This document shows, piece after piece, positions 1 to 64,000 of a DNA stretch of 64,000 nucleotides. The stretch is taken from contig NZ_SNWE01000009.1 of assembly GCF_004362395.1 (NCBI RefSeq), positions 62,001 to 126,000 of the forward strand, in the 5' to 3' direction. The stretch is from Salegentibacter sp. 24 (GTDB lineage: Bacteria; Bacteroidota; Bacteroidia; Flavobacteriales; Flavobacteriaceae). The position numbers and the translations under genes are program-made. How positions within the stretch are numbered: position 1 is the stretch's first letter; each line of letters opens with the position of its first letter. The notes under the pieces were generated by a model, which saw only the letters and a program-made list of their open reading frames with translations, was not told the DNA's origin and searched no databases.

Positions 1-2
1 TC

Positions 3-194
3 CCGGCAAAATCATTTGCTAAAATAGAGTTTATTCAGGAAGAAGTACTGGCTTTTAACAACCAGTTTCAGGTTACTTTTTTTGCTGAAGGAAAGATGTT
101 TGAAAAGAAATATTTATTTCGAAAAAACAGTATACACGAAAAAGCCTTAAGGGAAATTCCCATAATTCCGAACAAAGGAATTTTGGCTGAATAA
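3..194 (+). CDS. C-terminal end of an unrecognised protein (partial)
   Basis: An open frame enters from the left edge and ends at TAA 192-194, giving 63 residues. The visible tail is rich in Phe, Lys and Glu (it ends NKGILAE) and has no motif that I recognise. It converges with gpsA, with only six bases between the two stop codons, so no separate terminator fits between them. The reading frame is the only one open across this stretch, which supports a real gene, but its identity cannot be judged from this fragment. Confidence 0.6.
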   Translation, partial: PAKSFAKIEFIQEEVLAFNNQFQVTFFAEGKMFEKKYLFRKNSIHEKALREIPIIPNKGILAE

Positions 195-200
195 ATAGAT

Positions 201-1196
201 TCAAGTAAGTTTTTCAGCCAGCTTCTTTATAACCTTTTTTGGGTTTTTTCCTTCATATAGTATTCCGTAAACTGCATTAATTATAGGTGTTTTAGCACCT
301 TTAGCCTGGTTGATTTTATAAGCACTTTCTGTGGCATAATACCCTTCTGCAATCATACTCATTTCCATTTGGGCACTTTTTACGGTATAGCCTTTCCCAA
401 CCATATTTCCAAACATACGGTTTCGGCTAAATACGGAATATCCTGTTACCAAAAGATCTCCCAAATAAGCTGAATCATTAATGTTACGCTTCATTTTATG
501 CACTTTCTTTATAAAGCGCTTCATTTCTTTAATAGCATTACTCATCAGTACACTCTGAAAATTATCTCCATATCCTAATCCGTGGGCAATTCCCGCCGCA
601 ATAGCGTATATATTCTTCAACATTGCAGCATATTCGGTTCCTGTTACATCATCGCTTATTTTGCATTTTATATATTCACTGTTTAAATTCTTAGCAACGA
701 TTTTTGCTTTTTCCTCATCGGTACAGGCAATAGTTAGGTATGAAAGCCTCTCGAGTGCAACTTCTTCAGCATGACATGGCCCGGTAATTACTCCAATATT
801 ATCAGCCGGCACAAAGTGATATTCCTCAAAATGCTCGCCCACTATAAGGCTGCTTTCTGGAACAATTCCCTTAATAGCCGAGAATATGATTTTATTTTCC
901 AACGAAACTGTTAATGCGTCCAATTCGCGCTTTAAAAAGGCGGAAGGAATTGCAAAAATAAGATAGTCCGCTGCTGCAATTGTTGCATTAATATCACTAC
1001 TTAATGCTAACTGATTTACATCAAATTCAACCGAGCTAAGATAATTAGGGTTGTGGTCCTGTTTCTTAATATGCTCTATTGCATAAGTACTACGCATATA
1101 CCAATAAATAGTATCTACATTTTCACTTAACATTTTTACAATCGCGGTAGCCCAGCTACCTCCGCCAATCACAGCAAATTTTGGAGATTTATCCAT
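201..1196 (-). CDS. gpsA: NAD(P)H-dependent glycerol-3-phosphate dehydrogenase
   Basis: GpsA reduces dihydroxyacetone phosphate to sn-glycerol 3-phosphate, the backbone for phospholipids, in the cytosol. The 331-residue product has the normal family length. It shows the N-terminal Rossmann motif VIGGGSWATA (residues 9-18), the conserved GPCHAEE stretch (139-145), and the catalytic lysine K194 in AAMLKNIYAIAAG within the C-terminal helical domain. The ATG at 1196 sits directly before the dinucleotide-binding strand, so the start is secure. It stands alone on its strand; a TATTTTTG -7 box lies about 20 bases upstream. Confidence 0.95.
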   Translation of the reverse strand: MDKSPKFAVIGGGSWATAIVKMLSENVDTIYWYMRSTYAIEHIKKQDHNPNYLSSVEFDVNQLALSSDINATIAAADYLIFAIPSAFLKRELDALTVSLENKIIFSAIKGIVPESSLIVGEHFEEYHFVPADNIGVITGPCHAEEVALERLSYLTIACTDEEKAKIVAKNLNSEYIKCKISDDVTGTEYAAMLKNIYAIAAGIAHGLGYGDNFQSVLMSNAIKEMKRFIKKVHKMKRNINDSAYLGDLLVTGYSVFSRNRMFGNMVGKGYTVKSAQMEMSMIAEGYYATESAYKINQAKGAKTPIINAVYGILYEGKNPKKVIKKLAEKLT

Positions 1197-1215
1197 AGGT
1201 TGGTTTTCTGTAATT

Positions 1216-1223
1216 CAAAAATA
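1216..1223 (-). promoter_or_regulatory. -7 promoter box of gpsA
   Basis: On the minus strand the bases read TATTTTTG, a full match to the Bacteroidota -7 consensus TAnnTTTG, 20 bases before the gpsA ATG. I see no clear -33 TTG at the usual distance, so the assignment rests on the -7 box and its position. Confidence 0.45.
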
Positions 1224-1328
1224 AACAAATTTCTAAGTATATCTAAAGAGACGTTGTATATAAACAGGTTTCTTGAATAATAAACAAGAAAAGCCATTAA
1301 AAATTTAACATATTTAAATTCTGAACAT

Positions 1329-1468
1329 TACAATTCTATAGGATTTTCAACGTTTTCTTTTAGATGACGGATCCTTCCTTGTGAAGGAGACGGATTTTCT
1401 TAGTTTTTTTGGTTGGTTATTTAGTTAGAAAACCGCAAACTCTCAATAGAATTGTAGTTTGCGGTTTT
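1329..1468 (+). ncRNA. Candidate structured small RNA ending in a strong terminator
   Basis: The 375-base gap between the divergent genes gpsA and kbp contains no convincing ORF but carries RNA-like structure. A 6-bp hairpin (1372-1377 with 1383-1388) is flanked on both sides by the direct repeat GACGGAT (1366-1372 and 1389-1395). A 13-bp terminator stem follows (1429-1441 with 1456-1468). Bases 1329-1339 (TACAATTCTAT) are perfectly complementary to 1446-1456, which is most of the terminator loop, so a pseudoknot or a switch between folds is possible. A separate promoter-like box for kbp lies downstream of the terminator, which argues for an independent transcript. I found no clear promoter upstream and know no matching family. 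Confidence 0.4.
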
Positions 1469-1470
1469 TG
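1429..1470 (+). terminator. Intrinsic terminator with 13-bp stem
   Basis: AAAACCGCAAACT (1429-1441) pairs perfectly with 1456-1468 around a 14-base loop, and the plus strand ends in a T run. It lies between divergently transcribed genes, where no coding transcript should end, so it most likely closes a small RNA. Confidence 0.75.
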
Positions 1471-1537
1471 TTATTAAAAGACAAAAAACTAACAAAAATT
1501 TAGGACTAACAATAATTAGAATCCGACATTCCTTTCG

Positions 1538-1545
1538 TACTTTTC
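1538..1545 (+). promoter_or_regulatory. Probable -7 box of kbp
   Basis: TACTTTTC differs from TAnnTTTG only in the last base and lies 27 bases before the kbp ATG at 1572, downstream of the terminator at 1429-1470. No good -33 TTG is visible. Confidence 0.35.
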
Positions 1546-1571
1546 TTTTTACTAACTTAGTAATCAATGAT

Positions 1572-2075
1572 ATGGGGATATTTTCATTTATAAAAGATGC
1601 TGGAGAGAAGATCTTCGGAAAAGAAAAAGAGCAGGAAGAAGAAAACATGGAAATTACTGAGGCCAAGAGAGAAATTCTTAGAAAAGAAAATGTAAAAGCT
1701 GCGGAGAAACTTCTTGACACTATAAAAGCGATGGATTTAAAAGTAGAAAATGCTGTGATTGATATTGAAGGAAATACGGCTACGGTTTACGGTCTTACAG
1801 ATTCACAGGCAATCCGTGAAAAAATAGTGCTTGTAATAGGAAATTCTGAAGGAATTGCCAAAGTAGACGACAGGTTAGCTGTTAAAATTGAAGCACCTGA
1901 ATCTGGTTTTCATACCGTTGAAAGAGGCGAAAATTTAAGCAAGATCGCCCAGGAACATTATAACGATGGCAATAAATTTCAAGTGATTTTTGAAGCAAAC
2001 CAACCAATGCTTAAAGATCCTAATAAAATATATCCGGGGCAGGTTTTACGCATTCCACACCTGGAAAAGAAATAA
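1572..2075 (+). CDS. kbp: BON-LysM protein, Kbp (YgaU) homologue
   Basis: This 167-residue protein matches the layout of Escherichia coli Kbp (YgaU), a cytoplasmic potassium-binding protein. It has an N-terminal MGIFSFIKDAGEKIFG segment, a BON domain (about residues 40-105) and a C-terminal LysM domain (about 113-162) ending in NKIYPGQVLRIP, nearly identical in wording to the E. coli tail. There is no signal peptide, which fits a cytosolic role despite the LysM fold. The insertion of a charged Lys/Glu linker (17-30) makes it slightly longer than the 149-residue E. coli protein. It stands alone. A function in potassium sensing or stress is inferred from the family. Confidence 0.88.
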   Translation: MGIFSFIKDAGEKIFGKEKEQEEENMEITEAKREILRKENVKAAEKLLDTIKAMDLKVENAVIDIEGNTATVYGLTDSQAIREKIVLVIGNSEGIAKVDDRLAVKIEAPESGFHTVERGENLSKIAQEHYNDGNKFQVIFEANQPMLKDPNKIYPGQVLRIPHLEKK

Positions 2076-2080
2076 AGATT

Positions 2081-2210
2081 AAAGACTGTTTAAAATTTTG
2101 AGGTTGTTATTTTGAGGGCAGACGACGTCCTATAGTTTGTAGTTCCACAATGAAAAAAGTAGGTTCAATCAGCTAAAGCGGACAACTAAAATGAATTCTA
2201 AACAGTCTTT
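2081..2210. repeat. 130-bp element bounded by inverted repeats
   Basis: AAAGACTGTTTA (2081-2092) is perfectly inverted at 2199-2210, and the match continues imperfectly inward to about 27 bases per arm (AATT, TT and GTTGT shared with small gaps). The element fills the space between the convergent genes kbp and nadD. It could be a miniature transposable element, a member of a dispersed palindromic repeat family, or simply a large bidirectional terminator, since T runs follow both arms. I see no second copy in this window. Confidence 0.5.
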
Positions 2211-2224
2211 TTCTTAAATATACG

Positions 2225-2809
2225 TTACTTAAAAAAATTCATCAGTTGAATATAATCCCAGACCGAATCTGGTAACATAGGTTTTATAAACTTACCCTCT
2301 TTAACTGCCTTCCTAATAAATGTTGAAGAAATTTCCATCACCGGCGCCATAATTCGGCTAATTTTCGGATGATCTCTAAACTCATTTATCACATTCCCAC
2401 CGGAAATTCTGGGATATACATAAATTTGATGATTTTCTAAGATCACCTCGTAATTCTTCCACTTATGGAAAGTCTTCAAATTGTCTTCCCCCATAATTGG
2501 GCAAAATTCATTTGTAGGAAATTGCTCCTGAAGATAGGCCAGAGTTGTACAGGTATAATTGGGTTGTGGTAAACCAAATTCAATATTGGAAGGCTTTATA
2601 TGTTCATAGCCTTCGCAGGCTTTATAAACCATATCCAGCCTGTGATGATTTTCTAAAAGAGTATTTTTCTTTTTATGTGGATTATGCGGAGTAACCACTA
2701 ACCAAACTTCATCCAAATCCGAAAACTCGGCCATATGGTTGGCAATAATAAGATGACCGACATGTATAGGGTTGAAAGTACCAAAGAACAAACCGACTTT
2801 CCTATTCAT
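2225..2809 (-). CDS. nadD: Nicotinate-nucleotide adenylyltransferase
   Basis: NadD transfers AMP from ATP to nicotinate mononucleotide, making deamido-NAD in NAD synthesis. The 194-residue product begins with the nucleotidyltransferase signature GTFNPIHVGH (residues 10-19, with the H16-x-G-H19 motif) and carries the C-terminal ISSTFIR motif (160-166). Length is normal. The ATG overlaps the end of gmk by four bases (2806-2809), so the two are probably translated together as the last genes of a yicC-gmk-nadD operon, a common flavobacterial order. No odd features are seen. Confidence 0.95.
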   Translation of the reverse strand: MNRKVGLFFGTFNPIHVGHLIIANHMAEFSDLDEVWLVVTPHNPHKKKNTLLENHHRLDMVYKACEGYEHIKPSNIEFGLPQPNYTCTTLAYLQEQFPTNEFCPIMGEDNLKTFHKWKNYEVILENHQIYVYPRISGGNVINEFRDHPKISRIMAPVMEISSTFIRKAVKEGKFIKPMLPDSVWDYIQLMNFFK

Positions 2810-3393
2810 CTTGCGGATTTTTTTACACCAACATAAGTTGCCACCAGTTCGTAAGCTTCCTGAAGTGCAGTCTCTAAGTCGTGATTTTCAATAATAAAAT
2901 CGAATTGAGGTGCTGTAGCTAATTCAATAGAGGCCTTTGCCACCCGCATATTTATTTTATCGTCACTTTCTGTTTTACGTTTTTTAAGCCGAATCTTTAA
3001 CTCTTCAATACTTGGAGGTTTTACAAAGACTGCCAGCGTTTTCTCCGGGTATATATTTTTAATGTCCAATCCACCAACTACATCAATATCAAAAATCACA
3101 TTTTTCCCGTGCGACCAGATTCGTTCTACTTCACTTTTTAGAGTTCCATAAAAATTATCACGATAAACCTCTTCCCATTCCAAAAATTCGTCGTTTTTTA
3201 TTTTCTTCTTAAAATCCTCTAAGGAAAGGAAGTAATAATGCTGTCCGTCTTTTTCGTCCCCCCTTGGTGCCCGTGAAGTTGCAGAGATTGAAAATTCAAG
3301 ATCTAATTCTTGGTGTTTTAATAAATGTTGGACGATTGTGGTTTTTCCAGATCCCGAAGGTGCCGAGAATACGATAAGTTTACCATCACTCAT
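2806..3393 (-). CDS. gmk: Guanylate kinase
   Basis: Gmk phosphorylates GMP to GDP with ATP, a step in guanine nucleotide supply. The 195-residue product shows the P-loop SAPSGSGKTT (residues 10-19), the GMP-binding stretch SRAPRGDEKDGQHYYF (about 41-56), and the IIENHDLETA motif near the C terminus. Length fits the family. It lies one base after the end of yicC on the same strand and overlaps nadD by four bases, so it is the middle gene of a tightly packed operon. Coupling of yicC with gmk is widespread in bacteria. Confidence 0.96.
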   Translation of the reverse strand: MSDGKLIVFSAPSGSGKTTIVQHLLKHQELDLEFSISATSRAPRGDEKDGQHYYFLSLEDFKKKIKNDEFLEWEEVYRDNFYGTLKSEVERIWSHGKNVIFDIDVVGGLDIKNIYPEKTLAVFVKPPSIEELKIRLKKRKTESDDKINMRVAKASIELATAPQFDFIIENHDLETALQEAYELVATYVGVKKSAR

Positions 3394-3394
3394 T

Positions 3395-4252
3395 TTAGAG
3401 TACGTTTAAAAGTTGTTCTTTAATTTTTTCCAATTCGTCCTTCATTTGCACCACCAATTGTTGCATAGGAGCATAGTTGGATTTACTACCTATTGTATTG
3501 ATCTCCCGACCCATTTCCTGAGAGATGAAACCTAGTTTTCTTCCGTTTGAATCCTGAGAATTTATGCTTTCGTTAAAATACGCAAGGTGGTTTTCCAACC
3601 TCACTTTCTCTTCAGTAATATCAAATTTTTCGATATAGTAAACCAATTCCTGTTCAAAACGGTTTTCATCCACATTCTCTTTAAGATCAGTAACTCCCTT
3701 TCGCAGGCGTTCCTTTACAGCTTCCACTCTTTCCGGATCAATTCTTAAAACATCCTGCAATAATGTCCCAATATTATTTACTCGAAGTTTCAGGTCTTTT
3801 TCCAGCGCATCTCCTTCGTCAGTTCTAAACTGGTTTATCTCTTCGAGAGCTTCAATCACGGCCGCTTCTATTGCTTTAAACTCAGATTCGTCAATTTCTT
3901 CGCGTTCCGTGGTAACCGCATCTGGCATTCTTAAAGCCATTTTCAGTAATTCGGTTTGGTCGCCGTTCACAATACTTTTTAATTGTTGCATATAATTTTT
4001 TACCACACCTCGGTTTACAGAGGCAGTCGTTTCCTCGCCTGTCACTTCAACAAATATGGAAAAATCCACTTTCCCGCGAGTAAGCGATTTAGAAATTGTA
4101 TTTCTTAACTGAAGTTCCTTCTCGCGATACTGCGAAGGAATCCGAGCGTTTACATCAAGATTCTTGCTGTTAAGCGATTTGATCTCAACGGTTACTTTTT
4201 TGGAAGGGAGTTGCGTTATGCTTTTCCCAAAACCTGTCATTGACTGAATCAT
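3395..4252 (-). CDS. yicC: YicC/YloC-family endoribonuclease
   Basis: YicC-family proteins are cytoplasmic endoribonucleases linked to small-RNA turnover and stationary-phase survival. This 285-residue protein starts with the diagnostic MIQSMTGFGKS and SLNSKNLDVNARIP stretches (N-terminal YicC domain). It ends with the conserved C-terminal (DUF1732) block KLGFISQEMGREINTIGSKS. A long helical middle section, rich in Glu and Lys, links the two. It is the first gene of the yicC-gmk-nadD operon; the 62 bases before it probably hold the promoter, or it is read through from the upstream hydrolase on the same strand. Confidence 0.93.
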   Translation of the reverse strand: MIQSMTGFGKSITQLPSKKVTVEIKSLNSKNLDVNARIPSQYREKELQLRNTISKSLTRGKVDFSIFVEVTGEETTASVNRGVVKNYMQQLKSIVNGDQTELLKMALRMPDAVTTEREEIDESEFKAIEAAVIEALEEINQFRTDEGDALEKDLKLRVNNIGTLLQDVLRIDPERVEAVKERLRKGVTDLKENVDENRFEQELVYYIEKFDITEEKVRLENHLAYFNESINSQDSNGRKLGFISQEMGREINTIGSKSNYAPMQQLVVQMKDELEKIKEQLLNVL

Positions 4253-4314
4253 GCGTGATTTTTAAGCTTGCGCAAAGATAATCAATTCTATAGCAGGGCA
4301 AAACAGGCGAATGG

Positions 4315-5301
4315 CTATTTTGCAGGTTCGGTATTTTCTGATTTGATTTGGTTTACAAATTCCAACGCCCGAACTTCATGATAATAAGGTTTTCTATGTT
4401 GGATAAACCCCACATGTCCACCGTGTTTTGGAATTTCCAAATGAAAAAATTCAGAATTTTTCGCCACCTCCACAGGATAAGAATTAGGGGAAAGAAAAGA
4501 ATCATTTTTCGCATTTAACAAAAGTGTAGGAATATTTATATCAGCTAAAAATCCTATACAACTACACTTTTTATAATATTCTGAAGCATTCCTGAATCCA
4601 TGAGCTCTGCTGGTGTATAGTTCATCTATGGCGAGTAAAGAATTACACTGAGCTATCTCTTCTTTACTAATTTTTGAAGGAAAATAGATTTGCTTTAGAT
4701 ATAATTCCTTTTTCAGGTTTTTGATAAATCGTTTTGAAAATAGAAAATTATGAGTTTTGTTAAGTTCATTTAAGGAAGCTCCAAGATCGCAAGGTGTAGA
4801 AATAGCAACCGACGATTTAACTTCCGATGGAATATTTTTTGCTTCTCCTAAATATTTAAGCATTAAATTCCCACCTAGGCTAAATCCAACCAAAGCAATT
4901 TCACTATACTGCCCTGGCTGTTGAAGATGATTTATTACGGCTTCAAGATCTTCCGTTGCGCCTGCATGATAACTACGGTAAAGTCGGTTCATTTCCCCGC
5001 TGCAACTCCTAAAATTCATTGAAGCTACGTCCCATCCATTTTCATGAAATTGCTTAGCCATTCCCAACATATAGGGTCGTTTAGCATTTCCAGCCAGACC
5101 GTGAAGTAAAATAATGACTTTGTTATTCCTGGTAGAATAAAAACTGCGTTCCAGATCCAGAAAATCACCATCGCTTAATTCTATTCGATCTTTAGAGGTA
5201 AACTTAAAATCTATTCTTCTTAAGATAGCTGCATAAATACTGGCGAAATGGGCATTTCTAAAAATCCCGAATGCATTATACTTGGTCTTTATTAAGGGCA
5301 T
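4315..5301 (-). CDS. YheT-family alpha/beta hydrolase
   Basis: This 328-residue protein belongs to the YheT (UPF0017) group of alpha/beta hydrolases, whose substrates are mostly unknown (probably lipid or small esters). The oxyanion-loop region HGLAGNAKRPYM, the nucleophile elbow GFSLGG, an acidic residue in LLNAKNDSFLSP and the histidine in PKHGGHVGF give a full Ser-Asp-His triad. There is no signal peptide. I place the start at the ATG at 5301; the frame can be extended three codons to a TTG at 5310, which looks less likely. The gene is divergent from the thioesterase at 5453. Confidence 0.85.
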   Translation of the reverse strand: MPLIKTKYNAFGIFRNAHFASIYAAILRRIDFKFTSKDRIELSDGDFLDLERSFYSTRNNKVIILLHGLAGNAKRPYMLGMAKQFHENGWDVASMNFRSCSGEMNRLYRSYHAGATEDLEAVINHLQQPGQYSEIALVGFSLGGNLMLKYLGEAKNIPSEVKSSVAISTPCDLGASLNELNKTHNFLFSKRFIKNLKKELYLKQIYFPSKISKEEIAQCNSLLAIDELYTSRAHGFRNASEYYKKCSCIGFLADINIPTLLLNAKNDSFLSPNSYPVEVAKNSEFFHLEIPKHGGHVGFIQHRKPYYHEVRALEFVNQIKSENTEPAK

Positions 5302-5403
5302 ATGGATCAAAATTAAGAAGTTTAAAATTAAGGCAACAAATTTGAAAAAGCTTACAGAGTTTTCAATAACACTTAAATGATTAGAAAGTAAAACTTAACG
5401 ATA

Positions 5404-5419
5404 ATTATGCACGCATAAT
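5404..5419. promoter_or_regulatory. Perfect palindrome, possible operator
   Basis: ATTATGC and GCATAAT form a perfect 7-bp inverted repeat around two central bases, 34 bases before the thioesterase ATG. A further half-site-like TTATGC follows at 5422-5427. The position between two divergent genes suits a dimeric regulator, but no regulator gene lies nearby. Confidence 0.35.
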
Positions 5420-5452
5420 ATTTATGCTTAATTTTATTAAAAAATAGAGAGA

Positions 5453-5941
5453 ATGTATACCAAAGAATTTGAAATACGCTGGAGTGACATAGACGCGAAC
5501 AGGCATTTGGCCAATACAGCTTATGTAAATTTTATGAGCCATACCAGAATGGCATTTTTAATGGAAAATGGGTTTGGGCAAAAGGAACTAGCAAAAAATA
5601 ATATTGGTCCCGTGGTTTTCTATGAACATGTTTATTATTTTAAAGAAGTTTTTCCTGGAAAACCAATAAAAGTAACATTACAGCTAAAAGGTCTTGCAGA
5701 AAATGGTATGTATTTTGAATTTATGCATAATTTTTATGACCAGGAAGGTCGAAATTTTGCTAGTTGTGAAATGATGGGTGCCTGGATAGATTTAAAAGAA
5801 AGAAAACTTACAAAATTGCCAAGAGCACTTCGGGATAATTTAAATAGTTTGAGCCATACTAACGATTTTCGGATATTAACCAAGGAAGATACCAGAAAAT
5901 TCGGAAAACGACCACGGGATCTTGAACCAGAAAAGTTATGA
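5453..5941 (+). CDS. Acyl-CoA thioesterase, hotdog (4HBT) fold
   Basis: The 162-residue product has the hotdog-fold thioesterase pattern EIRWSDIDANRHLANTAYVN (residues 7-26), in which D14 corresponds to the catalytic aspartate of 4-hydroxybenzoyl-CoA-thioesterase-like enzymes. This points to hydrolysis of acyl-CoA or a related thioester in the cytosol; the acyl group cannot be read from the sequence. It starts at a good ATG 34 bases after a palindrome (5404-5419). The next gene follows within 20 bases and may be co-transcribed. Confidence 0.85.
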   Translation: MYTKEFEIRWSDIDANRHLANTAYVNFMSHTRMAFLMENGFGQKELAKNNIGPVVFYEHVYYFKEVFPGKPIKVTLQLKGLAENGMYFEFMHNFYDQEGRNFASCEMMGAWIDLKERKLTKLPRALRDNLNSLSHTNDFRILTKEDTRKFGKRPRDLEPEKL

Positions 5942-5959
5942 TTTTAGAAGTTCCTGCTT

Positions 5960-6649
5960 TTGAATTGCTTAAATTCACCCATCGAAAAACATAAGTTTTA
6001 TATAAAATCAAATAAAGAACAAACCCTGGAAATTCTTAAATTTTCAGGGCTTGCTTTATTAATATTTCTAGGATTTGTACTCATTGGATTATTCCTGGAA
6101 TGGTATTTTTTGCCTTTGCTTGCACTACCACTGATTCTTTCTGTCTTGGCACCGTTTATTGATACCCCTCAAGGAAAAAAACAAGGTAAATTAATTTACT
6201 ATACGCCACTGTTTATTACGGAAAAAATAAAAAATGAAAAGATCATCATTCACGGGGGAACATTATTCGACTACTATTATGTTCTTGATAGAAACTGGAA
6301 GGAACGCCAAAGAATAAGGTTTATTCTTAGACAATATATTTTAGGTCTTTTGAAACTTTCGGAATCTTTCCATGCAAAAAATGCTGAATATATCAGCCTG
6401 GAAGGCACAAGCTATATACTCAATGAAAGAACCGCAGAAAAATTAGGTTTTCATAAAAAAAGAACAAATTTCCTTCAGCAATTTATTTTGACTTATAATT
6501 ATCTACAGATACTTCTTGCCAATTCAATAGCCAAGGGAAAATTGAGTTTTCCTGATCTTGCCAGGGTAAACACTTACACAGCTCCCCTTTCGGCTATAAA
6601 GCAAAATAAAATTTTTTTAAAGCAACTTGCTGATAAACTAAAAGATTAA
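5960..6649 (+). CDS. Unrecognised protein with two N-terminal membrane helices
   Basis: This 229-residue protein is not one I recognise. It has two hydrophobic helices (about residues 28-47 and 49-67), then a basic, probably cytoplasmic domain with many Tyr, Phe and Lys residues. The only starts in frame are TTG 5960 and CTG 5954. An ATG at 5938-5940 overlaps the previous stop codon (ATGA) but runs in another frame and meets a stop after 18 codons. Either the TTG is the true start, or a small frameshift has cut off an N terminus beginning MILEVPAFELLKF. It probably shares a transcript with the thioesterase. Confidence 0.65.
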   Translation: MNCLNSPIEKHKFYIKSNKEQTLEILKFSGLALLIFLGFVLIGLFLEWYFLPLLALPLILSVLAPFIDTPQGKKQGKLIYYTPLFITEKIKNEKIIIHGGTLFDYYYVLDRNWKERQRIRFILRQYILGLLKLSESFHAKNAEYISLEGTSYILNERTAEKLGFHKKRTNFLQQFILTYNYLQILLANSIAKGKLSFPDLARVNTYTAPLSAIKQNKIFLKQLADKLKD

Positions 6650-6652
6650 GGC

Positions 6653-7552
6653 TCAAGCTCGAATCTCTGTTTTCTTTTTAGTTACCATATAAACCCCTAT
6701 AAATACCAGCATTGCTGCCACAATTTTTACTGTATTTAATTCATCAGCACCGCTTAAAATTGCGTAAGTAATTGCAATTAGTGGCTGCAGGTAAATAAAC
6801 ACGCTTATGGTGGAAGCGGAAAGTTGTTTAAGTGCATAAATATTCAGCAAGTAAGTAGAAAATGTTGTTCCTGCCACCACGAAAGTCATTTTCCAAATAG
6901 CATCAAAAGGCAAATTCGTCCAGTTAACATCGATAAATTCACCTATTGTTATAGGGAAGTTTATAATAACCCCAATAAGAAAGAGCCACTTCATTAAAGT
7001 AAATGCATGATATTTTGCAGTAAGCGGCTTTACAAGAATAAGGTAAAGTCCGTAACTAAATGCGTTTATTATAAAAAGCACATTTCCCATAGGTATGTTG
7101 GGGGCGTTCCCGGTGCTTTCGGCACTAAAAAGTACCAAAACCAAAGCTCCGGCCAAACCAACGATAATTCCTAGGCTTTTTAATAGGGTAATACGTTCCC
7201 TGATAAGGACGGAAGCCAGTATGAGGACCATTACAGGGGAAAGCGTTACAATCACCGAACTATTAATAGGCGTAGAAAGGCTTAATCCTTTAAAGAAAAA
7301 AAGCATATTGATTACCATCCCGAAGACCGCACAACCTAGAATTCTTGGCCAGTCAGAAGTGGCGATTTTTTCCTTTGGGCCCAAAAAACTAATTCCCCAA
7401 AATAAAATTGCAGCACCAAAAACCCTTAAAAAAATAAACCCGAATGGTTCAATATACGTAGGCATTACTCCTTTAGCAATGGTATGATTTAGTCCGTAGA
7501 TCGCACTCGCTCCGATTGCTGCAAAGATTGCCAGAATACGTCTGTTATCCAT
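6653..7552 (-). CDS. EamA/DMT-family transporter
   Basis: This 299-residue protein has about ten hydrophobic helices arranged as two EamA repeats, the layout of the drug/metabolite transporter superfamily. The first repeat opens with ILAIFAAIGASAIYGLNHTI and the second with GNVLFIINAFSYGLYLILVK. Family members export amino acids, nucleosides or other metabolites across the inner membrane; substrate cannot be told here. The start overlaps the end of the upstream ArsC-like gene by eight bases, so the pair is probably translated from one message. A basic tail (TKKKTEIRA) ends the protein. Confidence 0.88.
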   Translation of the reverse strand: MDNRRILAIFAAIGASAIYGLNHTIAKGVMPTYIEPFGFIFLRVFGAAILFWGISFLGPKEKIATSDWPRILGCAVFGMVINMLFFFKGLSLSTPINSSVIVTLSPVMVLILASVLIRERITLLKSLGIIVGLAGALVLVLFSAESTGNAPNIPMGNVLFIINAFSYGLYLILVKPLTAKYHAFTLMKWLFLIGVIINFPITIGEFIDVNWTNLPFDAIWKMTFVVAGTTFSTYLLNIYALKQLSASTISVFIYLQPLIAITYAILSGADELNTVKIVAAMLVFIGVYMVTKKKTEIRA

Positions 7553-7898
7553 TCACCGCTGCTTTGGCCGCCGCAACGGTTTTTTTAGAATTGCCTATAA
7601 AAATTTCATCATCACTGATAATCACCGGCCTTTTTAAAAAGGTATAATGATCTAAAATAAGCTCTTTATAATCGTCTTCAGAAAGTTCTTTTTCGTTGAG
7701 GTTTCTCTTACGGTATAGCTGTGCTCTTTTGTTAAACAACGCTTCATAACTTCCTGCTAAAGTTCTCATTTCTTCCAGTTGCTTTCTGGTTATTTCCTCT
7801 TCTTTGATCTCCTGAAATTCAAAAGAATCTGCCAAACTCAATTCATCTAAAATTCTCTGGCAGGTATTGCAATTAGATAGATGATACACTTTTCTCAT
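7545..7898 (-). CDS. ArsC/Spx-family thioredoxin-fold protein
   Basis: The 117-residue product has the thioredoxin-like ArsC fold, with C10-N-T-C13 near the N terminus (HLSNCNTCQRILDEL) and the family ending FLKRPVIISDDEIFIGNSKKTV. Relatives include arsenate reductase, Spx and the YffB-type small proteins. A CxxC at this site is more typical of Spx-like or uncharacterised members than of classical ArsC, so I do not call it an arsenate reductase. No arsenic-resistance genes lie nearby. It overlaps the EamA gene by eight bases and follows the DUF3298-type lipoprotein gene by 13 bases on the same strand. Confidence 0.8.
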   Translation of the reverse strand: MRKVYHLSNCNTCQRILDELSLADSFEFQEIKEEEITRKQLEEMRTLAGSYEALFNKRAQLYRKRNLNEKELSEDDYKELILDHYTFLKRPVIISDDEIFIGNSKKTVAAAKAAVNG

Positions 7899-7911
7899 AA
7901 TAAGTTTTCAA

Positions 7912-8703
7912 TTAGTAGTTAAGCCATTGATTCACTTTATTCCTGGAAAAAGATAGTTTTAATTCCCCTTCAGCATAACTGGCGGCTTCGTAACGGTTAT
8001 AGATCAAGATCACTTGATTTTTAGTAAGGGCAATATTTTCCGGAAGCGCAAATTTATCATTTTCAAAGAAAAATCCTTTGGAATTAATACTTTGTCCTTC
8101 GGGAACTTCATATTTTATTCTGAATTCTTTTTCAGCAAAATTTTTGAAAGCATGAAGATCAGAAAACAACTCATCTTTTGTAAGTGTTTCGCCTGAAGCT
8201 ATATCAAAATTAGTAAATAGTTTAGCTCCGTAACCGTGAGCGCCGCCCGTAAAAAGATAGAAATCAGTTTCCAATACTAACAAATCACCGTCCCTACTTA
8301 AAACAGATTGGGAAATCTCAACTTCATAACCCGCCTCCGAGTCAGGAAAATCGCTCTTAAAATACTGGTAATCTTTAACAAAGCCTTTAATAGCCGCTTT
8401 TAAACTTGGAGCAATGGTATCAGCTTCAGTATTACTGAATATTTTGATCAAGTTATTTTCATTATAACGGTTCATTGTCTTGGCCACCTCTTGGTCTTCT
8501 CTGAATTTTAAATAATTTACCCTAATTGTAGGACATTCTGTATTCTCACAGGCTTTAAAATCCTTGGAAGATAAACTTTCATTATAAAAACTTAAAGCTT
8601 CGGTTTGATCTTTATCCAAATTTTCACCAGCTTCAGATTTATCATCACGGCAAGAGGTAAAGATTAAAAAAACAAGAAGTAGGAAAATAAATTTTTGAGA
8701 CAT
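7912..8703 (-). CDS. Lipoprotein with DUF4163/DUF3298 domains
   Basis: From the ATG at 8703 the product has 263 residues and starts with a lipoprotein signal ending IFTSC (C18). The frame is open further upstream to 8808, but the added residues would bury the lipobox, so 8703 is the better start. The body has the DUF4163-DUF3298 arrangement: a central strand-rich section around LVLETDFYLFTGGAHGYGAK and a C-terminal section with ETLTKDELFSD. Relatives include RsiV-like extracellular domains and many periplasmic lipoproteins of unknown role. It is divergent from the cystathionine gamma-synthase gene. Confidence 0.85.
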   Translation of the reverse strand: MSQKFIFLLLVFLIFTSCRDDKSEAGENLDKDQTEALSFYNESLSSKDFKACENTECPTIRVNYLKFREDQEVAKTMNRYNENNLIKIFSNTEADTIAPSLKAAIKGFVKDYQYFKSDFPDSEAGYEVEISQSVLSRDGDLLVLETDFYLFTGGAHGYGAKLFTNFDIASGETLTKDELFSDLHAFKNFAEKEFRIKYEVPEGQSINSKGFFFENDKFALPENIALTKNQVILIYNRYEAASYAEGELKLSFSRNKVNQWLNY

Positions 8704-8743
8704 ATAAAAGGCTGTTAAATATGCGAATAAAGATAAGTGTATT

Positions 8744-8774
8744 TTGCTTAAACACAATGCACATACTACCTTAG
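8744..8774 (+). promoter_or_regulatory. Promoter of the cystathionine gamma-synthase-type gene
   Basis: TTG at 8744-8746 is followed after exactly 20 bases by TACCTTAG (8767-8774), one base off the -7 consensus TAnnTTTG. The spacing is standard for flavobacteria and transcription would start near 8781, 11 bases before the ATG at 8792. Confidence 0.6.
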
Positions 8775-8791
8775 CTATAAAGCAAAAACCT

Positions 8792-9934
8792 ATGAAGTTT
8801 AATACCAAAACTATACACGGAGGCCAGGAGAATATAGATCCCGCATATGGTTCTGTAATGCCTCCTATTTATCAAACCACAACATTTTCACAAAGTACAC
8901 CAGGCGGTCATAAGGGTTTTGAATATTCCCGAAGTGGAAATCCAACCCGGGCCGCATTAGAAAAATCTATAGCCAGTATTGAAAACGGGAAATTTGGACT
9001 TGCTTTTGGTTCGGGACTTGCGGCTATTGATGCGGTAATAAAGCTTTTTAAACCAGGAGACGAAATTATTTCTACCAACGATCTCTATGGCGGCTCCTAT
9101 CGTTTGTTTACCTCTATATTTGAAAATTTTGGAATTAAATTTCAGTTTATTGGAATGGGTAAAGCCAAAAACATTGAAAAATATATTAATAAAAACACCA
9201 AACTGCTCTGGATAGAAACACCAACCAATCCAATGATGAATATCATTGATATTGAAGCGGTTTCTAAAATTGCTAAAGCGCATAATTTATTGCTTGCGGT
9301 GGACAATACTTTTGCTACGCCTTATTTACAGCAACCCCTGGAACTTGGTGCCGATATTGTAATGCATAGCGCCACGAAATATTTGGGAGGCCATAGTGAT
9401 GTAGTTATGGGAAGTTTGGTGGTTAATCAAAAGAAATTAGCAGAAAAATTGTATTTTATACAAAATGCAAGCGGCGGAATTTGCGGACCTCAAGATTGTT
9501 TTTTAGTCTTACGTGGTATAAAAACTTTGCACCTCAGAATGCAGCGACACTGTGAAAATGGTGAGGCAATTGCTAAATTCCTGAAAACTCATCCTAAAGT
9601 TGGGAAGGTATACTGGCCGGGATTTGAAGACCATCTAAACCACGATATCGCGAGCAAGCAAATGAAAGGCTTTGGCGGAATGATCTCTTTTACCACAAAA
9701 GAAGACACGCTTAAGAGCGCTACCGCTCTAGTTGAAAAACTTAAGGTTTTCACTCTTGCTGAGTCGCTTGGAGGTGTAGAATCTTTGGCTGGGCATCCCG
9801 CAAGTATGACCCACGCATCTATTCCGAAGGAAGAAAGGGCTAAAACCGGAGTGGTAGATTCATTAATAAGATTAAGTGTAGGGATTGAAGATGAAGAAGA
9901 TCTCATCGCTGATCTAAAACAAGCCATGGGATAA
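8792..9934 (+). CDS. Cystathionine gamma-synthase-type PLP enzyme
   Basis: This 380-residue enzyme belongs to the Cys/Met-metabolism PLP family. The pyridoxal phosphate lysine is K196 in MHSATKYLGGHSD; the YSRSGNPTR stretch (45-53) and SLGGVESLAGHPASMTH near the C terminus are typical of cystathionine gamma-synthase and gamma-lyase. The sequence alone does not settle synthase versus lyase activity. The frame opens at 8744, but the promoter lies inside that extension, so I start at ATG 8792 (MKFNTKTIHGG). It is a single gene with its own promoter; the 153 bases after it hold no clear terminator. Confidence 0.88.
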   Translation: MKFNTKTIHGGQENIDPAYGSVMPPIYQTTTFSQSTPGGHKGFEYSRSGNPTRAALEKSIASIENGKFGLAFGSGLAAIDAVIKLFKPGDEIISTNDLYGGSYRLFTSIFENFGIKFQFIGMGKAKNIEKYINKNTKLLWIETPTNPMMNIIDIEAVSKIAKAHNLLLAVDNTFATPYLQQPLELGADIVMHSATKYLGGHSDVVMGSLVVNQKKLAEKLYFIQNASGGICGPQDCFLVLRGIKTLHLRMQRHCENGEAIAKFLKTHPKVGKVYWPGFEDHLNHDIASKQMKGFGGMISFTTKEDTLKSATALVEKLKVFTLAESLGGVESLAGHPASMTHASIPKEERAKTGVVDSLIRLSVGIEDEEDLIADLKQAMG

Positions 9935-10087
9935 TAACATATCTAACAAAAATCCGCTAAAGGCCATATCAACAGATGATCTCTTAATGACGAAATTTAA
10001 AAATTCTGAGGTAGCTTTTCTATTCTGTCCCCCTGATGGGAATATTCAACAGTTTTTTAAAAACTTCTGAATATCGCCATATAATTA

Positions 10088-11314
10088 TTAAATGATCTTT
10101 TTTAATATCCAAATTAGTCTTTGAACTTCATCAGGGGTGTTATAATGCACCAAACTCACTCGAACCACTCCATTTTTTTCTTTTAAACCAGCATCCTCAA
10201 TAAGCTTTTTTGCATAAAAATCTCCAAACCGAATTCCTATTCTATAATCGTCAATCTTTTCTACAATTTCATTGCTTTTCAAAGTCCTATGTACAAAAGA
10301 AATCGTAGGTACTCTTTTTTCCCTGTCTGCAGTATTTCTGCCAATTATTTTGATGTCAGGATGTTCTATCAAATAAGTGATTAGAGGTTTACTAATTCGT
10401 TCTTCATGCCTGCTGATTAGCTCAAAGATCTTATCCATTTTCTCCTGAAAATCCACCTTCTTTTCTTTGGGGAATTCGTGTTTAAAAAACTCTTCAAAAT
10501 ATTCTATTATACCCAATAAACTGTAAGTGAGTTCAAAATTGAAATTGCCCGGCTGAAACTTATAGGGAACATCTTTTTTGGTGAAAAAGTAATGGTTAAT
10601 TCCATCCATTTTGTATAACTGATGATATCTGCCATACATAACCGCAAGATGAGGCCCATAAGTCTTATACCAGCTAAAAACGTAAAAATCTACATCCAGT
10701 TTTCTGACATCAACGCGGCGATGCGGGGCATATGCCACGCCGTCAACACAAATCAACGCACCCGATTTATGAACCGTTTTAGCTATTTCTCTGATAGGAT
10801 TTATACTACCTAAAATATTTGAAGCGTGGGTTAAGGCAACTAATCTGGTTCGCTTATTGAGCAATTTTTTAAGATCGCTTATTTCCAGTTCAAGGCTTTC
10901 TGGATTTGTTTTCCACACCTTAACGTTAATCCCTTTATCCTTTAAATCTGTCCAAGGAGAAACATTGGCTTCATGATCGGTATTTGTAACAATAACTTCA
11001 TCGCCTTCCTGCCATTGCTTGCTTATGCACCAACTTAAAACGCGTAAAAGCATAGAAGAAGAAGGACCTATTACTACTTCCTCCGGTCTGCTTGCGTTTA
11101 TAAAATTGCTCACCTGTTTAGTTGCATAAGTGAGCTTTTCACCTGCTTCCCTGGAAACTTGATATGAAGCGCCTAATTGTACGTTATGATGTAATAAATA
11201 TCCGCTGATGCGCTCGGCTACTTTCTTTAGCGTTTGTGAACCACCTGCATTATCCATGAAAACAAACTCTCTTTCCAGAGCCGGAAACTGGTTTCTTACA
11301 AATTCGATGTCCAT
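10088..11314 (-). CDS. Cysteine-desulfurase-like protein, VC1184 subfamily
   Basis: A class V aminotransferase-fold PLP enzyme of 408 residues. H114 (NTDHEANVSPW) would stack on the cofactor, D191 (CVDGVAYAPH) would contact its ring nitrogen, and K217 in FSWYKTYGPH would hold it. The DNAGGSQT opening and the SWYKTYGPH block mark the VC1184-like subfamily, related to SufS but of uncertain substrate. No suf genes lie nearby, so a role in iron-sulfur assembly is doubtful. Its ATG overlaps the stop of the upstream S9 peptidase (TAATG), showing translational coupling. Confidence 0.85.
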   Translation of the reverse strand: MDIEFVRNQFPALEREFVFMDNAGGSQTLKKVAERISGYLLHHNVQLGASYQVSREAGEKLTYATKQVSNFINASRPEEVVIGPSSSMLLRVLSWCISKQWQEGDEVIVTNTDHEANVSPWTDLKDKGINVKVWKTNPESLELEISDLKKLLNKRTRLVALTHASNILGSINPIREIAKTVHKSGALICVDGVAYAPHRRVDVRKLDVDFYVFSWYKTYGPHLAVMYGRYHQLYKMDGINHYFFTKKDVPYKFQPGNFNFELTYSLLGIIEYFEEFFKHEFPKEKKVDFQEKMDKIFELISRHEERISKPLITYLIEHPDIKIIGRNTADREKRVPTISFVHRTLKSNEIVEKIDDYRIGIRFGDFYAKKLIEDAGLKEKNGVVRVSLVHYNTPDEVQRLIWILKKII

Positions 11315-13707
11315 TAGTCCAAAAGGCTTTCGTTGAATAATTCCAGTACCCTTTTGTATTCATCGGTCCAACTGCTGGGTGCTATAAAACCGTGACCTTC
11401 CACAGGATAAATTGCTATTTCCCAATCTTCTTTACCCAATTCAATTAATCGCTGGGAAAGCCTGACTACATCCTGAAAATGGACATTTACATCTACCATG
11501 CCATGAGCAATCAATAAATCCCCTTCCAGTCCCTCGGCAAAATAAATGGGGGAAGATCTTCTATATGCAATAGGATCCAATGAGGGTTCGTTAAGGATGT
11601 TCGATGTATAGCCGTGATTATAATGTGCCCAGTCTGTTACTGATCGCAAAGCAGCACCGGCTTTAAAAGTCTCAGGTTCAGTAAACATGGCCATTAAGGT
11701 GATAAATCCACCGTAGCTTCCACCATATATTCCTACTTTTTCTGGGTTTATTTCGTGATTTTCTACCAAATATTCTACGCCATCAACCTGGTCCGAAAGA
11801 TCTTTTCCGCCCATATGACGATAAATGCCTGTTCGCCAATCGCGACCATAACCAGCGCTTCCGCGATAATCAATATCAATTACAGTGTAACCTAAATCGG
11901 CCAAAAGATTATGAAACATGTATTCCCTAAAATAACTACTCCACCATTTATGAGCGTTTTGCAGGTAACCTGCGCCGTGGACAAAAACAACAGCCGCATT
12001 GTTTTTTACATCAGGTTCGGGTTTGTATAATCTAGCAGGAACCATAGCCCCATCTTCGGCCTCAAATTTTATTAATTCGGGTTCTCTCCACTGGTAGTTG
12101 CTAAATATTTCCGATTGTCCTTTTGTTAATTGTTTGGCCTTGCCATTTGCTTTTGTTTTTTTTAAATATAACTCCCAGGGCTTGTTGCTGTACGAATACA
12201 AAATAGCCATATGTTTTTCATCGGGGGATAAGTAAACATCGTTGTTCCCTTCCATTTGGGTAAGTTTTTCCATTTTACCACCCATTACCGGCATTTTATA
12301 AAAATGACGTTCACCGGGGCCAACTTCAGAAGTGGTTAAGAACCAATCTTTTTTATTATTGGAAAGTACAGGATCAAATACCTCGAATTCTCCTTGGGTA
12401 AGCGCTTTTTTCTTTCCACTGGTAACATCCAATAAGTACAGATGGGAATATCCGGTTTCTTCACTTTGAAAGTAAATATGCTTGTTATCGGGAAGCCACC
12501 CCATGTCTTCGCCGCCGTAAAATGTATAGCCTATCCCAGGGCCTGCAATCCAGGCTTCGTCACGCTGGCGGTCTAGAGTAGTTACATCGCCGTTTTCCAG
12601 ATTGATTCTAGCAATCCACCGGTCTTTATTGTCCTTTGAACGCAAATTTACAACCGCGAGTTCCCCATTTTCTGAAAAATATACCTTAGTAGGCACTACT
12701 TCCCTTTCAGCTTTTTTCCATTCTTTATTGGGATAATCTTTTATATATGCAGGAAGGTCAGTGATTCCTGGCAAATCCTGAGTCTCTACCATATATACGG
12801 TGTCCTTTTGAAAATTATAGACTGCCAGCTCAACTTTTGTCTCGTTTTCCCCAACTTTACTGCGGGCAGACAGGTTTTCGGTATAACCTGTTTCATCAAC
12901 GTAATTGGGAACATTTGTGCCTTCTCCGTCCTGCCGGGAAATTAGTTTAAAAGTAGCATATTGGGCATTAGGAGAAACCTGTAAACTACTGAGCTCCCGA
13001 TCTTCCAGGTAAAATCTGAATTCCTCTTTCTTAGCCATTGCCTCGCGATAAGCCTCCTTCCTTTCTTCTTCATCCTTACGCCGGTTTACAACCTCCAAAA
13101 GTTGCAGGTTTTCCTCCCTTAACCAGGTCTCTTTTTCTGAAAGTTCGGTTGGCTTTTCTTCTTCAGCTTTCCCTTTTTGAATGTTGGTGAGCTGTTTTAT
13201 ACTTCCCTGTTCAAGATTATAGATGAATGCATTTAAATTAGAAATAAAACTAATCTTATTTTCATCAGCCAGAAATTCCACATTATATATGGGCTCTGAA
13301 AGATCTAACAACTCAGTAGTTACTCCGGATCTGACATCGTAAATCACCAGGTTTCCTTCTTTGCTGAGTATTTTTTTGCTTCCTCCTTTATTAAAATCGC
13401 CTTGACGGGGAATCAAATTGCGCTCTTCTTTCGGACTCACTTTAATTATTTTTGAAGTATTGCTCAGTTCTATTTTATAAAGCGAATCCTCGGTGTTTTT
13501 TTCAGGATTATAATCAAAATAAATACTTTCACTGTCCGCACTCCATTTCACATTAGAAGGAAATGTTCCCATCCAATCGGGGTCCTGCATAATTTTTTCT
13601 ACAGAGAGTTCACTCTTTTGCGAAAAGCCGGTAACACTAATACTTAAAAATGTTAAAAACAGAAAGTAAGTTCTAAATTTAAGTAGGTCTTGTAAAGTTA
13701 TTCTCAT
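11314..13707 (-). CDS. Secreted S9 family peptidase (DPP-IV type)
   Basis: The 797-residue product has a signal peptide (hydrophobic stretch before VTGFSQ, about residues 14-29), a long beta-propeller region, and a C-terminal alpha/beta-hydrolase domain. The triad is S664 in YGGSYGGF, D739 in GMVDVNVH and H772 in VEGHGF. This order is that of dipeptidyl-peptidase IV and acylaminoacyl peptidases, which trim short peptides; the site of action would be the periplasm. A lysine/glutamate-rich insertion (about 185-225) interrupts the propeller. It is coupled by a TAATG overlap to the downstream cysteine-desulfurase-like gene, an unexpected partner. Confidence 0.88.
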   Translation of the reverse strand: MRITLQDLLKFRTYFLFLTFLSISVTGFSQKSELSVEKIMQDPDWMGTFPSNVKWSADSESIYFDYNPEKNTEDSLYKIELSNTSKIIKVSPKEERNLIPRQGDFNKGGSKKILSKEGNLVIYDVRSGVTTELLDLSEPIYNVEFLADENKISFISNLNAFIYNLEQGSIKQLTNIQKGKAEEEKPTELSEKETWLREENLQLLEVVNRRKDEEERKEAYREAMAKKEEFRFYLEDRELSSLQVSPNAQYATFKLISRQDGEGTNVPNYVDETGYTENLSARSKVGENETKVELAVYNFQKDTVYMVETQDLPGITDLPAYIKDYPNKEWKKAEREVVPTKVYFSENGELAVVNLRSKDNKDRWIARINLENGDVTTLDRQRDEAWIAGPGIGYTFYGGEDMGWLPDNKHIYFQSEETGYSHLYLLDVTSGKKKALTQGEFEVFDPVLSNNKKDWFLTTSEVGPGERHFYKMPVMGGKMEKLTQMEGNNDVYLSPDEKHMAILYSYSNKPWELYLKKTKANGKAKQLTKGQSEIFSNYQWREPELIKFEAEDGAMVPARLYKPEPDVKNNAAVVFVHGAGYLQNAHKWWSSYFREYMFHNLLADLGYTVIDIDYRGSAGYGRDWRTGIYRHMGGKDLSDQVDGVEYLVENHEINPEKVGIYGGSYGGFITLMAMFTEPETFKAGAALRSVTDWAHYNHGYTSNILNEPSLDPIAYRRSSPIYFAEGLEGDLLIAHGMVDVNVHFQDVVRLSQRLIELGKEDWEIAIYPVEGHGFIAPSSWTDEYKRVLELFNESLLD

Positions 13708-13979
13708 CGATTTAAGGACTTGTGGGTTTATTTTTTAAAAGCAGTGCCAATATAGTTAAAATGATAATATCTTTAAAGTCCAATAACTAAAGCCCCGAAA
13801 TTATCGGAAAATCTCAGAAAACATGAGCAAATCCAAAGGATATTCAATGAAAAGGTGGAATAAATTAAGTGATAATTACTGGGAAGGAATAAGCCCGTAT
13901 GAGAAATAAATTATGATTGTATGACCTACTTAATGAAGCGATGTCATTTATTAAAATGTTTGGGGTTTATTTCTTAGAA

Positions 13980-14906
13980 TTATAAACTTTCAAGATCTTG
14001 GATTTTCAAATCTTCTATTGGCCATCCTGCAAGTTCGGAGCCGGCCTGATAAGCACTCTCCATAAAATCCAGCAAAGCCTGCCGCGGATTTTCTTCTTCC
14101 TTTAGGTTAGCGAAAGTTAGAATGGCCATAGGACTGCCGTTACTCATTTCCCAGCTTGCAGATGCCGGTTGTAATTCCTGGTTAGTAATACCTTCGGGAT
14201 TAGGAAAAGTATAGGAATAAAATGCCGGTTCCTGCACCTTATCATCGCCTGGCCAGAAGCCAAAACTTATACATTCATGGCTGTAGGCATCCTTATCTGA
14301 AATTCTTGATTCAACGGGCATCTTTGGGACTTTTTTTCCGGAAAACCGGGTTACAGCGATATCCATTGAATGCCAGTATAGATGAACAGGAGAGGTTTTT
14401 CCGTAGAATTTTCCGCTGAATTCTTTAAAAACACTGTCTATCCATAATAAAGCTTTCCACAATTTCTCAACATAGGACTCGTCATAATGATGATATTCAG
14501 TAATAGCTGGAAACACTTTTTCAATTCCAAGATCATAGGGCTTCTCAACAATTTTCACCCGGATGTTCAGCTCTTTTAAAATCGTGAAAACTTGAACATA
14601 AAAATCGGCTACGCTTAAACCATTTTTAAGTTTTAAGGTTTTAAAATCGCCATCGCTGGTTTGTACTTCAAGTTGATGTTTAACTACATTGAAAATTATC
14701 GAAAAACTACTGAATCCCTTTTTATAGGGAATCGGCCCGGTGCTAAACCCCATTTCGGTAATATAATGGGTGACGTACCACCAGTGATTTTTTCGGGGTG
14801 TAAGTTTTAACCTGATTTTACCCACAACTTGCAGGAAAAGATGAAGCGTGAATTTCTCTTTTTCGAAGCTCACATATTTCAAATCTGGAAGCGAAGAAGT
14901 TTTCAT
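13980..14906 (-). CDS. DUF5996 family protein
   Basis: This 308-residue protein matches what I know of the DUF5996 family: an opening WWYVTHYITEMGFSTGPIPY-type stretch (about 42-61), a central SPVHLYWHSMDIAVTRFSG block, and ECISFGFWPGDD followed by FYSYTFPNPEGI. The many Trp, Tyr and His residues suggest a small-molecule-binding or enzymatic fold, but no function is known. There is no signal peptide. It lies 17 bases after a small GNAT gene on the same strand and is the last of a run of five genes (16884 down to 13980) that look co-transcribed. Confidence 0.82.
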   Translation of the reverse strand: MKTSSLPDLKYVSFEKEKFTLHLFLQVVGKIRLKLTPRKNHWWYVTHYITEMGFSTGPIPYKKGFSSFSIIFNVVKHQLEVQTSDGDFKTLKLKNGLSVADFYVQVFTILKELNIRVKIVEKPYDLGIEKVFPAITEYHHYDESYVEKLWKALLWIDSVFKEFSGKFYGKTSPVHLYWHSMDIAVTRFSGKKVPKMPVESRISDKDAYSHECISFGFWPGDDKVQEPAFYSYTFPNPEGITNQELQPASASWEMSNGSPMAILTFANLKEEENPRQALLDFMESAYQAGSELAGWPIEDLKIQDLESL

Positions 14907-14923
14907 AATAATACGTTTAAAAA

Positions 14924-15205
14924 TTAGGCCAGTACTTCCTGGAATTCGGGTGTTTTTTCAATTATTTTTTTAGCAAACGGACACAGCGGAATCACTTTTA
15001 GCTTATTCTCCTTGGCAAAATCTACTGCCGCTTTTACCATTTTTTTGCCAACCCCATTACCTTTAAAATCTGGATCAACTTCGGTATGATCTATAATAAA
15101 TTTGCTTTTTCCGACCCAGGTGTAGGTCATTTTTCCGGCTTGTTTTTCATCTTTCAAAGCCTGGAAATAGCCTTTCTTCCCTTGATCAATATGTTCAATC
15201 TTCAT
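14924..15205 (-). CDS. Small GCN5-related N-acetyltransferase
   Basis: At 93 residues this is one of the short GNAT-like proteins (YjdJ/At1g77540 type, often 80-100 residues). It keeps the acetyl-CoA pyrophosphate loop as GNGVGKKMV (about residues 50-58), preceded by IIDHTEVDPDFKG and followed by VIPLCPFAKKII; the LCPFA cysteine is typical of this short family. The acetyl acceptor is unknown. It sits between the DUF5996 gene and the YciI-like lipoprotein gene. Confidence 0.85.
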   Translation of the reverse strand: MKIEHIDQGKKGYFQALKDEKQAGKMTYTWVGKSKFIIDHTEVDPDFKGNGVGKKMVKAAVDFAKENKLKVIPLCPFAKKIIEKTPEFQEVLA

Positions 15206-15240
15206 AATTCACTTATTTTAGATTATTGTTAGCCTCCGGC

Positions 15241-15741
15241 CTAATTGAGCTTTCCTCCCTTTGCGGTCCACCAGGGGTGAACTTCAATTTTTAACCTTCC
15301 AGCCTTTACCATTGGATCCTGGCTTGCCAAACTATCTGCTTCTTTCAGGGTGGCAGTATTATAAACCGCGATTCCACGTATTTCACCATCACTACCAAAA
15401 GGACCTATTAAACTTGCATAACCCTCTTCTGCCATGCGGCTTAAATAAGCCAGATGGTCCTTCTGTAATCTCGCGGCTTCGGTAGAATCCTGCTTACGGT
15501 TTTCGCCTCTTTTTAAAAATACAATATAATATTGCTGCATTAGATAGGTAGTATCTTCCGCTTTATATTTAAAGGTTTGATAGCCTTTTTCTTTTAAATC
15601 ATTCTCTATGGAATCTATATCTAGGTTGGGCTTCAACTCCGTAATTTCCGCAGGGTCAGGGATATCTCGATCAGGATTCTTAATATCTTTACAGGAAATT
15701 ATTAAAAAAGCAAGAACGGGTATATAAAGTATATTTTTCAT
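15241..15741 (-). CDS. Lipoprotein with YciI-related domain
   Basis: The 166-residue product begins with a lipoprotein signal ending in IISC (C17), then an acidic linker, then a YCII-related ferredoxin-like domain from about residue 70. That domain carries QKDHLAYLSRMAEEGYASLIGPFG and ends with PMVKAGRLKIEVHPWW. The His in DHLAYL is the residue proposed as catalytic in YciI relatives. A membrane-anchored YciI domain outside the cytoplasm is less common than the free cytosolic form. The role is unknown. Spacing to the CYTH gene is nine bases. Confidence 0.8.
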   Translation of the reverse strand: MKNILYIPVLAFLIISCKDIKNPDRDIPDPAEITELKPNLDIDSIENDLKEKGYQTFKYKAEDTTYLMQQYYIVFLKRGENRKQDSTEAARLQKDHLAYLSRMAEEGYASLIGPFGSDGEIRGIAVYNTATLKEADSLASQDPMVKAGRLKIEVHPWWTAKGGKLN

Positions 15742-15750
15742 CTTAAAGAT

Positions 15751-16218
15751 TTACCATCTTTTGTAAGGATTTTCACTTAACTGAGAATTATAGTATTTTA
15801 TTTCTCCCGTTACTTCCTTTCCCAACCAATGAGGTTTTTGAAAGGCATCGGTTTCCTGATTCAATTCGATTTCTGCTACGGTTAACCCTTCATTTTCTCC
15901 GTAAAATTCGTCAATTTCAAAAACAAAATCACCTGCTTTTACCAAATACCGGGTTTTCTCTATAATCCCCGGTTCGCATAGATCAAATAAGGCTTCAGCT
16001 TCATTTCTATCTATTTCCTTTTCCCACTCAAATCGGGTGAGTCCGTTTTTAGTCGATTTCCCTTTTATGGTTAAAAAAGCCTTATCGTCTGTCATCCTCA
16101 GGCGAACCGTTCTTTGAGGATCTTTATTTAAAAAACCCTGTTTTATATGAAAATTCTTAAAAGCTTCCTTTTTATAATCCTTTGAAACCACCAGGTATTT
16201 ACGTTCGATTTCCTGCAT
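15751..16218 (-). CDS. CYTH domain protein (adenylate cyclase/thiamine triphosphatase fold)
   Basis: This 155-residue protein has the ExExK signature at the very N terminus (MQEIERKYLV: E3, E5, K7), and the basic and acidic strand pattern of the triphosphate tunnel fold, with VRLRMTDDKAFLTIKGK and ending GEIKYYNSQLSENPYKRW. Short single-domain members usually hydrolyse inorganic triphosphate; cyclase activity is less likely at this length. It is cytosolic and directly abuts the next gene (no gap), which suggests coupled translation. Confidence 0.87.
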   Translation of the reverse strand: MQEIERKYLVVSKDYKKEAFKNFHIKQGFLNKDPQRTVRLRMTDDKAFLTIKGKSTKNGLTRFEWEKEIDRNEAEALFDLCEPGIIEKTRYLVKAGDFVFEIDEFYGENEGLTVAEIELNQETDAFQKPHWLGKEVTGEIKYYNSQLSENPYKRW

Positions 16219-16884
16219 CTAATTATTGTGTGCTATATTTTTAATTTCATCTGACGGAATCCTTTGTATGTCTAATTCTTTTGAATTAGCTATAGCTACC
16301 ATCGCCCTGGCAATACTTTCAGCTGAAATAGATTTATATTTTCGCATGGTTCCTAGAAAAAATGGATTGATAAAATTGAGCATTACCTTGCCAATTTTCT
16401 CAAAGCTTCTACTTTCCTTACGTTCACCCGTAATAAGCGAAGGTTGCAAAATGTAAGTGTGCTTAATTTCCTGCTCCAAAACTTCCTTTTCCATCTTCCC
16501 CTTGGTTCGATTATAAAAAACCCGACTCTTTGGATTTGCACCAAGTGCCGAAACCACTAAAAAAGTATCTATCTTGTTTTCTTTACAAAGTTTTGCAGCT
16601 GTGACCGGGATTCCTCGATCTATCATAGTGTAGGTTTGGTGGTCCGGTGTTTTACTCTTAGTGGTGCCCACGCAACAAAAGACTTCGTCAGCACTGAATA
16701 TATCTCTATAATCTTCCAGTTTGAAAAGATCTATTAAATGTTCGTCGATTTTAGAATGTTTAATTTCGACGGAGTTTCTTGAGAAAAGCTTGATTTTATC
16801 ATACCTATTGTCTTCTAGTAATTGCTGAAGTAACATCCCTCCGGTAAGGCCGGTAGCGCCCAAAATTATTGCTGTTTTTGGCAT
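16219..16884 (-). CDS. NAD(P)-binding protein, atypical short-chain dehydrogenase type
   Basis: The 221-residue product opens with ILGATGLTGGMLLQQLLED, a Rossmann GxxGxxG motif (G9, G12, G15), and has YNRTKGKMEKEV, the position of the active-site Tyr-x-x-x-Lys. It resembles the HTATIP2/YbjT-like group of NAD(P)H-binding proteins (CVGTTKSKTPDHQTYTMIDRG block). Substrate is unknown. It is the first gene of the five-gene run ending with DUF5996. Confidence 0.83.
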   Translation of the reverse strand: MPKTAIILGATGLTGGMLLQQLLEDNRYDKIKLFSRNSVEIKHSKIDEHLIDLFKLEDYRDIFSADEVFCCVGTTKSKTPDHQTYTMIDRGIPVTAAKLCKENKIDTFLVVSALGANPKSRVFYNRTKGKMEKEVLEQEIKHTYILQPSLITGERKESRSFEKIGKVMLNFINPFFLGTMRKYKSISAESIARAMVAIANSKELDIQRIPSDEIKNIAHNN

Positions 16885-17039
16885 TATATTTATTTTTTGA
16901 TCGGTTAATATATGTCTGAATCAACAACATTATCTTTCAATAATTAATATAAACAAAATAAATTGCACCGGTTAGTGCCCTAACGAAACTTTAAGAAAGC
17001 CTGAGCACTTCGAAAATATAAAACCTAGACATGTTTCTT

Positions 17040-17047
17040 TAACTTTG
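17040..17047 (+). promoter_or_regulatory. -7 box of dinB
   Basis: TAACTTTG matches TAnnTTTG fully but ends only four bases before the GTG start codon at 17052. Transcription would begin at or next to the start codon, so the message may be leaderless. No good -33 TTG is visible. Confidence 0.5.
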
Positions 17048-17051
17048 CAAA

Positions 17052-18155
17052 GTGAATGAAAAACTTTCCAGTCGAAAAATTATTCATATAGATATGGATG
17101 CATTCTACGCCTCGGTGGAGCAACTTGATAATCCCGAATTAAGAGGTAAGGCCATTGCTGTGGGCGGAAGTTCACAAAGAGGCGTTGTAAGTGCTGCTAG
17201 TTACGAAGCGCGAAAATTTGGCGTTAAAAGTGCTATGAGCAGTGTAATTGCCAAACGTAACTGCCCGCATCTGATCTTTGTTAAGCCACGTTTTGAACGT
17301 TACCGCGAAATCTCGCAATCTATAAGGGAAATTTTCTTTGAATACACAGATCTTGTGGAGCCACTTTCTTTAGATGAAGCCTATCTCGATGTGACCGAAA
17401 ACAAAAAAGGAAATCCCAGTGCGAGCCTTATCGCCAAGGAAATCAGGGAGAAAATTAAGGAGAAAACTGGTTTAAATGCTTCGGCGGGGATTTCAATTAA
17501 CAAATTTATCGCTAAAATTGCGAGTGATTTCAATAAGCCTAATGGACAAAAAACGGTTAATCCGGAAGAAGTTGAACAGTTTTTAGAAACTTTAGATATC
17601 CGTAAATTTCACGGAGTCGGAAGAGTTACGGCCGAGAAAATGTATATGCTAGGTATTTTTACCGGAAAAGATCTTAAAAAAAAATCTCAGGAATACTTAA
17701 CTGAAAAATTTGGCAAAAGTGGAGCGCATTATTACAACGTGGTACGCGGTATACATTTAAGTGAAGTCAAGCCGAACCGTATAAGAAAATCGCTTGGTGC
17801 CGAACGCACATTTAATGAAAATATCTCTTCGGAAATATTTATGCTGGATCGCCTTGAAAATATCGCTGAAGAAATAGAACGCAGACTTAAGAAAAATAAA
17901 GTCGCAGGGAAGACCGTTACCCTGAAAATAAAATACAGTGATTTCACCTTACAAACCAGAAGTAAAACCATCTTGTTCTATATTTCTAGTAAAGAACTTA
18001 TTTTAGAAAACGCCAGGGAATTATTGTACCAGGAAAAAATGAAAAATTCAGTGAGGCTTTTAGGAATCTCCCTGTCCAACCTAAATACCGAAGGGAACGC
18101 ACAGAAATTAGCAGAAGAAAAGAAAATAGAAGTTCAATTAAGGTTTGAATTTTAA
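17052..18155 (+). CDS. dinB: DNA polymerase IV (Y family)
   Basis: This translesion polymerase copies damaged DNA with low fidelity. The 367-residue product shows the metal-binding motif HIDMDAFYASVEQ (D14), the second acidic pair D108-E109 in SLDEAYLDVT, the helix-hairpin-helix region HGVGRVTAEKMY and a little-finger domain. The last residues QLRFEF look like a clamp-binding peptide, as in E. coli Pol IV. It starts with GTG 17052; no ATG occurs in frame before the catalytic motif. It converges with pyk, sharing a hairpin terminator. Confidence 0.95.
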   Translation: MNEKLSSRKIIHIDMDAFYASVEQLDNPELRGKAIAVGGSSQRGVVSAASYEARKFGVKSAMSSVIAKRNCPHLIFVKPRFERYREISQSIREIFFEYTDLVEPLSLDEAYLDVTENKKGNPSASLIAKEIREKIKEKTGLNASAGISINKFIAKIASDFNKPNGQKTVNPEEVEQFLETLDIRKFHGVGRVTAEKMYMLGIFTGKDLKKKSQEYLTEKFGKSGAHYYNVVRGIHLSEVKPNRIRKSLGAERTFNENISSEIFMLDRLENIAEEIERRLKKNKVAGKTVTLKIKYSDFTLQTRSKTILFYISSKELILENARELLYQEKMKNSVRLLGISLSNLNTEGNAQKLAEEKKIEVQLRFEF

Positions 18156-18191
18156 GTAAGCCACGAGAATGAATTATATTCGTGGCTTACT
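18155..18191. terminator. Bidirectional terminator between dinB and pyk
   Basis: AGTAAGCCACGA (18155-18166) is perfectly complementary to 18180-18191 around a 13-base loop. It lies between two convergent genes and so can serve both, although the T runs are weak. Confidence 0.7.
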
Positions 18192-18203
18192 AATATAATT
18201 TGG

Positions 18204-19634
18204 TTATTCTATTTCGGAAACCCTTAAAGTATTTACCATGCCTTTGTCCCCGATTGGCATCGCTGCAAGGTTAATAGCAAAGTCGCCTTTTTCTACAAAA
18301 TCTTTCTCTTTTGCTATTCGGTTGATATCATCAATAGTTTCATCGGTACTTACGAACTTATCATAATGAAAGGCTTTCACCCCCCATAACAAACTAAGTT
18401 GAGATAAAATCCTGTTGTTGGATGTAAAGACCAGAATATGAGCTTCTGGTCGCCAAGCGGAGATTTGAAAAGCAGTATAACCACTATTGGTTAGTGTACA
18501 AATCGCTTTGGCTTTAATTTCGTTGGCCATATGGGCAGCATGATAACATACAGCTTTGGTTATATATCGGTTTGTACGAACGTGTGGCGGATCGTGAGGA
18601 ACTTTAATCAAAGGTGAGTTCTCTACAGTTTCTAAAATCTGGGTCATCTTTTGAATTACCTGAACGGGGTACTGTCCTACTGAAGTTTCTCCACTAAGCA
18701 TTACGGCATCAGCGCCATCCATTACCGAGTTTGCAACATCGTTAACCTCGGCCCTTGTAGGTGTAAGACTGGTTATCATCGTCTCCATCATTTGGGTTGC
18801 AATAATTACTGGAATTCTTGCTTTCTTAGCGGTAAGCACAAGTTTTTTCTGTATAAGTGGAACTTCCTGTGCAGGAATTTCTACTCCTAAATCTCCACGA
18901 GCTACCATTAGTCCGTCACAATATGCTACGATCTTATCAATATTGGCCACACCTTCGGGCTTTTCGATTTTAGCAATAATCGGAATTTTATATTCACTGT
19001 GCTTTTTTATCAAATCCTGAAGTTCCTTTAAATCTTCAGCGTGACGAACAAATGAAAGCGCCATCCAATCCACTTGCATTTCGCAAGCAAAAATAGCATC
19101 TTTGACGTCCTTTTCGGTTAAAGCAGGAAGAGAAATGTTTGTATTGGGAAGGTTTACACCTTTTTTAGATTTTAAAGGTCCGCCCTGAACAACCTTGGTT
19201 TTTACTTCATCTTTTTTATTTGTGCTAACTACTTCAAAAATTAGCTTTCCGTCGTCCAGAAGGATACGCTCTCCCGGTGATACATCTTTGGGAAAAGTCT
19301 CGTAATTCATGTAAACACGTTCTGCGGTACCTTTAAATTCCTTTCCAGTAGCAAAAATAATTTCATCTCCTTCTGAAACTACCACTTCATCTTTCATTAC
19401 CCCAACGCGTAATTTTGGTCCTTGCAAATCTCCTAGGATTGCGGCATTGTATCCTTTTTCCTTGTTCAGATCCCTGATCATTTTTATGCGCTCTCTTACG
19501 TCATCATAATTGGCGTGGGAGAAATTAACTCTAAAAACGTTTACTCCGGCCTGGAGCATTTTATCTAAAGTTTCTTTGGAACTTGTTGCTGGACCTAAGG
19601 TAGCAACAATTTTAGTTTTCTTATCTGTTGGCAT
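18204..19634 (-). CDS. pyk: Pyruvate kinase
   Basis: Pyk makes pyruvate and ATP from phosphoenolpyruvate, the last step of glycolysis. The 476-residue product has the family start TKIVATLGPATSS, substrate-site VNFSHANY, the catalytic lysine stretch PIIAKIEKPEGV, metal-binding MVARGDLGVEI and the signature ATQMMETMITS-PTRAEVNDVAN. The C-terminal regulatory domain is present. It overlaps the stop of the IPExxxVDY gene (TAATG), a pairing common in flavobacteria. Confidence 0.97.
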   Translation of the reverse strand: MPTDKKTKIVATLGPATSSKETLDKMLQAGVNVFRVNFSHANYDDVRERIKMIRDLNKEKGYNAAILGDLQGPKLRVGVMKDEVVVSEGDEIIFATGKEFKGTAERVYMNYETFPKDVSPGERILLDDGKLIFEVVSTNKKDEVKTKVVQGGPLKSKKGVNLPNTNISLPALTEKDVKDAIFACEMQVDWMALSFVRHAEDLKELQDLIKKHSEYKIPIIAKIEKPEGVANIDKIVAYCDGLMVARGDLGVEIPAQEVPLIQKKLVLTAKKARIPVIIATQMMETMITSLTPTRAEVNDVANSVMDGADAVMLSGETSVGQYPVQVIQKMTQILETVENSPLIKVPHDPPHVRTNRYITKAVCYHAAHMANEIKAKAICTLTNSGYTAFQISAWRPEAHILVFTSNNRILSQLSLLWGVKAFHYDKFVSTDETIDDINRIAKEKDFVEKGDFAINLAAMPIGDKGMVNTLRVSEIE

Positions 19635-20122
19635 TATTCAAAAATTAAATTTTGTTTGGATTTCAATAACTCTGTGTCAATATTATAAACAGCTCTAACT
19701 TGTGGTATCTGGCTTATGGTATTAACAAGCCTATTGAGGTCTTTTTGACTAAGTTCCTCGTCTATTTTAAGAAAGAAATCTACCTTTTTATATTCAGGCA
19801 CCAGGTTAACCTGTAAAGGTCTAACCTCTTCTTCTTCAAATAGAGAACCCGAACTTAATATTTTTTTGGGTTCTCCTTTAAATTTGTTAGCAACCAGGTG
19901 ATACGACCGGAAATTTGCCTGATCCTTAAAGGAATAATGGGCGTAGTATGCTTCTACCGATTTATGGTTGAAGTCTATATCCCTACGTTCTCTTTTTAAT
20001 TGAAGTTTGAGATACTTATTTAATAAATAAGCCATCTTGTATTCTTCTAAATCACCATACAGTGCTATTAAGCCAAATTCATCTTCTTCAACATCTTCCA
20101 ACAGCGTTTTATGCAATAGCAT
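19634..20122 (-). CDS. IPExxxVDY family protein
   Basis: This 162-residue protein carries the motif that names a Bacteroidota-specific family, here VPEYKKVDF (residues 108-116). The first half has an acidic opening and a conserved LLNKYLKLQLKRERRDIDF helix. The function is unknown; its constant place before pyk, and here the shared TAATG stop/start, suggests a link to glycolysis control or simply coupled expression. It has no signal peptide or membrane helix. A TATCTTTA promoter-like box lies upstream near 20140-20150 on the minus strand. Confidence 0.88.
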   Translation of the reverse strand: MLLHKTLLEDVEEDEFGLIALYGDLEEYKMAYLLNKYLKLQLKRERRDIDFNHKSVEAYYAHYSFKDQANFRSYHLVANKFKGEPKKILSSGSLFEEEEVRPLQVNLVPEYKKVDFFLKIDEELSQKDLNRLVNTISQIPQVRAVYNIDTELLKSKQNLIFE

Positions 20123-20236
20123 AGACTTCTAATTTAAGGTTAAAGATAAGATAAGATTGAGAAAAATGAAGCTTTAAACTCTCAAAACTTCATATTTATC
20201 TACGAAAACGTTATAGTTTACGCTAATTCCTCAATT

Positions 20237-20968
20237 TTATGTGATTTTATTTTGAAGTGCATAATAAGCCCTTTTTGCAGTTTTTTCTTCAGCCTTCTTT
20301 TTTGAGGTAGCTCTAGCTTTTGCTACTACTTTATCATCTAAACGAAGTTTTACAGCAAAATGCTTCACCTCATCATTTCCGGTATCCTCATAAACTTCAA
20401 AATCGAACTCCCTTTTTTCCTTTTGGCACCATTCTATAAATAGGCTTTTATAGCTTATGACCTGGCCTTCTAATTGTTCGATATCTACATAAGGATCTAT
20501 TACCCTTTCAAAAATAAAACGCTTGCAATATTTGTAGCCTCTATCTAAGTAGATGGCGCCAATCAAAGCCTCGAATAAATTTCCGTGAATATTTGCTCCA
20601 AATTGATCTTTTGAAATGCTAGTTTGAACGTGATCTATAAGTTTAAGATCTTTTCCAAGTTCATTTAAATGTTTGCGGCTAACTATTTTAGACCGCATTT
20701 TTGTTAGGTAACCTTCGTTACCTCCTGGAACTGCCTTAAAAAGATGGGAGGCAATTACAGCACTTAACATAGCATCTCCTAAAAACTCCAGGCGCTCGAA
20801 ACTTATAGCATTACCCCTTTCATCTTTAATATTCAGAGAACGATGAGTAAAGGCTTTACGATAGTGTAAAATATTCCTGGGTTTAAATCCCAGTATTTTA
20901 GTTAACACAGAAAAAAAATTCCCGCCTTTATCAGAACGGGAATTTAATATATTTCGAAGAACACCCAT
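20237..20968 (-). CDS. rnc: Ribonuclease III
   Basis: RNase III cuts double-stranded RNA, processing rRNA precursors and small-RNA duplexes. The 243-residue product has the RNase III signature ERLEFLGDAMLSAVIASHLF, the second acidic catalytic site in NLFEALIGAIYLDRG, and a C-terminal double-stranded-RNA-binding domain (from YKSLFIEWCQ to KTAKRAYYAL). It lies 11 bases downstream of fabF, so acpP-fabF-rnc form an operon, the order found in most flavobacteria. Confidence 0.96.
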   Translation of the reverse strand: MGVLRNILNSRSDKGGNFFSVLTKILGFKPRNILHYRKAFTHRSLNIKDERGNAISFERLEFLGDAMLSAVIASHLFKAVPGGNEGYLTKMRSKIVSRKHLNELGKDLKLIDHVQTSISKDQFGANIHGNLFEALIGAIYLDRGYKYCKRFIFERVIDPYVDIEQLEGQVISYKSLFIEWCQKEKREFDFEVYEDTGNDEVKHFAVKLRLDDKVVAKARATSKKKAEEKTAKRAYYALQNKIT

Positions 20969-20979
20969 AATACATTCGG

Positions 20980-22233
20980 TTATTCATCAAATTTTTTAAA
21001 TAATACACAAGCATTGTGACCTCCAAATCCAAAGGTATTGCTCATTACAACCTTTACATCACGTTTTTGAGCTTTGTTTAGCGTAAGGTTCAAATCTGGA
21101 TCAATGTTCTCATCTCTATGTTGGTGGTTAATAGTAGGTGGTACTATTCCGTGTTTCATAGACAGAATTGCCGAAATTGCTTCCACGGCTCCTGCAGCCC
21201 CAAGTAGGTGTCCCGTCATAGATTTTGTAGAATTGATATTCATGGTTTTAGCGTGATCACCAAAAACCTTGCTTATCGCTTTGAGTTCGGCAACATCACC
21301 TAGTGGCGTAGAAGTTCCATGTGTGTTTATGGCGTCTACATCCTCAGGTTTCATTTCTGCGTTTCTAAGACAATTTTCCATCACTGCAACCACTCCATTT
21401 CCTTCGGGATGTGGTGCTGTCATATGGTAAGCATCAGAAGATAAACCTCCTCCAAGAACTTCAGCATAAATTTTGGCTCCCCTGGCTTTTGCGTGTTCGT
21501 ATTCTTCAAGAATAAGCGTTCCAGATCCTTCTCCTAAAACGAATCCATCTCGAGTAGCATCAAAAGGTCTTGAGGCTGTTTCGGGATTATCATTTTGAGT
21601 AGAAAGAGCATGCATGGCATTAAAGCCACCCATACCAGCCATGGTAACCGCTGCTTCAGAACCTCCGGAAACAATAATATCACTATGTCCCAGCCTAATA
21701 TTATTCAGCGCATCTATCATAGCATTCGCTGCTGATGCACAGGCTGAAACAGTAGTATAATTTGCCCCCATAAATCCGTGACGAATAGAGATATTACCTG
21801 GGGCAATATCTGCAATCATCTTAGGAATAAAGAAAGGATTAAACCTTGGCGTACCATCTCCCGTAGCGAAGTTTATCACCTCGTTTTGGAAAGTTTCCAA
21901 TCCGCCAATTCCGGCCCCCCATATCACACCAACACGATACTTATCTACAGTATCCAGGTTGATGCCGGAATCTTTTATCGCTTCATCTGAAGCAACAATG
22001 GCATATTGGGCAAACCTGTCCAGCCTTCTGACTTCTTTTCGGTCAAAGAAGTCCAGCGGGTCAAAATTTTTGAGTTCACAAGCGAATTTGGTTTTGAATT
22101 TTTCAGTATCGAAATAGGTAATAGGTGCACCACCACTTTTTCCGGCTACTAAAGCCTCCCAATATTCTTCAATATTGTTACCAATGGGGGTTAGGGCTCC
22201 CAGGCCCGTTACTACAACTCGCTTTAACTCCAT
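20980..22233 (-). CDS. fabF: 3-oxoacyl-ACP synthase II
   Basis: FabF condenses malonyl-ACP with acyl-ACP to elongate fatty acids. From ATG 22233 the product has 417 residues with the Cys-His-His triad C165 (TVSACASAAN), H305 (NTHGTSTPLGD) and H342 (MTGHLLGAAGA). The frame is open 12 codons further upstream, but MELKRVVVTGLG is the normal family start and lies 16 bases after acpP. It is the second gene of the acpP-fabF-rnc operon. Confidence 0.97.
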   Translation of the reverse strand: MELKRVVVTGLGALTPIGNNIEEYWEALVAGKSGGAPITYFDTEKFKTKFACELKNFDPLDFFDRKEVRRLDRFAQYAIVASDEAIKDSGINLDTVDKYRVGVIWGAGIGGLETFQNEVINFATGDGTPRFNPFFIPKMIADIAPGNISIRHGFMGANYTTVSACASAANAMIDALNNIRLGHSDIIVSGGSEAAVTMAGMGGFNAMHALSTQNDNPETASRPFDATRDGFVLGEGSGTLILEEYEHAKARGAKIYAEVLGGGLSSDAYHMTAPHPEGNGVVAVMENCLRNAEMKPEDVDAINTHGTSTPLGDVAELKAISKVFGDHAKTMNINSTKSMTGHLLGAAGAVEAISAILSMKHGIVPPTINHQHRDENIDPDLNLTLNKAQKRDVKVVMSNTFGFGGHNACVLFKKFDE

Positions 22234-22249
22234 ATGGTCTATACTCTTT

Positions 22250-22486
22250 TTATTTTTTTGCGTCTTCAATATAAGAAATTGCCTGACCTACTGTGGCAAT
22301 ATTCTCAGCCTGGTCATCAGGAATCTGGATGTCGAACTCTTTTTCAAATTCCATGATCAATTCCACAGTGTCCAATGAATCAGCACCCAGGTCATTTGTG
22401 AAGCTCGCTTCGTTTACAACCTCGTTCTCGTCAACACCTAACTTGTCAACGATTATCGCTTTTACTCTTGATGCAATGTCTGACAT
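22250..22486 (-). CDS. acpP: Acyl carrier protein
   Basis: This 78-residue acidic protein carries growing fatty acyl chains on a phosphopantetheine arm attached to S37 in the signature [11 protein letters not shown]. It has the usual three-helix pattern and ends YIEDAKK. It is the first gene of the acpP-fabF-rnc operon and is divergent from purN; a TATTTTTG promoter box lies about 30 bases upstream. Confidence 0.97.
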
Positions 22487-22516
22487 AATACTTTTATTTT
22501 AATTTTGATTAGGAGG

Positions 22517-22524
22517 CAAAAATA
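22517..22524 (-). promoter_or_regulatory. -7 box of acpP operon
   Basis: On the minus strand TATTTTTG is a full match to TAnnTTTG, 30 bases before the acpP ATG. The -33 element is not distinct. Confidence 0.5.
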
Positions 22525-22634
22525 AAAAACTTTATTTTAAAACCGATTTTTACTTTAAAAATGTGATTGTAATTTACATAAATTTAGTTGAAAGGACTTA
22601 ATTTTACATTCTAATAATTGTTAACAAGCTTATT

Positions 22635-23234
22635 TTGAGCATTCCAACACATAACGTACAAAAAAAAATAGTTGTCTTTGCCTCCGGTTCAGGTACAAAT
22701 GCAGAAAATATCATAAAATATTTTCAAAAATCCCATGATGCCAGGGTGGTAGCGGTTTTCTCGAATAAAAGATCAGCAAAAGTGCTCCAAAGAGCACACG
22801 ATCTAAATGTTAAAGCCCTTTATTTTGATCGCGATGCACTATACAATAGTTATGATGTTCTGCATATTTTAGAGGATATAAATCCAGATTTAATTGTTTT
22901 AGCCGGATTTATGTGGATTTTTCCCAAAGACATTTTAAAACGTTTTCCTAACAGGATCGTAAATATACATCCTGCACTTCTTCCAAAATATGGTGGAAAA
23001 GGAATGTACGGTATGAACGTTCACGAAGCCATTATTCGGAATAAAGAGAAAGAAAGCGGCATAAGCGTTCATTATGTAAATGAAAATTATGATGAGGGTG
23101 AAGTGATTTTTCAGACGAAAACAGAAATTTCAGAAGAAGATACGCCTGAAACCCTTGCAGAAAAGATCCATAAGCTCGAGTACAAACACTTTCCAGAGAT
23201 TGTCCAGCAATTACTTCAAAAGAAATCGCAATAG
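22635..23234 (+). CDS. purN: Phosphoribosylglycinamide formyltransferase
   Basis: PurN transfers a formyl group from formyltetrahydrofolate to GAR in purine synthesis. The 199-residue product has FASGSGTNAENI near the start, the catalytic triad N110, H112 (VNIHPALLPKY) and D153 (NYDEGEVIFQ), and normal length. The only upstream start in frame is TTG 22635. It ends in a TAG that overlaps the GTG of rnhA by one base. With purF 1.5 kb downstream it forms part of a purine-linked row. Confidence 0.94.
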   Translation: MSIPTHNVQKKIVVFASGSGTNAENIIKYFQKSHDARVVAVFSNKRSAKVLQRAHDLNVKALYFDRDALYNSYDVLHILEDINPDLIVLAGFMWIFPKDILKRFPNRIVNIHPALLPKYGGKGMYGMNVHEAIIRNKEKESGISVHYVNENYDEGEVIFQTKTEISEEDTPETLAEKIHKLEYKHFPEIVQQLLQKKSQ

Positions 23235-23701
23235 TGCAAACAGCCCAGGTACACATTTACACCGATGGCGCCGCTAGAGGCAATCCCGGTCCTGGCGGTT
23301 ACGGTATTGTCATGGAGTGGGTAGGAAAAGCCTACCGCAAAGAATTTGCAAAAGGTTTTAAATATACCACCAATAACAGGATGGAATTGCTCGCTGTGAT
23401 TGATGCCCTTAAAAAGTTAAAAAAACCGGGGGTTTCTGCAATCGTTTTTACCGACTCAAAATATGTAGCTGATGCAGTAAACAAAAAATGGGTCTTTGGC
23501 TGGGAAAAGAAAAATTTTAAAGATCGAAAGAACACCGATCTCTGGATAGAATTTCTTAAAGAATTTCGCAAGCATAATGTAAGTTTTAGGTGGATAAAAG
23601 GACATAATGATCATCCACAAAACGAACGTTGTGATGCTTTGGCTGTGGCTGCCTCAAAAGAAAAAAAACTTTTAATAGATCAAGGTTTTCATCAAAGCTA
23701 A
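23234..23701 (+). CDS. rnhA: Ribonuclease HI
   Basis: RNase HI removes RNA from RNA-DNA hybrids. The 155-residue product has the carboxylates D11 (IYTDGAARGNPGPGG), E51 (NNRMELLAVIDAL), D74 (FTDSKYV) and D134 (NERCDALA), with H124 in KGHNDHP. It begins with GTG 23234, overlapping the purN stop by one base, so translation is coupled. No hybrid-binding N-terminal domain is present, as in E. coli RNase HI. Confidence 0.94.
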   Translation: MQTAQVHIYTDGAARGNPGPGGYGIVMEWVGKAYRKEFAKGFKYTTNNRMELLAVIDALKKLKKPGVSAIVFTDSKYVADAVNKKWVFGWEKKNFKDRKNTDLWIEFLKEFRKHNVSFRWIKGHNDHPQNERCDALAVAASKEKKLLIDQGFHQS

Positions 23702-23729
23702 AACGAACCGTCTATTTAAGTAATTTTGA

Positions 23730-23760
23730 TTGAGCCCTTGAAAAACAAACTGTATATTTG
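23730..23760 (+). promoter_or_regulatory. Promoter of the sugar kinase gene
   Basis: TTG (23730-23732), then 20 bases, then TATATTTG (23753-23760): a perfect flavobacterial promoter ending 23 bases before the kinase ATG at 23784. Confidence 0.75.
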
Positions 23761-23783
23761 CATCACATTTTTCAAAACAAATT

Positions 23784-24707
23784 ATGAGTAAATTACTGAT
23801 TGTAGGCACTGTAGCCTTCGATGCTATTGAAACCCCATTTGGAAAAACCGATAAAATTCTTGGAGGCGCAGGAACCTATATTGGACTTTCGGCCTCACAG
23901 TTTAATGTAGACAGTGCAGTAGTGTCCATTGTTGGAGACGACTTCCCACAAAAATACCTGGACCTTCTAATCAAACACAATATAAATATTGATGGAATTG
24001 AAGTGGTTCCCGGAGGAAAAACCTTCTTTTGGAGCGGACGATACCACAATGATTTAAATTCCAGAGATACCCTAGATACACAATTAAATGTACTGGCGGA
24101 TTTTAACCCAGTGGTACCAAATCAATATAAGGATGCAGAAATAGTAATGTTAGGTAACTTACATCCTTTGGTTCAACTTAGCGTTTTGGAACAAATTAAA
24201 TCTCCCAAACTAGCTATCCTGGATACTATGAATTTCTGGATGGATAACGCCCTGGAAGATTTGATGAAAGTGATAAATAAAGTAGATGTGATTACCATTA
24301 ACGATGAAGAGGCTAGACAACTTTCGGGTGAATATTCTTTGGCAAAAGCTGCTAAAAAAATCGCCAAGATGGGTCCAACATATGTCGTAATTAAAAAAGG
24401 AGAACACGGCGCATTATTATTCCATAAAGAACAAGTATTTTTTGCTCCTGCCCTTCCGTTAGAGGAAGTTTTTGACCCTACCGGGGCGGGTGATACTTTC
24501 GCCGGAGGTTTTGCAGGATATCTTGCCAAAACCGGAGATATTAGTTTTGAGAATATGAAAAACGCGATTATATATGGTTCCAACCTCGCTTCCTTTTGCG
24601 TAGAGAAATTTGGAACCCAAAGGATGGAGGAATTATCCGGCGATGAAGTTAATTCACGCCTGGAAGAGTTTAAGAAATTAACTCAATTTGAAATAGCATT
24701 AACCTAA
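23784..24707 (+). CDS. PfkB-family carbohydrate kinase
   Basis: The 307-residue product is a ribokinase-fold sugar or nucleoside kinase. It has the N-terminal GGAGTYIGLSAS block (27-38) and the C-terminal signature DPTGAGDTFAGGF, with GAGD 234-237 containing the catalytic aspartate D237. The substrate is not certain; a place between purN-rnhA and purF, conserved in flavobacteria, hints at a ribosyl or nucleoside substrate, but this is inference. It has its own consensus promoter and a strong terminator behind it. Confidence 0.88.
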   Translation: MSKLLIVGTVAFDAIETPFGKTDKILGGAGTYIGLSASQFNVDSAVVSIVGDDFPQKYLDLLIKHNINIDGIEVVPGGKTFFWSGRYHNDLNSRDTLDTQLNVLADFNPVVPNQYKDAEIVMLGNLHPLVQLSVLEQIKSPKLAILDTMNFWMDNALEDLMKVINKVDVITINDEEARQLSGEYSLAKAAKKIAKMGPTYVVIKKGEHGALLFHKEQVFFAPALPLEEVFDPTGAGDTFAGGFAGYLAKTGDISFENMKNAIIYGSNLASFCVEKFGTQRMEELSGDEVNSRLEEFKKLTQFEIALT

Positions 24708-24711
24708 ACCT

Positions 24712-24740
24712 ATGCCCTGAATTTTCAGGGCATTTTTTAT
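24712..24740 (+). terminator. Intrinsic terminator after the sugar kinase gene
   Basis: ATGCCCTGA (24712-24720) pairs with TCAGGGCAT (24725-24733), followed by a T run. It separates the kinase gene from purF. Confidence 0.8.
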
Positions 24741-24774
24741 ATAAAGACGGAATAAAATCCGCTAAGTATTTACT

Positions 24775-26673
24775 ATGAGTGACGCCCTAAAACACGAATG
24801 TGGAATTGCCCAAATACGGTTGCTGAAACCTCTTGAATTCTATAAAAAAAAGTATGGAACTGCCTTTTATGGAATTAACAAAATGTATTTGATGATGGAA
24901 AAACAGCATAACCGCGGACAGGATGGTGCCGGTTTTGCCAACATCAAATTAAATACCGCTCCCGGAGATCGTTATATAAGTCGAATTAGATCCAATGCAG
25001 CACAACCGATTCAGGATATTTTCGAGCAGATCAATGGCAGAATTAACCAGGAGATAAAAGCTAACCCTGAATTTGCTGATGATGTTTCTTTGCAAAAAAA
25101 GAACCTTCCTTATGTAGGAGAGGTTTACCTAGGACATGTTCGCTATGGAACTTTCGGGAAAAATAGTATAGAAAGCGTGCATCCATTCCTTCGCCAGAAT
25201 AACTGGATGCACCGAAACTTAATTGTTGCGGGAAATTTTAACATGACTAATGTCAATCAACTATTCAACAACCTGGTAGAGCTAGGGCAGCATCCAAAGG
25301 AAAAGGCCGATACCGTTACCGTAATGGAAAAAATTGGTCACTTTTTAGATTCTGAAGTTCAAAAACTATATAAGAAATTAAAAAAGAAAGGTTTTTCAAA
25401 AGTATCAGCTTCGCCCATAATAGCTGAGAAACTGAATGTTGCAAAAATCCTTAGAAAATCGTCTAAAAACTGGGATGGTGGATACGCCATGGCCGGTTTG
25501 CTGGGTCATGGTGATTCTTTTGTATTACGTGATCCTGCAGGCATACGTCCTGCCTATTATTATAAAGATGATGAAGTTGTAGTGGTTGCTTCCGAAAGAC
25601 CGGTCATTCAGACCGCTTTCAATGTAGATTTTAATGATGTTCACGAACTTCCACCGGGACATGCTATTATTACCAAAAAAAGTGGCGAGGTTAATATCAA
25701 ACAAATACTGGAGCCTTTAGAGCGAAAAGCTTGTTCCTTTGAACGCATTTATTTCTCGCGCGGAAGCGATGCCGAGATCTATAAAGAACGAAAAATGCTT
25801 GGCCGTTTATTGATGCCCGAAGTATTAAAATCTATAAACCACGATACGATAAATACAGTTTTTTCCTTTATTCCTAATACGGCTGAAACAAGTTTCTACG
25901 GAATGGTTGAAGCCGCACAGGATGAATTAAACAAACAGAAAAACGACGCCATCCTTGCCGAAAAAGATACTTTGACTGATGCACGACTTCAAGAGATTTT
26001 AGCGCATCGCTTGCGCACCGAAAAAATTGCGATTAAAGATGTTAAGCTCAGGACTTTTATTACTGAAGATAGCAGCAGGGATGATCTTGTGGCACACGTT
26101 TATGATGTGACATACGGTGTGGTAAAACCAGAAGATAGTCTGGTAATTATAGATGATAGTATTGTTAGGGGAACTACATTGAAGAAAAGTATCATTAAAA
26201 TGCTGGACAGGTTAAATCCAAAGCAAATAGTGGTAGTTTCATCGGCCCCTCAAATTCGTTATCCAGATTGTTACGGGATTGATATGGCGAGACTAGAAGA
26301 TCTTGTAGCCTTTCAGGCAGCCCTTGAACTCCTAAAGGATAGGGGGCAATATGATATTGTAGAAAAGGTATACGAAAAATGTAAAATCCAGGTAGATCTT
26401 GCCGATGTGGAAGTGAAAAATTTCGTTAAAGAAATCTACGAACCTTTTACAGATGAACAAATTTCCGATAAGATTTCAAAATTACTTTGTGATATCGATG
26501 TGAAAGCAGATGTAAAGGTAATCTACCAAACAGTAAATAATTTACATAAAGCCTGTCCTAAAAACCTCGGTGACTGGTATTTCACAGGGGATTACCCCAC
26601 CTTTGGAGGGAACCGGGTAGTTAATAGAGCTTTTATAAATTTTTACGAAGGAAATGAAGGAAGAGCCTATTAA
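24775..26673 (+). CDS. purF: Amidophosphoribosyltransferase, long Bacteroidota form
   Basis: PurF makes phosphoribosylamine from PRPP and glutamine, the first step of purine synthesis. The 632-residue product is longer than the roughly 500-residue E. coli enzyme, as is usual in Bacteroidota. The glutaminase nucleophile is C9 (HECGIAQIR), which requires removal of an eight-residue propeptide; RGQDGAGFA and GHVRYGTFG follow. The PRPP loop is VIIDDSIVRG (about 457-466). The extra length lies in insertions of the glutaminase half and a C-terminal extension. Two small-RNA copies follow in its 3' region. Confidence 0.92.
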   Translation: MSDALKHECGIAQIRLLKPLEFYKKKYGTAFYGINKMYLMMEKQHNRGQDGAGFANIKLNTAPGDRYISRIRSNAAQPIQDIFEQINGRINQEIKANPEFADDVSLQKKNLPYVGEVYLGHVRYGTFGKNSIESVHPFLRQNNWMHRNLIVAGNFNMTNVNQLFNNLVELGQHPKEKADTVTVMEKIGHFLDSEVQKLYKKLKKKGFSKVSASPIIAEKLNVAKILRKSSKNWDGGYAMAGLLGHGDSFVLRDPAGIRPAYYYKDDEVVVVASERPVIQTAFNVDFNDVHELPPGHAIITKKSGEVNIKQILEPLERKACSFERIYFSRGSDAEIYKERKMLGRLLMPEVLKSINHDTINTVFSFIPNTAETSFYGMVEAAQDELNKQKNDAILAEKDTLTDARLQEILAHRLRTEKIAIKDVKLRTFITEDSSRDDLVAHVYDVTYGVVKPEDSLVIIDDSIVRGTTLKKSIIKMLDRLNPKQIVVVSSAPQIRYPDCYGIDMARLEDLVAFQAALELLKDRGQYDIVEKVYEKCKIQVDLADVEVKNFVKEIYEPFTDEQISDKISKLLCDIDVKADVKVIYQTVNNLHKACPKNLGDWYFTGDYPTFGGNRVVNRAFINFYEGNEGRAY

Positions 26674-26682
26674 GTGCTTTTA

Positions 26683-26710
26683 AACAAATAATTATGCCTT
26701 TCGTCTAAAA
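26683..26710 (+). promoter_or_regulatory. Conserved box upstream of small RNA copy 1
   Basis: These 28 bases recur at 26915-26942 with three differences; the shared core is TGCCTTTnGTCTAAAA. The box ends exactly 26 bases before the -7 element in both copies, while those 26 bases have diverged. That suggests a protein-binding site or upstream promoter element. Confidence 0.5.
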
Positions 26711-26736
26711 TGATTCCTGGAAGGAATATATTTATT

Positions 26737-26744
26737 TACATTAG
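26737..26744 (+). promoter_or_regulatory. -7 box of small RNA copy 1
   Basis: TACATTAG differs from TAnnTTTG at one base, the same base as in copy 2 (TACTTTAG). It lies seven bases before the start of the segment conserved between the copies. No exact TTG is present at -33. Confidence 0.45.
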
Positions 26745-26750
26745 CATTAC

Positions 26751-26824
26751 CATAAACATAAGTAGGTTAAGTTCATGGTAGATTTGGGGCAAAAAAAGGT
26801 GGATCTAAAAATCCGCCTTTTTTT
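26751..26824 (+). ncRNA. Small RNA, tandem copy 1
   Basis: About 74 bases, bounded by a -7 box (26737-26744) and a Rho-independent terminator (26798-26824). From 26755 to 26810 it is identical to 26986-27041. The terminator stem is GGTGGAT with ATCCGCC, including one G-T pair, behind seven A residues and before seven T residues. The conserved 5' part (AAGTAGGTTAAGTTCATGG, then GATTTGGGG) is unstructured to the eye and could be a seed that pairs with messages. An in-frame ATG reads MVDLGQKKVDLK, but a two-base length difference between copies breaks that frame, so a peptide is unlikely. It may also be made by processing of the purF 3' end. Confidence 0.6.
26798..26824 (+). terminator. Terminator of small RNA copy 1 (and of purF)
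   Basis: GGTGGAT (26798-26804) pairs with ATCCGCC (26811-26817), followed by seven T residues. It is the first terminator after purF, so purF transcripts probably end here too. Confidence 0.8.
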
Positions 26825-26914
26825 ATTCTTAATTAATTCCTCCTGCTAAATTCTCACATTTCAAGGTCATTGATCTTAATTTTTCTTACACTCTTTTTTG
26901 ATTTTTAATACTTT

Positions 26915-26942
26915 AACAAATAATGGTGCCTTTGGTCTAAAA
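26915..26942 (+). promoter_or_regulatory. Conserved box upstream of small RNA copy 2
   Basis: Second copy of the 28-base box at 26683-26710, with three base differences and the same 26-base distance to the -7 element. Confidence 0.5.
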
Positions 26943-26945
26943 AAG

Positions 26946-26976
26946 TTGTCGGTTAGAAACATTCCTATTACTTTAG
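26946..26976 (+). promoter_or_regulatory. Promoter of small RNA copy 2
   Basis: TTG (26946-26948), 20 bases, then TACTTTAG (26969-26976), one base off the -7 consensus. Transcription would start near 26983. Confidence 0.6.
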
Positions 26977-26982
26977 AAGTAC

Positions 26983-27057
26983 CATAACATAAGTAGGTTA
27001 AGTTCATGGTAGATTTGGGGCAAAAAAAGGTGGATCTAAAAAAATCCGCCTTTTTTT
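26983..27057 (+). ncRNA. Small RNA, tandem copy 2
   Basis: About 75 bases, with its own promoter and a terminator (27029-27057). It shares 56 identical bases in a row with copy 1 and differs afterwards by two extra A residues in the terminator loop. Because it lies after the terminator of copy 1, it must be transcribed from its own promoter. A structured-RNA family from flavobacteria (for example Flavo-1) is a possible identity, but I cannot test this by eye. Confidence 0.62.
27029..27057 (+). terminator. Terminator of small RNA copy 2
   Basis: GGTGGAT (27029-27035) pairs with ATCCGCC (27044-27050), followed by seven T residues; the loop is two bases longer than in copy 1. Confidence 0.8.
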
Positions 27058-27077
27058 ATTTCAGATTCAGACATAAA

Positions 27078-27102
27078 AAAGACCGCCATCAGGACGGTCT
27101 TT
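27078..27102 (-). terminator. Terminator of the superoxide dismutase gene
   Basis: AAAGACCG (27078-27085) pairs with CGGTCTTT (27095-27102). It lies 24 bases beyond the stop of the minus-strand dismutase gene and has a T run on that strand. Confidence 0.75.
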
Positions 27103-27126
27103 ATTATATAAAGGAACTACAAATAA

Positions 27127-27735
27127 TTATTTCTGCTTGGCATATCTGCTTCCAACTTCTTTCCAATCTATTACATTAAAGAAAGCTTCAATATAATCAG
27201 GACGACGATTTTGGTAGTTTAGATAATAAGCATGTTCCCAAACATCAATACCTAAAATAGGAGTTCCTCCACAGCCAATTCCAGGCATTAAAGGATTATC
27301 CTGGTTGGCAGTAGAACAAACTTCTACTTTTCCACCTTCGTGAACACAAAGCCAAGCCCATCCAGAACCAAACTGTCCGGCAGCTGCTTTAGAAAATTCA
27401 TCTTTAAAAGCTTCAAAAGAACCGAATGCGTTATCTATTGCTTTTGCAAGATCGCCTTCTGGTTTTCCTCCACCGTCTGGAGACATGATCTCCCAAAATA
27501 ATTTGTGATTATAAAACCCACCACCGTTGTTTCTAACAGCTGTATTAGACTTATCAAGATTTTCCAGAATATTTTCAATGGTTTTTCCTTCCAGATCAGT
27601 GCCTTCAATAGCTGCATTCAATTTTTTAGTATAACCAGCGTGGTGTTTGCCATGGTGAATTTCCATGGTTTTCGCATCTATATGTGGTTCTAATGCATCA
27701 AATGCATATTTTAACTTTGGTAACTCAAAAGCCAT
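27127..27735 (-). CDS. Iron/manganese superoxide dismutase
   Basis: The enzyme converts superoxide to oxygen and peroxide. From ATG 27735 the product has 202 residues, with metal ligands H27 (MEIHHGKHH), the His in FYNHKLFWE, and the Asp and His in [18 protein letters not shown]. The frame continues 12 codons upstream, but [10 protein letters not shown] is the normal start. Absence of a signal peptide puts it in the cytosol. Whether it uses iron, manganese or either cannot be decided from these residues. It is a single gene with its own promoter and terminator. Confidence 0.95.
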
Positions 27736-27772
27736 TTGTATATATTTTTTAGTGATTAGTAATAAATTCACT

Positions 27773-27806
27773 CAAATTTAGGTATTAAGCCATTTAATAA
27801 AAACAA
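27773..27806 (-). promoter_or_regulatory. Promoter of the superoxide dismutase gene
   Basis: On the minus strand TAAATTTG (27773-27780) is a full -7 match, with a TTG (27804-27806) 23 bases upstream of it. The predicted leader is about 30 bases. Confidence 0.6.
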
Positions 27807-27900
27807 TTTAGTGTTATAAAATACTTAAAAGCCTCAGTATAGAACAAAAGTTTTTTATTTTATCTTTAAAAACTATAATCTTCTTAAAACACTAAGCTTC

Positions 27901-30900
27901 TTGACTAATAATTTCATCATTTACAATGCTTCAGCAGGATCTGGGAAAACCTTCACCTTGGTAAAAGAGTATTTACTTCTATTATTTAAAAGCAATAAAG
28001 TTGATGCTTATAAAAACATCCTCGCAATTACCTTTACCAACAAGGCAGTGGATGAAATGAAATCGAGGATTATTAGCAGTTTGAGAGATTTTACTGAACA
28101 AGAAACCTCATCAACTACTAATCCACTTTTTAAAATTATAGCTAAAACTACAGGACTTAAAGATGGGGATCTTAAAACGAAAGCTGCAAAGATCCTGAAA
28201 AGCATAATTCATAATTACGCGGCTTTTGAAGTTTCCACTATAGACGGTTTCACCCACAGGGTGCTTAGAACTTTCGCCAAGGACCTGGGTTTACCAGTCA
28301 ATTTTGAAATCTCATTAAACACGAGGCAAATTCGGATGGAAGCTGTAGACCGCCTTATTAGTAAAGCAGGAACTAATAAAGATCTCACTAAAGTACTTGT
28401 CGCTTTTGCCATAAGTAAAACCGACGATGATAAAAGCTGGGATATAACGAAAGACCTTTTTGAGATATCTGAATTACTCATTGGCGAAAACCATCAAGAG
28501 GCGCTAAAAAAACTTCAGGGAAAAACTACTGAAGATTTCCAAAACTTTAAAGAAAAGATACGTTCAGAAATTAACAAAACCCAAGCGCTAATTACAGAAA
28601 GCAGCCACGAGTTTTTTGAACTAACTGCAAACAATCATATTGAGGAAAAAGATTTCAGCGGTGGTTATGTTTACAAGCATTTTATAAAGTTAAGAGATCA
28701 AAAACCGATTGACGGTTTTGAAAAATCCTGGATGCTAAAGCTTGAAAGCGCCCCCCTTTACGCCAAATCAAATAAAAATCAGGCTGTTAAAGAGGCCCTG
28801 GATCGTATTCAATCTATAATTGTGAGTCTTTTTGAGATTTCAAAAAGAGCTTATATAAACCTGGAATTTTTAAATTCAATTAAAAAGCACCTTACTCAAC
28901 TTTCTTTGCTTAATGCTATAAATAAAGAAGTGGAACTCATAAAAAAGGAACGCAACCTTATTCTAATTTCCGAATTTAATCCAAAAATTAGTGCGCAGGT
29001 AAAAGACCAACCGGCACCCTTTATTTATGAACGGCTTGGAGAGCGCTATCAAAATTATTTTATAGACGAATTTCAAGACACCTCCCAAATGCAGTGGGAA
29101 AACCTGATTCCACTCATTGACAACAAGCTTTCGTCTGAAAATATTGAGGGTCCAGCCAGTGTGATGCTGGTCGGAGACGCCAAGCAATCTATTTACAGAT
29201 GGCGTGGCGGAAAAGCAGAACAATTTATAGACCTTTGCTCAGATACCAACCCCTTTAGTATTGAAAAGCGTGTTGAAAATTTACCAGATAATTACCGAAG
29301 CGGAAGCCAGATTGTGAATTTTAATAACAGTTTATTTAAATATGCGGCTGGCACTTTACAACATCCGGCTTATGCCCATTTATTTAAGGAAAGTGGACAG
29401 AATCCGAAAAAAGGAGATTTTGGGTATGTAAATATCGAATTTATCGAATCCGAAAATACTGCTGAAGAACACGAAATTTACCCCGAAAGAATTCTGAAAA
29501 TTATCCAAAATTTGGAAAATGAGAAATTCAAAAAGGGAGATATCTGCATTCTAACTCGCAAAAAGAAAGAAGGTGTGAACATTGCGAGTTTCCTAAGTGA
29601 GAACAATATTCCTGTGGTTTCTTCGGAAACCCTCCTGGTCGCTAATTCACCCGAAGTAAATTTTATCGCTTATTTATTGGAATTTTCAATAAGGCCTAAT
29701 GACAACACTTTAAAACTGGAGCTATTTAACTTACTGGCCGATTTATTGAAAATAGAAAACCGCTACCCCATTATTTCGGCTAATTTAAACAAAGATGGTA
29801 AGGCCTTTCTAAATTGGTTAAAAGCGTATGATATTGGTTTTGATCTTGATGAAATAAGAGGTCTTTCTGTTTTCGAGGCGGCAGAATATATTATTCGAAG
29901 CTTCTCATTGGTAGAAACTTCCAATGCCTACGTACAATTCTTTCTCGATTTTATATTTGAAAGCACCCAAAAAGCAACCGCAGGCACATCCGATTTTATT
30001 GATCTATGGCATGAGGAAAAAGAAAGTTTAAGCATTGTAGTCCCAAAGGCGGAAGATGCGGTACAGATAATGACTATTCATAAATCCAAAGGCCTGGAAT
30101 TTCCGGTAGTGATTTATCCTTACGCAAACTCCGATTCAAAAAGCACTAAATTGGATTCGCTTTGGTTGCCTATGAATCCGCCCCTGGATGCAATTCCTAT
30201 GAATTACTTAAACGCCACAGATAAAATGCTGCATTGGGGCCCAGAGGCTTCAGAGATATATACTGAATTAGTTCATCAAAAGGAGCTCGATACTTTGAAT
30301 GTTCTTTATGTAGCCTGTACTCGGGCTTCCCAACAGTTATATTTGTTGAGCAAAAGGGAAATAGATGCAAAAGGCATTGAAAAAGCTTATAAAACCTCCG
30401 GTTTATTAATAGGTTTTCTAAAAGAAATTGGAAGATGGGATGCCAATGTCAACAGTTATGAATTTGGGGAAATTGGAACCCCCAGGCACGCTGAAAAAAC
30501 ACATTTAGAAAATATTACCTCGGAAAAATTTTATTCCTCAGCAACACAAAATCAGGCGGTAAACATCGTAACTAAATCCGGAATGCTTTGGGACAGTAGG
30601 CAGGAAGAAGCGATTGAAAAAGGAGAAATTCTTCATGAATTACTGGCGCAAATAGATTTCAAAGACCAGGTTAAAACCGTTGTCGCTCTGGCAGTAAAAG
30701 ATGGTATTATCATTAAGGACTCTGCTGAAAAGATCGAAAAATTACTTACCGAGATCACCAATCATCCGCAGCTTTCAAAATTTTATTCCCAGGGAGCAAT
30801 AAGTTATAACGAACGTGATATCCTGACTCCCGAAGGAAAAAGATTAAGACCTGATAGAATTAATTTTACGGCGAACACCGTAGATATAATAGACTATAAA

Positions 30901-31032
30901 ACCGGAAAGTTCGACGCCTCTCATGAAGTACAAATTAATAGCTATGCCACGATTTTAAAAGATATGGGTTATAGTATAGGTAGTAAAAATCTTGTTTATA
31001 CAAATAAAGCGCTTAAAGTGCGCCTTGTTTAA
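27901..31032 (+). CDS. addA: AddA-like UvrD-type helicase with C-terminal nuclease
   Basis: The 1043-residue protein is the helicase-nuclease subunit of an AddAB/RecBCD-type complex that resects double-strand breaks. It has Walker A ASAGSGKT (10-17), Walker B FIDEFQDTSQMQ (D389, E390), VGDAKQSIYRWRGG, TIHKSKGLEFPVV and LYVACTRAS. The C-terminal PD-(D/E)xK nuclease has D985 (RPDRI), D998 and K1000 (IIDYKTGKF). The start is TTG 27901; no ATG occurs in frame upstream, and the Walker A motif follows at once. The AddB-like partner lies 3 kb downstream, separated by kbl and an OmpA gene. Confidence 0.9.
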   Translation: MTNNFIIYNASAGSGKTFTLVKEYLLLLFKSNKVDAYKNILAITFTNKAVDEMKSRIISSLRDFTEQETSSTTNPLFKIIAKTTGLKDGDLKTKAAKILKSIIHNYAAFEVSTIDGFTHRVLRTFAKDLGLPVNFEISLNTRQIRMEAVDRLISKAGTNKDLTKVLVAFAISKTDDDKSWDITKDLFEISELLIGENHQEALKKLQGKTTEDFQNFKEKIRSEINKTQALITESSHEFFELTANNHIEEKDFSGGYVYKHFIKLRDQKPIDGFEKSWMLKLESAPLYAKSNKNQAVKEALDRIQSIIVSLFEISKRAYINLEFLNSIKKHLTQLSLLNAINKEVELIKKERNLILISEFNPKISAQVKDQPAPFIYERLGERYQNYFIDEFQDTSQMQWENLIPLIDNKLSSENIEGPASVMLVGDAKQSIYRWRGGKAEQFIDLCSDTNPFSIEKRVENLPDNYRSGSQIVNFNNSLFKYAAGTLQHPAYAHLFKESGQNPKKGDFGYVNIEFIESENTAEEHEIYPERILKIIQNLENEKFKKGDICILTRKKKEGVNIASFLSENNIPVVSSETLLVANSPEVNFIAYLLEFSIRPNDNTLKLELFNLLADLLKIENRYPIISANLNKDGKAFLNWLKAYDIGFDLDEIRGLSVFEAAEYIIRSFSLVETSNAYVQFFLDFIFESTQKATAGTSDFIDLWHEEKESLSIVVPKAEDAVQIMTIHKSKGLEFPVVIYPYANSDSKSTKLDSLWLPMNPPLDAIPMNYLNATDKMLHWGPEASEIYTELVHQKELDTLNVLYVACTRASQQLYLLSKREIDAKGIEKAYKTSGLLIGFLKEIGRWDANVNSYEFGEIGTPRHAEKTHLENITSEKFYSSATQNQAVNIVTKSGMLWDSRQEEAIEKGEILHELLAQIDFKDQVKTVVALAVKDGIIIKDSAEKIEKLLTEITNHPQLSKFYSQGAISYNERDILTPEGKRLRPDRINFTANTVDIIDYKTGKFDASHEVQINSYATILKDMGYSIGSKNLVYTNKALKVRLV

Positions 31033-31040
31033 AAGAAATG

Positions 31041-31048
31041 TAAGTTTG
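31041..31048 (+). promoter_or_regulatory. -7 box of kbl
   Basis: TAAGTTTG is a full match to TAnnTTTG, 15 bases before the kbl ATG and just after the addA stop. The -33 element is poor. Confidence 0.5.
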
Positions 31049-31063
31049 TAAAAAATAGAAATT

Positions 31064-32257
31064 ATGTACGGAAAGATAAAAGACCATTTACAAAAGGAAC
31101 TCAAACAAATTGAAGAAGACGGGCTTTTTAAAAAAGAAAGAATTATAACCGGTCCTCAGGATGCAGTAATCAAAATTTCTACCGGACAGGAAGTGATTAA
31201 TTTCTGTGCCAACAACTATTTAGGATTATCATCTCATCCAGAGGTTATAAAAGCGGCAAAGGAGACCATGGACTCCCACGGATTTGGAATGTCTAGCGTT
31301 AGATTCATATGCGGAACCCAGGATATCCATAAGGAACTGGAGCAAAAAATCGCCGATTTCTACGGTACAGAAGACACTATTCTTTATGCCGCTTGTTTTG
31401 ACGCCAACGGCGGAATTTTTGAACCTCTTTTAACCAAGGAAGATGCAATAATATCAGATTCACTAAACCATGCCTCCATTATTGATGGTGTGCGATTATG
31501 CAAGGCCGCAAGATACCGCTATCAAAACGGTGATATGGTGGATCTGGAAAAACAACTTAAAGAAGCTAACGAAAAAGGAGCCAGGTTTAAACTAATTGTA
31601 ACCGATGGTGTTTTCTCCATGGACGGACTTGTGGCTCCACTGGATAAAATTTGCGACCTGGCAGATAAGTATGATGCTCTAGTGATGATAGATGAATGCC
31701 ACGCTACCGGATTTATTGGAGAAAAAGGTATTGGGACCCTGGAGGAGAAGGGCGTTATGGATCGCGTAGATATCATTACCGGAACATTAGGAAAAGCACT
31801 TGGTGGCGCTATGGGTGGTTATACCACGGCTAAAAAAGAAATTATAGAGTTACTCAGACAGCGTTCAAGACCTTATTTATTTTCAAACTCCCTTGCGCCC
31901 TCGATTGTGGGCGCCTCAATAAAGGTTTTTGATATGTTGAAAAATGATAATAGCCTTCGCGAAAAATTAAAATCTAATACCCAGTATTTCAAACAAGGAA
32001 TTAAAGATGCTGGATTTGATATTATTGATGGAGAATCAGCTATTGTTCCGGTAATGCTTTATGATGCCAAGTTATCTCAAAAAATGGCAGAAAGATTATT
32101 GGAGGAAGGGATTTATGTTATTGGATTCTTCTATCCCGTAGTTCCAAAAGAAAAAGCAAGAATAAGAGTTCAGTTGTCAGCGGCTCATAAAAAAGAGCAT
32201 TTAGATAAAGCTATACAGGCATTTATCAAGGTTGGTAAAGAATTGGAAGTAATTTAA
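31064..32257 (+). CDS. kbl: Glycine C-acetyltransferase (2-amino-3-ketobutyrate CoA ligase)
   Basis: Kbl splits 2-amino-3-oxobutyrate, the product of threonine dehydrogenase, to glycine and acetyl-CoA with PLP. The 397-residue product has the alpha-oxoamine synthase pattern: [12 protein letters not shown] (50-61), [15 protein letters not shown], and the PLP lysine K244 in [14 protein letters not shown]. Length and the [14 protein letters not shown]-type block (here [14 protein letters not shown]) favour Kbl over BioF. No tdh is in the window. It lies between the two recombination-nuclease genes but has its own promoter box. Confidence 0.93.
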
Positions 32258-32387
32258 AGTTAACATCGTTAAAGCCAGACAAGTTAAGAACGAAAAAATA
32301 ACTTAAATTATTAGTTTACAAATCTTAAAAAACGCTCAAAAACGCCATTATTCAAGGGTTTATTAAGAAAACTTTATTATTTTATGC

Positions 32388-32418
32388 TTTGTCGATAAGC
32401 TTTAACAGTCTACTTTTG
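32388..32418 (+). promoter_or_regulatory. Strong promoter of the OmpA-family gene
   Basis: TTTG (32388-32391), 19 bases, then TACTTTTG (32411-32418): both elements match the flavobacterial consensus exactly. Transcription would begin near 32425, giving a leader of about 28 bases. Such a strong site fits an abundant outer-membrane protein. Confidence 0.8.
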
Positions 32419-32452
32419 TTAACAATTAACACTTAAAACTAAACTATTGAAT

Positions 32453-33865
32453 ATGAAACATCTTAGCAAAATTTTATTCGCTACAATGTTGGTTCTGGGC
32501 ATTACTTCGGTAAGCGCACAGGATGCTAACAATCCCTGGTCTATTGGGGTTCAAACCAATGCGGTAGATTTCTATCCCACTGGTGAAGATGCCCCATTAG
32601 GAGGAACTTTTGACGAGTACTTTAATACTGGAGATCACTGGAACTTCTTACCGTCTGTATCAAGATTAACAGTTGGTCGTTATATCGGCGGTGGTTTTGT
32701 GTTTGAACTTGCTGGTTCTGTAAATCAGATTGAACAATATGGTGATATGAATGTTCCACAAATGGCATATTATGCTGTAGACGGTACTTTTAATTATAGC
32801 TTAAGAGCCCTGCTTAATGATGGTTGGCTTGACCCTGTAGTTGGTATTGGTGGTGGTTACACAAGCATTGCCGATAATGGTGATTTTCCAATATCAGATC
32901 TTAATGCAGCCACACTTAACGGTAAGGTAGGGGTGAACTTTTGGTTTACAGACAATATTGCATTAACACTGGAGTCAAACTACAAACATGTTTTTGATGT
33001 TGATGGTGCAACTCACTTTCAACATGCTGGTGGTGTGAAATTTATGTTCGGTGGAACCGACTCTGATGGGGATGGAATCTATGATAAAGATGATGAATGT
33101 CCTGAAACACCAGGTCTACCAGAATTTAACGGATGTCCTGATACCGATGGTGACGGAATTGAAGACCGTATGGATGAATGTCCTGAAGAAGCTGGTTTAG
33201 CTGAATTTGACGGATGTGCTGATACAGACGGTGATGGAATTGCTAATCCTGATGATGAATGTCCAGAAGTAGCCGGATTGGCTGAACTTAACGGATGTCC
33301 TGATGCAGATGGTGATGGAGTTGCTGACGGCGATGATGATTGTCCTAATGAAGCTGGTCCTGTTGAAAACGACGGATGTCCTTACGAAGATATGGATGAA
33401 GATGGCGTTTTAGATAAGGACGATGAATGTCCGGAATTAGCTGGACCTGCCGCAAACGACGGATGTCCAGAGCCAGATGTAGCCATTATTACTGAATTGA
33501 ATGAATACTCTCAAACGGTATTGTTCGATCTTAACAAAGCTACCATTAGAGAGGAATCTGAAGATGCTTTAGAGGCTATCGCAGAAATTATGAACGAATA
33601 TCCAAATACAATTTTCCATATAGAAGGTCATACAGATAGTACTGGTAGCGCTGAATACAACGAAGAATTATCTCGTGAGCGTGCTGAATCAGTAGAACTT
33701 TGGTTGGAAGAAAATGGTGTGCCAAGCAGCAGATTAACTTCTGAAGGTTATGGTGAAACAAGACCAATTGCTACTAACAATACTGCAGCTGGAAGACAGG
33801 AAAACCGTAGGGTTGAAATTTCTTTGGATAAGAACAAAGAAGTTAAAGATTCTTCTATGGAGTAA
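32453..33865 (+). CDS. OmpA-family outer membrane protein with thrombospondin type 3 repeats
   Basis: From ATG 32453 the product has 470 residues: a signal peptide ending VSAQ, an N-terminal beta-barrel of about 180 residues, and five acidic repeats of about 27 residues each (DxDGDGxxDxxDxCP pattern, Asp and Cys rich). A C-terminal OmpA peptidoglycan-binding domain (HIEGHTDSTGSAEYNEELSRERAESV) follows. It would link the outer membrane to the cell wall, with the repeats probably binding calcium. The frame extends two codons to a TTG, which I reject. A consensus promoter precedes it and a terminator follows, so it is a single transcription unit. Confidence 0.93.
   Translation: MKHLSKILFATMLVLGITSVSAQDANNPWSIGVQTNAVDFYPTGEDAPLGGTFDEYFNTGDHWNFLPSVSRLTVGRYIGGGFVFELAGSVNQIEQYGDMNVPQMAYYAVDGTFNYSLRALLNDGWLDPVVGIGGGYTSIADNGDFPISDLNAATLNGKVGVNFWFTDNIALTLESNYKHVFDVDGATHFQHAGGVKFMFGGTDSDGDGIYDKDDECPETPGLPEFNGCPDTDGDGIEDRMDECPEEAGLAEFDGCADTDGDGIANPDDECPEVAGLAELNGCPDADGDGVADGDDDCPNEAGPVENDGCPYEDMDEDGVLDKDDECPELAGPAANDGCPEPDVAIITELNEYSQTVLFDLNKATIREESEDALEAIAEIMNEYPNTIFHIEGHTDSTGSAEYNEELSRERAESVELWLEENGVPSSRLTSEGYGETRPIATNNTAAGRQENRRVEISLDKNKEVKDSSME
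33059..33467 (+). repeat. Five thrombospondin type 3-like coding repeats
   Basis: Each unit of about 80 bases encodes DGDG-type calcium loops followed by CPE and NGCPD-type ends. Units are similar but not identical in DNA, so they are old protein repeats rather than a recent tandem expansion. Confidence 0.85.
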
Positions 33866-33898
33866 GCTGATAATTTCTTAAATAAATATTCTATAAAA

Positions 33899-33925
33899 AC
33901 GTCTCGGATCCCGGGGCGTTTTTTA
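33899..33925 (+). terminator. Terminator of the OmpA-family gene
   Basis: Nine bases (33899-33907) pair with 33911-33919 around a three-base loop, including two G-T pairs, and a T run follows. The addB ATG lies ten bases later. Confidence 0.75.
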
Positions 33926-33935
33926 TTTTTATCCT

Positions 33936-36671
33936 ATGGTATCTTTTATTTCAGAAGTTCTTAAGGAACTCATTTCTTCCGAAGAAAACATTTCAGAAAC
34001 TATTTTTATTCTGCCTAGCAAACGAGCAGGAAGTTTTTTGCTTAGAGAACTCTCCTTATTAAATAAAAAAAACTTATTTGCTCCGAAGGTTTATAGTATT
34101 GAGGAATTTACCGAGGTAATTTCTAAGGTCAAAACAGTGGACAATACAATCACCTTATTCGAATTTTACAATACCTATAAAGGCTTGACCCCCGTTGAAG
34201 AACAGGAAAATTTTGAAACCTTCACCGCCTGGGCACAAAGCCTAATCCACGATTTTAATGAGATTGATCGTTATTTAATCGATTATAAAAAGTTCTTTAA
34301 TTACTTAGCCGAAATCCAGGACTTAAAACATTGGTCAATCCAGGAGCCCAAAACAGAACTCATCAACAATTATTTGGCTTTTTGGAAAAGTCTACCCAAT
34401 TATTACGAAGCATTAAAGAATCAGTTACTTTCCAAAAGCACAGGTTATCAGGGTCTAATTTACCGTCTTGCTTCTGAAAATATTGCAGATTACGCTCTCC
34501 TCCATTCAAATAAACATGTTTTTATTGGTTTTAATGCACTAAATGCATCAGAACAGAAAATTGTTCAGCATTTGCTGGAAAAGAATCAGGCTGAGGTTTT
34601 TTGGGATCTTGATGAAGTTTTTTTGAAAGATCCTCAACACGAGGCTTCACTTTTTATAAATCAATATTTGAAAGACTGGCCTGTTTATAGGAATAAACAG
34701 CCAAAATTAAAAATAGACCAATACAGCAAACCCAAAAATATTCAAATTACCGGTGTTCCGAAAAACGTAGGTCAGGCTAAATATTTAGGAGAATTACTAG
34801 CTAACTTCGATGAAAAAGCACTTCAGGAAACAGCGGTGGTTCTGGGAGAGGAAGATCTATTATTACCGGTTTTAAACAGTTTGCCGCCCAATGTGAAAGA
34901 TTTAAATATCACGATGGGGTTTCCTCTCAAAAATGCACCAATCGCTTCGCTTTTTGACCGCCTGTTTCAGATTCATCAAAATACAGCAACAACGTATTAT
35001 TATAAAGATGTGATCTCGGTAATCAACCATCCTGCTTTAAACGAAATCTTAGATCAGGAAAGTGAATTTTTTATTGAAAAAATTCAAAGGGAAAACTCGG
35101 TAAACCTTTCGGAAAAAGACATTATAATCTCTTTTTCTGAAGAAGCAAACCCTTTAATAAAAGCTTGCTTTAATAGCTGGAATGATTCTCCGGGGAAAGC
35201 ATTAGCAGCTTTTCAGGAAATTATTACCGAGATTAAAATTCAGCTAAAACACAGCAAAAATAAGCTTGGTTTAGAATTTTTATATCATTTCCATGTACTA
35301 TTCAACAAACTGGAAAACCTCAATAGCAACTATCCGCATTTAAAAACCGTAAAATCGCTTTACCAGTTCTATAAAGAATTGATTAGTACCCAAAGTCTGG
35401 ATTTTCAAGGACGTCCATTTAAAGGCTTACAACTTATGGGAATGTTGGAATCAAGAGCCTTAGATTTTAAGAATGTGATTATTTGCTCCGTGAACGAGGG
35501 GGTTTTACCTTCTGGAAAATCAGGAAGTTCCTTTATTCCATTTGATTTAAAACAAACCTATAAATTGCCCACCTACAAAGAAAAAGACGCGGTTTATACA
35601 TATCATTTTTACCGTTTATTGCAACGTGCTTCAAATATTCATTTACTTTATAATACAGAAACCGATGGTTTAAATTCTGGTGAAAAAAGCAGGTTTCTCA
35701 CACAGCTGGAGATAGAAAAACAATCTGCACATCAATTGAAACACGTAACGGTAAGCCCAAAAGTCCCTTCGATTAAAAATGAACTTCGGGAAGTCATAAA
35801 AACACCGGAGATTATGGAGAAACTAAAATCTCTTGCTGGATACGGCTTCTCCCCGTCTGCTTTAACTTCCTACATTAGAAATCCAATAGATTTTTATCAA
35901 CAATACGTTTTAGAAGTAGGTGACCGGGAAGAGGTTGAGGAAACAGTGGCATACAATACTTTGGGAACTGTGGTACACGACAGTCTTGAAAAGTTCTATA
36001 AACCCCTTGAGAATAAACTATTAACCCCAGAAGACATTAAGGCTTTCAAAATGAGGGTTGAGGAAGAGATAAGGCTTCAGTTTAAACGATCTTATATGGA
36101 TGGCCCTGTAAATCAGGGAAAAAACTTACTGATTTTTGAAGTGGCCAAACGCTATCTACGCAATTTTCTAAACCTTGAACTAGAGCGCCTTAAAATCGAG
36201 AAGATTAAAATCCTAAAAATTGAGGAAAATTTAAAATCTGAAATTAAGATAGAGAAGCTTGATTTTCCGATATTTATGCGCGGAAAAGTTGATCGCGTAG
36301 AGAATACCAACGATGTCATCAGGATTATTGACTATAAAACCGGGAAGGTCACACAAGATAAAATGGAAATTGTAGATTGGGAAAATCTGACTTCAGATTA
36401 CGATAAATACAGCAAAAGTTTTCAAGTACTGGCTTACACTAAAATGATGATAGACCAAAATTTGCTCAGTTTACCGCTTGAAGCAGGCGTCATTTCATTC
36501 AAGAATTTAAAAAGCGGATTTCTGAAATTCGCCAAAAAAGACAAACCGCGAGCAAAAAATAAAGAAACCGCCATTGATGAGGCAATTCTTGAAGCATTTG
36601 AGGTAAAATTAAAGAAATTAATTACCGAAATTTGCGATCCAGAAATTCCGTTTAAAGAAAAAGAAATTTAA
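33936..36671 (+). CDS. addB: AddB-like PD-(D/E)XK nuclease
   Basis: This 911-residue protein resembles the AddB subunit of AddAB in its Bacteroidota form. The N terminus has IFILPSKRAGSFLLREL where other AddB proteins have a P-loop, so it probably cannot bind ATP there. The middle has ALDFKNVIICSVNEGVLP, a UvrD-like motif, and the C terminus has SPSALTSYIRNPIDFY and the nuclease motif with D786 (KVDRV), D799 and K801 (IIDYKTGKV). I see no iron-sulfur cysteine pattern around the nuclease. It is followed within six bases by an alpha/beta hydrolase gene. Confidence 0.85.
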   Translation: MVSFISEVLKELISSEENISETIFILPSKRAGSFLLRELSLLNKKNLFAPKVYSIEEFTEVISKVKTVDNTITLFEFYNTYKGLTPVEEQENFETFTAWAQSLIHDFNEIDRYLIDYKKFFNYLAEIQDLKHWSIQEPKTELINNYLAFWKSLPNYYEALKNQLLSKSTGYQGLIYRLASENIADYALLHSNKHVFIGFNALNASEQKIVQHLLEKNQAEVFWDLDEVFLKDPQHEASLFINQYLKDWPVYRNKQPKLKIDQYSKPKNIQITGVPKNVGQAKYLGELLANFDEKALQETAVVLGEEDLLLPVLNSLPPNVKDLNITMGFPLKNAPIASLFDRLFQIHQNTATTYYYKDVISVINHPALNEILDQESEFFIEKIQRENSVNLSEKDIIISFSEEANPLIKACFNSWNDSPGKALAAFQEIITEIKIQLKHSKNKLGLEFLYHFHVLFNKLENLNSNYPHLKTVKSLYQFYKELISTQSLDFQGRPFKGLQLMGMLESRALDFKNVIICSVNEGVLPSGKSGSSFIPFDLKQTYKLPTYKEKDAVYTYHFYRLLQRASNIHLLYNTETDGLNSGEKSRFLTQLEIEKQSAHQLKHVTVSPKVPSIKNELREVIKTPEIMEKLKSLAGYGFSPSALTSYIRNPIDFYQQYVLEVGDREEVEETVAYNTLGTVVHDSLEKFYKPLENKLLTPEDIKAFKMRVEEEIRLQFKRSYMDGPVNQGKNLLIFEVAKRYLRNFLNLELERLKIEKIKILKIEENLKSEIKIEKLDFPIFMRGKVDRVENTNDVIRIIDYKTGKVTQDKMEIVDWENLTSDYDKYSKSFQVLAYTKMMIDQNLLSLPLEAGVISFKNLKSGFLKFAKKDKPRAKNKETAIDEAILEAFEVKLKKLITEICDPEIPFKEKEI

Positions 36672-36677
36672 AAGCCT

Positions 36678-37586
36678 ATGGAAATTACTAAAAGAACTAA
36701 CCTTACAATTGATGGGAAACATAATAAACCCATCCTTATTGATCTGATTTTTAATGACGATAAAAAACCAAAGCCAATAGTGATTTTCTGTCACGGTTAT
36801 AAAGGTTTTAAAGATTGGGGCGCTTGGGACAAAATGGGAGAATTTTATGCCGAAAAAGGCTATTTTTTTGTGAAATTCAATTTCTCACACAATGGCACTT
36901 CTCCTGAAAGTCCAACTGAATTTCTAAATATTGAAGCCTTTGGAGATAATAATTACATCAAGGAGTTAGATGATTTACAATCTGTTATAGATTGGGTATT
37001 AACTCCAGATTTTAATGAGGCACAACAAATAGACGCGACAAGTATCAATTTAATTGGTCACTCTCGCGGGGGTGCAATTGCAATCATTAAAGCCGCTGAG
37101 GAAGAAAGAATTGATAAATTAATAACCCTTGCCGCAGTAAGTGATTTTGCTTCACGTTTTCCAAAGGAAAAGGAACTTGAAGCCTGGGAAAAAAAAGGCG
37201 TACAATATATAAAGAACACCAGAACGGGACAGCAATTACCGCATCATTACCAGTTTTATAGAAATTTTAGAGAGAATAGAGAGCGATTAAATATTCAAAA
37301 GTCCACCAAAAAACTAGATATACCTCACTTTATTGCTCACGGTAGTAATGACACCACGGTTTCCATTGCTGATGCTGGAAATTTATTTGAGTGGAGTGCG
37401 ATCTCAAAATTATTACTAGTCGAAAATGCCGATCATGTTTTTGGTATTTCCCACCCCTGGAATAAAAACGAATTAACAAAAGAATTTCAGCATGTTCTCA
37501 ACAGAACTTCCGAGTTTTTGGCTGCCAGCGTTCAGGATTTAAAAGATGAATATCTGGATAATGATGAAGCTAATTCTGATTCGTAA
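36678..37586 (+). CDS. Alpha/beta hydrolase
   Basis: The 302-residue product has the oxyanion-loop region FCHGYKGFKDWG (37-48), nucleophile S129 in IGHSRGG, an acidic residue in AHGSNDTTV and the catalytic His in NADHVFG. It is of the dienelactone hydrolase or esterase type; the substrate is unknown. No signal peptide is present. It starts six bases after addB and probably shares its message; the functional link, if any, is unclear. A strong terminator follows. Confidence 0.85.
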   Translation: MEITKRTNLTIDGKHNKPILIDLIFNDDKKPKPIVIFCHGYKGFKDWGAWDKMGEFYAEKGYFFVKFNFSHNGTSPESPTEFLNIEAFGDNNYIKELDDLQSVIDWVLTPDFNEAQQIDATSINLIGHSRGGAIAIIKAAEEERIDKLITLAAVSDFASRFPKEKELEAWEKKGVQYIKNTRTGQQLPHHYQFYRNFRENRERLNIQKSTKKLDIPHFIAHGSNDTTVSIADAGNLFEWSAISKLLLVENADHVFGISHPWNKNELTKEFQHVLNRTSEFLAASVQDLKDEYLDNDEANSDS

Positions 37587-37608
37587 TCTTATTGAAAAGT
37601 TTATACGG

Positions 37609-37645
37609 AAAACTGTCTTTATTGAATTTTAAGACAGTTTTTTTG
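37609..37645 (+). terminator. Terminator of the addB-hydrolase unit
   Basis: AAAACTGTCTT (37609-37619) pairs with AAGACAGTTTT (37631-37641) around an 11-base loop, followed by a T run. Confidence 0.8.
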
Positions 37646-37656
37646 TTTTTAGACAC

Positions 37657-37679
37657 AAAAAAACCACCGCGAACGGTGG
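37657..37679 (-). terminator. Terminator of the tRNA-Ala gene
   Basis: On the minus strand CCACCG, a TTCG loop and CGGTGG are followed by seven T residues, just after the 3' end of the tRNA. Confidence 0.8.
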
Positions 37680-37684
37680 CTTTG

Positions 37685-37758
37685 TGGAGAATATCGGAGT
37701 CGAACCGATGACCTTTTGGCTGCCAGCCAAACGCTCTAGCCAGCTGAGCTAATCCCCC
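37685..37758 (-). tRNA. tRNA-Ala (anticodon GGC)
   Basis: The minus strand folds into a full cloverleaf: a 7-bp acceptor stem starting GGGGGAT, a D arm GCTC/GAGC, an anticodon arm TTTGG/CCAAA with loop CTGGCAG, and a T arm ATCGG/CCGAT with loop TTCGACT. The anticodon GGC (37722-37724) reads the alanine codon GCC. The acceptor has the G3-U70 wobble pair that alanyl-tRNA synthetase recognises, which confirms the identity. The 3' CCA is not encoded. It has its own promoter and terminator. Confidence 0.95.
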
Positions 37759-37768
37759 AATAGGAAGG

Positions 37769-37797
37769 CAAATGTAATAATTTTCTGTAAATTCCAA
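37769..37797 (-). promoter_or_regulatory. Promoter of tRNA-Ala
   Basis: On the minus strand TACATTTG (37769-37776) matches TAnnTTTG fully, with TTG (37795-37797) 18 bases upstream and a TTTG at 37800-37803. Transcription would start a few bases before the mature tRNA. Confidence 0.65.
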
Positions 37798-37829
37798 CAC
37801 AAACTTTTATTTATTATTTCCAAATAAAA

Positions 37830-38336
37830 ATGATTAGAAAAGCAGTTCCACACGATATTGACCAAATCAAAAAACTAACTGAAGCCTGTGCTGTGGCCCT
37901 TGAGAAGCAAAATATTTTCCAGTGGAATAGTAATTATCCTTCGCGGGAGAAGCTTAAAGAGGATATTCTTAGAGAAGAATTGTTCGTTTACGAATTAAAG
38001 CATTGTATTATCGCAATAATGGTACTTACCCCGAACATGGATAAAGTATATCACCACATAAACTGGCTTACCGAAACAAATAAAAATCTATACATCCACA
38101 GGCTGGCTACACATCCCGAATACTGGGGACAGGGTTATGCCAGGAAATTGATGGATTATGCTGAGGAAATTGCAGAAAACCAAAAATTCACTTCTGTAAG
38201 ACTAGATACCTTTAGTGAAAATCTTCGAAATCAAACATTTTATAACAAACGAGGTTATAAAAAACTTGGCGATGTCTATTTTCCACATAAGAATGAAGCG
38301 GCCTTTCATTGCTACGAAAAACCAATAGGTAAATAG
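37830..38336 (+). CDS. GNAT-family N-acetyltransferase
   Basis: This 168-residue protein has the GNAT core: IHRLATHPEYWGQGYARKLMDYAEE, with the acetyl-CoA loop WGQGYARKL, and the downstream strand VRLDTFSENLRNQTFYNKRGYKKLG that marks the substrate-side Tyr. The acceptor is unknown. It is divergent from the tRNA gene. The 80 bases that follow to the MATE gene hold no clear terminator. Confidence 0.88.
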   Translation: MIRKAVPHDIDQIKKLTEACAVALEKQNIFQWNSNYPSREKLKEDILREELFVYELKHCIIAIMVLTPNMDKVYHHINWLTETNKNLYIHRLATHPEYWGQGYARKLMDYAEEIAENQKFTSVRLDTFSENLRNQTFYNKRGYKKLGDVYFPHKNEAAFHCYEKPIGK

Positions 38337-38416
38337 AACAAAAATCTAAAATAATTAAAACTTCCATTAGTCTTATTACAAAGCCTTCTATATTTGCTGC
38401 TGTAAATTAAACAGGT

Positions 38417-39745
38417 TTGGAATCATCCGTTAGTTTTCGAAATATAAACAGTATCGCCATTCCTGCCATTATCGCTGGAATCGCCGAACCTTTGATCTCT
38501 TTGACCGATATCGCTGTAATTGGAAACGTGGAGAAAAACTCGGTAGAAGCTCTTGCAGCTGCAGGTCTTGTTGGGTCTTTTCTTTCTGCTATAATTTGGA
38601 TTGTAGCTCAGACTAAAACCGCAATTTCTGCCATTGTTTCCCAACACCTAGGAGCTAACCGAATTCATGCAGTAAAAACGCTTATTCCGCAGGCCATATA
38701 CTTTAATTTTGTCTTCAGTCTGGTAATATATTTTACTACCGCTCTTTTTGCTCAGGCAATCTTCAGCGCCTACAATGCTGAAGGTTTAATTCTGCGTTAT
38801 TCCGAGGAATATTATCAAATTCGTGCGCTAGGATATCCGTTAACTTTGGTGACTTTTGCCATTTTTGGTGTCTTTCGTGGGCTCCAGAATACACTTTGGG
38901 CTATGAAATGTAGTCTAGCGGGTGCCGCAGTAAATGTTGTTCTGGATTTCCTCCTGGTCTACGGTATTGAGGGACTTATTCCTGCTTTACATCTTAAAGG
39001 TGCTGCTTATGCCAGCCTTGCAGCACAAGCAACAATGCTTATAATGGCATTATGGTTTTTTTACAAAAAAACCCCCTTTCATTTAAAACTAAGTTTTGTA
39101 ATTAACCCGCGCTTAAAAGGGCTGCTACTTATGGCCGGTAATCTATTTGTTAGAACTGCGGCTTTAAATTTTGCCATCTATTTGGCAAATGCCTACGCTA
39201 CCGATTACGGAAAAAACTATATCGCTGCCCAAAGTATTTTGATGAATATATGGCTGTTTTTTAGCTTCTTTATTGATGGTTATGCTAATGCTGGAAACGC
39301 AATTGGTGGAAAACTTCTCGGTGCCAGAGACTACAGAAATTTATGGCAGCTCAGTAAAAAAATAAGCAAATATGCTGTGTTGATCGCATTTATGTTAATT
39401 GTCATGTGCGTATTTTTCTATAATCAAATTGGCATGGTTTTTAACAAAGACATGGCGGTGCTGGCATTATTTTCATCAGTGTTTTGGATTGTATTGCTAA
39501 TGCAACCAGTAAATGCTATAGCATTTATGTTTGATGGTATTTTTAAGGGTCTTGGAGAAGCAAAATACCTTAGAAACTTACTTCTTGTGGCCACTTTTCT
39601 TGGCTTCACTCCTGCTCTGTTGATTTCTGATTATTTCGGATTAAAACTCCATGGAATCTGGCTTGCCTTTTTTGTATGGATGCTAATTCGAAGTGTAGGC
39701 TTAGTGATTAAATTCCGAAGGAAATACTTACACAAAGAAGTCTGA
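38417..39745 (+). CDS. MATE-family efflux transporter (DinF-like)
   Basis: The 442-residue product has about 12 hydrophobic helices in two homologous halves, with NSIAIPAIIAGIAEPLISLTD at the start and MAGNLFVRTAALNFAIYLAN opening the second half. That is the MATE fold, DinF branch, which exports cationic compounds using sodium or protons. The start is TTG 38417; no ATG precedes the first helix in frame. The substrate is unknown. Confidence 0.88.
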   Translation: MESSVSFRNINSIAIPAIIAGIAEPLISLTDIAVIGNVEKNSVEALAAAGLVGSFLSAIIWIVAQTKTAISAIVSQHLGANRIHAVKTLIPQAIYFNFVFSLVIYFTTALFAQAIFSAYNAEGLILRYSEEYYQIRALGYPLTLVTFAIFGVFRGLQNTLWAMKCSLAGAAVNVVLDFLLVYGIEGLIPALHLKGAAYASLAAQATMLIMALWFFYKKTPFHLKLSFVINPRLKGLLLMAGNLFVRTAALNFAIYLANAYATDYGKNYIAAQSILMNIWLFFSFFIDGYANAGNAIGGKLLGARDYRNLWQLSKKISKYAVLIAFMLIVMCVFFYNQIGMVFNKDMAVLALFSSVFWIVLLMQPVNAIAFMFDGIFKGLGEAKYLRNLLLVATFLGFTPALLISDYFGLKLHGIWLAFFVWMLIRSVGLVIKFRRKYLHKEV

Positions 39746-39842
39746 TTTTTTCGGTTTAGTCTCCCTGGGTCCTTTTTAGCTTATATTTAAACTGAAACAG
39801 GATATTTCATTTTAATCTTTTTAAATTTGGCTATTCAGTTAA

Positions 39843-40625
39843 ATGAAAAGTCATTTTATGTCAACATCACGAGAAAACGGGAGTTTATACACCAACATTG
39901 AAAATGGAATTGCACATCTGGAATTTGGTCACCCAGCCAGTAATTCATTTCCCTCAGAGCTTTTAAACCGCCTTGAGAAAGAATTTGAAAACTTATCTGA
40001 AGACAATAGCGTAAAAGTGATTTTATTGAAGTCCGAAGGAGAAAAAGCTTTTTGCGCCGGTGCTTCTTTTGATGAGCTGGTAGCTATTGAAACCATGCAG
40101 GCGGGAAAATTATTCTTCTCAGGTTTTGCCAAGGTTTTAAATGCAATGCGAAAATGTAAAAAACTAATCGTAGGCCGAATTCAGGGAAAAACCGTTGGCG
40201 GTGGAGTTGGATTGGTTTCGGCCTGCGATTATGCGATGGCTACAGATGCTGCAGCAGTGAAACTTTCAGAAATCAGTATAGGAATAGGTCCGTTTGTCAT
40301 TGCCCCCGCAGTTGAACGTAAAATTGGTGTTGGTGCGCTAGCCGAATTAAGCCTGGCAGCCCACGAATGGAAAAACGCTTATTGGGCAAAAGAAAAAGGG
40401 CTTTACGCACGTGTATTTGAGAATTTAAAAGATTTAGATAAGGAAATAGCACTTTTTACCGAAAAACTAGCTTCTTACAATCCCGAAGCACTTTATGAAA
40501 TGAAAAAAATGTTCTGGAAAGATACCGATCACTGGGAAAAATTACTTTCTGAAAGAGCAGCAATTTCAGGAGAGTTGGTTCTTTCTGATTTCACTAAAAC
40601 AGCTTTGAAGAAATATAAAAAATAA
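39843..40625 (+). CDS. Enoyl-CoA hydratase/isomerase family protein
   Basis: The 260-residue product has the crotonase fold: the first oxyanion-hole stretch KAFCAGASFDELVA, the second GKTVGGGVGLVSACDYAMAT, then LSEISIGIGPFVIAPAVERKIG. The usual two catalytic Glu residues of hydratases are not clearly both present (the second region reads EISIGIGP), so it may be an isomerase or hydrolase rather than a classical hydratase. It starts at ATG 39843, or possibly ATG 39858. No beta-oxidation genes lie nearby. Confidence 0.85.
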   Translation: MKSHFMSTSRENGSLYTNIENGIAHLEFGHPASNSFPSELLNRLEKEFENLSEDNSVKVILLKSEGEKAFCAGASFDELVAIETMQAGKLFFSGFAKVLNAMRKCKKLIVGRIQGKTVGGGVGLVSACDYAMATDAAAVKLSEISIGIGPFVIAPAVERKIGVGALAELSLAAHEWKNAYWAKEKGLYARVFENLKDLDKEIALFTEKLASYNPEALYEMKKMFWKDTDHWEKLLSERAAISGELVLSDFTKTALKKYKK

Positions 40626-40898
40626 ATGAAAACAGAGGGTGGAATTCGGGATTAAGGAATTCCTACGGGCAATTTTATCGCCGAAAATTTCTTTTTGCTT
40701 TTACGCTGATTTCTCATCGTTGAAAGTCCATTTTTCTTCGAACATCTTAAAAAAATCAGAAGAATTAAGCTTTAGAATAAAAAAATTCCGGGCTTGCCGC
40801 TTCACGAGGGTTTAGAGGTTGCAGATTGAACTAAATTAGCATCGCTATAACATATTTTTAGGAGAGAAAAGCTTAATTTCCATCTTAGAAAATAATTT

Positions 40899-41087
40899 AT
40901 GATTTCACCACAAGAACATCTACCACAAGATCGACCTGCAACCAGGGAAGAACAATGGGGTTTCACCATTTGGGAATTTATAGCCGATAATTGGCTTTAC
41001 CTTATGGGTATAGTACTCATTCTTGCTATCTTTCTATACTCACGCTACAACTGGAGAAGAAGGCAGCAGAAAAATCGTATGAATTAA
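40899..41087 (+). CDS. Small single-span membrane protein
   Basis: A 62-residue protein with a polar N terminus (MISPQEHLPQDRPATREEQW), one hydrophobic helix (about residues 33-50, LYLMGIVLILAIFLYSRY) and a basic tail WRRRQQKNR that suggests the tail stays in the cytoplasm. I do not recognise a family. Its stop overlaps the ATG of a second tiny membrane protein (TAATG), which strongly supports both being real. The 273 bases upstream hold no other gene; a TAAATTAG box at 40832-40839 may be its promoter. Confidence 0.65.
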   Translation: MISPQEHLPQDRPATREEQWGFTIWEFIADNWLYLMGIVLILAIFLYSRYNWRRRQQKNRMN

Positions 41088-41197
41088 TGGGAGAAAATAC
41101 TTGGGAGTTTTTAAGTTTTCTTAGTGGAATGGGGTTCTGGTTAATTTTAGCGATCATATTAATAGCAGTTGTGCTTTATAAAAAATTCAAAAAATAA
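41087..41197 (+). CDS. 36-residue single-span membrane protein
   Basis: Starting at ATG 41087, inside the stop of the previous gene, this frame encodes MGENTWEFLSFLSGMGFW, one hydrophobic helix (IIL-rich, about residues 16-30) and the basic end KKFKK. The frame is open further upstream to 40991 but overlaps the 62-residue gene there. The same plan (acidic/Trp-rich start, one helix, basic end) as its neighbour suggests they work as a pair, perhaps as subunits or modulators of a larger membrane protein. No function is known. Confidence 0.6.
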   Translation: MGENTWEFLSFLSGMGFWLILAIILIAVVLYKKFKK

Positions 41198-41860
41198 CTA
41201 CCTGGTTTTCAACCAACCTGTAATACTTAACCTGGCGGTTTTTACCGGTTTCACCTCGTGTTCCAGCACCTGACTTTCAAAGATTACTACGCGACCGGGC
41301 ATAGGATAAATCGATTTATAAATCTCAAGGTCATTTTCTTGAGAATAAATTACCAGTTCCCCTCCATTCTCGGGTTTCCAGTCTTCTTCATTCAAGTAGC
41401 AAACTAAAGAGAGCTTTCTTCTCCCATCATTCTGAAATGTATCCAAATGCCGTTGATAAAAAGTTCCTTCAGGATAAAGTGCGTAATGGAATTCTTTGGT
41501 TAAAATTCCCAGAAAACAGGTTTTATTCAAATATTCAACCAAAGAATTGATTTTGGTAAAAAAAAGTTTTTCAGCTTCTCCGCCTTCAGCTTCATTGAGC
41601 CATAGAATGAAATCCCCACGGATTGATTTTGCTACAACTTCATTTGTTTTATTGCCAATTGCAGCCTTCTTGAATTGCGATTCCTCAAACTTTGCTTTTA
41701 ATGAATCCCGCAGCATTGCAACTTCTTCTAAATCAAAAAAATCATCTACAATACAATACTGGTGATCCACCAAATTGGTAATAATCTTTTCGTAAAATGG
41801 ATTTTCTTTAAAATCCAGTTGTTCAAAAAGCTCGATAGTATTCTTTGATTCCATTTTCAA
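41198..41860 (-). CDS. 2-oxoglutarate and Fe(II)-dependent oxygenase, prolyl-4-hydroxylase type
   Basis: The 220-residue product has the iron triad H138-x-D140 (YQRHLDTF) and H201 (VLEHEV), with R210 (TARLSITGW) to bind 2-oxoglutarate. The WKPENGGELVIY and GRVVIFESQ stretches are typical of the P4H-like branch. Substrates in bacteria include ribosomal proteins and elongation factor Tu, but this one cannot be assigned. It ends immediately after the tiny membrane-protein gene on the other strand, with no room for a separate terminator. Confidence 0.87.
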   Translation of the reverse strand: MKMESKNTIELFEQLDFKENPFYEKIITNLVDHQYCIVDDFFDLEEVAMLRDSLKAKFEESQFKKAAIGNKTNEVVAKSIRGDFILWLNEAEGGEAEKLFFTKINSLVEYLNKTCFLGILTKEFHYALYPEGTFYQRHLDTFQNDGRRKLSLVCYLNEEDWKPENGGELVIYSQENDLEIYKSIYPMPGRVVIFESQVLEHEVKPVKTARLSITGWLKTR

Positions 41861-41930
41861 ATTAAAAAAGTGAACAAATATACAATAGAAAGTTATTTAT
41901 GCAGTCAAAAATTTTACCGCTAAAAACCAT

Positions 41931-41938
41931 TAACTTTG
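41931..41938 (+). promoter_or_regulatory. -7 box of queD
   Basis: TAACTTTG is a full match to TAnnTTTG, 16 bases before the queD ATG. No exact TTG is present at -33. Confidence 0.55.
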
Positions 41939-41954
41939 CAAAAAATAAGCTGCA

Positions 41955-42410
41955 ATGAGCAAGATTAGGATTACTAAAAAGTTTTCTTTTGAAACCGGCC
42001 ACGCCCTATACGGATACGACGGTAAATGCCGAAATGTACACGGTCACAGCTACAAACTTAGTGTTTGTGTTATTGGCGAACCTATTACTGATAAAAATAA
42101 CGTAAAGTTCGGAATGGTCATAGATTTTGGGGATCTTAAAAAGATCGTAAAAACTGAAATTGTAGATAGATTTGACCACGCCACAGTTTTCAATAGGAAC
42201 ACTCCACATCTGGAATTGGCTGAGGAATTAAAAAATCGCGGTCATCATGTTATACTCGTGGAATACCAGCCTACCAGCGAAAATATGGTGGTTGATTTTG
42301 CTGAAAAAATCCAGAGACATTTGCCAGACCATATAAAACTTCATTCGCTAAAACTTCAGGAAACTGAATCCAGTTTTGCGCAATGGTGCGCAAGTGACCA
42401 GGTCCAGTAA
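41955..42410 (+). CDS. queD: 6-carboxytetrahydropterin synthase
   Basis: QueD turns dihydroneopterin triphosphate into 6-carboxytetrahydropterin on the path to queuosine. The 151-residue product has the zinc ligands H16 (ETGHAL), H29 and H31 (NVHGHSY), the catalytic C25 (GKCRNVHGH), and the C-terminal LQETESSFAQW, whose Glu binds the pterin. No other queuosine gene is in the window. The related PTPS-type enzyme of biopterin synthesis is the main alternative; the CxxxHGH spacing favours QueD. Confidence 0.9.
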   Translation: MSKIRITKKFSFETGHALYGYDGKCRNVHGHSYKLSVCVIGEPITDKNNVKFGMVIDFGDLKKIVKTEIVDRFDHATVFNRNTPHLELAEELKNRGHHVILVEYQPTSENMVVDFAEKIQRHLPDHIKLHSLKLQETESSFAQWCASDQVQ

Positions 42411-42495
42411 TATACCTGGGTAGGAAAGCTAATTGAATTTTAACCCCTTTAAGCCTTATTAAAATATTTATCTTTACAGCTTAGAACAGTAATTT

Positions 42496-43251
42496 ATGAC
42501 TATTCCTGAAGGCAAAAAAGTTTATTTTTCCAGCGACAATCATCTTGGAGCGCCTACTCAGGAAGACAGCAGGCCTCGGGAAGTAAAATTTGTAAAATGG
42601 CTGGATGAAATAAAAGAAGACGCCTCTGCTATTTTCCTTTTAGGGGATTTATTCGATTTCTGGTTTGAATATAAACACGCTGTTCCAAAAGGTTTTGTAA
42701 GAGTTTTAGGAAAATTAGCAGAAATTAAAGATAATGGGATCCCTGTTTATTTTTTTGTTGGAAACCACGATTTGTGGATGCACAATTATTTTGAGAAGGA
42801 ACTCAATATTCCTGTATTTCATAAACCAAAAGAATTCCTATTTAACGATAAAACCTTTCTTATAGGTCATGGGGACGGATTAGGTCCAGGAGATCATGGC
42901 TATAAACGGATGAAAAAAGTATTTACCAATCCTTTTTCAAAATGGCTTTACCGTTGGCTGCATCCCGATGTAGGAATTCCATTGGCCCAGTATTTTTCTG
43001 TTAAAAACAAGGCGATTTCTGGAGATGAAGAGCAGAAATTTTTAGGTGAAGAAAAAGAATGGCTTATTCAGTATTGCCGTCGTAAATTAACAGAAAAGCA
43101 CTATGATTATTTTCTCTTTGGGCATCGGCATTTACCGTTGGAAATAGATTTGAACGGCAAATCGACATACATTAATACCGGCGATTGGATCAATTTTTAC
43201 ACCTACGCGGTTTTTGATGGGGAAAAGACAAGTTTAAAAAAGTTAAAATAA
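42496..43251 (+). CDS. lpxH: UDP-2,3-diacylglucosamine diphosphatase
   Basis: LpxH cleaves UDP-diacylglucosamine to lipid X in lipid A synthesis at the inner membrane. The 251-residue product is a calcineurin-like phosphoesterase with D14 and H16 (SSDNHLG), D51 (LLGDLFDFW), N90 and H91 (VGNHDLW), GHGDGLGPGDHG and FGHRHLP. The DFWFEY wording and the length match LpxH in Bacteroidota. It stands alone on the plus strand. A TATCTTTA box at 42469-42476 may be its promoter. Confidence 0.88.
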   Translation: MTIPEGKKVYFSSDNHLGAPTQEDSRPREVKFVKWLDEIKEDASAIFLLGDLFDFWFEYKHAVPKGFVRVLGKLAEIKDNGIPVYFFVGNHDLWMHNYFEKELNIPVFHKPKEFLFNDKTFLIGHGDGLGPGDHGYKRMKKVFTNPFSKWLYRWLHPDVGIPLAQYFSVKNKAISGDEEQKFLGEEKEWLIQYCRRKLTEKHYDYFLFGHRHLPLEIDLNGKSTYINTGDWINFYTYAVFDGEKTSLKKLK

Positions 43252-43364
43252 TAAAGAAGTACTTTCTGAAATTGGAGCAACAGACTGCAATCTTAAGGAG
43301 TTTATTTTAAATTTTCTAAAATTAAGCTTTAATGTTAAAATTTGGCCTACTTATAAGTTACAAG

Positions 43365-43420
43365 TATGCCAATACTTACTTGCAGAGTTCGAACATTACT
43401 TTTTAACGCCACTTGGCATA
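43365..43420. repeat. Inverted repeat in the lpxH downstream gap
   Basis: TATGCCAA (43365-43372) is perfectly inverted at 43413-43420, with 40 bases between. It lies in the gap between lpxH and a small minus-strand ORF. It may help end transcription or be chance; no T run follows. Confidence 0.3.
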
Positions 43421-43443
43421 AAAGACTAAATCAAACGTGTTAC

Positions 43444-43593
43444 TCAGTATTTTTTTGCAACAATAGAGCAAAATTTCATTTCTCCCTTATTGTATAATAC
43501 ATCAAAGTACTTTAAAGCCAACCCTTTGTTTTTAACCTTTGCCATAATCGGAGTAAACATTTTTTTTACAAAATCGTTTAATTCTTGCCACAT
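43444..43593 (-). CDS. Possible 49-residue basic protein overlapping the upstream gene
   Basis: An ORF from ATG 43593 to TGA 43444 encodes MWQELNDFVKKM and then a Lys-rich stretch (KVKNKGLALKYFDVLYNKG) ending KKY. It overlaps the end of the 124-residue gene by 16 bases in another frame, with a GGAGGA-like purine run just upstream of the ATG, a rare hint of a Shine-Dalgarno site here. Composition looks protein-like, but no family is recognised, and an ORF this short could be chance. Confidence 0.4.
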   Translation of the reverse strand: MWQELNDFVKKMFTPIMAKVKNKGLALKYFDVLYNKGEMKFCSIVAKKY

Positions 43594-43952
43594 CCGTTTA
43601 TATAATCCTCCAGTTTCAATTTAAATAAAGTCCCTTCTATTAAATCGGAAATTTGTTCTAGTTCCTGAAAGCTCACGGCGAAATCCATTTTTTCAAGTGG
43701 AGACCTCAATAAGATATTTCTGCAGGATTTAGATTTCCTGCAGTTGGTGCAATTATAATATTTAGCAGTTTGGATATTCTTGGAAAAATACTGAATTTCT
43801 TCAGGTAAGAGATAAAAACCCATGTCCTTAAACACCATTTGAATCCTTTTAGAATCAGTATTGGGAATACTATTTTTCCACCGAAATGCAATCCCAAGAT
43901 TGTTATGATAGACTATTGCAACATCTTCCATTTTAAAAAACAGTTTGCCCAA
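43578..43952 (-). CDS. Small uncharacterised protein with cysteine cluster
   Basis: This 124-residue protein is not one I can name. The N-terminal half (VYHNNLGIAFRW, then MGFYLLPEEIQYFSKNI) loosely resembles the DUF6686-like small flavobacterial proteins. A cluster C68-x2-C71-x5-C77 (YNCTNCRKSKSCRN) could bind metal, with a further Cys at 121. Start may be ATG 43952 or the inner ATG seven codons later (MEDVAIVYH). It is upstream of the 49-residue ORF on the same strand and 41 bases after recJ runs in from the same direction. Confidence 0.6.
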   Translation of the reverse strand: MGKLFFKMEDVAIVYHNNLGIAFRWKNSIPNTDSKRIQMVFKDMGFYLLPEEIQYFSKNIQTAKYYNCTNCRKSKSCRNILLRSPLEKMDFAVSFQELEQISDLIEGTLFKLKLEDYINGCGKN

Positions 43953-43993
43953 ATATAATATTATTATTTAAAATGAATCTAAATAGAGGAAGT

Positions 43994-45688
43994 TTATTCA
44001 CTAATATCTTTTAATTTTAACTGAATGGAAACATTCCCATTCCATTCATTTTCATCTAAAGAATAGACGGCTTTAAAGCATTTACTCTCTTTAATTATTT
44101 CGAATTTTTCTCCTAAGCCGAAACCGATCGTATCAAATATACCAGACTTTCCTTTTTGGGTAACCTGGCATTTTAAATGGTCTTTTTCGACACCAACGCA
44201 TTTTCCATAACCGGTATCGGTAAGATATTGGGACATAAAAACCGGGGTCATATTCCCGGGCCCAAAGGGAGCGAATTGTTTTAAAATCCGGAAAAATTTC
44301 GGCGTAATTTCCTCCAGGTCAATTTCGGCATCAACGGAAATTTCAGGAATTAGCAGACGTCTATCCATAGTTTCAGAAACCACGGATTCAAACTTAGTTT
44401 TAAAATTCTCATATTCCGATACTTTTAATGTAAGCCCCGCTGCATATTTATGTCCCCCAAACTGCTCAATATGTTCTTTACAGGCCTCCAATGCATTATA
44501 CACATCGAATCCTTTCACCGAACGTGCGGAAGCGGCAAGGTCTGCCCCGCTTTTTGTAAAGACAAGAGTTGGGCGGTAATAGGTTTCTATAAGACGAGAA
44601 GCGACAATGCCAATTACGCCCTTATGCCAGGTCTCTCGATAAACTACCGTGGTATTTTTTTTCTGTTCTTTTAAATCTTCAATTTGTGCGAGAGCTTCAA
44701 TTGTAATCTCTTTATCGGTAGATCTTCTCTCCTCATTAAAACTCTCAATTTCAGCAGCCAATTTAATTGCAACAGCCTGGTCTTCCTCGGTAAGTAAATC
44801 TACTGCGTGAAGGCCATGTTTCATCCTTCCTGCTGCATTGATAAGCGGCGCTAGGATAAAAATTAGGTCACTACTAGTGAATTTCTGCTTTTTTACTCTG
44901 GATAGAATCGCCTTAAACCCCATTCTTGGAGCTACATTGATCACATTTAATCCATGATAGGCCAGAATCCTATTTTCACCAGTCATAGGGACCATATCGG
45001 CACCAATTGCCGTGGCTACAAGATCAAGATATGGAAGTAAAACTTCCGGGGCTCCCCCTCTTTTGGTATTAATTGCTTGTATTAATTTAAACCCGACACC
45101 GCAACCACAGAGCTCCTTGTAAGGGTATTCACAATCTTCACGCTTGGGATCCAGAACCGCAACGGCTTGTGGAATGGTGATTCCGGGACGGTGATGATCG
45201 CAAATTATAAAATCAATGCCTTTTTCAGCCGCATAAATTACTTTGTCAATGGCTTTAATTCCGCAATCCAGAGCAATAATCAATGAAATTTCATTATCTG
45301 CCGCAAAATCAATTCCCTGGTAAGATACGCCATATCCTTCAGCATATCTGTCAGGAATGTAAGTTGCTACATTTGGGGTAAGGGTTTTTAGGAAGGAAGA
45401 CATCAAGGCGACACTTGTGGTTCCATCTACATCATAATCCCCATAAACCATAATTTTCTCTTCGAAAGCGATCGCTTGTTGAATTCGTTTTACAGCCATC
45501 CTCATATCTTTCATTAAATATGGATCATGAAGATCATCCAAACTGGGTCTAAAAAATTTTTTTGCGGCTTCAAAAGTATCGATACCTCGCTGAATCAAAA
45601 GCGTAGCTATAATTGGCGTAACGCCTAATTCCCCGGCAAGTTTATTCACAACCAAAGAATCAGGTTCAGGTTTTAAAGTCCAGCGCAT
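43994..45688 (-). CDS. recJ: Single-stranded-DNA-specific exonuclease RecJ
   Basis: RecJ degrades single-stranded DNA 5' to 3' in recombination and mismatch repair. The 564-residue product has the DHH phosphoesterase motifs: D84, D86 and D88 (YGDYDVDGTTS), DHH 163-165 (ICDHHRPG), and the DHHA1 region INAAGRMKHG, then FGGHKYAAGLT and a C-terminal OB-like domain. Length is normal. A promoter with both elements lies just upstream. It is divergent from ade. Confidence 0.95.
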   Translation of the reverse strand: MRWTLKPEPDSLVVNKLAGELGVTPIIATLLIQRGIDTFEAAKKFFRPSLDDLHDPYLMKDMRMAVKRIQQAIAFEEKIMVYGDYDVDGTTSVALMSSFLKTLTPNVATYIPDRYAEGYGVSYQGIDFAADNEISLIIALDCGIKAIDKVIYAAEKGIDFIICDHHRPGITIPQAVAVLDPKREDCEYPYKELCGCGVGFKLIQAINTKRGGAPEVLLPYLDLVATAIGADMVPMTGENRILAYHGLNVINVAPRMGFKAILSRVKKQKFTSSDLIFILAPLINAAGRMKHGLHAVDLLTEEDQAVAIKLAAEIESFNEERRSTDKEITIEALAQIEDLKEQKKNTTVVYRETWHKGVIGIVASRLIETYYRPTLVFTKSGADLAASARSVKGFDVYNALEACKEHIEQFGGHKYAAGLTLKVSEYENFKTKFESVVSETMDRRLLIPEISVDAEIDLEEITPKFFRILKQFAPFGPGNMTPVFMSQYLTDTGYGKCVGVEKDHLKCQVTQKGKSGIFDTIGFGLGEKFEIIKESKCFKAVYSLDENEWNGNVSIQLKLKDISE

Positions 45689-45700
45689 TTAATTTTTTTT

Positions 45701-45729
45701 CAAAAATACATATAGTATTCCAATCCCAA
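45701..45729 (-). promoter_or_regulatory. Promoter of recJ
   Basis: On the minus strand TTG (45727-45729), 18 bases, then TATTTTTG (45701-45708), a full -7 match ending 12 bases before the recJ ATG. Confidence 0.6.
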
Positions 45730-45874
45730 TAAGAGAGATTTGACTAAAACCCACTTCCAAAATAATTCGGGCAATTAATTATATTCCTTAATTTCACACT
45801 ATAAAATCAGCCTGGTGCTGAACATAAAAAATAAGAAGACATTGGCTAAATATTAACCTGGGAAAAATTATAAA

Positions 45875-47506
45875 ATGGTGAAAATTATACAGGGACAGCT
45901 CGTAGATATTAAAAATAGAAACATCTTCTCTGCACAGATCAGCATCGAACACGGAAAAATAACAAAGATTGAGGAAAAACAGCACGATGTAAAAAACTAT
46001 CTAATGCCGGGATTCATCGATGCGCATATACATATTGAAAGTTCTATGCTGGTCCCTTCTGAGTTTGCAAGATTGGCAGTAGTTCACGGGACGGTAGCCA
46101 CTGTTTCAGATCCTCATGAAATTGCTAATATTCTCGGAAAAGAAGGGGTTAAGTTTATGATTGAAAATGGAAATAAAAGCCCCCTTAAATTCAATTTTGG
46201 TGCGCCCTCCTGTGTTCCCGCAACAAATTTTGAAACCTCCGGAGCGGTTATTAATTCTGATGATATTAAAGAGCTCCTTGCGTATCCAGAAATTAAATAC
46301 CTGGCCGAAATGATGAATTACCCCGGGGTGATTTTTAAAGATGAAGAAGTGACCAAAAAAATCGACTGGGCCAAACATTTTAGTAAACCTATTGATGGAC
46401 ACGCTCCCGGTTTACGTGGGGAAGAAGTAAAAAAATATGCTAAAGCCGGAATTTCTACAGATCATGAATGCTATACCTATGAAGAATCTGAAGAAAAAAT
46501 TGGTTTAGGGATGAAAGTCATCATCCGGGAAGGTAGTGCGGCTAAAAATTTTGAAGCACTTATCGATTTGCTTCCCAAACATCACGAAAATTTAATGTTC
46601 TGTTCAGACGATAAGCATCCTGACGATCTAGTTGAAGGACACATCAATCAGCTTTGTGCTCGCGCTGTTGCCAAAGGTTTTGATGTTTTCAAAGTTCTGG
46701 AAGTGGCATGTATAAATCCTATAAAACATTATCATTTGGAAGTTGGCCAATTAAAGGTTGGTGATCCTGCCGATTTTATTGTCGTAAAGGATTTAACGCA
46801 ATTTGATGTGCTACAAACTTATATTGAAGGAGAATTGCTTGCCCAAAATGGCAAGTCTCTTATACAAGCTTCTGCATTTGAGAAACCAAATAATTTTAAT
46901 ACCTCTATTAAAAAACCAGGAGATTTTAATGTAAAAGCGAGCGCTAAGAGGGTAAAAGTAATAGAGGCTGTGGATGGAGAACTTTTCACTAACGAACTTC
47001 AGCTAAAAGCCTTGGAAAAAAATGGAAATCTCGTTTCCGATATCGAAAATGATATTTTAAAAATCACCGTAGTAAACCGGTATGAAGACCAGCCCCCGGC
47101 CATGGCTTTTATAAAGAATTTTGGACTAAAAAAAGGAGCCATAGCTAGCTCTGTAGCGCACGATTCTCATAATATTATCGCTGTTGGAATATCGGATGAA
47201 GAAATTTGTAATGCAGTAAACCTCATCATAAAGCATAAAGGCGGAATATGCAGCGTGAATAAAAATGTTCATAAAGTGCTCCCCCTACCAATTGCAGGAA
47301 TTATTAGTGAAAAAGATGGTTGGGAAACCGGAAAATTATACCAGGAAATTGATAAAATGGCAAAAGATTTAGGCAGCACTTTAAAAGCTCCGTTTATGAC
47401 GCTTTCTTTTATGGCGCTCCTGGTAATTCCTGATTTAAAACTCTCGGATAAAGGTTTATTCAGTGGAAAAAAATTTGATTTTGTCGATTTGGTAGACCCG
47501 AATTAG
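45875..47506 (+). CDS. ade: Adenine deaminase
   Basis: Ade converts adenine to hypoxanthine in purine salvage. The 543-residue product has the amidohydrolase metal motif H51-x-H53 ([16 protein letters not shown]), [23 protein letters not shown] and the C-terminal domain block [15 protein letters not shown] with GGICSV, typical of the Ade family. Length is normal. It has no obvious operon partner. It converges with rsmI across a 52-base gap. Confidence 0.93.
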
Positions 47507-47509
47507 TAT

Positions 47510-47533
47510 TCAGTTTATTCTAGTCTAAACTGA
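47510..47533. terminator. Possible terminator between ade and rsmI
   Basis: TCAGTTTA (47510-47517) pairs with TAAACTGA (47526-47533) around an eight-base loop between two convergent genes. T runs are weak, so the call rests on place and pairing. Confidence 0.45.
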
Positions 47534-47558
47534 TACTTCAAAAAGAATGATTATCAAT

Positions 47559-48236
47559 TTACTTTGATTTTCCCTCTACTACAATAACAATTTCACCCTT
47601 GGGTGGCTTTTGAGTGTAATGCTGAAGTACTTCAGCCATAGTTCCCCGACGTGTTTCTTCGTGAAGTTTTGTGATCTCCCTGGAAACTGATACCAGACGG
47701 TCTTGGCCAAAATATTCCATGAAATGCTTTAATGTTTTAAGCAATTTATGCGGTGATTCATAAAAAATCATGGTTCTGGTTTCCTGGGCAAGTAAATTCA
47801 ATCGAGTTTGCCTGCCTTTTTTTACTGGTAAAAATCCCTCAAAAATAAACTTATCATTCGGGAATCCACTGTTTACTAAAGCAGGAACAAAAGCTGTAGC
47901 TCCCGGTAGGCAATCTACTTCAATGCTTGCCTGCACACAGGCCCGTGTCAACAAAAAACCTGGATCGGAAATTGCTGGAGTTCCCGCATCACTTATGAGG
48001 GCCATATTTTCACCATTTTTAATACGCTCAACAATGCTCTCTACCGTCTTATGCTCGTTGTGCATATGATGACTTTGCATGGGAGTACTAATTTCATAAT
48101 GCTTTAGAAGCTTCCCACTGGTTCGAGTGTCTTCGGCAAGGATAGTATTAACCTCTTTTAGTACTTTTACGGCCCTAAAAGTCATATCCTCTAAATTGCC
48201 TATTGGAGTGGGTACCAGGAATAATTTCCCCATCAT
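47559..48236 (-). CDS. rsmI: 16S rRNA (cytidine(1402)-2'-O)-methyltransferase
   Basis: RsmI methylates the ribose of C1402 in the ribosomal decoding centre. The 225-residue product has the signature LFLVPTPIGNLEDMTFRA, AEDTRTSGKLL, ISDAGTPAISDPGF and GATAFVPALVNSGFP, in the order of the tetrapyrrole-methylase-like family. It lies eight bases downstream of a Bacteroidota-specific gene and is probably co-transcribed. Two Met codons stand at the start; either may be used. Confidence 0.94.
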   Translation of the reverse strand: MMGKLFLVPTPIGNLEDMTFRAVKVLKEVNTILAEDTRTSGKLLKHYEISTPMQSHHMHNEHKTVESIVERIKNGENMALISDAGTPAISDPGFLLTRACVQASIEVDCLPGATAFVPALVNSGFPNDKFIFEGFLPVKKGRQTRLNLLAQETRTMIFYESPHKLLKTLKHFMEYFGQDRLVSVSREITKLHEETRRGTMAEVLQHYTQKPPKGEIVIVVEGKSK

Positions 48237-48244
48237 GAATCGAT

Positions 48245-49039
48245 TTAACTATGGAATTTATTTTCTACTTTTTCCATAAATCGTTGTTCATAATCTTCTT
48301 TTCCCTCCCAGTGATTATAATCTGGTTTTACTACCAACTGGATGAACTTTTGAGCTTCATTTAATGAGCTAAAAGTATTTAACTGAGAAAGTACTCGGTT
48401 ATAATCGGAAGAATTCCCATCAAAAAGATTTTTTATAAAGGAAAGACGTTCGTTGAGTCCAATATTGATTCCTTTTTTCAACCTGTCGTTTACAGATCTT
48501 GGCTTTTGGTCTTTCTGCCGATTATTTAAAGGTTCAAAATCAGGAAGATTATCATAGTCGACCCCAATATTGCTAAAATCGTTTTTGGCCGCTTCGTTTT
48601 TTGGCTGTTCAGGCTCTTCTTTTACTTCGGGCGCCTGTTGTTTAACTGGTGGAGCCTGAGGTTTGGGGTTTGCCTGTTCAATAAGTTCGTCTACACGCTC
48701 AGATTCTGCAGGCATTTGCGCAACAATATCTTTGATCTTCTCCGTATTGGGCTCTGTTATGGCGTCAGCATCTTCGCGATATTCGGTACCATCAGGTGCG
48801 TATTGGTCACTTTCTTGCCCTACCGGGGCCTTATGCAGGTTTTTATTTTCAAGCTTTGGAGTCGGTATAACTTCAGGAGCTTCAAATGCTTGTAGGTTTT
48901 GCTCGGTAAAATTCAATATAGAAAGTTGCTCATACAAGCTCGCCGCTTTAATTTTAAGCGCCTTGGTATCCAGTTTATCCTTTTCAGAAATTATTTCTGC
49001 GGCAAGTTTTACCAGCTCTTCTTTAAGTTTATTTTTCAT
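48245..49039 (-). CDS. Conserved flavobacterial protein of unknown function
   Basis: The 264-residue product has three parts: an N-terminal charged helical segment (residues 1-50), a long disordered middle rich in Pro, Glu and Gln (about 55-165), and a compact C-terminal domain (about 190-262). That domain starts GINIGLNERLSFIKNLF and ends with DYEQRFMEKVENKF. The C-terminal part looks conserved and the middle does not. There is no signal peptide. It precedes rsmI by eight bases. I know no function; the form suggests a scaffold or binding protein. Confidence 0.72.
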   Translation of the reverse strand: MKNKLKEELVKLAAEIISEKDKLDTKALKIKAASLYEQLSILNFTEQNLQAFEAPEVIPTPKLENKNLHKAPVGQESDQYAPDGTEYREDADAITEPNTEKIKDIVAQMPAESERVDELIEQANPKPQAPPVKQQAPEVKEEPEQPKNEAAKNDFSNIGVDYDNLPDFEPLNNRQKDQKPRSVNDRLKKGINIGLNERLSFIKNLFDGNSSDYNRVLSQLNTFSSLNEAQKFIQLVVKPDYNHWEGKEDYEQRFMEKVENKFHS

Positions 49040-49142
49040 TTTTCAGCAATATTTATGAACCCAATTTTTATTTTAAAGCCTCTTTTAATATTTAAATTAA
49101 ACTCCTACAAAAAAAATGCCTCACTCACTAAATGAGATTTAA

Positions 49143-49171
49143 AATATTTTGACCAGTAGGTCGAAAATATT
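49143..49171. promoter_or_regulatory. Long palindrome, possible TetR-type operator or hairpin
   Basis: AATATTTTGACC (49143-49154) and 49159-49171 form a 12-bp inverted repeat with a single-base bulge around AGTA. The GACC-N4-GGTC centre is typical of TetR-family operators. A run of T residues follows on the plus strand, so a terminator is the alternative. It lies between the divergent genes at 49039 and 49321. Confidence 0.5.
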
Positions 49172-49260
49172 ATTTTTTTCGCCATCCTGCTATGTAAATT
49201 TGCCTGTAAGTAGTTTAATAACTTTAGCGGTCAGCAACTGTTAATGGCTTGTATTTTTAA

Positions 49261-49268
49261 TAAATTTG
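49261..49268 (+). promoter_or_regulatory. -7 box of the tdk-alr unit
   Basis: TAAATTTG is a full match, 52 bases before the tdk ATG. A second full match TAAATTTG lies at 49195-49202, 24 bases after the palindrome at 49143-49171, so two start points are possible. Confidence 0.5.
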
Positions 49269-49320
49269 TTCCACCTTTATCAAAAAGAGTAAGTTCCCAT
49301 TTCGATTTGAAAATTACAAA

Positions 49321-49968
49321 ATGTTTCTCGAAAATACAGTAAATCACGAAGAGCAATTTGGCTGGATTGAAGTTATTTGCGGCAGTATGTTCTCTGGCAA
49401 GACTGAGGAGCTAATACGTCGCTTAAAAAGAGCTCAATTCGCCAAACAGACGGTAGAAATTTTTAAACCTGCCATAGACACTCGTTATGACAAGGAAATG
49501 GTGGTCTCCCATGATTCGAATGAAATTAGGTCGACACCAGTACCATCGGCTTCGAATATTAGGATTCTCGCCGACGGTTGCGATGTAGTGGGAATTGACG
49601 AAGCCCAGTTTTTTGATGATGAAATTGTTACCGTATGTAACGATTTGGCTAACCGTGGAGTTCGGGTAATTGTTGCCGGCCTTGATATGGATTTCAAAGG
49701 TAACCCATTTGGTCCGATGCCGTACCTTATGGCTACTGCTGAGTATGTAACTAAGGTTCATGCGGTTTGTACGCGCACAGGCAATCTGGCTCAGTTTAGC
49801 TACCGGAAAGCCATTAACGACGATCTTGTTTTTCTAGGCGAGAATGAAGAATATGAACCGCTAAGCCGTGGTGCCTATTACAAGGCAATGCTTAGAGAAA
49901 GAGTTAAGAAATTAGACGTGAATGATGCAGAAGAACTCCACCCAAATTTAAAGAAAAAGAATGCCTAA
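49321..49968 (+). CDS. tdk: Thymidine kinase, zinc site degenerate
   Basis: TK1-type kinase that phosphorylates thymidine in salvage. The 215-residue product has P-loop GSMFSGKT (21-28), [11 protein letters not shown] (with base E94) and the lasso region. Of the four zinc cysteines of TK1 enzymes only C150 remains: the second is T153 (VCTRTGN) and the last pair is replaced (PLSRGAYY, S182). The fold must therefore be held without zinc, or by other means. It overlaps alr by eight bases. Confidence 0.92.
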
Positions 49969-51067
49969 AGCAGAAGAAACCGTTCTGGAAATAGATCTAA
50001 ACGCACTTGTCCATAATTTTAAAACTTTAAAATCGCAGTTATCACCCGGGGTTAAATTTATGTCGGTTATAAAAGCTTATGCATATGGGAATGATTCTGT
50101 AGCAATAGCCAAAAAACTGGATGAACTGGGTACCGATTATTTCGCTGTTGCTTATACTGAAGAAGGTATTAGACTGCGTAAGGCAGGGATTAGCAAACCT
50201 ATTTTAATATTACATCCTCAGCCAATAAATTATGCTGCGATTATAGAAAATTGCCTAGAACCTAATTTGTATAGTCCTAGAACGCTACAGCTTTTTATAG
50301 AAGCCGCTGAAAAACGAGATCAGAAAGATTATCCTATTCATTTAAAATTCAATACGGGAATGAATCGTCTTGGGTTTACCCAAGAAAATTCTCATCATAT
50401 TCCTGAGAAATTAGAAAATACAAAATCGGTAAAAGTAGCCTCAGTCTTTTCACATTTAGCAGCCAGTGAGGATTGGAAGGAAAGGGAATTTACCTTATCC
50501 CAAATTTATATATTCAAGGATTTAGTTGGCAAACTATTGGATCAAGTAGGATATGAACCACTTTTACATCTCTGTAATACTTCGGCTATCTTCAATTATC
50601 CTTCAGCAACTTTTTCTATGGTAAGAAGTGGCCTGGGCCTTTATGGTTTCGCTAACGATGCTATTTTGGACAAAAAATTAAAACCGGTTGGCACCCTTAA
50701 AACACTGATTTCTCAAATTCAGAATTTAAAACAAGGAGATACGGTTGGTTACGGCCGTGCTTTTATAGCTGAAGAACCTACCAGAATTGCGACACTTCCT
50801 ATAGGCCACGCTGATGGTATTAAACGAATTTATGGTCACGGAAAAGCCGGTGTTTTTGTAAATGGTTTATTTGCACCGATAGTGGGAAATGTTTGTATGG
50901 ACATTATTATGATAGACGTCACTAAAATTGAATGTAAAGAGGGGGATGAAGTAATTATTTTTGGAGGTCCCCAACACGTAACAAAACTTGCCGCTGATGG
51001 AGGGACAGTTTCCTATGAACTTATTACCGGGGTTTCCCAAAGGGTAAAACGTGTAATTATCCAGTGA
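49961..51067 (+). CDS. alr: Alanine racemase
   Basis: Alr makes D-alanine for peptidoglycan with PLP. The 368-residue product has the PLP lysine K38 in [10 protein letters not shown], the barrel motif [18 protein letters not shown] and the second catalytic base Tyr in VGYGRAF. The ATG lies inside the end of tdk (eight-base overlap), so the two are translated together. Some relatives are fused to MurF; this one is not. Confidence 0.95.
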
Positions 51068-51142
51068 TTTTATTTTGCTGTAAAATTCGTTTTTAAATTT
51101 TGTGTAAATTAGTCTGGTTCTAATTAATCAACCCAATTTATC

Positions 51143-51577
51143 ATGAGTTTTATCAAAGATTTCAAAGCTTTCTTACTTAAAGGCGACATCATAGCACTGG
51201 CTACAGCAGTAGTGATTGGTGCTGCTTTTAATAAGATTATTGCCTCTGTAGTTGCAGATGTAATAATGCCTATTATTGGTCTAATTACCGGGGGTACCGC
51301 TTTTACCAAAAAATTTATTTCTTTAGATGGCGTTTCTTACGATACCCTTGAAGCCGCTAGAGAAGCAGAAGCGGCAGTAATTACCTACGGAAATTTATTA
51401 GACACTATTATTAATTTTATAATCGTCGGCTTTTTCATATTTTTGATATTGAGGGCATACGAAAAGACGAAAAAAGAAAAAGAAGCACCAAAATTGGTGG
51501 AACCAAAAGGTCCAAGCCAGGAAGAATTGCTTACTCAAATTAGAGATGAGCTGAAAAAACAGCGCAATACGCCGTAA
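51143..51577 (+). CDS. mscL: Large-conductance mechanosensitive channel
   Basis: MscL opens under membrane tension and releases solutes in sudden dilution. The 144-residue product has the N-terminal amphipathic [15 protein letters not shown], first helix from [20 protein letters not shown], a loop, a second helix ([20 protein letters not shown]) and a charged cytoplasmic end. Length is normal. It lies 76 bases after alr and has a strong terminator behind it. Confidence 0.95.
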
Positions 51578-51640
51578 AATCATTAAAATTAAGAGCACCG
51601 CTATACTGCTCATTTATTGAATAAATCGCAATTAAACCAA

Positions 51641-51670
51641 ACCCCACAGTTTCCTGTGGGGTCTTTTTTT
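51641..51670 (+). terminator. Terminator of mscL
   Basis: ACCCCACAG (51641-51649) pairs with CTGTGGGGT (51654-51662) around a four-base loop, followed by a T run. Confidence 0.88.
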
Positions 51671-51752
51671 AACGAAAAACACCAATTAGTTTAAAAACAA
51701 TAATTCTTTAGAATTTTAAGTCCTGAAAGTGGGCTAGTTAAGTTCAGGTCAA

Positions 51753-51760
51753 TAAATTTG
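51753..51760 (+). promoter_or_regulatory. -7 box of asd
   Basis: TAAATTTG is a full match to TAnnTTTG. It would give a leader of about 83 bases before the asd ATG, long enough for control; a small inverted repeat (TATGC-N4-GCATA) lies in it. Confidence 0.5.
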
Positions 51761-51849
51761 CGGCTGGCTTTTATGAACTTTTAAATTGATTTCCATCATA
51801 TCGTATGCTAATGCATAACCCAAGTGTGGAAATACTAAAATAAATTATT

Positions 51850-52839
51850 ATGAGAATAGCAGTGGTGGGCGCCACCGGAATGGTTGGCCAGGTAATGTTA
51901 AAGGTATTGGCAGAAAGAAATTTTCCGGTAACCGAATTATATCCCGTGGCTTCAGCAAGGTCAGTGGGGAAAAAGATCAATTTTCAGGGAAAAGACTATA
52001 AGGTTATAGGTCTTCAGGAAGCAGTGGATATCAAACCCGATATCGCTTTATTTTCAGCCGGAGGAGATACCTCACTAGAATGGGCTCCTAAATTCGCGCA
52101 AAACGGTACTACAGTTGTTGATAATTCTTCAGCCTGGAGAATGGATGAAACTAAAAAATTGGTTATCCCAGAAATAAACGCTTCAGAATTAACTAAAGAA
52201 GACAAGATCATCGCCAACCCAAACTGTTCTACAATCCAGTTATTAATGGCATTAAAACCTCTCCACGATGCTTTCAAAATTAAGCGTGTAATTGTATCTA
52301 CATACCAGTCAATTACCGGAACTGGAGTAAAAGCAGTGGAACAATTGGAGAATGAATATAAAGGTGAAAAGGGTGAAATGGCTTATCCTTATCCTATTCA
52401 TAAGAACGCATTACCGCATTGCGATGTATTTCAGGATAACGGCTATACCAAAGAAGAAATGAAACTAACTAAAGAAACCAAGAAAATCCTGGGCGATGAT
52501 TCAGTTTCAGTAAGTGCTACTGCAATCAGGATTCCGGTTGTAGGCGGACATTCAGAATCTGTGAATATCGAGTTTGAAAATGAATTTGATGAAGCTGAAG
52601 TTAGAAAAATCTTAAGCCAATTTCCAGGAGTGACCGTCCAGGATAATCCTGAAACCAATACTTATCCTATGCCTATTTATGCTGAAGGAAAGGATGATGT
52701 ATTTGTAGGAAGAATTCGAAGGGACTATTCTCAACCAAAGAGTTTAAATATGTGGGTAGTGGCCGATAATCTTAGAAAAGGTGCAGCCACCAATACAGTG
52801 CAAATTGCAGAATATCTAATTAAAAATAAATTGGTATAG
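51850..52839 (+). CDS. asd: Aspartate-semialdehyde dehydrogenase
   Basis: Asd reduces aspartyl phosphate to the semialdehyde on the way to lysine, diaminopimelate, threonine and methionine. The 329-residue product has VVGATGMVGQ at the NADP site, catalytic C126 (NPNCSTIQ), and H234 (VVGGHSESV). Length is normal. It is a single gene with a promoter and a strong terminator. Confidence 0.96.
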   Translation: MRIAVVGATGMVGQVMLKVLAERNFPVTELYPVASARSVGKKINFQGKDYKVIGLQEAVDIKPDIALFSAGGDTSLEWAPKFAQNGTTVVDNSSAWRMDETKKLVIPEINASELTKEDKIIANPNCSTIQLLMALKPLHDAFKIKRVIVSTYQSITGTGVKAVEQLENEYKGEKGEMAYPYPIHKNALPHCDVFQDNGYTKEEMKLTKETKKILGDDSVSVSATAIRIPVVGGHSESVNIEFENEFDEAEVRKILSQFPGVTVQDNPETNTYPMPIYAEGKDDVFVGRIRRDYSQPKSLNMWVVADNLRKGAATNTVQIAEYLIKNKLV

Positions 52840-52866
52840 TTTTTTTATAAAACAGAGAAATAAACT

Positions 52867-52902
52867 AATGCCCGTAAATTGTAACTTACGGGCATTTTTT
52901 AT
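52867..52902 (+). terminator. Terminator of asd
   Basis: AATGCCCGTAA (52867-52877) pairs with TTACGGGCATT (52886-52896), followed by T residues. Confidence 0.88.
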
Positions 52903-52932
52903 TACTAACTTTATGCATCAAATCATATTTTT

Positions 52933-55089
52933 ATGAAAAGAACATTCTCCGGAATTTTTGCACTTGCCATCTTGTCTAGCTGTAACAATTCCGAAACCGA
53001 AAAAGAAATTAGCTTGAATTATCCCAAAACCAAAAAAGTAGATACCGTAACCGCCTATTTTGATACCAAGGTCAAAGATCCATATCGCTGGTTAGAAAAT
53101 GACCGAAGTGAAGAAACCGAAGAATGGGTAAAGGCTCAAAACAAAGTTACCTTCGACTATTTGAACAGCATTCCCTATAAAAAGGAGCTTGAAAAAAGAC
53201 TTTCAGAAATATGGAATTACGAAAAAATAGGTGCTCCTTTTAAAGAAGGAGATTATACTTATTTCTACAAAAATGACGGTTTACAAAATCAATATGTAGT
53301 TTATAGAAAAAAAGGAGAAAATGGGAAGAAAGAAGTATTTCTTGATCCTAATAAATTTAGCGACGATGGCACCACGTCTCTAGCAGGCTTAAGCTTTTCA
53401 AAAGATGGTAGTAAAGCTGCATACGCAATTTCCGAGGGTGGTAGCGACTGGCGTAAAATTATTATTATTGATACTGAAAATAAAAAACGTGCGGAAGATA
53501 CACTTCAGAATGTAAAATTCAGCGGGATTTCTTGGAGAGGTAACGATGGCTTCTATTATTCCAGTTACGAAAAACCAGAAGGCAGCCAGCTTTCGGCAAA
53601 AACAGATCAACACAGATTATTCTATCATAAACTAGGAACTTCCCAGAGTGAAGACGAAGTGGTTTTTGGAACTTCTGAAGCTCAAAAACACCGTTATGTT
53701 AGCGGAAGCGTTTCAGAAGATGATAGATTTTTATTTATTTCCGCCAGGAATTCTACCTCTGGTGGAAAATTATTTATGAAAGAACTTACTAAAGATGAGG
53801 ATGAACTCGTCACTATCCTAGATCACGAAAATTCAGATACCTATGTGGTGGATAACCAGGGAAACAATCTTTTTATAGTGACTAATTTGAATGCACCAAA
53901 TCGAAAAGTTGTAACGGTGAATGCGGCAAACCCTACTCCCGAAAACTGGAAAGATTTTATTGCTGAAACCGAAAACGTTTTGAGCCCTTCTACAGGGGGT
54001 GGTTATTTCTTTGCCGAATATATGGTAGATGCGGTTTCTAAAGTAAAACAATACGATTATAACGGAAATTTAGTAAGGGAGGTTGAACTTCCTGGAATTG
54101 GTTCTGCCGGTGGATTTGGGACTAAAAAAGAAAATGATGAATTGTATTATTCATTCACTAATTACGTTACTCCAGGCACCATATATAAATACAATATTAA
54201 AGAAGGGACTTCTGAAATTTATAACAAACCAAACATTAAGTTCAATCCAGAGCTTTACGAAAGTAAACAGGTCTTTTATACTTCTAAAGATGGGACAAAA
54301 ATTCCTATGATCATTACTCACAAAAAAGGCCTTGAGCTAAATGGAAAGAACCCTACTATGCTGTATGGTTATGGAGGATTCAATGTTAGTTTAACACCAT
54401 CTTTTAGTACCGCAAATGCTATCTGGCTGGAGCAGGGTGGAATTTATGCTGTTCCGAACCTTCGAGGTGGTGGTGAATATGGCAAAGAATGGCACGATGC
54501 AGGAATTAAATTAAAAAAACAAAACGTTTTTGATGATTTTATTGCTGCCGCGGAGTATCTTATCGAAAAAAATTATACTTCAAGCGATTTCCTGGCCATT
54601 CGAGGCGGTTCTAACGGTGGACTTTTAGTAGGTGCTACGATGACACAGCGCCCAAATCTTATGCAAGTAGCTTTACCGGCCGTTGGTGTAATGGATATGT
54701 TACGTTACCACACTTTTACCGCAGGTGCAGGTTGGGCTTACGATTATGGAACTGCAGAAGACAGTAAAGAGATGTTTGAATACCTTTATAATTATTCCCC
54801 CGTTCATAATGTCGAAAAAGGCACTGAATATCCGGCGACCTTGGTGACAACCGGAGATCATGACGATCGTGTGGTGCCCGCTCATTCCTTTAAATTTGCA
54901 GCCGAATTGCAAGATAAACAAGCTGGTGATAATCCTACGCTCATTAGGATTGAAACTAATGCTGGTCACGGAGCAGGTAAACCTACAAAAATGATTATTG
55001 AAGAATATGCCGATATTTTTGGCTTCACACTTTATAATATGGGCTTTGATGTTCTACCTAGTAAATCTGAGGAAGAAGTGAAAGGTTAA
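52933..55089 (+). CDS. Prolyl oligopeptidase family lipoprotein (S9A)
   Basis: The 718-residue product is a prolyl oligopeptidase that cuts short peptides after proline. A lipoprotein signal ends in LSSC (C17), so it is anchored in the membrane, facing the periplasm. A beta-propeller follows, then the peptidase domain with S560 (RGGSNGG), D645 (GDHDDRVVP) and H679 (NAGHGAG). It is a single unit, bounded by terminators on both sides. Confidence 0.92.
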
Positions 55090-55104
55090 ATTTTTCAACT
55101 AATA

Positions 55105-55140
55105 AAAAATCTCACAGAGTTTTAAATCTGTGAGATTTTT
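55105..55140. terminator. Bidirectional terminator
   Basis: Fourteen bases (55105-55118) pair perfectly with 55127-55140 around an eight-base loop, with A and T runs at both ends. It serves the convergent S9A gene and the peptidoglycan salvage genes. Confidence 0.88.
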
Positions 55141-55155
55141 ATTCTATTTATTTTA

Positions 55156-56385
55156 CTACATTTTTACTTCTCCCGCTTCAGTCTCGGTAAATAAATCGGT
55201 GTTTTTTAGATAGATTAAGCCTTTATCTTCTTTATTCAAGATTCGTTTGGAACGCAAGTATCTATTATAATTATACTCATCAAAATCTTCTGCTTCGGTA
55301 TCAAAATTACTAATGTGAACGTTTCCCATAGAATGGATGAACTTGTTATTTCCTATCCACATTCCGACGTGGATTACGCGTTCTGAAGTGGAATCAGTCG
55401 CCGGTTTTCCAAAGAAAAGCAAATCGCCTTTCACTAAATTGTCAAAATTCTTTTCGGAATCCACTACTTCCCCCGTTTTAATTTGCTGAGAAGCATCACG
55501 TGGAATTACCATTCCATTTAAAAAAAATATGGTTTTTGTATAACCACTGCAATCAACGCCTTTTGGGGAGGTGCCACCCCATAAGTAAGGTATACCCATT
55601 AACTTTTTGGAAGTCGCTACCAAATCCTCTTCGGTTTGACCTAAGGATGTTATCCAGTCATCATAAGGTTGTGCATTAGCCTTTTTTACAAAAGCTTTCT
55701 TTCCGTCCGGATATTTAACTTCATAAAATTTATTTTGCTCGCCTACAAGCTCTAAAATATTACCGGCCACAAGATCTGAAACTGTTTGGGCATCCGAATT
55801 TGGCTCTATATATGAATTCCCGGTGGGTTCTGTAAAAATAAGTTTATCGAAAGACTTCCATTGTGAAAATGCTTCTTGGCTCATATTTTCAATTCCTCCG
55901 TAATCAACCCAAGCTAAATAACCTTCTGGAGTTTGGACATAGTACCAACTTCCTTGTTTTTTATATACTTTCAGAGGTAATCCTAGGGTTGCCTGGGTAA
56001 CCAACTGCGCCGAATGCTTGGGTTCATCCCTAAGATTTGCCACTGATATTTTTACCACTCCACGAGTTTTGTTATTTAGTTCTTCAGCATCAGGTAGAAC
56101 GCGGATACTATCGACAAACTTTATATTTTCTGACTGTAATTTTTCTTTTAAGGATGCTACCGCCTCAGGCTTGTTTGATTCTCCTTTTAAAATATAAGAT
56201 CCTCCATTTTCCTTAGCTTCAACTTCAAAAAGCGCTGTACGGGAATCTGGCGCATATGCTTCTTCCACCTCAGCAATTTTACTTTCAAGCAGTTTCTCTT
56301 CCTTTTTCTCTCCTTTTTGCTTACAGGAAGCCAAAAGAAAAAAAGAAAGAAGCAATGCCAGATAAGGTTTCGTTATTAGTATCAT
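55156..56385 (-). CDS. SH3b-NlpC/P60 lipoprotein, YkfC-like endopeptidase
   Basis: The 409-residue product has a lipoprotein signal ending LASC (C21), two bacterial SH3 domains (about 112-163 and 195-236) and a C-terminal NlpC/P60 domain with C279 (GVDCSGYT), H339 (VIHVGMW) and H351. This matches YkfC, which frees L-Ala-D-Glu from muropeptides with a free N-terminal alanine. Here it is a lipoprotein, so it would act in the periplasm. It is the last gene of the salvage run and lies 91 bases after the epimerase, so it could also have its own promoter. Confidence 0.87.
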   Translation of the reverse strand: MILITKPYLALLLSFFLLASCKQKGEKKEEKLLESKIAEVEEAYAPDSRTALFEVEAKENGGSYILKGESNKPEAVASLKEKLQSENIKFVDSIRVLPDAEELNNKTRGVVKISVANLRDEPKHSAQLVTQATLGLPLKVYKKQGSWYYVQTPEGYLAWVDYGGIENMSQEAFSQWKSFDKLIFTEPTGNSYIEPNSDAQTVSDLVAGNILELVGEQNKFYEVKYPDGKKAFVKKANAQPYDDWITSLGQTEEDLVATSKKLMGIPYLWGGTSPKGVDCSGYTKTIFFLNGMVIPRDASQQIKTGEVVDSEKNFDNLVKGDLLFFGKPATDSTSERVIHVGMWIGNNKFIHSMGNVHISNFDTEAEDFDEYNYNRYLRSKRILNKEDKGLIYLKNTDLFTETEAGEVKM

Positions 56386-56476
56386 TGTTATAATTATTAT
56401 TTCTTAATATTTAGAGAAGGATTCATCTTAAAAAAGAACCAGCAAGAGGTAAAATTACTGATTATGTGACATTATT

Positions 56477-57493
56477 CTATTTTTCATACAATTCCACTCC
56501 GGTACCGTTTCTTTTTGGAAAATGTACTTTTTCATCATAAACCTTGACACCGTCTGCTATATCGTTTTTAATTAAAAGTCCACCATCCATATCTACGTAA
56601 TCCAGTAAGGGCAATAATTGTGCAATTGCTGAAATTCCAACTGTAGATTCAGTCATACAACCTACCATTACTTTTAAACCAAGGGACTTTCCTTTTAAAA
56701 TCATTCGCTTTCCAGGGGTGATGCCGCCACATTTAGTAAGTTTAATATTTATTCCATGGAAATAGCCGGCACATTTTTCCACATCGCTTTCGACAATACA
56801 ACTTTCATCGGCAATAAGTGGCAAAACAGATTCTTTATAAAGCCTTTCCATACCCTCCCAATTGTCGGCTTTTAAAGGTTGCTCCAAAAATTCAACATTT
56901 AATGCTTTTAATGCTTTGGAATTTTGAATCGCCTGATCTGTTGTCCAGGCCGCGTTTGCATCTACCCTGAATACTGCATCAGAATGTTTTCTAAGCTCCT
57001 TTACAATCGCTACATCATCCTCTGTTCCCAGTTTTATTTTATACAAGGGCCAGGGAAATTCATTAATTTTTTGGACCATTTTTTCTATGGTATCTATCCC
57101 TATGGTATAATTTGTAAGTGGAATATTTTCCAAATTCAGCCCCCATAATTTATAAAGTGGCATTTGGTTTCGTTTTCCGTGAAGATCGTGCAGGGCCATA
57201 TCCAGAGCACATTGTGCAAAAGGATTATGTTTTAATTTGGACCAGGTATGTTCCCAAATTTCCTCTGGAGTTCTATCTATCATTTTAGCGATAAGTGGTT
57301 CTAAAGATTTTATATCCTCCTGCATTTTTTCAATGCTAACCCCATAATAAGAAGTAGCTGTAGCTTCTCCGTATCCTGTATATTCCCCCTCAGTTACTGC
57401 AACAACCAGGGTAGGCTGAAAATCACGAGAACCATAACTTATAGTAAAGGTATTTTTTAATTCGAGATTAAATGGGTAAAATTTCAGCTGCAT
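56477..57493 (-). CDS. L-Ala-D/L-Glu epimerase, enolase superfamily
   Basis: The 338-residue product has the muconate-lactonizing subgroup residues: K152 and K154 (LYKIKLG), metal ligands D178 (RVDANAAW), E204 (FLEQPLK) and D229 (IADESC), and the second base Lys in NIKLTKCGG. These fit dipeptide epimerases (YkfB, YcjG), which convert L-Ala-D-Glu to L-Ala-L-Glu during murein recycling. The neighbour YkfC-like enzyme would supply that dipeptide, which supports this specificity over other dipeptides. It is 12 bases after the symporter gene. Confidence 0.88.
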   Translation of the reverse strand: MQLKFYPFNLELKNTFTISYGSRDFQPTLVVAVTEGEYTGYGEATATSYYGVSIEKMQEDIKSLEPLIAKMIDRTPEEIWEHTWSKLKHNPFAQCALDMALHDLHGKRNQMPLYKLWGLNLENIPLTNYTIGIDTIEKMVQKINEFPWPLYKIKLGTEDDVAIVKELRKHSDAVFRVDANAAWTTDQAIQNSKALKALNVEFLEQPLKADNWEGMERLYKESVLPLIADESCIVESDVEKCAGYFHGINIKLTKCGGITPGKRMILKGKSLGLKVMVGCMTESTVGISAIAQLLPLLDYVDMDGGLLIKNDIADGVKVYDEKVHFPKRNGTGVELYEK

Positions 57494-57505
57494 CTTTTCA
57501 GAATA

Positions 57506-58963
57506 TTATTTTGTTAAAAGCTCTTCAGCTTTTGATCTATATAAGGCGAAAAGTCCTAAAATAGTAATAGCGGCATTAATCAGGAGAATTTCAAAACCAA
57601 ATTGGTAGCCATTAAACCAGGCTTCAGAATTTAAATCTAAAATTATTGAAATTATGGGTGATAAAATACATACCAATGGGACCCATTTATCGTACACCGG
57701 ATTTTTACTCAACAGGCCATAAACGAATAATCCCAATAAGGGACCGTACGTAAAACCCGCCACTTTAAATACTGCGCTTACCACGCTGCTGTCATTTAAT
57801 GCGTTAAATACAATAATGGTCAGGAACATGATAATAGTAAAGCCAATGTGAACTAATACTCTAGTACTCTTCTGATTTTTTTCTTTTTTCTGAATATCCA
57901 GGATATCAACACAAAATGAGGTGGTGAGAGCCGTTAATGCGGAATCTGCACTGGAAAAGGCCGCAGCTATAATCCCAAGAAGAAAAACTATACCTGCCAT
58001 GATTCCAAAATAATTTAAGGCGAGCATAGGATAAAGATCGTCTGTTCTTTCGGGAATTGCGATTCCCTGATCCATGGCATATTTATAAAGCAAAACACCA
58101 AGTGCTAAAAATAACATTGTTGAAAAGAAAAAAACAATAGAAAACCAGAAAATATTTTTTTGTGCTTCTGCTTTATTCTTGCAGGTCAGGTTTTTTTGCA
58201 TCACATTTTGGTCAAGACCATTCATCGCGATAGTAATAAATATTCCGGCCAGAAAACTTTTGAAAAATGCATTATTTGAACGCCAGTCCCATTCAAAAAC
58301 AGTTGACATTCCACTGTTGCTAACCGTTTTGAAAACATCGGTAAATTCTAAACCCATTTCATCAACGATCATAAAAATACTTATCACCACGGCTAACAGT
58401 AAAAAAGTGGTTTGAAGAGTATCGGTCCAAACAATGGTTTTAATTCCGCCTCTATAAGTATAGAGCCAAATTAATGCGATGGTAATCAATACAGTTATCC
58501 AAAATGGAATTCCGAAGTTATCAAAAAACGCAATTTGCAATACTAAAGCCGCTAAAAAAAGTCTAAATGAAGCGCCTATGGTTTGGGAAATAAGAAAAAA
58601 TGAAGCTCCAGCATAATAGGAATTCTGTCCGAAACGATCTTTTAAATATTCGTAAATGGAAATTAATTTCAGTTTATAAAATAAAGGAATTAACACTAAT
58701 GCAATTACCGCATACCCAATCATATTCCCCATTACAAACTGCAAATAGTTCCAATGGGAATTGCCTACCTCACCCGGGACAGAAATAAAGGTGACCCCAG
58801 ATAAGGTAGCCCCAACCATACCGTAGGCTACTAAAAACCACGGGGATTCCCGGTTAGCGGTAAAAAAAGTATTATTATCGGCCTTTTTCGAGGTAATGTG
58901 ACTTATAGCCATTAACAAAAGAAAATAACCAGCGATAACGCCAAAAACGAGGATGGGGCTCAT
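57506..58963 (-). CDS. Sodium:solute symporter
   Basis: The 485-residue product has about 13 hydrophobic helices and the SSS-family block YRGGIKTIVWTDTLQTTFLL, with GLDQNVMQKNLTCKNKAEAQ. Relatives carry sugars, amino acids or sialic acid with sodium. In Tannerella forsythia a symporter of this superfamily next to murQ and murK imports MurNAc (MurT). Here it is six bases after the GHL10 gene and next to murQ, so it may carry MurNAc, an anhydro sugar or a muropeptide; that is inference. Confidence 0.86.
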   Translation of the reverse strand: MSPILVFGVIAGYFLLLMAISHITSKKADNNTFFTANRESPWFLVAYGMVGATLSGVTFISVPGEVGNSHWNYLQFVMGNMIGYAVIALVLIPLFYKLKLISIYEYLKDRFGQNSYYAGASFFLISQTIGASFRLFLAALVLQIAFFDNFGIPFWITVLITIALIWLYTYRGGIKTIVWTDTLQTTFLLLAVVISIFMIVDEMGLEFTDVFKTVSNSGMSTVFEWDWRSNNAFFKSFLAGIFITIAMNGLDQNVMQKNLTCKNKAEAQKNIFWFSIVFFFSTMLFLALGVLLYKYAMDQGIAIPERTDDLYPMLALNYFGIMAGIVFLLGIIAAAFSSADSALTALTTSFCVDILDIQKKEKNQKSTRVLVHIGFTIIMFLTIIVFNALNDSSVVSAVFKVAGFTYGPLLGLFVYGLLSKNPVYDKWVPLVCILSPIISIILDLNSEAWFNGYQFGFEILLINAAITILGLFALYRSKAEELLTK

Positions 58964-58969
58964 AAGTTG

Positions 58970-60565
58970 TTATTCTATTTCAATTTCTATGAATTCACTT
59001 TGGTTGCCGCTAGGATCCACAGCGGTTACTCCAATCTTTTCAAGCTTTGTATTATTCGTTCCCACTTCTTTTTGCAAATTCTGACTCCTTTTTTCGGCTG
59101 TTAAAATTTTATAATCCCAATTTCCGGTTTCATATTTAAAATAAACCACCCACTTTTTAATATTCTCATCATTTTTCAGTCCCCAGGTAATTTCAATTTT
59201 ATCTCCGACTTCACTTACAGTGACCTTGGGTATTTCTGGGGGTGAGTTATCTAACCACGGACTCGGCGGAACCAATGTCTTTTTTCTATAAGGACCTTCC
59301 TTCAAAGCATCTGCTAGATCTTTATGTTTTAATAGAGGAGCAATACTCCAATGCACAGCGCCCTTACTTTCAGGAAGCATTCCCCTGGTAATCATAATTT
59401 GATTTATCACTTCTGTGATATGCTTTTGGTCTCCGTCGCCGGCAATATTCATTCCCGGCCAGAGATGTCGTTGTTTTGTGTTTTCGCTTTCCCACCATCC
59501 CAGTAATTCAGGAAAACTCTGCCCTAGCTGACCTATTTTCCAGTATAATTGGGGTGTATAGTAATCTACCCAACCTTCATTTAACCATAATTTAGCATCA
59601 GCGTATAATTTATTATATTGGTCATAACCCTGAACAGATTCAGGAAAACCGGGTCGCCATATACCAAAAGGACTAATTCCGAACTTTACCTGTGGTTTTT
59701 CCGCTTTAATTTCTCTATAAATTCTTTTGATAAAATCGTTTACACTCTCACGGCGCCAGTCGCTGCGAGAAAGTTCTCCCCCAGCCGCCTGGTAAGCATT
59801 CCAACTCAAATCGTCAGGAAAATCTTTACCGTTGTTATAAGACTCGTAAGGATAGAAATAATCGTCAAAATGAACACCGTCAATATCGTAGCGATTTACA
59901 ATATCCATCACGACTTTAGAGGTATGATCCTGTGTTCCCTTTTGAGCTGGATCCATCCACCACATTCCATTCTCTAATTCTACAACCAGATTAGGATTGG
60001 TTTTAATGACAGATCTTTCACTAATTTCTTTTCCGGTAGTATGGTGTGCTCGGTAAGGATTCAGCCAAACATGCAATTCCAAACCACGCTGATGAGCAGC
60101 ATTTATCCAAAATTTCAATGGATCGTAAAATGGTTCAGGTGCTTTTCCCTGTTTGCCCGTTAAGTAGTAAGACCAAGGTTCTATTTCACTGGCGTAAAGT
60201 GCATCAGCCTGAGGACGGACCTGGAAAATTACGGCATTAAAATTATGCTCTTCTAAAAAATCTAGAAGTTCCAGGGCCTCTTTTTGTTGTTCCGAAGTGG
60301 ATAGCCCGGGTTTGCTGGGCCAATTGATATTGGCAACCGTTGCTACCCAGGCGGCACGGAATTCTTCAATATTTTTAGGGGTTTTGGGATCCCATATCAC
60401 AAATTCCTTTTGGGGTTCTTCAATAACTTCAATTTTTTCAGGAATTTCTTTAACTATCTTTTCAGCCTCTGTTGGATTCTCAGGTTCTGTTTTAGCTATT
60501 TCCTGAGTTGTTTTACAGGAATGGAATAAAAAAATTGCAAGTAGTAAAAAAATTATTTTTTTCAT
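58970..60565 (-). CDS. GHL10 (DigH-like) glycosyl hydrolase lipoprotein
   Basis: The 531-residue product has a lipoprotein signal ending in FHSC (C17), a Glu-rich linker, then the GHL10 (DUF187) barrel starting EFRAAWVATVANINWPSK. It carries VRPQADALY, DGVHFDDYFYPY and WVDYYTPQLYWKIG. A beta-sandwich domain closes the protein. The E. coli relative DigH cuts glycan strands stripped of peptides. This enzyme would thus produce sugars from denuded murein that MurQ and the hexosaminidase handle next. It starts 56 bases after murQ. Confidence 0.88.
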   Translation of the reverse strand: MKKIIFLLLAIFLFHSCKTTQEIAKTEPENPTEAEKIVKEIPEKIEVIEEPQKEFVIWDPKTPKNIEEFRAAWVATVANINWPSKPGLSTSEQQKEALELLDFLEEHNFNAVIFQVRPQADALYASEIEPWSYYLTGKQGKAPEPFYDPLKFWINAAHQRGLELHVWLNPYRAHHTTGKEISERSVIKTNPNLVVELENGMWWMDPAQKGTQDHTSKVVMDIVNRYDIDGVHFDDYFYPYESYNNGKDFPDDLSWNAYQAAGGELSRSDWRRESVNDFIKRIYREIKAEKPQVKFGISPFGIWRPGFPESVQGYDQYNKLYADAKLWLNEGWVDYYTPQLYWKIGQLGQSFPELLGWWESENTKQRHLWPGMNIAGDGDQKHITEVINQIMITRGMLPESKGAVHWSIAPLLKHKDLADALKEGPYRKKTLVPPSPWLDNSPPEIPKVTVSEVGDKIEITWGLKNDENIKKWVVYFKYETGNWDYKILTAEKRSQNLQKEVGTNNTKLEKIGVTAVDPSGNQSEFIEIEIE

Positions 60566-60621
60566 AGGTAGACTTTGGTGAATAACGTAAAATCCTTTTT
60601 AAAATTGGTTATTACAATAGA

Positions 60622-61437
60622 TTAAGCACTTCGAAAGGCCTCCACCGCTGCTCTTACGCTACCGTATTTTTGAAGTAATTGCTCAGCCTCTTTCACTTCA
60701 ATACCTAATTCTTCCACAATCATGCGGGTGCCGCGGCTTACTAATTTTTGATTTGAAAGCTGCATATCCACCATTTTGTTGCCCTTTACCCGCCCCAATT
60801 TGATCATAACTGACGTTGTGATCATATTTAATATTAATTTCTGAGCGGTTCCAGCTTTCATTCTCGTGCTTCCGGTGACGAATTCTGGCCCTGTTATTAC
60901 TTCAATAGGGTATTCACTGGCCTCGGCCAAAGGACTCTCTGAACTACAGGTAACACAGCCAGTAGTAATTCCATTTTTACGAGCTTCTTTAATTCCACCT
61001 ATCACATAGGGAGTGGTTCCAGAAGCGGCAATTCCCACCAATACATCCTTTTTTGAAATTTTATATCGTTGAAGATCTTTCCAGGCTTGCTCTGTATCAT
61101 CTTCAGCATTTTCCACCGCATTTCTTAAGGCAGTGTCACCCCCGGCGATTAACCCAATTACCATTTGATCTGTAACTCCAAATGTGGGAGGACATTCAGA
61201 AGCATCTAATACCCCTAATCTACCACTGGTCCCAGCACCAATATAAAAAAGTCTACCGCCCAATTTCAGTTTCTCTGTGATCTCCTTCACAAGTTTTTCT
61301 ATCGCCGGAATTTGCTTTTCAACGCTCTCTGGAACGGTTTTATCTTCACTATTAATATTGTTTAGAATATCTACCGTAGTCATTTTCTCCAAATCATTGT
61401 AATTTGAAGCTTTTTCTGTATCGGGATTATTTTCCAT
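60622..61437 (-). CDS. murQ: N-acetylmuramic acid 6-phosphate etherase
   Basis: MurQ removes lactate from MurNAc 6-phosphate, giving GlcNAc 6-phosphate. The 271-residue product has the SIS fold with IGAGTSGRLGVLDASECPPT (E81) and the second catalytic E112 (ENAEDDTEQ), then VTCSSESPLAEAS and STRMKAGTAQKL. A kinase to make the substrate (MurK) is not in the window; it may lie beyond the right edge. It starts 16 bases after the hexosaminidase gene. Confidence 0.95.
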   Translation of the reverse strand: MENNPDTEKASNYNDLEKMTTVDILNNINSEDKTVPESVEKQIPAIEKLVKEITEKLKLGGRLFYIGAGTSGRLGVLDASECPPTFGVTDQMVIGLIAGGDTALRNAVENAEDDTEQAWKDLQRYKISKKDVLVGIAASGTTPYVIGGIKEARKNGITTGCVTCSSESPLAEASEYPIEVITGPEFVTGSTRMKAGTAQKLILNMITTSVMIKLGRVKGNKMVDMQLSNQKLVSRGTRMIVEELGIEVKEAEQLLQKYGSVRAAVEAFRSA

Positions 61438-61453
61438 TTGAAATTCAATTAAG

Positions 61454-63034
61454 TTAATCTATCCATTTAGAGTCAGGCATAAATTCTGAAAAAACACCTT
61501 TGTTGCGATTGCTGTTCCAATTAACTTCGGGGCTTCTAAAATAATTAACATCCATAAGGTCAAGGCGCAACCCGTGTCGTCCGAGACGATTTACAAAGTC
61601 TTGATAATCTTTGTTTTCATTGGCTGACCATCCAACTTCAGCCAAGGCAATTGTCCTAGGCCAAAATCTATTATCAGCAGCATCATTAGAAAGCACCATT
61701 TCGGTCCAAAGGGGTGCCTCTACTCCTATCGTATTTGGATTTTTAGCAATAAAAGTATACGCATCCTTTAAAGAAACCCCTCTTTCCTGACACCAATTAT
61801 TGGTCATTTCCTGTCCCGGGATATTGGCATGATCAAAATAAAAACTGGAACAAAGAGACTGGATAACCCTTGTGTTTACTACACTCTTTGTTTTATTATT
61901 CCATCTCTGGCTAATAAACGTACTATCTACCGCTGCTTTGGTAACTTCTTCCCAACCAATAGTTGTTTTTCCTAAACCCCGAACGATAGAATCAGCTTTT
62001 ATAACGAATTCCTTATAGCGTTCATCTTCAATCTCGTCTCCCCCTATATGCAAATACTCTCCTTTAGTGATTTCAGCCATCTCACCTAAAACTGTGGCGA
62101 CGAAATCGTAGACTTCCGGTTTATCTAGACATAATTTACTCCAGCCTACCTGATATTCATGAAATAATTCCGGCGGTGTCGCCAATCTGGGTTCTATATT
62201 GGAAAATTCTTCGCAATTCAATTCGGGATACGCCATTAATGCTGAATAAATATGACCGGGCATATCAATTTCCGGAATGATGATAATGTTTCTTGCTGCA
62301 GCATACTCCTGGATTTCCTTATACTGCTCCTGTGTTAAATATCCGGAACGCCCTCCTTTAACAGCTCCTTTACTACCGAGCTCAGTTAGTTTTGGTTTTT
62401 GTTTTATTTCTATTCGCCAGCCTTGATCATCGGTTAAATGTAAATGCAATCTGTTTAATTTATAGAATGCCATCCTGTCCAGATGCTTTTTAATGTAATC
62501 CGGTCCAAAAAAACTGCGCGCTATATCGAGCATAGAACCTCTCCACTCAAATTTTGGAACATCGGTAACTGATAATTGCGGAAGTTTAATTTCATTTAAA
62601 ACCTTTTCATTTTCTATTTCTGGTGGAAACACTTGGCGTAAGGTTTGTATTCCATAAAACAACCCTGCTTCTGTAGCTGCTTTTATTGAGACTATATTTG
62701 AAGAAATATTAAGTTTATAACCTTCTTTACCTAAACTTTGTTCTAAATCTGGCTCAAGAAGAATATTAAAGCCCGTGCAATTTTCACCCTTCATGGTATA
62801 ACTTTGAGTATACGTATTTTCTAACAACTCCTGTAGCCAGGCAGCCGATGTTTCTGCGCCAGGATTAAAACAAACCACTGTGCTTTTTTGAAGTGTAAAG
62901 AAATCGTCTTTCCACTCAATTTCTGACGGCTTCGGGATGATTGCTGGTTTTGCAACTTCTAATTCTTGTGCCGATAATCCCAATTGAAATAACACTAAAA
63001 AAACTAAACTTAATTTTACTTGAATATTTTTCAT
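61454..63034 (-). CDS. Beta-N-acetylhexosaminidase, GH20
   Basis: The 526-residue product has a signal peptide (LGLSAQ), an N-terminal GH20b domain and the catalytic barrel with RGSMLDIARSFFG, HLHLTDDQGWRIEI and D333-E334 (HIGGDEIEDERY). It removes terminal GlcNAc (or GalNAc) outside the cytoplasm; next to murQ its likely target is GlcNAc-MurNAc. The frame is open to 63139, but that part overlaps the permease gene and lacks a signal, so I start at ATG 63034. Confidence 0.92.
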   Translation of the reverse strand: MKNIQVKLSLVFLVLFQLGLSAQELEVAKPAIIPKPSEIEWKDDFFTLQKSTVVCFNPGAETSAAWLQELLENTYTQSYTMKGENCTGFNILLEPDLEQSLGKEGYKLNISSNIVSIKAATEAGLFYGIQTLRQVFPPEIENEKVLNEIKLPQLSVTDVPKFEWRGSMLDIARSFFGPDYIKKHLDRMAFYKLNRLHLHLTDDQGWRIEIKQKPKLTELGSKGAVKGGRSGYLTQEQYKEIQEYAAARNIIIIPEIDMPGHIYSALMAYPELNCEEFSNIEPRLATPPELFHEYQVGWSKLCLDKPEVYDFVATVLGEMAEITKGEYLHIGGDEIEDERYKEFVIKADSIVRGLGKTTIGWEEVTKAAVDSTFISQRWNNKTKSVVNTRVIQSLCSSFYFDHANIPGQEMTNNWCQERGVSLKDAYTFIAKNPNTIGVEAPLWTEMVLSNDAADNRFWPRTIALAEVGWSANENKDYQDFVNRLGRHGLRLDLMDVNYFRSPEVNWNSNRNKGVFSEFMPDSKWID

Positions 63035-63051
63035 CTTGAAAATTTTACTTT

Positions 63052-64000
63052 TTATTTGATTTTGTGTCCTTTTACCGCGAAATAAAGAATAAAAAGATAA
63101 CAGGGAATCAGCACCCAATAGGCATCCTGAGGATTCCATTCTTCTGCCAGTGCTCCATAAGCAAGTGGAATAATTGCACCCCCAGCAATACCCATCACCA
63201 AAAGTGAGGAGGCCGCCTTTGTAAATCTACCAACATCTGCTAAAGCCATAGGCCATATTGCAGGCCACATTAATGAATTTGCCAATCCTAACAATGCTAT
63301 GAAAGCCAGTGATACATACCCACCAGTAAAAATAGCCAATATGGAGAATGCTATTCCGACCACGGCAGATATTTTTAAGGCATTCTCCTGGGTGATCAGT
63401 TTTGGAATACTAATTATACCCAGAATATATCCTATCACCATGGCAACCATAGTTCCGGTAGCAAAATATTTTGCAGTTGTTAGAGCTATACCCTGGGAAA
63501 CCCCATAACTTATAATACTATCTGCAGCTATAACTTCGACCCCAACATAAAGAAAAAGTGCTATTACACCCAGAATTACATGGGGAAAATCAAAAACACT
63601 TTTCTTGCCAGCATTGGTCAATGAAAGATTCTCATCTTCTTCATCCGTATCTATTTCTGGCAAGCTAGATTTGTACACCCAAAGCGCTAAAAGCAATAAA
63701 ACGATTATAATGCCAATATATGGTGGAATAACCCTGAGGGCCATTTCATTCAGTTCGTTTATTCTCTCTGCTGTGGTTAAATTGGCTATTTCAGACTGTA
63801 ATTCGTCTGCTTTTTCAAGTTGTAAAAAAAACCCGATTAATATAGGCGCTATAGCCCCAGCAAGTTTATTACAAATCCCCATTATACTAATTCTTTTCGC
63901 AGCGCTTTCAGCGGGTCCTACAATTGTCACATAGGGGTTGGAAGCCGTCTGTAGAATAGCAAGTCCACTACCCATAACAAATAATCCAGAAAGAAAAAGA
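63052..64000 (-). CDS. MFS sugar permease, FucP-like (partial)
   Basis: The frame runs off the right edge; 315 residues of the C-terminal part are seen. ATG 63975 is internal, because the upstream frame stays open and reads as a hydrophobic helix (LFLSGLFVMGSGLAILQTA). The GSGLAILQTASNPYV stretch and ISIMGICNKLAG mark the fucose/glucose/galactose:H+ symporter branch. With the GH20 gene 17 bases downstream, it may import GlcNAc or a related amino sugar. It is the first visible gene of the salvage operon. Confidence 0.87.
   Translation of the reverse strand, partial: LFLSGLFVMGSGLAILQTASNPYVTIVGPAESAAKRISIMGICNKLAGAIAPILIGFFLQLEKADELQSEIANLTTAERINELNEMALRVIPPYIGIIIVLLLLALWVYKSSLPEIDTDEEDENLSLTNAGKKSVFDFPHVILGVIALFLYVGVEVIAADSIISYGVSQGIALTTAKYFATGTMVAMVIGYILGIISIPKLITQENALKISAVVGIAFSILAIFTGGYVSLAFIALLGLANSLMWPAIWPMALADVGRFTKAASSLLVMGIAGGAIIPLAYGALAEEWNPQDAYWVLIPCYLFILYFAVKGHKIK

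Follow-up and report, generated by a model that had tools for sequence, protein, structure and literature searches.

A predicted multicopy small RNA with a shared upstream element, in tandem behind purF and conserved across Flavobacteriaceae

Introduction

Sibling small RNAs of the Qrr, csRNA and LhrC kind have one promoter per copy and stand under a common regulator. To our knowledge, only a few small RNAs of Flavobacteriaceae have been investigated. Genomes with more than one near-identical copy are reported for Qrr of Vibrio, the Cia-dependent csRNAs of Streptococcus and LhrC of Listeria in the accessible part of PMC11697453. The same part describes the FopS and GibS RNAs of Bacteroides (RF04319 and RF04182), which are multicopy, about 70 nt long and ended by an intrinsic terminator; the seed of FopS pairs with SusC gene starts and covers the translation start. 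For Flavobacterium psychrophilum, the accessible part of PMC9723704 gives a transcript map reporting 85 new RNAs, as well as Rfp18, an RNA conserved among flavobacteria that has at least three stem-loops and pairs via the third. It also gives a flavobacterial promoter box, TAnnTTTG, that spans -12 to -5, and notes that Flavo-1 (RF01705) occurs in Flavobacteriaceae.

Here we describe a pair of tandem units in Salegentibacter sp. 24, found in the window (the whole 64,000-nucleotide stretch of DNA that was analysed). These units resemble FopS and GibS in being multicopy Bacteroidota RNAs of similar length with an intrinsic terminator and a similar stretch of sequence. They differ from them as follows: the 5' end is single-stranded in FopS and GibS as described (PMC11697453, accessible part), whereas a 5' hairpin is predicted here in both copies and in the family consensus, and the present RNA lies in tandem at one locus with a shared upstream element of 20-bp period. 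With Rfp18 it has in common its conservation among flavobacteria and the kind of -7 box given in the same paper, but it has two hairpins instead of at least three, a comparison by description in the accessible part of PMC9723704. Like the Qrr, csRNA and LhrC sets it occurs in several near-identical copies; its promoter boxes and common upstream element were found by sequence, and its regulator and transcripts are predictions. The RNA may already be numbered among the Rfp RNAs of F. psychrophilum. Among the matches listed in literature searches on flavobacterial small RNAs, Rfp18 and FopS, which left subscription papers mostly outside, none described this locus.

Results

In the window, 57 nt recur without a mismatch as a direct repeat (26755-26811 and 26986-27042). 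The sequence-only reading had described an identical core of 56 bases (26755-26810 and 26986-27041); the identity holds, and the length is corrected by one base. A second direct repeat, of 31 bases and 87% identical, lies at 26680-26710 and 26912-26942. The earlier picture of an exact core between drifting flanks is thus right for the core and wrong for the flanks, where this repeat is part of a conserved upstream element. Both copies are laid out alike (Table 1): a short hairpin at the 5' end is joined by the 11-base linker AGATTTGGGGC to a terminator, and the terminator hairpin is indeed the same in both, with a common 14-bp stem and loops of 6 and 8 nt. The predicted folding energies are -25.1 kcal/mol for copy 1 and -23.8 kcal/mol for copy 2 (z -4.8 and -4.3), and none of 200 shuffles was as stable as either copy; the opposite strand folds about equally well, as expected of hairpins. 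BLAST and the covariance model alike find exactly two copies in the own genome. A small ORF over the core was rejected, its reading frame differing between core versions with and without an extra A, and so was a riboswitch or attenuator, there being no same-strand gene downstream before sod.

Table 1. Features of the purF-sod interval in window coordinates.
Feature	Position	Strand	Basis or remark
purF (product presumed)	24775..26673	+	ORF; conserved upstream neighbour
Half-site 1 of copy 1, GCTTTTAAACAAA	26676..26688	+	Alignment of 220 upstream regions; 87% repeat
Half-site 2 of copy 1, GCCTTTCGTCTAA	26696..26708	+	Exactly 20 bp beyond half-site 1
-7 promoter box of copy 1, TACATTAG	26737-26744	+	Flavobacterial consensus TAnnTTTG
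Predicted small RNA, copy 1	26749..26824	+	Fold, repeat, covariance model; start inferred from -7 box
Copy 1, 5' hairpin	26749-26779	+	
Copy 1, linker	26780-26790	+	
Copy 1, terminator	26791-26824	+	
Half-site 1 of copy 2	26908..26920	+	Consensus GC at the start is absent
Half-site 2 of copy 2, GCCTTTGGTCTAA	26928..26940	+	87% repeat; upstream-region alignment
-7 promoter box of copy 2, TACTTTAG	26969-26976	+	Flavobacterial consensus TAnnTTTG
Predicted small RNA, copy 2	26981..27057	+	Fold, repeat, covariance model; start inferred from -7 box
Copy 2, 5' hairpin	26981-27010	+	
Copy 2, linker	27011-27021	+	
Copy 2, terminator	27022-27057	+	
sod (product presumed)	27127..27771	-	Longest ORF; usual convergent downstream neighbour; true start probably near 27735

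The names of the flanking genes are our own assignments: we take the upstream ORF to be purF, as the sequence-only reading did, and the downstream one to be a superoxide dismutase gene (sod) from its protein sequence. On the minus strand a hairpin with a T-run lies right behind copy 2 (27078-27102) and is likely the sod terminator.

A -7 box stands close upstream of each copy, as had been claimed, and so does the TTG ahead of copy 2 (26946-26948, 20 bases upstream of its -7 box). Across the family copies, the base frequencies at -12 to -5 are.85 for T,.87 for A, 1.00 and.92 for TT and.74 for G. Because TAnnTTTG spans -12 to -5, the predicted transcription starts are 26749 and 26981, exactly where the two 5' hairpins begin. 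A simple E. coli-type scan recovered no promoter and one of the two terminators here; flavobacterial promoters are of a different type. Comparison across hundreds of genomes supports the view that these are two small-RNA genes, predicted to be transcribed, each of which has a promoter and a terminator to itself.

The core recurs in related genomes, whereas its absence from all of them was one of the outcomes that the sequence-only reading had named as refuting it. BLAST with 87 bases gave a match in 243 of 299 genomes of the host family, and the covariance model (E <= 1e-6) did so in 330 of 395 family genomes, representing 174 of 203 genera. The named loci include Maribacter, Zobellia, Muricauda, Aquimarina, Winogradskyella and Salegentibacter, and the large genus g127 is probably Flavobacterium, judging solely by its many species. 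The model was built from 31 of 34 selected copies, three (L067:6646, L092:2419 and L108:7054) being excluded for odd linkers or ends, and mostly from loci L032-L149, which were chosen by a loop 15-mer among the matches listed; 11 of 149 loci were dropped as copy-free, nine labelled as other taxa and two, L097 and L098, flavobacterial. In a phylum-wide sample the model matched 33 of 395 genomes at E <= 1e-6, all 33 in the host family. At the order level and a looser E <= 0.01, 73 of 395 genomes matched, 65 in the host family and 8 in other families. Seven of these eight (E 0.0005-0.01) we take as chance. The eighth, at E 9.5e-17, is in G671, a 74% complete MAG, and reflects misassignment, contamination or transfer; the genome is possibly misassigned. 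The corresponding locus (L340, G671:C81:1-8000) shows the RNA with purF-sod-addA synteny in a MAG filed under another family.

The surroundings of the RNA are conserved as well. Among 137 loci, in which some genomes are present under two loci and from which L002 (the same place as L001) was removed, purF lies at most 300 bp upstream in 113 of the 127 with at least 400 bp of upstream sequence, and a convergent sod or addA lies downstream in 73 of the 90 with at least 1500 bp of downstream sequence. purF also precedes the array in all 12 g127 loci examined. Neighbouring copies share their orientation in 152 of 152 pairs, counted with the same caveat, and 128 of these pairs are 185-260 bp apart. 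The 89 complete arrays hold one copy in 22 cases, two in 33, three in 17, four in 11, five in 5 and six in 1, so that at least two near-identical copies occur in 67 of 89; genome G223 has seven covariance model matches. Identity within arrays compared with that between loci is 0.965 against 0.947 for the core and 0.80 against 0.76 for the terminator. Many arrays therefore look old, their copies being barely more alike than copies of different loci; some arrays (L334) contain identical copies.

Conservation is uneven along the RNA. In 35 distinct rows from 20 loci, g127 included, mean column identity is 0.90 in the 5' arm, 0.97 in the loop and 3' arm, 0.92 in the linker and 0.84 in the terminator, the last value being raised by gap columns; in the large copy set loop conservation is biased, the loci having been picked for the loop 15-mer. 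The loop, 3' arm and linker hardly vary while the 5' arm drifts, an asymmetry which suggests that the former are the working sequence.

The covariation foreseen in the stem lies mostly in the terminator and is slight in the 5' hairpin. In the 35-row alignment, which was fitted to the model and so leans towards structure, and from which row L335:3240-3300 (wrong strand) was left out, 8 of 20 pairs change on both sides with pairing kept, a number that 1 of 500 shuffles reaches. There are 38 such two-sided cells, a number reached by none of 500 shuffles, and the share of paired cells falls from 96% to 66% or less when the partners are slid. The number of pair types in the 35 rows is not above that of shuffles (221 of 500). 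Seven of the eight two-sided pairs lie in the terminator and one (2 cells) in the 5' hairpin, where 19 of the 35 rows break one of the upper-stem pairs. An unfitted alignment, A2, gives 9 of 20 two-sided pairs, with 0 of 500 shuffles reaching this and slid versions reaching 4-9. It has 34 two-sided cells against at most 22 when slid, and 94% of cells paired against at most 58%, and for A2 it is these two figures on which the argument depends; one 5' hairpin pair changes on both sides, in two rows. The case for the 5' hairpin, as modelled, comes mainly from its predicted energy and from its base staying paired.

Upstream of the -7 box the copies share a motif, GC..TT.A.C.AA, which is repeated exactly 20 bp on and occupies about -73 to -41; at copy 1 its first base lies 3 bases past the stop codon of purF. 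A position-weight alignment of 220 upstream regions (291 copies, 286 with full flanks, 280 distinct and 220 after a 75% identity filter) yields a 42-column motif of 19.2 bits, compared with at most 4.9 bits in 20 mononucleotide-shuffled sets. In genus g127, 27 of 28 copies in 12 loci exceed the 99th percentile of shuffles, and each of the 27 has its match at -77 to -75; these loci have no overlap in handle or label with those that gave the motif, untitled MAG records being a possible exception, and some of the 28 copies are near-identical within an array. The one copy that lacks the element is a degenerate, low-scoring second copy (L330:3493-3566). Among copies not directly behind purF, the element is clear by eye in L136, L147 and L347 and weaker in L034, L344 and L345. 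In L105 (6526-6565), a decayed copy that has lost the hairpin partner and the terminator, the element is not seen. Dispersed copies that keep the core off purF were seen in two host-genus genomes (L344:3254-3328, L345:3094-3167 and L347:3515-3592).

Two helical turns separate the half-sites, which lie ahead of a weak -33 region and from their sequence and spacing look like a putative activator site. An activator of the LytTR type is one lead: AgrA-bound direct repeats have a similar geometry (PMC4227749, in the part accessible), but the bases of the present element do not clearly match them. The own genome has four exact matches to the pattern: the two RNA copies, one inside a gene and one intergenic. 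The intergenic match (L306:1501-1529, equivalent to G000:C14:18416-18444) has neither an RNA copy nor a long ORF directly behind it. A wider regulon was not seen in the own genome, where 25 matches with at most one mismatch compare with 34 for the control and seven contexts were read.

At gathering score the only Rfam match in the window is a tRNA elsewhere, and five further loci, four from relatives and one from the own genome, have none. Flavo-1, which the sequence-only reading had put forward for comparison, has no gathering match and is absent from the 48 matches listed at E <= 10. The lowest sub-threshold E values over this region belong to L20_leader (0.0028, minus strand, 27.4 bits, cut-off 58.7), whose match spans the sod terminator, and to sraA (0.013, 29.8 bits, cut-off 56). 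Both lie below their cut-offs and were set aside as terminator-driven chance.

A weaker match is to FopS, at 20.5 bits and E 0.13 on 68 bases (18.8 and 20 bits in the window), the gathering score of 56 bits not being reached. The resemblance consists of 15 identical bases apart from a 2-base gap, UUCAUGGUA..AGAUUU, the FopS R1' seed being UUCAUGGUAUUAGAUUUAAGG. Shuffles score as well for this stretch in 28 of 5000 cases, in 84 of 5000 for the own-genus core version and in 1535 of 5000 for the Flavobacterium-like version, and the reverse model search for FopS gave E 0.19 or worse. Across class genomes the FopS model reaches E <= 0.01 in 13 of 247, with 7 over the cut-off, and leaves the own genome without a match. 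Sub-threshold FopS-like matches of 34-37 bits (cut-off 56) were noted at L237:1501-1562, L238:1501-1579 and L239:1501-1566, mostly in families other than those above the cut-off; at L237 and L239 the sequence resembles a short RNA (UUUUUCAUAG..) with a terminator behind it. Antisense RNAs that cover start codons in the manner of FopS may be more widespread than known.

Target searches were carried out in the own genome. SusC starts are not favoured: 25 SusC genes compared with 367 other starts gave p 0.10-0.55 on z for four stretches, a test on 25 of the 27 SusC genes that passed the cut-off, with other starts drawn from about 0.46 Mb and start codons assigned by a crude rule. Raw pairing energies are weaker for SusC starts than for the other starts. 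The antisense of the 3' arm and linker has 205 matches with at most three mismatches, where the control has 150; base composition may account for this modest excess. Reading 28 of the 205 loci (L201-L228) gave no convincing start-codon site, the nearest being a weak one before a gene that we take to be uppS-like. The antisense of the loop has 24 matches with at most two mismatches, two of them the copies themselves, which is fewer than the 113 of the control.

Among the other 22 loop-antisense sites, three on the matching strand have a possible start within 80 bases, and only the one at pgk lies outside any ORF. The pgk gene (L296) was confirmed as PF00162. The site in its leader (L362, G000:C21, about 12083-12096) pairs 12 of 13 bases with the loop and lies 46 bases before the start codon. 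UUAAYCAAC at this place is kept in 10 of 11 host-genus loci with a start found, L350 lacking it, while adjacent bases change. As a target the pgk site is a weak lead, comparison among near relatives proving little. For a seed, the nearly invariant stretch of about 29 bases is long, and it would fit an RNA that binds protein as well.

Discussion

What computation establishes for this locus is its anatomy, its conservation and synteny, its copy number and the upstream element that the copies share. We consider it probable that each gene encodes a trans-acting small RNA of about 76 nt under its own activator, present in several copies that add dose. From the sequence data we infer transcription, the activator, the base-pairing mode and the role of dose. 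A transcription activator would bind the double half-site of 20-bp period, centred near -57; the transcript would begin with the 5' hairpin and end with the intrinsic terminator. The working stretch, AGUAGGUUAAGUU.AUGGUA(A)GAUUUGGGG, would comprise the hairpin loop, 3' arm and linker and pair with one or more mRNAs, and the drifting 5' arm (ACCAU...) would only cover part of it. Since the copies share both element and core, extra copies would add dose to one response. The sequence-only reading had proposed that duplication raises dose or splits control; dose fits better than split control, nearly every tested copy carrying the same element. Its proposal of a small regulatory RNA under selection is supported, at the level of sequence, by the nearly frozen core, the RNA's own element and the presence in 330 of 395 family genomes.

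The main rival is a protein-binding decoy, in which several copies of the hairpin and G-rich linker would soak up an RNA-binding protein and dose would set the level of free protein; CsrB/RsmZ-type RNAs act as such decoys. The near-frozen 5' part, the multiple copies and the target searches that yielded no firm mRNA target are all as this model would have them. Against it, the 5' arm drifts but the 3' arm does not, and an upper-stem pair is often broken, which points to sequence being read more than shape; moreover, the motif occurs once per RNA, with no repeats inside it. We regard a decoy as rather unlikely. A good deal less probable is a flavobacterial counterpart of FopS that blocks SusC-type start codons via UUCAUGGUA-AGAUUU. 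The sub-threshold cmscan match speaks for it, with only 28 of 5000 shuffles as high, as do the multiple copies of FopS and its seed over the translation start (PMC11697453, accessible part). But the match falls short of the score of 56, and other families score higher below their own cut-offs (sraA, 29.8 bits). The reverse search and the shuffles of the other core versions count against it, SusC starts are not favoured (25 against 367), the single-stranded 5' end of FopS contrasts with the hairpin predicted here, and the FopS model misses the own genome.

It is about as improbable that the locus holds no regulator and consists of the 3' end of the purF transcript with stacked terminators, the small RNAs being by-products at most. 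The array does lie right behind purF, a simple scan found no terminator between purF and copy 1, and the element all but abuts the stop codon. In a terminator, however, nothing would keep the loop, linker, -7 box and upstream element frozen; the terminators themselves vary freely, and some copies away from purF keep both core and element. A small mobile or palindromic repeat lying here by chance was already disfavoured and deserves hardly any credence: the multiple copies and the few dispersed ones would suit it, but there is one main locus with uniform orientation and with neighbours kept across the whole family.

Within the preferred reading of a trans-acting small RNA under its own activator, a more specific version is possible, and we put it forward tentatively. 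The array could be an output device like that of Qrr, in which a single dedicated activator with hardly any other genomic site would switch on between one and seven near-identical small RNAs, and their invariant stretch would reset a group of mRNAs that is itself conserved. If this is true, copy number would tune a signalling pathway not yet recognised in Flavobacteriaceae. The whole array could be removed as one block behind purF in laboratory strains. With its occurrence in 174 of 203 sampled genera, unmatched by Rfam 15, its frozen core and its own upstream element, the RNA is a strong candidate for a core post-transcriptional regulator of the family.
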